The position numbers and the translations under genes were made by a program. The notes under the pieces were generated by a model. The model was not told where the DNA came from and ran no database searches. It worked only from the letters and a program-made list of their open reading frames with translations. This document shows, piece by piece, positions 1 through 21,675 of a stretch of 21,675 nt of DNA. The DNA comes from a virus: the IMG/VR virus record IMGVR_UViG_3300037488_004069, positions 1 through 21,675 of that record, one strand, 5' to 3'. Numbering within the stretch: the stretch's first letter is position 1; each line of letters starts with the position of its first letter.

Positions 1-50
1 AGATGGCCAACGAGAGTAAAAATCGAACTTATTACTCTCGTTGGCCATCT
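1..50 (-). terminator. Perfect 19-bp inverted repeat, probable terminator after the tube gene
   Basis: Bases 1-19 and 32-50 are exact reverse complements, separated by a 12-base A/T-rich loop. The hairpin lies 27 bases downstream of the stop of the last minus-strand gene, where a transcription terminator or mRNA-stabilising hairpin would be expected. Any U-tract for the minus strand would fall before base 1, outside the window, so intrinsic termination cannot be confirmed. The stem is longer than most intrinsic terminators. It is symmetric and could act in both directions. Confidence 0.5.
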
Positions 51-77
51 GGGAGGCCCTATAGCCTGTATTGGCGC

Positions 78-758
78 TCATTGTCTAGTGCTCCCATGAG
101 ACGACATTCTCTCATTAACCATCCTACGCATAATGTCAGACCCGGTAGATGACCCGGTCGTCATCCTTGTGTCTCTAAATGGCGCCCCCTTATGCAACAT
201 ATCTATGTCGGAAGCTATGAATGAATTTGTTTGCTCTGTTATCATGTCGTCAATACTAAATGTCGATCCCTCGTTAACAATACGGATACCATATATGCCC
301 ATTGTCGCAACATCACCATACTCGTTATTAAACGTGATAATAATATTAAACGGCGGGATCTGGTCTATCAATATACTTGTTGCGTCATAGTTATCTGACA
401 CGTTGGCATACTTTAGGGCTTCAGCGAGGACATACTGGTCAAGCACTGTCCATATTATTGTTCCTGCAACAGTCCTTGGTCCCCTGGTGTACCCATCGGC
501 ATACGTCTTACCCAAGCTCCTCACCGGTTCAACTTCCCTAAATGTGCTGTAGCTGATAGTCTGAATATTCCCCAATACCCCTACTATCGGTTCTGTTTGT
601 GGCGCCGGACCAACAACATCATCGCCGCTAAGCTGCTGAGGCGGTATATGAATATACGCCACAATATCAGTCCCAGAGAAAGAATTGAACGTTCCACGGT
701 ATTCATACCCGTGAATCGCGTTACTCCTGGCACTTCTCTCTATCTCTGTTTGATCCAT
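78..758 (-). CDS. Tail tube-type virion protein, second paralogue (226 aa)
   Basis: I place the start at the ATG at 758, because AAGGAG sits four bases upstream. A longer frame begins at a GTG at 782 with no ribosome-binding site. The protein is a diverged copy of the gene just upstream. Both share a FNSFSG/YNSFSG + DI opening, a SYS..RE block, a RG.R.(V/I)AG block, DQIPPF(N/D)I, NEYG..A.M, NEGS..SIDD and a FIA.(D/E)I block. Position after the sheath gene indicates a tail tube or tube-initiator role in a contractile tail. This copy has a unique N-terminal insert after DIVAYI and an Arg/Met/Ser-rich tail. The fold is inferred from context and duplication, not from a named motif. Confidence 0.7.
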   Translation of the reverse strand: MDQTEIERSARSNAIHGYEYRGTFNSFSGTDIVAYIHIPPQQLSGDDVVGPAPQTEPIVGVLGNIQTISYSTFREVEPVRSLGKTYADGYTRGPRTVAGTIIWTVLDQYVLAEALKYANVSDNYDATSILIDQIPPFNIIITFNNEYGDVATMGIYGIRIVNEGSTFSIDDMITEQTNSFIASDIDMLHKGAPFRDTRMTTGSSTGSDIMRRMVNERMSSHGSTRQ

Positions 759-811
759 ACGTCTCCTTGGAATGGAGCTCACGTGGTAAGCGCAAGCCCC
801 ATCAACATCAA

Positions 812-1426
812 TTATGTCATTGCCGAGCTGCCGGTAGTACCATACGGCCTAGTCGCAGAAACGTCTGAAGTAGACGCCTGCCAGGGAGAAATCTCCCGAG
901 CGATAAAAGTCATCTGCTGTTCCGTAACAATATCGTCAATCGACATACCAGAACCTTCGTTCAAGATCTCGCATCCACGCAACGACATCTTCGCTACCTG
1001 GCCGTATTCATTGGCTGCAGTTAGCACGATATCAAATGGAGGAATCTGATCCGGATACCACGCCGACTGCCAATTGCTGTCAGTCGATACGTCCTGAGCC
1101 AACTGAGTGCCTCGCGCATCCTCAGTGGCCAATCTATTCACGTCTGAGTCATGGGCAAAAAACCTGCCATCATTCCCAGAGTTCTGAAACGTAGACAATA
1201 GAGCGCTTCTATCAAACACTGTGAAAACAAGAGAACCAGCAATACCTCGTTTCCCTCTCGAAAAAGAGCGAGGATCAGCACTCCCCATGGTATAGATCGG
1301 AGCCTTTTCCCTCGTCACAGAGTATGACACGCCCTGTAGTTCTCCGATAACCTTCCCTCCGAATGTGGCTTTAATGTCCACACCAGAGAAAGAGTTATAA
1401 CTACGAGTATATTCGCTAACTGGCAT
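812..1426 (-). CDS. Tail tube-type virion protein, first paralogue (204 aa)
   Basis: The ATG at 1426 follows AAGGAG at good spacing, directly downstream of the tail sheath gene. In contractile-tailed phages this is the usual slot of the tail tube protein, which polymerises inside the sheath. The sequence carries YNSFSGVDI near the N-terminus, then a SYSVTRE block, SFSRGKRGIAGSLVFTVFD, DQIPPFDIVL, NEYGQVAKM and NEGSGMSIDD. These are shared in order with the next gene, so the pair is a tandem duplication. No signal peptide or membrane segment is seen. The tube assignment rests on position, size and duplication. Alternatives are a baseplate hub or other internal tail protein. Confidence 0.75.
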   Translation of the reverse strand: MPVSEYTRSYNSFSGVDIKATFGGKVIGELQGVSYSVTREKAPIYTMGSADPRSFSRGKRGIAGSLVFTVFDRSALLSTFQNSGNDGRFFAHDSDVNRLATEDARGTQLAQDVSTDSNWQSAWYPDQIPPFDIVLTAANEYGQVAKMSLRGCEILNEGSGMSIDDIVTEQQMTFIAREISPWQASTSDVSATRPYGTTGSSAMT

Positions 1427-1451
1427 GTTTATTCTCCTTCTTTTCTAGAGT

Positions 1452-2813
1452 TTATTCTGAGGTTAATGCAACAACGATAGTGATTTGTTGCAACTCAAAT
1501 GCTGGTACGAGGACTAGTTCAACGGTGGCCTTGCCCAAAACCTGGTCTGTTGGGGATGCATACACGTTGTAATCAAAACGGCGTAAAGCCCCACGTTCTT
1601 GCATGGTCTTTAGCGCATTATTAATTGCATTTGACAAAGCGTTCCTTTGGGGGGCGTTATTCGGCTCTCCAATAAACTGCTCGGCCACAGTCCGCACATA
1701 CTGTATAGCGTCATGGACGATGCGTACAGTCGATAATCTAACAAAATCAGAGCGATAATACTGACTCACATTGTACGCTCCGGTCATCGCACTGGCGACC
1801 ACTATACCCTTTGTTTTTGACATAAACGTGACGTACCGACTGCCAGCAAGCCTATCAGCCTGAGCATTCGAGATACCCTGAGAAAGCGTTACCCCTTCTA
1901 CGACCTTGTTTGTGGGGGCGCTCTTCGCTTCAAGGCTAGAGATCAATCCGGCGTATGCAGCAGATCCGCTCGAATTATAATACCCTAGAGTTGGGTAAAC
2001 GCTGGTGGACACCTCATTGATCGCCCTAACGTTAGCAGCAACAACGGAGATGTACGCACCTATATCGACTTTATTGCCTCTAGAATCAGTGACGTCACCA
2101 GATGCATACGATGCAGGCATCTGACTAGTGCTAGTCGCGACGAACCTATAACTAGTCGGTACTCCAGCAGAGTTCCCTACTGTGCCGTTATATGAAGCAA
2201 GATTCCCGGTATAATTCTGGAGCGTGCTAACCCAGGTTTCAATCTGCTGTAACGTCGGAGTTCCGGATGGATCAGCATACGCAGGATTCACTCCAATAAC
2301 TCCTATGTATGTATTGTTGTTTTTTGTTGCCTGATAACAAAAGTCTGCTAGCTGATAACCAAAGTTCCACGCAGTTCCGCCTGTGCCATGGATGTTCACT
2401 GACACAGTGTCATCAAGATACACACCAACTGGGCATACAATGTCTGCATCATAATTGATCAAGACATCGTAGGCAGCCCCGAGATACCCATATATATCAT
2501 TGAGCGTAGTCTTAGCGCCGGACGCAGTGGGTAGAATATTCATAAGATCAATATTCCTAGCACCAGCGACTTGGCATTCATACAGGGCCTTACTGAGTTC
2601 ACTTACCGTACCATCGGCATTCCTAAATGCCATGTCAGCAGCCGATATAGATCCGGTAGACACTGAGTACGGTACGTATGGAGTTGCATTGGTGTTCGTT
2701 GACGTGGTCTTGCCTAGCAGGAGGACTTTGGGACCAGACGGTGGCCTACTAATACGTAAACCTTGGTCTAGAATTTCTACCGTTGCTCCTGGTAAATTTG
2801 CAAAGGTTGGCAT
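1452..2813 (-). CDS. Tail sheath protein (453 aa)
   Basis: This is the contractile sheath subunit, which polymerises around the tail tube and shortens on infection. The start has an AAGGAGGAG ribosome-binding site. The N-terminus has the sheath opening FANLPGATVEILDQG, an extended arm seen in many myophage sheaths. The C-terminus has the typical final domain: an alpha-helical stretch (NALSNAINNALKTMQERGALR), a FDYNVYASP segment, then a beta segment with LVLVPAFELQQITIVV. Ser/Thr/Gly-rich loops lie in the middle. Length is normal for a short sheath protein. The two tube-type genes follow at once, matching the usual sheath-tube order. Confidence 0.92.
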   Translation of the reverse strand: MPTFANLPGATVEILDQGLRISRPPSGPKVLLLGKTTSTNTNATPYVPYSVSTGSISAADMAFRNADGTVSELSKALYECQVAGARNIDLMNILPTASGAKTTLNDIYGYLGAAYDVLINYDADIVCPVGVYLDDTVSVNIHGTGGTAWNFGYQLADFCYQATKNNNTYIGVIGVNPAYADPSGTPTLQQIETWVSTLQNYTGNLASYNGTVGNSAGVPTSYRFVATSTSQMPASYASGDVTDSRGNKVDIGAYISVVAANVRAINEVSTSVYPTLGYYNSSGSAAYAGLISSLEAKSAPTNKVVEGVTLSQGISNAQADRLAGSRYVTFMSKTKGIVVASAMTGAYNVSQYYRSDFVRLSTVRIVHDAIQYVRTVAEQFIGEPNNAPQRNALSNAINNALKTMQERGALRRFDYNVYASPTDQVLGKATVELVLVPAFELQQITIVVALTSE

Positions 2814-2837
2814 TATCGACTCCTCCTTGTTAAGTAA

Positions 2838-3794
2838 CTAAGATCCTGTACTATTGTCCAGAATCTCCGTAATTCCAGAAGCATGTGGCGTATTTGCACC
2901 GTTGACCCCGTAGTATCCGGATGGATACGCGGCCCCAAGCCCCAAGAATAAGTCTATCTGTCTAAAATCATATTCCTTAATCGTGACTATTTTCTCTGTC
3001 TTAAAGTAATATATTACTGTCCTAACTGCTAAGTCATTCCTCCACTTGCTGCTTTCTTCGTCCGTTGTTCTCATCCAGTATAGTACTTCGTTGACCCCAT
3101 TCTTTTTCCATACCCATGTATACTTATACATGAAATCTTCGTACCATTCTACCAGATCGTCAGCCCTATTGTTGTATTTGGACCAACAATCAAATTGTAT
3201 AAGGTTATCGAACCACTGTCCCATCACCATCACGTGACATCCTGGGTGATCGGTATCGACCCTTTGCTCCCTGACCCTGGGCTTTATTTCTGTTGGAGGG
3301 TCAAATGGATGCTTCCCTATTGTCCCAGGCTCTCTTCTCTTCACTCTGTAGACAATCGTATCACGCCAGTCAGCTACTGGCTTGTCCTGATAATACCGTG
3401 AATACGACGACTGGAAGTTTACTGTATTCTTGTCTTCAAGCGCCAGCAAATCCCCCTCCACTGGGGTTGCGGCACCCATAGTATTTAAACGAATTTTCCC
3501 ACCACTGCCAGCTTCGGTGATGACCTCTGCTATTAGGTAGGTGGTCCCCTTTGTAGCATTGGAGATCTTATCGCCGACAGCAAGATACCTGGCATTCGGC
3601 ATGGTTATGATACTGTTCCCGCGCACTTCCGTGTACCACTTCCCTTGAAAATCAAGCAAGCTCTGGTAAATGTACGTCGTAATCTGGTTTAAGCTTGCAT
3701 TTCTGTCAGATTGACGCATCCCCCCACCGTGGGGATCAGACACTAGATAGTCCAGAGCGCTGTATGACTCTATTTTGTCGCCTATAGCGGCCAT
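2838..3794 (-). CDS. Probable tail terminator / neck protein (318 aa)
   Basis: This gene lies between the Cys-motif neck gene and the tail sheath gene, the position of the tail completion (terminator) protein in many myophages. The ATG overlaps closely with the upstream stop (TAG followed by A and ATG) and has GGAGG about nine bases upstream. The middle of the protein has HPGCHVMVMGQWFDNLIQFD, then RADDLVEWYEDFMYKYTWVW and VLYWMR. This aromatic, beta-rich pattern with an acidic helix is typical of tail-terminator-like proteins. The C-terminus is Gly/Tyr/Asn rich. I see no catalytic motif. The assignment is from context plus pattern. Confidence 0.6.
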   Translation of the reverse strand: MAAIGDKIESYSALDYLVSDPHGGGMRQSDRNASLNQITTYIYQSLLDFQGKWYTEVRGNSIITMPNARYLAVGDKISNATKGTTYLIAEVITEAGSGGKIRLNTMGAATPVEGDLLALEDKNTVNFQSSYSRYYQDKPVADWRDTIVYRVKRREPGTIGKHPFDPPTEIKPRVREQRVDTDHPGCHVMVMGQWFDNLIQFDCWSKYNNRADDLVEWYEDFMYKYTWVWKKNGVNEVLYWMRTTDEESSKWRNDLAVRTVIYYFKTEKIVTIKEYDFRQIDLFLGLGAAYPSGYYGVNGANTPHASGITEILDNSTGS

Positions 3795-3795
3795 T

Positions 3796-4398
3796 CTAAA
3801 TAACCTCCAACTTCGCTGCCGCCCGATAGAACTCTACTCTGCCATTCTGATCTCTAAACGGCTCACCTAACGCAATCCTATACATCTCCCGGTGCACAAA
3901 CGGCCTGATCGGGTTAGCGTCGTCATCCAGGGAAATCTCTATTATCTTGTCCCCCTTGCTTGGAGCGACATAGTACATGAAGTAGAACACTACGTAGTTT
4001 ATATTGAAAAATCCCATCTCTGTTATGGCCTCAGATCCAGCAAGGCCTATTTCAGGGGCTACAAGCCTCCTGCGAGTGAGATGCAATTCATCCTCGTACA
4101 CATACCCCTCTCCATGGCATATTGGGCACCGAAGCTCTGGTTCGTTATATTTCCCTTTGTCAAGGGTTTCCCTGTTATCGTTCTTCCCTTTGCGGTTCCA
4201 ACAAGGACACTTCTGACGATGATCCATACGGCGAAGCAGTACCCAATGACCCCTGCGAGGAGTATACTCGTTCCCCTCCAACATAACCTTCATTTCAGCA
4301 CGCAAGTCAGTCTCTGATTGCTTCCTGGTGCTTGCAAAAGGGTATTGTGGCACATGGAATGTTTTAAACCCATCTTTGGGAAACGGAGGTAACCCCAT
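3796..4398 (-). CDS. Neck / head-completion protein with Cys motif (200 aa)
   Basis: The ATG at 4398 has AAGGAG upstream. Two cysteine pairs lie near the middle: KCPCWN and RCPICHGEGY. The second resembles the CxxCxGxG repeat of DnaJ zinc fingers, so the four cysteines may bind one zinc ion. A GHWVLLRRMDHR segment comes just before, and the C-terminal half is beta-rich with many aromatics (INYVVFYFMYYV). The gene sits between the adaptor-Ig gene and the probable tail terminator, where head-completion or connector proteins are found. The role in the neck is inferred from order. Zinc binding is inferred from residue spacing. Confidence 0.6.
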   Translation of the reverse strand: MGLPPFPKDGFKTFHVPQYPFASTRKQSETDLRAEMKVMLEGNEYTPRRGHWVLLRRMDHRQKCPCWNRKGKNDNRETLDKGKYNEPELRCPICHGEGYVYEDELHLTRRRLVAPEIGLAGSEAITEMGFFNINYVVFYFMYYVAPSKGDKIIEISLDDDANPIRPFVHREMYRIALGEPFRDQNGRVEFYRAAAKLEVI

Positions 4399-4425
4399 GT
4401 CTATAACTCCTTATATGCGAAGCAC

Positions 4426-5811
4426 TTAGCTCCAATCCGAATATATCCCAGGCGACTTGATCCTTCGTGTCAGATTCTTATTCGCACCTAGCGTATCTCT
4501 GCCAGTCTCTAAAGTCCATGTCCTAACTCCGCGCATAGGAGGAGTGGCTGGTGACGTTACACCCTTGATCGCCATCTTCGACTTTGCCCGGCGGTATTTC
4601 CCAAGTATTAACTTAAGCCACGCGTTAGTGCAATCAAGTGACTTTTGTAGAGCCCCCTTAACGCCAGCCTGTATGTCGGTGCTCTCCTGTATTGTGAAGT
4701 CTCCAAGCCTCTTAATCATCCCAGGTCCGGACGAAGCCTGGTCTAGCAACTTGGCATACAGTAGGTCATACTGGGTTTTACAGCACACCCACATCTTAGC
4801 TGCAAATGTTGGCGAGTCAATGCCCCACAGGTACTGACTATATATCGTGTTGGCTATGTTGTACGCTTCGAGAGAATTGAAGTATATGTTCCTAGCTATT
4901 GTGTCATCAGGTATCTCTCGTATGAACGAGCCGATCACCGATCGTATCCTTGGAACGGTGCAGTAATACGGTCGATACGGGGTAGTAAACATGAAACGAA
5001 ATTGATTTCCTAGAGTAGCCCCTGCAGCACTGACAACATCCTCAGACACAGTTACTGTAATTTCGTTATTGGTTCTCCACGTGTAGTCCGCCCCGTTAAC
5101 TACAGATGGTGACCAGATTAGAGTATCGCCTACGGAATTCGATAGTGTTCCGGCTGGCATTATGGCCACTGTGGCCGGATCTCCGTCTACGGGTTGCACT
5201 TCAAACGACACCCAATCCTGTGATACGGCAGATCCGCTGGCAACAGGTTGATTGAACTGTATCTGAATTGGCCCGTGGTAGTACACGGTCTCAAAGTCAC
5301 TATTTATTGAACCTATGTTTGCTGCATAGTTCTCCGGAGTGGTCCCGATTATCGTAAGATCTGTAGTTGACTTTGGTGGTAGAACAAGTGATACAGGAGA
5401 TTCAGCCGTAGACTTATCTATCGCCTCTTCATCGTTCTCCCCAAATTCACCCTGAGGATCATCTGGGAGTAACCCCGTTGTAAAATACCAAGAGGACGAT
5501 GTTGCGAGGCCCTCACCGGTCAGATTCTTTATACACGCGTTGGACTGGTCCAAGCCGACTAACACCGCATTATACTGTGTGTTCTGATCAAACACAATAT
5601 TCGGTATTACTGTCAGTTTCAATGATGCCACGTCGAACGACGCGCTATTATCCATTATCACAAAATCAGACACACGATACAAAAGAACTGTGTTGCTATT
5701 AATCGTAGTAGGGTCTATCGCTTGGCTGAACACCACCTCAAGATATGCATTAAGATAGACACTCACTGCGTTTGGAGCGGGTGTTCTACTTATAATTGTC
5801 GGTGATGCCAT
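4426..5811 (-). CDS. Head-tail adaptor fused to bacterial Ig-like domains (461 aa)
   Basis: The start at 5811 follows AGGAGAG. The first roughly 115 residues look like a SbsA-type bacterial Ig-like domain (Big_5): TPAPNAVSVYLNAYLEVVFS, then NTQYNAVLV and a closing SWYFTTG. An acidic linker follows (about residues 115-150). A second Ig-like unit runs to about residue 283, opening with TTPENYAANIG and closing with FRFMFTTPYRPY. The C-terminal roughly 175 residues are helical: IPDDTIARNIYFNSLEAYNI, then MWVCCKTQYDLLYAKLLDQ, then IKRLGDFTIQE. This resembles a phage head-tail adaptor. Position after the capsid gene supports a connector that displays Ig domains on the virion. The Ig call is fairly firm and the adaptor call is contextual. 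Confidence 0.65.
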   Translation of the reverse strand: MASPTIISRTPAPNAVSVYLNAYLEVVFSQAIDPTTINSNTVLLYRVSDFVIMDNSASFDVASLKLTVIPNIVFDQNTQYNAVLVGLDQSNACIKNLTGEGLATSSSWYFTTGLLPDDPQGEFGENDEEAIDKSTAESPVSLVLPPKSTTDLTIIGTTPENYAANIGSINSDFETVYYHGPIQIQFNQPVASGSAVSQDWVSFEVQPVDGDPATVAIMPAGTLSNSVGDTLIWSPSVVNGADYTWRTNNEITVTVSEDVVSAAGATLGNQFRFMFTTPYRPYYCTVPRIRSVIGSFIREIPDDTIARNIYFNSLEAYNIANTIYSQYLWGIDSPTFAAKMWVCCKTQYDLLYAKLLDQASSGPGMIKRLGDFTIQESTDIQAGVKGALQKSLDCTNAWLKLILGKYRRAKSKMAIKGVTSPATPPMRGVRTWTLETGRDTLGANKNLTRRIKSPGIYSDWS

Positions 5812-5819
5812 GTTCTCTC

Positions 5820-6323
5820 CTACTTGACCTCTGCGTCTTCATTCCCAGAGGTGAGTTTTATCTCTATTTTTTCCTGTTCCCCGTCTTCTACGGGTGATAC
5901 ACCACCAAGGAACTTTAGAACATGCTCTGCAGACGCAAGTACGCTGGACCTATTTTTCCCAGCCTTCTCAAACAATACGGCTTTCTCAATCATGAGAACT
6001 TTCGTTTCTTTCTGAATGCCCTTATTGTCTCTCACGTCGTACATCCACTTTTCTATCTTGTTCCGGCCACCGTCAATGACTGATTTTATGTCACTGTCTC
6101 GGTCTAGTATCTCAGTTCTAGCCTCTGCCCACCCTACCGATAGTTGCTCGGCTCTAATCGCATTGTTGATCTGCTCTAAATGCTGGTCAGTAGCGTTTGC
6201 CGGGATGATCCCAGTCTCACTATGACCTGCTATAAGATTTAGGCCACCTTCCCCGTCCTGAAACAAGAACGATCTTTTCATAGTGTTAAGACTAACCCTA
6301 TCACCTCTCTTAACTCCTGCCAT
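5820..6323 (-). CDS. Uncharacterised structural-region protein (167 aa)
   Basis: I do not recognise this protein. It is the first gene after the major capsid gene and stops eight bases before the adaptor-Ig gene. It is charged and mostly helical, with a helix-rich middle (about residues 45-130: EQINNAIRAEQLSVGWAEAR, NKIEKWMYDVRDNKG) and an acidic C-terminus. There is no signal peptide, membrane segment or Cys cluster. AAGGA lies upstream of the ATG. A perfect extended -10 promoter sits just before it, so it may open its own transcription unit. A role as a capsid- or neck-associated protein is possible from position only. Confidence 0.8.
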   Translation of the reverse strand: MAGVKRGDRVSLNTMKRSFLFQDGEGGLNLIAGHSETGIIPANATDQHLEQINNAIRAEQLSVGWAEARTEILDRDSDIKSVIDGGRNKIEKWMYDVRDNKGIQKETKVLMIEKAVLFEKAGKNRSSVLASAEHVLKFLGGVSPVEDGEQEKIEIKLTSGNEDAEVK

Positions 6324-6340
6324 AGCTCAATTTCCTTCCC

Positions 6341-6349
6341 ATTATATCA
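6341..6349 (-). promoter_or_regulatory. Extended -10 promoter element
   Basis: On the minus strand this reads TGATATAAT, a perfect extended -10 (TGnTATAAT) of the vegetative bacterial sigma factor. It lies 18 bases before the ATG of the 167-aa gene. No TTGACA-like -35 sits at the usual spacing, which extended -10 promoters can do without. A transcript starting about seven bases downstream would have a very short leader containing the AAGGA site. It follows the hairpin pair after the capsid gene, so it may restart transcription for the neck and tail genes. Chance occurrence in an A/T-rich spacer cannot be excluded. Confidence 0.45.
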
Positions 6350-6358
6350 TAATTGGAA

Positions 6359-6392
6359 GCCTGGGGGCTAGGAAAGCCCCAGCCCCTCAGGC
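6359..6392 (-). terminator. GC-rich hairpin downstream of the capsid gene
   Basis: GCCTG at 6359-6363 pairs with CAGGC at 6388-6392, and GGGGCT at 6364-6369 pairs with AGCCCC at 6381-6386. That gives an 11-bp stem with one bulged base and an 11-base loop. It lies between the capsid stop and the extended -10 element. On the minus strand it is followed by TTCCAATT rather than a run of T, so it is a poor classical terminator. It could instead stabilise the 3' end of the abundant capsid mRNA or weaken read-through. Confidence 0.4.
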
Positions 6393-6415
6393 TAAACCTC
6401 GTTACTCTAAACCGC

Positions 6416-6449
6416 TCTGGTCTATCGGCGGCAACCCGCCAACTCCAGA
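6416..6449 (-). other. Second hairpin in the spacer after the capsid gene
   Basis: GGCGG at 6427-6431 pairs with CCGCC at 6436-6440 around a four-base loop. Below an asymmetric internal loop, TCTGG at 6416-6420 pairs with CCAGA at 6445-6449. There is no U-tract on the minus strand. Together with the hairpin at 6359-6392 it makes the 158-base spacer heavily structured, suggesting mRNA 3'-end protection or attenuation. Confidence 0.4.
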
Positions 6450-6481
6450 TATCCAGACAATCTTTGCTACTATCATCGTGC

Positions 6482-7241
6482 TTAGACGCCAGTCTGGTTA
6501 ATCGTTGTAAGAGCACCGGTACCAGCAGTCCAACGCAGAACATCATCGAGATCGTACGCTTTAGTGATACTAATGTTCTTCGCAATAGAGACAGCCTTAC
6601 CTTCGTTCAGGATACCGAGACCATAGCGTTCGCGGAACTTAATGGTACGAATATCCCGATTCGGATCATCCCACTCTTCATTCGTGACATCTTCATCAAT
6701 GACGATAATACCAAGTTCGTTGGTATCCGCCATGATGATGTCTGTCTTCGCCGCGGTACTACCAGAGGCTGCCGTGTAGCTTAAGAACGGGGAAACAATG
6801 ACCCGCAAAGGAGACGGGAACATATTGGGAACATTTGCAAACGTCGATGCGGTATAAGGAGCAGCCGCAGTAGGACCAACGTTCACACCGCCCTGATACC
6901 AGGATTTAGCCACACCGGGCTGACCCTGCATAGGACCAAACATGGGCCCACCGTTCGCAAAACCAAAGGCACGCAGGATAGGATCGCGAGCGAACAGCAA
7001 CCAACCAAGCGGACTCATCAGCAGAGCGTTCGGAACAAACCCATTTGCTACAACCTTCGAATACATTACCAGAAGATCATCGAGCGTGATAGTCCCGTTA
7101 CCAGAACCATCGGAAGCGCGACCTGACGTCTTCTTCGTAGAGGTGTTGTTGTCGAACGTCACAGCACCTTCGTTACGGATCATGTTAAAGATCTTCGTTT
7201 CTTTATGACGAGCAAGTGCACGGCCCGCAGCGCGAATATGC
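6482..7241 (-). CDS. Major capsid protein, exon 3
   Basis: This is the C-terminal part of the HK97-fold major capsid protein, about 252 residues. Its first base completes an ATG codon begun by exon 2, giving the junction SM|HIRAAGRALARHKETK, a typical spine-helix segment of this capsid family. Further on are LDDLLVMYSKVVANGF, LLMSPLGWLLFARDP and, near the C-terminus, IIVIDEDVTNEEWDDP and IRTIKFRERYGLGI. An open frame continues upstream to 7306 but that part is intron. Joined lengths of the three exons (477 + 68 + 760 bases) are divisible by three and give a 434-aa protein, normal for this family. A 158-base structured spacer follows. Confidence 0.88.
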
Positions 7242-8153
7242 CAATATGTTACCCCGGTCGTATGGGGGTTGACGCATTTCTGGTCAACTCTTGCAGTTAC
7301 CTGCAAGTTCGGACTATGTCATCACTTACTTTCGTAAGTGCCAGTCGCTATTCTTATCAACTTTATACGTAAGAGAGGGATGGATAAACGGTCTTATCAC
7401 TTCAACTAGCTTTTCGAATTCTGTGCCATTTATCCTTATAACATTTTGTCCCATGACATTTTTTATTGTGCAATCTATTAAGTGTTCGCCTTTCAGATAC
7501 CCGATTATCTTTCGATTGTCGTCTTCAGAAAATGACTGGGTCGATAACGTTGCTTCCCACCCGGCGCTTCTGTACTGACCAACCTTCTCATCGGAGCTTC
7601 TATCTTCCTTCGAACACCTTTTCCAGTGATGATACAAATTACCATCATCCATCCACCAGATTGCCAATGCCATTGGGCTCAAATACGAAAGAACCTTGTC
7701 TGTTATAACTTTCTTATTACTACTATATACCGTCTCATGAATTTCTCTATATACCGGATGAGCCATACTTGAAACCGTAATGAATTCCCTCGAATCATTA
7801 TAAGAGTTATTAGGTTTCCAAATGTTCTCTCTCATCCGTGTTTCTTGTGACAATATACCAGACTTCCATCTCGCGTATTCTATCTGCTTAGTTGAGTGGC
7901 ACATAACCATTATTACTGAGTTGCCTCTTCTCCTCAAATGCCCGTCACCAAGCGTCATCCCAACAATTGCGGATTTTAAATCCCTCTTATTCAACATGGA
8001 ATTGCTCCCATTATAGTTAAAGTTAATAGTTAGTCTCTAGGGGTTCCCGCGAATTCTGGGCTTCCCACGAAGTTTTCCTCAGAGAGGAGTTTCTCCGTTT
8101 TCAACTGGTTTATTGAGCACACATTGTTCCGCATCGCGGACGTAATCCCTTCT
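7242..8153 (-). ncRNA. Group I intron 2 of the capsid gene (912 nt, LAGLIDADG-bearing)
   Basis: The exon ends in GAGCAT, and the intron contains GTGCTC at 8115-8120. These pair in full as P1 with the required U.G at the splice site. ATGT just before the guide (8121-8124) pairs with the exon 3 start GCAT as P10. The R element CTAGAGACTAAC is at 8029-8040 and S (CATAGTCC) at 7311-7318, so P7 can form. A CACTTAC-GAAA-GTAAGTG hairpin (7323-7340) and a P9 hairpin with a GTAA loop (7290-7307) flank S. The last intron base is G. The endonuclease gene lies between R and S, in the P8 region. These features together make a self-splicing group I intron very likely. Confidence 0.88.
7326..7997 (-). CDS. 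LAGLIDADG homing endonuclease in capsid intron 2 (223 aa)
   Basis: The enzyme would cut intronless capsid genes at the insertion site and drive intron homing. Two LAGLIDADG motifs are visible: AIVGMTLGDGHL (residues about 10-21) and LSPMALAIWWMDDGNL (about 105-120), each with the catalytic acidic residue (LGDG and MDDG). One polypeptide with both motifs would act as a monomer. The ATG has GGGAG upstream, and a TATAAT lies further upstream at 8010-8015. The last codons and stop are encoded by the intron's own hairpin next to S, so protein and ribozyme share sequence. The frame is intact. Confidence 0.9.
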   Translation of the reverse strand: MLNKRDLKSAIVGMTLGDGHLRRRGNSVIMVMCHSTKQIEYARWKSGILSQETRMRENIWKPNNSYNDSREFITVSSMAHPVYREIHETVYSSNKKVITDKVLSYLSPMALAIWWMDDGNLYHHWKRCSKEDRSSDEKVGQYRSAGWEATLSTQSFSEDDNRKIIGYLKGEHLIDCTIKNVMGQNVIRINGTEFEKLVEVIRPFIHPSLTYKVDKNSDWHLRK

Positions 8154-8221
8154 ATGCTCATAACATCATACTGCGAATAACGCAGCATTTCATCTGTAAT
8201 ACGAACTTTCACACCGGATTT
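8154..8221 (-). CDS. Major capsid protein, exon 2 (68 nt mini-exon)
   Basis: It encodes K S G V K V R, then ITDEMLRYSQYDVMS plus two bases of the next codon. This is the segment that joins the end of exon 1 (VAVF) to the RAAGRALARHKE helix of exon 3 in capsid proteins of this type. It begins right after the terminal G of intron 1 and ends at GAGCAT, the P1 exon strand of intron 2. Without splicing the frame runs on into intron 2 and stops at the TAA in the R element. The exon is only 68 bases, so both introns sit within one short stretch of the capsid gene. Confidence 0.85.
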
Positions 8222-8900
8222 CCCGATGAATGCCGTGCAGAATTGTTACTATATAAGATTTGTAATATCATTATTACAGCATGGGCAAATTATCTTGTGT
8301 CCAGGGATGTGTTTTTCTATGGTTGTTAATTCCAAATTCTCAACCCTGTTATCATCCCTTACGCCATTAATGTGATGAACAAATTCATAACTTTCCAATG
8401 GCCTGCCCAACTTCTGTGACATAACTAAACGATGCTCAAAAATTCTACCCTTCTTATCTGCATTCGGATGTCCTTCTGAGTGGATAATTTTATATCCTCT
8501 TGAATCTATATACCCACCCATCCAGTTCCAGTGCCTCTCGCCGCAATGTTTCTCACCCGTTCTCCCTCTCTTAACCCCATATTTTACCAAGTAATTGTAT
8601 ACGGTCTTAAGGTTGACTCCGAGAGAATTTGCTATTTCTTGTTGCGTGAGATTTTCACCCCAATACTTCTCTTCTAGGTATTCTTTAGTTATGTCTAATG
8701 CTTGCATATTACTCCTTATACGGCTCAGATATTTCTACTGAACTCTGCATGTTACCATGCAGATCGGACTATCACATCGCTAAATTCCAGCGTCTCATCG
8801 TTTAGTCTCTCACGGTGGCTAAAAGTAAGCCTTCCGCCTTGTTGTCCAGAATGTCATCGGTTATTCCACTCTGGATATTCAAGTCAATTAGATGGGATTT
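8222..8900 (-). ncRNA. Group I intron 1 of the capsid gene (679 nt, HNH-bearing)
   Basis: The exon end GTATTT pairs with the guide GAATAT at 8875-8880, ending in the conserved U.G pair. Bases before the guide partly pair with the exon 2 start (P10). The R element GAGACTAA is at 8802-8809 and S (GATAGTCC) at 8766-8773, with a short P8 hairpin (CGCT/AGCG) between them. A P9 hairpin with a GTAA loop is at 8745-8762. The terminal base is G at 8222. The HNH gene lies 3' of the core, after P9, unlike the endonuclease in intron 2. The intron's first six bases (AAATCC) repeat the first six of exon 2. Confidence 0.88.
8249..8707 (-). CDS. HNH homing endonuclease in capsid intron 1 (152 aa)
   Basis: The HNH core is FVHHINGVRDDNRVENLEL (residues about 108-126), with the HH pair and the Asn-rich NxxxNL end seen in phage HNH_3-type homing enzymes. 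The N-terminus has a helix-turn-helix, LTQQEIANSLGVNLKTVYNY (about residues 20-39), likely for DNA recognition. The C-terminus ends with CPCC. It would cut intronless capsid alleles to spread intron 1. The start has AAGGAG four bases upstream and the frame is intact. Its place after the ribozyme core rather than in P8 points to an origin separate from the intron 2 enzyme. Confidence 0.88.
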   Translation of the reverse strand: MQALDITKEYLEEKYWGENLTQQEIANSLGVNLKTVYNYLVKYGVKRGRTGEKHCGERHWNWMGGYIDSRGYKIIHSEGHPNADKKGRIFEHRLVMSQKLGRPLESYEFVHHINGVRDDNRVENLELTTIEKHIPGHKIICPCCNNDITNLI

Positions 8901-9377
8901 AAATACGGCCACTATGTTAACCGTACCAGCAACTTCGAGTTTGCGCTCCGGGTATTCCCCACCTTCCGGGATATCTTCAGCGGTGAATGCGCCAGCCGCC
9001 GGGAAAGTGATCTGCTGACCCGCCGAGAAACGGATCGTGTGTAACAAGCTGGTACCAACTAACAAGGGCTCGATAGCTTCCTTCACAATATTGGAAACAA
9101 CTTTACCAATAAGGATGGATGCATCGGGCGTAGAAAGAGCGTCAACGAGTTCCTTAAATCCAATCTTCTGATCTTTCTTAGAAGCATCGTACTGATCAGC
9201 TGAATTTTCGAAACCATTGTTGCCCCAGATCTTCTCTGCATTCTCATACTTCTCCTGCAACTTCGCATCAGAGAAATATTTGCGTGTGGGGGTCTCTCTC
9301 GTGCCGATTTTATCGAACACCTTGGCAGCTACGGCACCAACGAGCTCGTCCGTAAGTTCAATTTTCTGATCTGCCAT
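8901..9377 (-). CDS. Major capsid protein, exon 1
   Basis: This exon gives the N-terminal 159 residues of the HK97-fold capsid protein. The start has AAGGAG upstream. The N-terminus is helical and charged (MADQKIELTDELVGAVAAKV), followed by LLVGTSLLHTIRFSAGQQI and an E-loop-like part, AFTAEDIPEGGEYPE. True coding ends at VAVF. The open frame continues 99 bases into intron 1 and stops at the TAA in the R element, so a simple ORF call would give a false 191-aa protein. Position after the protease-scaffold and decoration genes is normal for a capsid gene. Confidence 0.88.
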
Positions 9378-9415
9378 TTAACTATTCTCCTTGATTTGCT
9401 CTTATTAAGGTAACG

Positions 9416-10195
9416 TTATGCTACCATGAGCTGAATTAACATCTTCTCTGAGTAAGCAGTTGAAGTACTGTAGTTATAGAGATGCTGAGGAACACCAGCC
9501 GTATCTGAACCAGACAAGCCGAGACCAGGGACGGTCTGTACTTTATCGAGGTTGTCGTGCACGGACACAGCCCGACGCTGGATACAACGCCCAACAATTT
9601 GAGACGTGTTATCAGATTCACGCCACAACATAAACCCACCATTGGTGTCTGACTGCACTAAGTCACCAACGCTCACAGTACCAGAAGCATCAACGCCAGA
9701 CTTAACGGGGATTTCTACGAGATAATCGCAGAGAATCGCAACCTTATCCTGTATCTGATAATTCGTGTATTTCGTAAGACCTGTCGGGTTGGCAGAATCA
9801 AACCCGGCATTAATATTCTGGAAATAATCGTACGGCGCAACGCCGATCGGCTTATTACCAGGAACTTTCGAACTCGTAGTCTTTGCAGCAGTCACATACG
9901 TATCGCGACCATTCGCTTCAAAGTCAACCGTAACACCAACGTCGTTGGCCGTATACGTCAACGTACGCGAAGCACCGCCATTGCAATTAACGATATCTCC
10001 GCTCGCATCAACGGAAACAATAGTACCAGCCGTAACAACAACCCAATCATTGAGATAGTTATCCTGGTATTTCACGGGGAGATACTGCGCCGGACGAAGT
10101 TCAAGAGCCGGGCGAATACCATCGGAAATCTCCATAAAATCTCGTGTAAGGTTCGAGTTACGTTCATACCCTCTAGGGACCCTAGCTGAAGCCAT
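9416..10195 (-). CDS. Probable capsid decoration / head protein (259 aa)
   Basis: The start has a perfect AAAGGAGG site. The gene lies between the protease-scaffold fusion and the major capsid gene, the slot where many phages keep a capsid-stabilising or decoration protein. The sequence is beta-rich with low helix content. It includes RPAQYLPVKYQDNYLNDWVV, a TLTYTANDVGVTVDF stretch, a VEIPVKSG segment and VGDLVQSDTNGGFMLW. It ends with a helical KMLIQLMVA. No catalytic motif, signal or membrane segment is seen. Decoration is inferred from order and strand-rich composition. Other virion roles are possible. Confidence 0.6.
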   Translation of the reverse strand: MASARVPRGYERNSNLTRDFMEISDGIRPALELRPAQYLPVKYQDNYLNDWVVVTAGTIVSVDASGDIVNCNGGASRTLTYTANDVGVTVDFEANGRDTYVTAAKTTSSKVPGNKPIGVAPYDYFQNINAGFDSANPTGLTKYTNYQIQDKVAILCDYLVEIPVKSGVDASGTVSVGDLVQSDTNGGFMLWRESDNTSQIVGRCIQRRAVSVHDNLDKVQTVPGLGLSGSDTAGVPQHLYNYSTSTAYSEKMLIQLMVA

Positions 10196-10226
10196 GTTAT
10201 ATTCCTCCTTTTAGATTTGTGTGTTA

Positions 10227-11960
10227 CTACTTAGATTTAGGGAAAAGACGGGTTAAAGTATCATGCTTGCCCTCGCGGAGCTTTTTCTTGTCTTCCATGA
10301 CTTCATTGGTCATATCCGACTGAGAAATAGCAGGATTCTCAACGTCTTGCCCATCAAACCCAGTAGTTAAAGCAGTTTCTTGTTCTATAAGTAAATCCTT
10401 GATTTGATCCTTGAGAGAGTCTATGCTCCTTTGAGCGAGCTCCTCAACCTTTTGATTGCGGGCGTCTGGGGTCAGAACGCTAACAACATCGGGTTTACGA
10501 AGTGTCTTCTTAAGATCATACAGTCTCTCGGCGACCATCTTGTGAAGCTCTGAGTTGATCCTCACATTTTCATCAAGTACCTTCTTATTCGCGTCTTCTA
10601 ACTCTTGCACCTTCAAAGTAAGATCAACGGAATCGCCTGGATCTTCACCGACAGGACTCTGATTACCGGCTCCATGCTTAACTCCGCCAGACTTACCTTT
10701 TCCTTTATTCTCTGGGTCCTCTTCTGGGACTGGGGCCCCTTTTTTGGCTTTCTTCTTTTTGGCGTCTTCTTCTTCTTCCTCATCCTTCTTGGCCTTCTTC
10801 TTGGCCTCTTCCTCATCCTCTTCAACTTCGTTCTCTTTCAGCTTCTCCTTCTTCTCTTCCTCGGCCGACTCCTTCTTCTTCTTAGCATCCTCTTCCTCTT
10901 CGGAGGCCTTCTTCTTTTTCTTCTCTTCTTCGTCCTCTTCTTTCTTCTTCTTGGCATCCTCAAGTGTCTTTAACTCACTGAGAGAATCTTCTTTCATCTT
11001 GGCCATCTTGGCTTCACAATCCTTAACGGCAGCTTCGCAATCCGCTTTAGCCTTATCGAGAGCCTCCGTGACAAGTTCCTTAACCTGGTCAAGATCTTTC
11101 AACTGGTCTTTAGTAAGGTCTGTTAGTTTCACGTCTTCCTCCTTATGCATAGTCTTTGCTTTGTTGGACTTGTCGAGTAGATAGGCCACAACATCGTCGC
11201 TGCCAACCGAACCTTCGTCTAACAAGACATATAAGTTTGATCCGCTCCTAAGATCTGATAATACTTTCTCCGAATCGTTACTCGCATACATATTAACTTC
11301 CGAAGAATCCTTCTGTTCAGAAACGATAGCTTCCTTCACTCCAGCGTATTCGTCGGCTGGGATATTGACAAACGACATCTCCCTATACGATAGATCTCCC
11401 GTAGTCATGAAAGCCAACTTGCCATCATACTTTGTCCCGGGATGATGTTCACACGGGCCATCTTCGCCGCTCCAATCAGTACCGCATATAGAACAAGTGC
11501 AATGGTCGGTAGACATTCTGACTGACACGGTCTCATACCTTCCATCTAAAATCTTCTTTATTGCCTCAGGGTCAGTGATCTTGACTGTTAACCTCTGATA
11601 CCCGTACCCCTCGCTCTCCCTAAGGATTGGTTTATAGTCCACGTCAGTCATACCTCTGTCGGTTTTTAAGTACTTTGCCGATATGACGCGGCCAACCGGG
11701 TCCTTCGTATCATCGTGATTCACCAGAACTGGCTTCTTATACGGTGACGTCCAAGTCCTAATACCCTTCCTCATCGAATCGGGCGGATAAATTCGATTGT
11801 TGATCAACGTTCCAGAGTGGGTAGCATTAACCTCGCAAATTAAGCTATATCCACCCTTCACTTCTTCCTTTGCATCTTTCATAATTACTTCAGTCTTAGA
11901 CTTGTCGATCTTGAAAGATATCGGAAATGTATCAAAAAGTTCGAGATGCTTATTGGCCAT
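10227..11960 (-). CDS. Prohead protease fused to scaffold-like domain (577 aa)
   Basis: I choose the ATG at 11960 (MANKHLELF), with GGAG upstream. A longer frame to 12041 would overlap the 65-aa gene. The first roughly 210 residues are a prohead serine protease: likely catalytic His in VLVNHDDT (about H82) and Ser in ETVSVRMS (about S146). A Cys/His cluster follows (C154, C156, C159, C170, H172-H173), likely zinc-binding. After it come acidic helices and a very long E/K-rich tract (10740-10975). The C-terminal part has coiled-coil sequence (VQELEDANKKVLDENVRINS), typical of scaffolds. The fusion would supply both scaffold and maturation protease for the prohead. Confidence 0.85.
   Translation of the reverse strand: MANKHLELFDTFPISFKIDKSKTEVIMKDAKEEVKGGYSLICEVNATHSGTLINNRIYPPDSMRKGIRTWTSPYKKPVLVNHDDTKDPVGRVISAKYLKTDRGMTDVDYKPILRESEGYGYQRLTVKITDPEAIKKILDGRYETVSVRMSTDHCTCSICGTDWSGEDGPCEHHPGTKYDGKLAFMTTGDLSYREMSFVNIPADEYAGVKEAIVSEQKDSSEVNMYASNDSEKVLSDLRSGSNLYVLLDEGSVGSDDVVAYLLDKSNKAKTMHKEEDVKLTDLTKDQLKDLDQVKELVTEALDKAKADCEAAVKDCEAKMAKMKEDSLSELKTLEDAKKKKEEDEEEKKKKKASEEEEDAKKKKESAEEEKKEKLKENEVEEDEEEAKKKAKKDEEEEEDAKKKKAKKGAPVPEEDPENKGKGKSGGVKHGAGNQSPVGEDPGDSVDLTLKVQELEDANKKVLDENVRINSELHKMVAERLYDLKKTLRKPDVVSVLTPDARNQKVEELAQRSIDSLKDQIKDLLIEQETALTTGFDGQDVENPAISQSDMTNEVMEDKKKLREGKHDTLTRLFPKSK
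10740..10975 (-). repeat. E/K-rich low-complexity tract in the protease-scaffold gene
   Basis: The minus strand here is almost all GAR/AAR codons, giving runs such as EEEEEDAKKKKAKK and DAKKKKEE repeated with small changes. The repeating unit is about DAKKKKE/EEE. Such highly charged stretches form single alpha-helices or flexible charged linkers. The other strand reads as a long Phe/Leu/Ser-rich open frame, which is an artefact of this composition. Confidence 0.85.
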
Positions 11961-11988
11961 AGGTTTCTCCATACATTCTTGTGATATT

Positions 11989-12186
11989 TTAAGAAGCGAT
12001 CTTATTCCCTTTTTTCGACGGAGGATTCTTCCTAAGGCCATTACTGCCGTACCTTTTGGTCAGATCCTTCTGAACAGCCTTAAAATACGGACTTCCTATA
12101 CTTTTCTCTTTTGTCGGATCGTATGGCCCTATTCCAGCACCACCCTGCCCCATCGGGGCTCCATTACTAATATTCACTGGCATCAT
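11989..12186 (-). CDS. Small Gly/Lys-rich protein between portal and protease (65 aa)
   Basis: The start (ATGATG, at 12186 or 12183) follows AGGAGGAGA and overlaps the last 20 bases of the portal gene, so translation is probably coupled. The N-terminus is Gly-rich and uncharged (SNGAPMGQGGAGIGPYDP), and the C-terminus is basic (KRYGSNGLRKNPPSKKGNK). No domain is recognised. The strong ribosome-binding site and snug fit between two real genes argue that it is expressed. A small head-associated role is possible but only from position. Confidence 0.75.
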   Translation of the reverse strand: MMPVNISNGAPMGQGGAGIGPYDPTKEKSIGSPYFKAVQKDLTKRYGSNGLRKNPPSKKGNKIAS

Positions 12187-14029
12187 TCTCCTCCTGGTCT
12201 ATGACAACTTTTTCTGATAAATCGGTGATCTTGAACCTCAGAGACTCGAAGACTCCCGATATCTTATATACCAGATCACCCTTGAGTTCTGTAGATTTTA
12301 TGTTCCTGCACAGCAGGTCTCCTAATTCCAAGAATAAAGATTCGATTCCAGAATGGAGTACACCGTGGTTGATGTTCATCCCAGACGTCTGTTGCACAAT
12401 ACTGTCGTATGTAAGTTTCACAATAGGGGCAACTTTATCTGCGCTAATATCCCGCCATTTCTCCTGGTCATTCACCATGTCCACCACATCCATCTTTGTT
12501 AGATGCCACGCATGGTCAAGAAAAGCGGCCATTTTCTCATAATCTTTTTTCTGCGATGTTCGAGCGGGTTTGGTCCCGTGTTGATTGGTAGGTTTCTGCC
12601 TATTGTTGGTAGACTTCCTTCCAGCAACTGGATTCTTTGCCATTACCTTTGCCTTACCTACGCCCTTTGCTTCTGCGATCATGACTGCAGCTTCGGTCTC
12701 TAGTTCACCCATAGGTGCTTGGACTCTCTCGAAATACATATCCTCACGCTGCATATCGCCGACAGGATCCCTGGATATCTCTTCCCTCATCTCAGTCTCA
12801 GTTATAGCGTGATGCTCATACTTAAAGACTGAATGATTCTGAACCTTTAGCATAAAGTCAATATCGATCTCTCGGAACCTCAGCTTAACAAAGCTGTCTT
12901 CTTTTTCATCGATTACAAACCCACCTTCTGCAAGCAGCTCTTTAAACATATACTCATTGATAAAGTTCTCTATAACGGTTTGGAAGTCCTTGCACCGATC
13001 TGTCATAGCTTTGTCGACGGTAGTAGCAGTAGCACGGTTAGAGGTGTCGCCGCGTCCAAGCGCCACGTCAGACATACCTAAGCCAGCCAACACTCTGCGC
13101 TCAAAATACTTCAAATAGTTAGCAGCGTCAAGAGCCTTGCCCTCTGCTCCAAGGTTCCTTATCTCATGCCTTTCTGGAGTGACGATACTACCCTCAGTTG
13201 GCATGCGCTCAATCTGTTCTTTGATTATGTCAACTTCTGACGTTCCATCTTCATAGACTTCGGCGGGGGCCGTTTCTGTACCGACTATATATTGGTACAG
13301 CGGGAACAGATGCTGGGATAGCAGCATCTCTATATTCTCTTCCATACGCCTCAACGAACGAATGTCGTCTAGAACGGGCACAATATAGGGAGTACCGAAT
13401 GCGAACCCTTCTTTCTTATCGTAGTATATATGGATTACATTCTCCGGTATAAACTGAGGCATTATTGGATTACCGGGGACTCGCTGCCAGTACTTCAATA
13501 CCATCCCATGGAAGTCTCTTTTGATTCGCAGCGACGTTGGATCCATCGGGAAATAGGCCGCTACAGGCGGTAACGACATCCCTGAGACTCTCTTAATAGG
13601 CATGCCGCTAGACCTCTTGTAATCACGAACTTTTACAAGGAAAGAGTTGGCGTACGCTATCAGGTTCTGGGCTATACTCCTAAGGATCATATCAAACGTG
13701 ATTCCGGAGACCTCTGCCATCTCGCGTAAGCGTCTCTTGATATACATTGTCGCTGCTTCATCACGGGACGTTACGTCATATCCTTCCTTCAGGCATAGCT
13801 CTACGTGCTTATTGAATGCCTGCCTAACGTACGACTCTATGTCCATGACCTTAGATATTTCGCCGAGGTTATACTCTGCGACCTGGAAAGATGTTCTGCT
13901 CTGTGTCGGCCCCAGCACACCATACGCCACGCCTGCATTCGCGACTCTTGAGGCAACTAACGGCTTCTTCTTACTGAAATTGACCTTAGTTTTATCGGCG
14001 ATATTGTTGCTGATGGAAAATAAGTTCAT
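12167..14029 (-). CDS. Portal protein (620 aa)
   Basis: I place the start at 14029 (MNLFSISNN), because GGGGGAGA lies just upstream. An in-frame ATG at 14095 would overlap the previous gene and lacks a site. The protein has portal features: an alpha/beta N-terminal body with VRQAFNKHVELCLKEGYDV, LIAYANSFLVKVRDY, YFPMDPTSLRIKRD, FIPENVIHIYYDKKEG and YIVPVLDDIRSLRRMEENIE. Downstream are YLKYFERRVLAGLGMSDVAL and ATATTVDKAMTDRCKDFQ. The C-terminal region is rich in K/Q/N. It would form the ring at the capsid vertex through which DNA enters and to which the terminase docks. Only one gene separates it from the large terminase. Confidence 0.93.
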   Translation of the reverse strand: MNLFSISNNIADKTKVNFSKKKPLVASRVANAGVAYGVLGPTQSRTSFQVAEYNLGEISKVMDIESYVRQAFNKHVELCLKEGYDVTSRDEAATMYIKRRLREMAEVSGITFDMILRSIAQNLIAYANSFLVKVRDYKRSSGMPIKRVSGMSLPPVAAYFPMDPTSLRIKRDFHGMVLKYWQRVPGNPIMPQFIPENVIHIYYDKKEGFAFGTPYIVPVLDDIRSLRRMEENIEMLLSQHLFPLYQYIVGTETAPAEVYEDGTSEVDIIKEQIERMPTEGSIVTPERHEIRNLGAEGKALDAANYLKYFERRVLAGLGMSDVALGRGDTSNRATATTVDKAMTDRCKDFQTVIENFINEYMFKELLAEGGFVIDEKEDSFVKLRFREIDIDFMLKVQNHSVFKYEHHAITETEMREEISRDPVGDMQREDMYFERVQAPMGELETEAAVMIAEAKGVGKAKVMAKNPVAGRKSTNNRQKPTNQHGTKPARTSQKKDYEKMAAFLDHAWHLTKMDVVDMVNDQEKWRDISADKVAPIVKLTYDSIVQQTSGMNINHGVLHSGIESLFLELGDLLCRNIKSTELKGDLVYKISGVFESLRFKITDLSEKVVIDQEENDASEY

Positions 14030-14060
14030 TAAAATCTCCCCCGATGTGGTTGGAAACTGT

Positions 14061-15659
14061 CTATGGCCATAGTATCGGACTCGGCATGTCATCAATCGTG
14101 ATATTCCTTCGACAGTCGTCGAGCCTGCTTGAAATAGCGGCTACCTTGGCTGAATCGGCCTGATTCATTACCTTCGCGACTATCGTGCTATCACCTACGG
14201 CCAAGCCGTCCTCTATGGCAACCTGTTGCTCTGGAGTGATAAAGCTATTGTAAATATTAGGACGATCTTCTACCGGGTATGAATAATGAGTTGGACTATT
14301 TATACCATCGAGAATTTTATTAACTTCGTCAGACTGAGGCGTATCGTTCATTCCGCAGTTTGCAGATAGCTCCGAAGCTCTAACTATAGTGTTAAGTATG
14401 TTAATCGCCTGGTTTAACCACTTGCTCTCTCCGGCATGAAATATCTTCATCTCCTGAGACAGCCTTTTTAATTCATGCTCCTTATACCACTCATGCAACA
14501 TTTCGCGTATGTAGTTCTCTGCGTACGACACTGCTGCATCAAGGTACTGCAATATCAGCTGCTTTACAGGCAAACACTCGAACACCTTTGTTCCGCCGTC
14601 CTTAAGGCCTTCGATCCATCGCTTAACTGGCTCAACGACCCGACTGAACATCTGAAGTATAAGGTTCATCAACTGATTCATGATCAAATTTCTCATGAAA
14701 TTGTTGAACATATCTCGAAACGCGTTCAGAATATCCCCGAAATCCAAATTCATCCCAGATTTCAAGAACTGCAGCATAGTCAAGAACGCTTTAAGTGTCT
14801 TCGGATCGAGCTTAACAATGTATTTCATGAAACAGCATATCAGATCTGCTGTCCACTGAGTACCAAGAAGATCATTAAGACTATTCAGGAATCTATTGGT
14901 ATAGTCTATATACCTCTCTGTCACCCCTGCAATGTCTCTGTCTGGCTTCAGTTCAACTAAATCCTTAAACATCCCATCGAACTGCTCGAGATCTTTCCGT
15001 CCGGCTTCCGAGTACCCATTCCAAAGGCCCCTGAATCCGTCGATCTGAGATCTCTCTATCATCACATCGCCCTTGAACGCCCACGGCTCATACTCCGGGG
15101 AAGGGAACGTTCCTAGATATCCATCGCAAAAATTAAGGATCTGCCGAATGTCATAGTCATACGAGTTCCAATACGATATTGCATCATCAATTAGCGAGTT
15201 CGATCTTCCATCGTACGATGCGTACCCACTATAGATGCTGTTTTGAATCAGTTGAGAGTTCGCAGTCGGATCATTGCTAGAGTTAGAAACAATATCCTCT
15301 ACCTTGATACTACTAACTCCTGCGTTAACCTGCTCGGCTAACCTTTTATATAACTCATACGTTACGTATTCGCCGCCGCTCTCAGGATCAACAGTGGCCA
15401 CGGCCACCGACACATCGTGATCATTGGTCTTATCTACTGGGATTCTTAATCCAGCGCTTGTATCGTCAATCCTCTTGTTTAACTTATCGGCCTTCTTCTT
15501 TAGGTCGTCAAGATTAGACAAGTACTTGCTTGGAGTCATCTTCTCTTGGGGGCTTGATGGGTTAACGAATCCTTGTGACAAGGACATAACCCGTTCTCTA
15601 TACCAGCTAATCTTGGCTTTATACTCTATGTTTGAAGCGTCAGATTGATTTAAAGCCAT
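14061..15659 (-). CDS. Uncharacterised large helical protein between terminase and portal (532 aa)
   Basis: I do not recognise this protein. GAGGATAA precedes the ATG and the gene ends 31 bases before the portal start. It is largely helical. The N-terminal 80 residues look coiled-coil (LSNLDDLKKKADKLNKRIDD). The centre (about residues 280-350) has amphipathic Met/Phe-rich helices such as AFRDMFNNFMRNLIMNQLMN, and another helical part runs to EWYKEHELKRLSQEMKIFHA. There is no clear signal peptide or Walker motif. Its location suggests a virion or portal-associated component. Met/Asn/Phe-rich helices would fit an internal, membrane-contacting or portal-binding part, but this is speculation. Confidence 0.8.
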   Translation of the reverse strand: MALNQSDASNIEYKAKISWYRERVMSLSQGFVNPSSPQEKMTPSKYLSNLDDLKKKADKLNKRIDDTSAGLRIPVDKTNDHDVSVAVATVDPESGGEYVTYELYKRLAEQVNAGVSSIKVEDIVSNSSNDPTANSQLIQNSIYSGYASYDGRSNSLIDDAISYWNSYDYDIRQILNFCDGYLGTFPSPEYEPWAFKGDVMIERSQIDGFRGLWNGYSEAGRKDLEQFDGMFKDLVELKPDRDIAGVTERYIDYTNRFLNSLNDLLGTQWTADLICCFMKYIVKLDPKTLKAFLTMLQFLKSGMNLDFGDILNAFRDMFNNFMRNLIMNQLMNLILQMFSRVVEPVKRWIEGLKDGGTKVFECLPVKQLILQYLDAAVSYAENYIREMLHEWYKEHELKRLSQEMKIFHAGESKWLNQAINILNTIVRASELSANCGMNDTPQSDEVNKILDGINSPTHYSYPVEDRPNIYNSFITPEQQVAIEDGLAVGDSTIVAKVMNQADSAKVAAISSRLDDCRRNITIDDMPSPILWP

Positions 15660-15676
15660 TTATCCTCATCGTATTT

Positions 15677-15761
15677 GGTGCGCCCGCCTGGCAACCGACA
15701 GGGGGGATAAGTCAACTGCCAGCGGTTCTCCCCTTTGGGAAGACGGGCTATCCAGCGCACC
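15677..15761 (-). ncRNA. Pseudoknotted RNA structure downstream of the large terminase gene
   Basis: The spacer between terminase and the next gene folds on the minus strand as a closed unit. P1 is seven pairs (15755-15761 with 15677-15683). P2 is a seven-pair hairpin with an AAA loop (15737-15743 with 15727-15733). P3 is a long stem (15714-15725 with 15684-15696, one bulge), extended by GAC/GTC (15711-15713 with 15697-15699). Its loop has TATCC (15705-15709), complementary to GGATA (15749-15753) between P1 and P2, giving a pseudoknot. No U-tract follows. The arrangement resembles a structured RNA or riboregulator more than a terminator. I know no family that matches. Confidence 0.5.
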
Positions 15762-15765
15762 AGAA

Positions 15766-17610
15766 CTAAAAGCTCGCCCTTCCACCAGTGCTTGGGCCTC
15801 GCATCCTTCTCAACTTATTGATAGACGAAGTAGGCCTCTTATCTTCTACTCTTCTTTGTTTCACCCTCATAAAATCTATTGTGTTACGTGCTGTGGTTTC
15901 CTGGAACATTGGTTTGCCGAACCATCGAGGAGATATTGCCAATCGCTCCCTCTTCTCTTGGTCAACCTTACTTCTATTCAAAAGATAATCTTTAGTTACC
16001 TTCTCTCCAAACTTACCAGCCACAGAGATATTTACTGATCTTCCCTGCTTGTTTATGTCGCTGAATTCCATGGTAGCAGCGAGAATAGATAGCATCCATG
16101 CGGCTATCGCGTGATCGTTCTCGTCACTGTACACTGGCTGGCCCATCGCCGTCGTTCGTATTACAGTGTAGTCTCTAAGCTGACCAACGAGTCCGTTCTT
16201 AATATCCTCAGACTCTGGGAGGATAATCTGTCCGTCTTCCATACGACGAGCGGCAAGATTCACAATAAACGGCTTCATGTGCTTCTTGACCATCTGTTTC
16301 GTGACAGGATCACGTATTTCCATCTTGTCGCCGAAGTAGATGCCCTTGACTTTATTGGCTAGCCCTGTCAGCGGATTCTCAAGCCCATACTTACGAAGCA
16401 TTTCTATCTGGGTTGCCCCGTAACCTACGTCTACATATATGAACTCAGGATTCCATATTTCATTGAGTTCTATGACTTCCTCGCACGATCTGACCTGCGT
16501 GAACTCTTCTTGTGTAATTACCTTCTTGGCGGCCACCTTAAACGCTCCACGACCACCGTTCAGCCCCTTGTTCCACTCATTAACGATGATACATGTTCCA
16601 TTACCTGCCGTGTTCCAATCCACCCCTATTGTATACAAAGAATCATGGTTCTTTCGAACTTTGTTAAGATCGTAGTCCTGGAGGCTAGCATCAACAAACT
16701 TCTTAAGGAACACGCCCTCTGCTATGTCGCCAAACTCAGCTTCGAATTCATGCTTATAACCGGCGTCGGAATACTGAGCTCTCTCAATACGCTCTGTCTG
16801 CACACTCCACGACGGAGACACGCTTGAAGGAAAATGAAACTCCTTATATCCAAGCTGAGCCTCTGTGCAAAACCGCCAGAACATGTCTCGCTTGCCAGTT
16901 GGTGTTGAAGACGCCCAAATCAAAACATCGGGCCTCGACGCCTGGATAGCAAGGATTACTTCGAAGTCACTTGTACTAAGATAATCAGCCTCGTCAATCA
17001 AGATCATGTGTGCGTCTTGACCACGGATACCAGTTGATTTACTGCCTGTTCTAGTACCTGCTGTGAACCCCAAGATCTTTGATCCGTTGTGAAACTCAAC
17101 TCTATACGGATTCTTAGTGTTTCTCTTAATGGATGACTTAAGCGATTCGCTCTTCCCCATGAATGTGTCGAGCTTATCGAATATAAGTCCTACCTGGTTT
17201 TTGTACGGGGCGATCACTAGAACAATAATATTCTCGTGAGTATACGCGTAGTGTAGCATCCGTATACAGATCGCCTCAGTTTTACCTGATCGCCTTCCGA
17301 TTCGACTGACTTTCCTTAGTGCGCTACACTTGAGCATCACATCCTGGTACCAGCGAGCATCCCATCCAAGCTCAGTCTTTGTCCAAAGGACAGGATTATA
17401 TAGGAAGTTGGCGAAGGCCATATCATCATCACCCATCAGCCTCTTAGCCTCTTCACTAACCTGCATCTCTTCGTGTATAAGATTACAGATCTGAAGATCC
17501 CACTCGCCGCCCTTGTCCTTAAGGAACACCTTCCCACCCTTCTGGTACCACACGCCAGCGTGATCCTTCAGACAACGCTGACAAAAAGGATGGATCTCTG
17601 TTTTCTTCAT
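15766..17610 (-). CDS. terL: Large terminase subunit, TerL (614 aa)
   Basis: This is the packaging motor ATPase and nuclease. The Walker A-like motif is RIGRRSGKT (residues 103-111) and Walker B is MILIDEAD (202-209). The RNase H-like nuclease acids are in IGVDWN (about D331), YVDVGYG (about D394) and SDENDHAIAAW (about D499). The N-terminus has a possible Cys pair, PFCQRCL. I choose the start at 17610. An upstream in-frame ATG at 17655 lies inside a stem-loop and has no ribosome-binding site. The site before 17610 is also weak (GAAATGG), so the start is uncertain. It would dock on the portal and cut concatemeric DNA. Confidence 0.95.
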   Translation of the reverse strand: MKKTEIHPFCQRCLKDHAGVWYQKGGKVFLKDKGGEWDLQICNLIHEEMQVSEEAKRLMGDDDMAFANFLYNPVLWTKTELGWDARWYQDVMLKCSALRKVSRIGRRSGKTEAICIRMLHYAYTHENIIVLVIAPYKNQVGLIFDKLDTFMGKSESLKSSIKRNTKNPYRVEFHNGSKILGFTAGTRTGSKSTGIRGQDAHMILIDEADYLSTSDFEVILAIQASRPDVLIWASSTPTGKRDMFWRFCTEAQLGYKEFHFPSSVSPSWSVQTERIERAQYSDAGYKHEFEAEFGDIAEGVFLKKFVDASLQDYDLNKVRKNHDSLYTIGVDWNTAGNGTCIIVNEWNKGLNGGRGAFKVAAKKVITQEEFTQVRSCEEVIELNEIWNPEFIYVDVGYGATQIEMLRKYGLENPLTGLANKVKGIYFGDKMEIRDPVTKQMVKKHMKPFIVNLAARRMEDGQIILPESEDIKNGLVGQLRDYTVIRTTAMGQPVYSDENDHAIAAWMLSILAATMEFSDINKQGRSVNISVAGKFGEKVTKDYLLNRSKVDQEKRERLAISPRWFGKPMFQETTARNTIDFMRVKQRRVEDKRPTSSINKLRRMRGPSTGGRASF

Positions 17611-17629
17611 ATTACCATTTCTATATAAT

Positions 17630-17695
17630 GGGTGAGGTAGTCCCTGACAGCCCATAAATGATTTTAATTTTCATACTCGGCCCGGCATCTCACCC
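17630..17695 (-). other. Stem-closed spacer upstream of the large terminase gene
   Basis: GGGTGAG (17689-17695) pairs exactly with CTCACCC (17630-17636), enclosing 52 bases. Inside, GGCC (17679-17682) can pair with GGCT (17649-17652) and ATGA (17671-17674) with TCAT (17658-17661), around an A-rich loop. The inner fold is weaker than in the spacer downstream of the terminase. It includes the alternative ATG at 17655 and ends 20 bases before the preferred terminase start, so it could tune terminase translation. Confidence 0.35.
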
Positions 17696-17702
17696 GTAGA
17701 TT

Positions 17703-17882
17703 CTACTTAGCTTTCTTTCTAAACCCATGAGATTTTTTAGCATTCAAAGCAAACTGACGCCTCTTTCCCGTGCAGGTCTTTTTGGTCATGGGAGTACACC
17801 ATCCCTCGTGTTTGGGGTCCAGCTTAAAGCTAGTTTTCTTCGCCGCCTTTGCATCATCTAACGTGGCGTATGTTTGCATCAT
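17703..17882 (-). CDS. Tiny basic protein, tandem paralogue 2 (59 aa)
   Basis: The likely start is ATG at 17882 (or the next codon, 17879). A GTG at 17888 is less likely. Its start lies directly after the stop of the preceding small gene at 17885, so translation may be coupled. The N-terminus MQTYATLDDAKAA is clearly related to the ETYTSLADAKKAA of that gene. The rest is strongly basic with two Cys (GWCTPMTKKTCTGKRRQFAL). No known family is recognised. The basic tail suggests nucleic acid binding, inferred only from charge. Confidence 0.65.
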   Translation of the reverse strand: MMQTYATLDDAKAAKKTSFKLDPKHEGWCTPMTKKTCTGKRRQFALNAKKSHGFRKKAK

Positions 17883-17884
17883 GT

Positions 17885-18031
17885 TCACTGACTATTGTGA
17901 CCGCGCTTATAGGTTCCAGCCTTACCGGTCTTCGTCTTGAACTTTAGTTGCGTAAAATTGCCCTTGCCTACCTTAACTGATTTTGAACTGGCCGCTTTTT
18001 TAGCGTCAGCCAATGATGTATAAGTTTCCAA
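17885..18031 (-). CDS. Tiny basic protein with TTG start, tandem paralogue 1 (48 aa)
   Basis: This small gene starts with TTG at 18031, eight bases after a good GGGAGG site. It reads L/M-ETYTSLADAKKAASSKS, then a basic segment ending in KRGHNSQ. It shares the TY-x-L-x-DAK-x-A opening with the next gene, and that paralogy supports its reality. Its first 64 bases overlap the 3' end of the HNH gene in another frame. The HNH gene thus holds both its ribosome-binding site and its start. Confidence 0.6.
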   Translation of the reverse strand: METYTSLADAKKAASSKSVKVGKGNFTQLKFKTKTGKAGTYKRGHNSQ

Positions 18032-18303
18032 GATTCTATCCTCCCGAATACTTTGTTAACCAGGTATTCCACAAAACTTAGCTCTCTACGAAATGTCTTC
18101 CGATGACAGCGTCTACACAAAGTTACCCCGTTTGATAATGCATACTTCAATTTAGGAAAGAGTGATTTTGGAAGTATATGATGTGGGTTCATGATTTTGT
18201 TATTCCGGCCGCACACAATACAACAGTGTTTGTCTCTTTCGTAAACCTTAGTTCTCCAATCAATCCACGACTTACATCTCTTCTTACGATAGTACCATTT
18301 CAT
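17968..18303 (-). CDS. Free-standing HNH endonuclease (111 aa)
   Basis: The HNH motif region has CCIVCGRNNK, then MNPHHILPKS, ALSNGVTLCRRCHRKTF. The two CxxC pairs should bind zinc and the HH...N...H residues form the beta-beta-alpha-metal active site. The N-terminus is very basic (KWYYRKKRCKSW). It is not in an intron as far as I can see. HNH enzymes beside terL are common in tailed phages, where some assist packaging-end cutting and others are selfish homing genes. Either role is possible here. The ribosome-binding site before the ATG is weak (GGCGGT). Its 3' end overlaps the following tiny gene. Confidence 0.85.
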   Translation of the reverse strand: MKWYYRKKRCKSWIDWRTKVYERDKHCCIVCGRNNKIMNPHHILPKSLFPKLKYALSNGVTLCRRCHRKTFRRELSFVEYLVNKVFGRIESWKLIHHWLTLKKRPVQNQLR

Positions 18304-18318
18304 TGTACCGCCGATATC

Positions 18319-18666
18319 TTAGTTTGGCCACATGTGATTGTACGGATTGTTAGGAAGATTGATAATGATCGGCGCAACCTCACCCCGACTCCTTGACTTT
18401 TTGCCTGCGAGTGATCCTGCCAATGTAGCGCTAGCGCCAGCTGTTAATGCTCCGCCAGCAGCCAATGTAGCACTACGAGCATAGAAGTCGACCGGTCTAC
18501 TACCCTTTGGGTTGTACCCTCTCATCCACTTCCCCATAGCTGTCCTGGCCCCATACGCGCCTCCATCTGGACCTTTTCTGGCGTACCCGCGCTTCATCAT
18601 ACGGCTCAGGAGGGGGAGATTAAGTGCATTAGTGTAACTGGCCCACAAAGACTTTAACTTAACCAT
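18319..18666 (-). CDS. Small protein with Ala/Gly hydrophobic segment (115 aa)
   Basis: The start follows AGGAGAAG. The first 60 residues are basic and Gly/Arg rich (MMKRGYARKGPDGG, GKWMRGYNPKGSRP). An Ala/Gly-rich hydrophobic stretch, SATLAAGGALTAGASATLAG (about residues 65-84), could form one membrane helix. The C-terminus ends in IIINLPNNPYNHMWPN. I do not recognise the family. It pairs with the membrane-type gene upstream and both follow the endolysin, so a lysis or virion role is conceivable. Nothing in the sequence proves either. Confidence 0.7.
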   Translation of the reverse strand: MVKLKSLWASYTNALNLPLLSRMMKRGYARKGPDGGAYGARTAMGKWMRGYNPKGSRPVDFYARSATLAAGGALTAGASATLAGSLAGKKSRSRGEVAPIIINLPNNPYNHMWPN

Positions 18667-18684
18667 TTATGCTTCTCCTAATTA

Positions 18685-19248
18685 TCACCGGTGATACAGC
18701 TGGGCTTCGCCTCCAATGGCGCTTCTTGCTTGCAAATGTGACTCAGCTATAGCCCTAACAGCCCTTTGCCTCGACGTATAAGACCGTTCGGAATCATTAA
18801 ATGGAACCGACATCTTCATGTACTGATTTCTCTCGAGTGCTCTTGACGAGTTCTGTATTGATGCGCCAGTACCGAACCAAGCTGCTCCAGCGGCGAGCAT
18901 AAATGGATTACGAAGGAACTTAGTTGCGAACCAGATTGGGTCAGACGCTATGAAGTACGCGTTGGTGGCTCCGGCCACCCTGGACGCACCCATCAGCATC
19001 TTACCGTACTTGTCTACCCCGCGTAATCTTTGACCGTTCCTTTCGACCCCACGACCTATCATGCTCGCACCGATTCTCTTACCACCGGTGAACGGGCCAG
19101 TCCATGGGGCGTATAACCTGCCAGAGGACCGGAACTGCGCCAACATATCTATAGCGGAATAGCCGTATATGCCTGCCGCTATGCCAAGCAGGCTTGCTGG
19201 CTCATCCCCATATTCAGAACTCTCTAAATATCTGCTGTCAACTTCCAT
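18685..19248 (-). CDS. Uncharacterised Gly/Arg-rich protein (187 aa)
   Basis: GAGGTAAG precedes the ATG. Moderately hydrophobic stretches occur at ASLLGIAAGIYGYSAIDMLA and at NPFMLAAGAAWFGTGASI. Between them is a Gly/Arg-rich basic part (GGKRIGASMIGRGVERNGQR). The C-terminus SRQRAVRAIAESHLQARSAI followed by GGEAQLYHR looks like a conserved short end motif. I have the impression that similar endings occur in other phage virion proteins, but cannot verify this. It has no recognised domain. Position between endolysin and terminase-linked genes fits a virion or membrane-associated late protein. Confidence 0.7.
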   Translation of the reverse strand: MEVDSRYLESSEYGDEPASLLGIAAGIYGYSAIDMLAQFRSSGRLYAPWTGPFTGGKRIGASMIGRGVERNGQRLRGVDKYGKMLMGASRVAGATNAYFIASDPIWFATKFLRNPFMLAAGAAWFGTGASIQNSSRALERNQYMKMSVPFNDSERSYTSRQRAVRAIAESHLQARSAIGGEAQLYHR

Positions 19249-19255
19249 TGTATAC

Positions 19256-20392
19256 TTACCTCACACTGTGAAGTATTTTACTCATTATAGAGAGTTTCTT
19301 TTTCTGGCTCGAAATATTGTGACTCACCTTACTCTGGTGTATCTTATCAACTAAACCATGATTCTGCGGAGGCTTATTGACATGCTTGCTAACTACGTTA
19401 CTCACAGACGCACCGCTAAGATCTGCAGCTGCTTTTTTATTCTGCTCTATGAATTGCTTTGTCTTCTCTGGATTACTTGTACCTTGGTAATATTTACTCC
19501 AGTAAGCCGCTCTGTCGTTTAGGCTACCTGGGATTGCCCCCGGGGCAGTTAAGTATTTCACGCGAGCCATTGCAGCAGCGAACTTCTCGTTACTTGACAC
19601 GAGTTTAGATATCTCGTTCCTGGACATAGACTTCAGCTGTTTCTCTGTCTTCCCAGATGTAGCCACAAGAATATTGAGCGCCCTCTTGTGTCGCATCGAC
19701 CAGCTCACAAGATGCTCTGCAGTGGATGGTTCAATCTGAAAAATACTGGTTGCTTTCCCTTGTCCCCAAACTTGCTGGCTATACCTCAACCCACCGGACT
19801 CATGGACTGCAGTTTCATATAGCATATCGGACACATTCTTAGCTGATTCCTTACTAGCCTCAGTAAGCCCGGCTATGTAGTCTGTCGTCTTTCTGACATC
19901 GCCCATTCTTCCGGCCGGAATTACATAGCCCTTCTTCGGTATTTCAAAATGGACCATGTCTCTTCCGGCGAAGTCTCCACCCCACCTAAGACCTGCTGAC
20001 TTTCCAATTTTACCAATTTCTGAATAGGCCTTTGGGTCCCAGGTTATCCCCTTGTCTGTTTCAACGGCTATATCAAAGGCGTTCCTGGAGGTGTGCCTAG
20101 AGGTCTTCGTCCACGTTACTATTTTACCTGGCTTCGTTCTGCCCTGAGCGTATTTCGCATCCTGCTCTGCTTGGCTTCTGTACCCTTGAGTTACTCTAAA
20201 TTTTATCCCTTTAATTAACGCATCTTTTCTAAGTACACTCAATCTTTCGTAGGCAGCCTCGCTAAGGCCATACTCGGTCTTTTTGGCTTCAGCAAATGCG
20301 ACAGATGGCGCGCTAGACAACAGAGAGGTAGCTATGAATGATGCCAGTAATCCACCGCGTCCAAGCTTACTCGCTATTGATAGTGGATTCAT
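19256..20392 (-). CDS. Secreted two-domain endolysin: M15 peptidase plus lysozyme-like domain (378 aa)
   Basis: I place the start at ATG 20392 (MNPLSIASK), with an AGGGGG site. A longer frame to 20410 is less likely. The N-terminus is a Sec signal peptide (GLLASFIATSLLSSAPSVAFA) with probable cleavage near residue 34. Residues about 40-150 are an M15/VanY-like peptidase: Arg-rich QGYRSQAEQ, then SRHTSRNAFD (H100, D107) and MVHFEIP (H148). The usual Gly of HxxGxAxD is Arg here. From about 180 to 330 is a lysozyme/SLT-like domain with ETAVHESGG (likely E198) and SIFQIEPSTAEH. It should cut both peptide and glycan bonds of peptidoglycan after export. It overlaps the upstream gene by 26 bases. 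Confidence 0.85.
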   Translation of the reverse strand: MNPLSIASKLGRGGLLASFIATSLLSSAPSVAFAEAKKTEYGLSEAAYERLSVLRKDALIKGIKFRVTQGYRSQAEQDAKYAQGRTKPGKIVTWTKTSRHTSRNAFDIAVETDKGITWDPKAYSEIGKIGKSAGLRWGGDFAGRDMVHFEIPKKGYVIPAGRMGDVRKTTDYIAGLTEASKESAKNVSDMLYETAVHESGGLRYSQQVWGQGKATSIFQIEPSTAEHLVSWSMRHKRALNILVATSGKTEKQLKSMSRNEISKLVSSNEKFAAAMARVKYLTAPGAIPGSLNDRAAYWSKYYQGTSNPEKTKQFIEQNKKAAADLSGASVSNVVSKHVNKPPQNHGLVDKIHQSKVSHNISSQKKKLSIMSKILHSVR

Positions 20393-21128
20393 CCTTGCCC
20401 CCTGCCGCACTATACGGATTCGGCGTTACATCTATCACGCCTGCCTCTGCTGCCTTACGTGTTAGCTCTCGCGCTTTCTCTAATAGCTTACTCGCGTATG
20501 TGCTCGGATCGGCCATAATCCTATTAACGTCCTTAGCTTTTGCTTCGCGGGTTGCTATAAGAGCATTCATGATCTTCAGTTTTTGTCTTTGGGCCTTTTC
20601 AAGGAAATGTATGATCTGATTCATCTCATCTTTATACACAGGCTTTAAACCATCCGGTGTATTTTGGAAACCTGCGACTGTCTTCTGTAAGATCGATGGA
20701 TTCTTTGCAAGTTCTTCGGTGGCTCTTTTCTCGAGTATTTCCCAAAACACTAAATCTCCGACGAGAGCACCATCTACTTTTGAGTCAGGATCAACGCCAA
20801 GTTCCTTTACATAGTCACCGTGCCACATCTCGAGTATGGTGGATTCAATAGGGCATTCTTTACCTATCGGATAATTGTTGTTTGTACTGAGCGGGCACTT
20901 CCCACAGTACGGACATTGTTCACCGAGACACAGTATTGGAGCGGTAGCTGCAAACCCGTGCTTAAGGACGTTGAGATATACGATCAGTTTCTTGGCTTCT
21001 TTTGGAGTGAGCGTAACCTCATGACCATCTTGCAGTTTCTTGGCGAACTTCGATAGCAATGAATCTTCGGTTAGTCCTTCGCATGTATTACGAAGTGTAA
21101 TCTGTTGATCTTTCTCTTTCTCTTCCAT
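20367..21128 (-). CDS. Five-cysteine protein, candidate small terminase (253 aa)
   Basis: The ATG directly follows the stop of the 56-aa gene (TAAATG). A cysteine cluster lies at C67, C72, C75, C78 and C92, in the pattern C-x4-CPYCGKCPL ... PIGKECPIE, suggesting bound zinc or an Fe-S cluster. The rest is helical and charged: a helix at TPKEAKKLIVYLNVL, LEKAQRQKLKIMNALIATRE and a basic C-terminal helix. From its place in the packaging block and helix-rich form it may be the DNA-recognising small terminase. I cannot prove this, since no helix-turn-helix is plain. A DNA-binding regulatory protein is an alternative. Confidence 0.8.
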   Translation of the reverse strand: MEEKEKDQQITLRNTCEGLTEDSLLSKFAKKLQDGHEVTLTPKEAKKLIVYLNVLKHGFAATAPILCLGEQCPYCGKCPLSTNNNYPIGKECPIESTILEMWHGDYVKELGVDPDSKVDGALVGDLVFWEILEKRATEELAKNPSILQKTVAGFQNTPDGLKPVYKDEMNQIIHFLEKAQRQKLKIMNALIATREAKAKDVNRIMADPSTYASKLLEKARELTRKAAEAGVIDVTPNPYSAAGGKDESTINSE

Positions 21129-21299
21129 TTAGCCAGCGCCTTCTGTTTCCTTTGGGAGACCAGACTTGTAACTCGCACTCGACGCTTTACGATTCGGGGC
21201 CTTGATCTTAATACTCTTTAGTCCACGAACAATATCTGATTTCGAAAAACTCATTCCTGAAGGTCTATATGTTCCTGCGTACGGGTTGGCCTGGGCCAT
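21129..21299 (-). CDS. Small uncharacterised basic protein (56 aa)
   Basis: The ATG at 21299 has GGAG upstream and the TAA abuts the next gene's ATG, which indicates translational coupling. The sequence is MAQANPYAGTYRPSGMSFSK, then a basic helix (DIVRGLKSIKIKAPNRKAS) and a flexible Ser/Gly end. No domain is recognised. Confidence 0.65.
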   Translation of the reverse strand: MAQANPYAGTYRPSGMSFSKSDIVRGLKSIKIKAPNRKASSASYKSGLPKETEGAG

Positions 21300-21311
21300 G
21301 TGCACTCCGGA

Positions 21312-21575
21312 TTATTTAACTGTTATAGATATTAACTTTACTCTCTGTCCTTTGCGGCGCTCAATCTGTTCTTGAGCCATAGCATCTGCTACGATCTTTT
21401 CTCTCTCGAGCCCTTTCTTCGAATTGAAGTCTGTTGGCTGCGGAAGTATTACGTGTTGTGGTAAATTTACAGATAAAGAGAAGCTGCTAGCCTCACCCTT
21501 CGACGAGGACAGAACGAGCACAAACCAAAAACAAAGTATTGAAAACTTAAATATTCTGTTCTCTTTTGACTCCAA
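21312..21575 (-). CDS. Small secreted or membrane-anchored protein (87 aa)
   Basis: The start is TTG at 21575, a few bases after AGAGGTGA. The N-terminus has basic residues followed by FSILCFWFVLVLSSSKGEA, a signal peptide with likely cleavage after GEA, or a membrane anchor. No lipobox is evident. The mature part has VNLPQHVILPQPTDFNSKKG and a charged helix (EREKIVADAMAQEQIERRKG). The frame overlaps the preceding small gene by 29 bases. Size and topology could suit a lysis-accessory (spanin-like) protein, especially with the endolysin nearby, but there is no diagnostic motif. Confidence 0.6.
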   Translation of the reverse strand: MESKENRIFKFSILCFWFVLVLSSSKGEASSFSLSVNLPQHVILPQPTDFNSKKGLEREKIVADAMAQEQIERRKGQRVKLISITVK

Positions 21576-21675
21576 ACATCACCTCTGGTATTTTAAAATC
21601 ACACGCCTTCGGATACTTACATTCATCGTCAGGCCCGCGGTCTTTACACTCTATGATGGCAGTACACTTATCCAT
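21547..21675 (-). CDS. Cys-containing small protein at window edge (at least 42 aa)
   Basis: From the ATG at the last base of the window the frame reads MDKCTAIIECKDRGPDDECK and goes on to QNI and a stop at 21547. Four cysteines (C4, C10, C19, C25) could bind a metal ion. The ATG lies at the edge, so the true start may be upstream outside the window. It overlaps the start of the 87-aa gene. Confidence 0.5.
   Translation of the reverse strand: MDKCTAIIECKDRGPDDECKYPKACDFKIPEVMFGVKREQNI

Follow-up and report, generated by a model that had tools for sequence, protein, structure and literature searches.

A conserved four-way-junction RNA between terL and the following gene in a clade of uncultured contractile-tailed phages

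What does the short spacer behind the terminase gene (terL) of an uncultured phage contain, and does it act as DNA, as coding sequence or as RNA? The stretch analyzed here, 21,675 nt of the IMG/VR record IMGVR_UViG_3300037488_004069 (positions 1 to 21,675, in the following called the window), raises this question, and the initial annotation had answered it with a compact structured RNA directly after terL whose closing stem and long third stem were expected to covary. This core claim is strongly supported by homologues, and we describe a well-supported structured RNA family without an Rfam match that is fixed at one gene junction across a phage clade. With this element it can be tested in a defined way how terminase and head genes are balanced in phages or, alternatively, whether terminase-linked RNA exists beyond phi29-like phages.

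The locus and the fold of the spacer

All recognisable genes of the window (HNH nuclease, terL, gene X, portal, head protease, capsid and tail) are located on the minus strand, and the element in the spacer between terL and gene X has to be read on this strand as well. The presence of a tail sheath gene identifies the phage as contractile-tailed, and its endolysin matches suggest that it infects bacteria. The genes next to the spacer are:

17968-18303, minus strand: HNH-nuclease-like open reading frame just upstream of terL, also found in L003, L004 and L005
15766-17655, minus strand: terL, terminase large subunit (Pfam PF03237, PHROG 2), stop codon at 15766-15768
15663-15667, minus strand: GAGGA, probable Shine-Dalgarno (SD) sequence of gene X, read from the sequence
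14061-15659, minus strand: gene X, 532 aa, function unassigned, next gene downstream of terL, ATG at 15659

HNH proteins adjoining terminases are known packaging parts. The structure prediction for gene X was unusable (pLDDT 48). Further downstream, the major capsid gene looks split (6482-9377, minus strand): 6482-7306 corresponds to its C-terminal portion (Pfam Phage_capsid_4) and 8802-9377 probably to its N-terminal portion. Two genes, one of the HNH type (8249-8707) and one of the LAGLIDADG type (7326-7997), lie in between, and a group I intron match with a score below the gathering threshold (33.8 bits, E 3.6e-6) was found at 7290-7474.

Relatives of the window were gathered via terminase homology, and all counts refer to distinct sequences. 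Type 1 denotes the 13 sequences with the architecture of the window, the window counted, and type 2 five sequences with a diverged architecture (L017-L020 and L028). The element of the window comprises the following parts, listed from 5' to 3':

15677-15761, minus strand: whole element, a four-way-junction (cloverleaf) RNA of 85 nt (fold z -3.5; 12 further homologues that share fold and position and show compensatory changes)
15755-15761, minus strand: 5' strand of P1, GGUGCGC (fold; covariation)
15744-15754, minus strand: P1a, a short local arm, UGG-AUAGC-CCG (MFE; tree null 1/2000; segmented by hand)
15727-15743, minus strand: P2 hairpin, UCUUCCC-AAA-GGGGAGA (fold; tree null 0/2000)
15711-15725, minus strand: 5' strand of P3, CCGCUGGCAGUUGAC (fold; tree null 0/2000)
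15700-15710, minus strand: L3, C-rich loop UUAUCCCCCCU with the C-run at 15701-15706 (C5-C8 in 13/13 type-1 members; CCCC in type 2)
15684-15699, minus strand: 3' strand of P3, GUCGGUUGCCA-G(bulge)-GCGG (fold; tree null 0/2000)
15677-15683, minus strand: 3' strand of P1, GCGCACC (fold; covariation)

The minus-strand fold has a free energy of -42.9 kcal/mol (z = -3.5), which was equalled by 2 of 200 shuffles, and the plus-strand fold is weaker (-38.0 kcal/mol, z = -1.9). Three helices recognized in the initial annotation are recovered on the minus strand: the seven-pair closing stem corresponds to P1 (7 bp, with support from covariation), the seven-pair triloop hairpin to P2 (7 bp), and P3 (15 bp with one bulge) is the annotated long third stem. 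As also annotated, the unit (15761-15677) fills most of the spacer between the terL stop codon (15766-15768) and the next ATG (15659), with 4 nt between the stop codon and P1, and lacks a U-tract; in line with this, no intrinsic terminator or terminator-like site was found in the window. A U8 run directly after P1 is present in only one of the 13 type-1 members, L009 (L009:3139-3146), where the element together with this run would be terminator-like.

Covariation and the proposed pseudoknot

The 13 type-1 sequences were placed in a manual structural alignment, for which every sequence was segmented by hand, P1a most of all. This alignment revealed 378 paired cells out of 385, and 25 of the 33 pair columns contain compensatory types; on a MAFFT alignment, RNAalifold predicted 24 pairs, and compensatory changes occur in 20 of these. 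Swapped-strand permutations reached the observed pairing in 2 (P1), 142 (P1a), 7 (P2) and 0 (P3) of 20000 cases. In a tree null, which places the changes of the 3' column randomly on the terminase tree (unresolved at its base), 0 (P1), 1 (P1a), 0 (P2) and 0 (P3) of 2000 draws did so. The covariance model has an effective sequence number of only 4.3.

The manual alignment of the 13 sequences contains 47 G.U cells versus one A.C cell, which indicates that selection acts on an RNA, transcribed in the mRNA sense. The same ratio disfavors a DNA-level element. A coding extension or frameshift was also rejected: one spacer frame is open in the window and none is consistently open in the relatives. 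The GC-rich spacer and its one open frame in the window could be taken as signs that the fold arose by chance, that the element acts at the DNA level or that it hides a coding sequence, but covariation beyond the tree null, the G.U excess and the lack of a consistently open frame in the relatives make any of these three explanations negligible.

The initial annotation had furthermore proposed a pseudoknot of five pairs, GGATA with TATCC, between these two strands:

15749-15753, minus strand: GGATA, proposed as 5' side of the pseudoknot (unsupported in swap test and tree null)
15705-15709, minus strand: TATCC, proposed as 3' side of the pseudoknot (unsupported in swap test and tree null)

Both strands are present, but their pairing does not co-evolve (swap p = 0.81; tree null 355/2000), and GGAU is kept in three members whose loops read CUCC, UUCC or CACC. 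The check on homologous spacers therefore upheld the part of the annotation that concerns compensatory changes in P1 and P3, and not the part on the pseudoknot. P3 comprises 13-15 bp across the members, and its 15 bp in the window correspond by our estimate to ~42 angstrom. As GGATA lies one nucleotide from P1 and the loop beyond the 13-15 bp of P3, the two strands would hardly be able to meet as long as both stems stay intact. Most of the proposed 5' strand is instead taken up by P1a, which pairs locally in the window as UGG/CCG (MFE) or GG/CC (centroid) and varies together with its local partner among the relatives (GGAU/AUCC, GAGAU/GUCUC, GAC/GUC, AGG/CCU). With these bases placed in a supported local arm, a four-way junction describes the element better; its last arm is tipped by a C5-C8 loop. 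P1a has only 3 bp in the window, so that an alternative pairing specific to the window keeps a small probability.

Distribution and position of the element

A structured spacer was found at the same point in 17 further distinct phage sequences, 12 of type 1 and 5 of type 2; every contig with a terminase of at least ~57% identity that continues past terL carries it. On the terminase tree the two types are sister groups (support 80/93 for type 1 and 95/98 for type 2). In type 2 a long hairpin precedes a short CCU-UUAA-AGG arm, and the last arm is retained, as illustrated by GCTGGTGGTT..ATCCCC..ACCATCAGC, which is shared between L005 (type 1) and L018 (type 2). In the loop of this arm, a run of C5-C8 is conserved among type-1 members and one of C4 among type-2 members. 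Stem sequences and even arm sizes drift among the relatives while the structure stays.

The element occurs once per contig, for which reason a mobile or repeated element was rejected, and in the sequences searched its only site is between terL and the following gene within one terminase clade. DNA-pattern scans for occurrences outside this clade yielded chance-like matches only; hits in L039, on our reading an RNA-phage-like contig, and in L248 (13 bits) were judged to be chance matches. A contig with a very close terminase and RNA relative, L035 (QMND01000139.1), is binned into a MAG of Shapirobacteria (CPR). The terL profile had no match in any other of 287 genomes sampled from the Shapirobacteria phylum, and this host link may therefore be a binning error.

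In the sister clade (~43% terminase identity) the element is absent, both at the junction and elsewhere in the contigs searched. A distant homologue of gene X follows terL there as well, where compared, and most members show a TAATG overlap between the two genes. Such an overlap is the usual arrangement for translational coupling. That the same two genes are mostly overlapped in the sister clade makes the junction look regulated. In more distant phages, long hairpins followed by U-runs, terminator-like, occupy the same junction (L075:4570-4695 and L076:4573-4688), so that three different solutions are found at one site.

The spacing to both genes is tight. P1 begins -1 to 4 nt past the terL stop codon in 12 of the 13 type-1 members (the exception is L062 with 51 nt), and in L002 and L016 P1 overlaps the stop codon by one base, its first G. 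The next start codon follows ~13-23 nt past P1 in 12 of 13 members, with a TTG start read for L062. The exception here is L005, in which a homing-endonuclease-like gene (L005:6505-7026, plus strand) is inserted between the element and gene X; the element itself is intact beside terL. The SD sequence of gene X is predicted to be unpaired in the type-1 fold.

Possible functions and known RNA classes

The options listed in the initial annotation, a cis-regulatory RNA, a processing signal or a trans-acting RNA, are still the right ones. The element is a conserved structured RNA in the late mRNA of this uncultured contractile-tailed phage clade, and we assume, as the most likely of the readings considered (probability roughly 0.45), that it is a cis-acting intercistronic control element. 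This assumption is based on the strong covariation together with the G.U bias on the mRNA-sense strand, on the presence of the element at the junction in every clade member with a readable spacer and at no other place searched, on the tight spacing to the genes on both sides in 12 of 13 members, and on the TAATG arrangement in most of the sister clade. For the mechanism we infer an action in cis coupled to termination. The closed fold would bring the stop codon of terL and the start codon of the next gene near each other and would occupy the mRNA just 5' of the next ribosome-binding site. A ribosome ending terL would melt P1, for which the ribosome footprint is an argument, and the C-rich loop would dock a putative trans partner, either a protein or a G-rich RNA. 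As a net effect, the output of the downstream head genes would be set relative to terL.

Against control in cis speak the separation of element and gene X in L005, the unpaired SD sequence and the finding that the C-rich loop does not co-evolve with the SD sequence of the next gene (p = 0.31), by which a pairing of L3 with this sequence was rejected. The missing co-evolution and the L005 insertion argue against a simple SD switch and keep two other explanations alive, a processed RNA with a C-rich loop and an mRNA-processing site. According to the first, a small RNA would be cut from the late mRNA and act in trans by pairing of its UCCCC loop with G-rich SD sequences of host or phage. We consider this possible, but rather unlikely. 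The sharp boundaries closed by P1, the C-run that both types conserve at the end of the last arm while the flanking sequence drifts, GGGGAG-type SD sequences on several phage genes, the retention in L005 despite separation from gene X and the precedent of RNAIII (PMC2837412) are all consistent with it. On the other hand, neither a terminator nor a consistent promoter-like site was found, the loop complementarity to the next SD sequence is unspecific and the element is always locked to one junction.

The second explanation, a processing or stability site, is likewise a minor candidate. P1 (7 bp) and P3 (13-15 bp) would form a predicted duplex of ~20-22 bp if stacked coaxially, a suitable length for a cut by RNase III or for blocking a 3' exonuclease, and the mRNAs of terL and of the head genes would thereby have separate fates. 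The conserved structure with drifting stem sequences is in line with this, and precedents for control of an upstream gene by a 3' element are cited in PMC2864571; conserved P1a and the C-rich loop, however, exceed the needs of a duplex cut site. A further proposal, according to which the late mRNA would release a phage RNA of a new class that acts on its own in head assembly, in packaging or in host takeover and docks through its C-rich tip, appears doubtful to us. We regard a put/EAR-like RNA for processive antitermination, which would modify RNA polymerase entering the head genes, as very unlikely: a structured RNA ahead of the head genes within a long late operon would fit, but there is no sequence or Rfam match and no terminators were found around the element. 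An intercistronic control element in cis remains our preferred reading.

Intercistronic and 3' structured RNAs are already known as broad kinds, and the element belongs to no tested family. No Rfam family matches at the gathering threshold, below which a chance match to flg-Rhizobiales appeared at E 3.2. No description of the element was found in the papers searched, which did not include a survey of 224 candidate structured RNAs. A tRNA or tRNA-like element is also not indicated, since ARAGORN found none, L3 has no T-loop and a CCA after P1 is not conserved.

The phi29 packaging RNA (pRNA) had been named in the initial annotation as a loose parallel, and its family is contained in Rfam. Both are phage RNAs whose structure is kept as the sequence drifts, and the element adjoins terL in all members, a positional link to a packaging gene. 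However, phi29 pRNA has a three-way junction (PMC5340915), whereas the element has a four-way junction, sits after terL within the late operon, lacks a complementary loop pair (at most 2 contiguous pairs between loops, and 4 for L3/L1a in the window alone) and has no Rfam match, so that the parallel fails in junction order, loop complementarity and family membership. Furthermore, in the sister terminase clade such an RNA is missing from the junction and from the rest of the contigs searched. A cysteine-bearing N-terminus of TerL, considered as a clade-specific RNA binder, was rejected because it is also present in that clade. A tie to packaging beyond adjacency to terL is thus unsupported, and a role as part of the DNA-packaging motor seems highly improbable.

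In Staphylococcus aureus RNAIII, C-rich loops with an unpaired run of the UCCC type pair with G-rich SD sequences (PMC2837412). The element also carries an unpaired C-rich run in a hairpin loop, but differs in its four-way junction and in that its loop complementarity to the SD sequence of the next gene is not specific. The L17 downstream element and other 3' structured RNAs (PMC2864571) resemble it as conserved structures directly after a gene, with the strand inferred from G.U pairs. Structure and gene are different, and here a second gene follows within ~25 nt. RNase III sites between cistrons occur in late and early phage mRNAs, for example in T7. Like these sites, the element is a structure between phage genes on one transcript, but with its conserved four-way junction and C-rich loop it goes beyond a duplex cleavage site.
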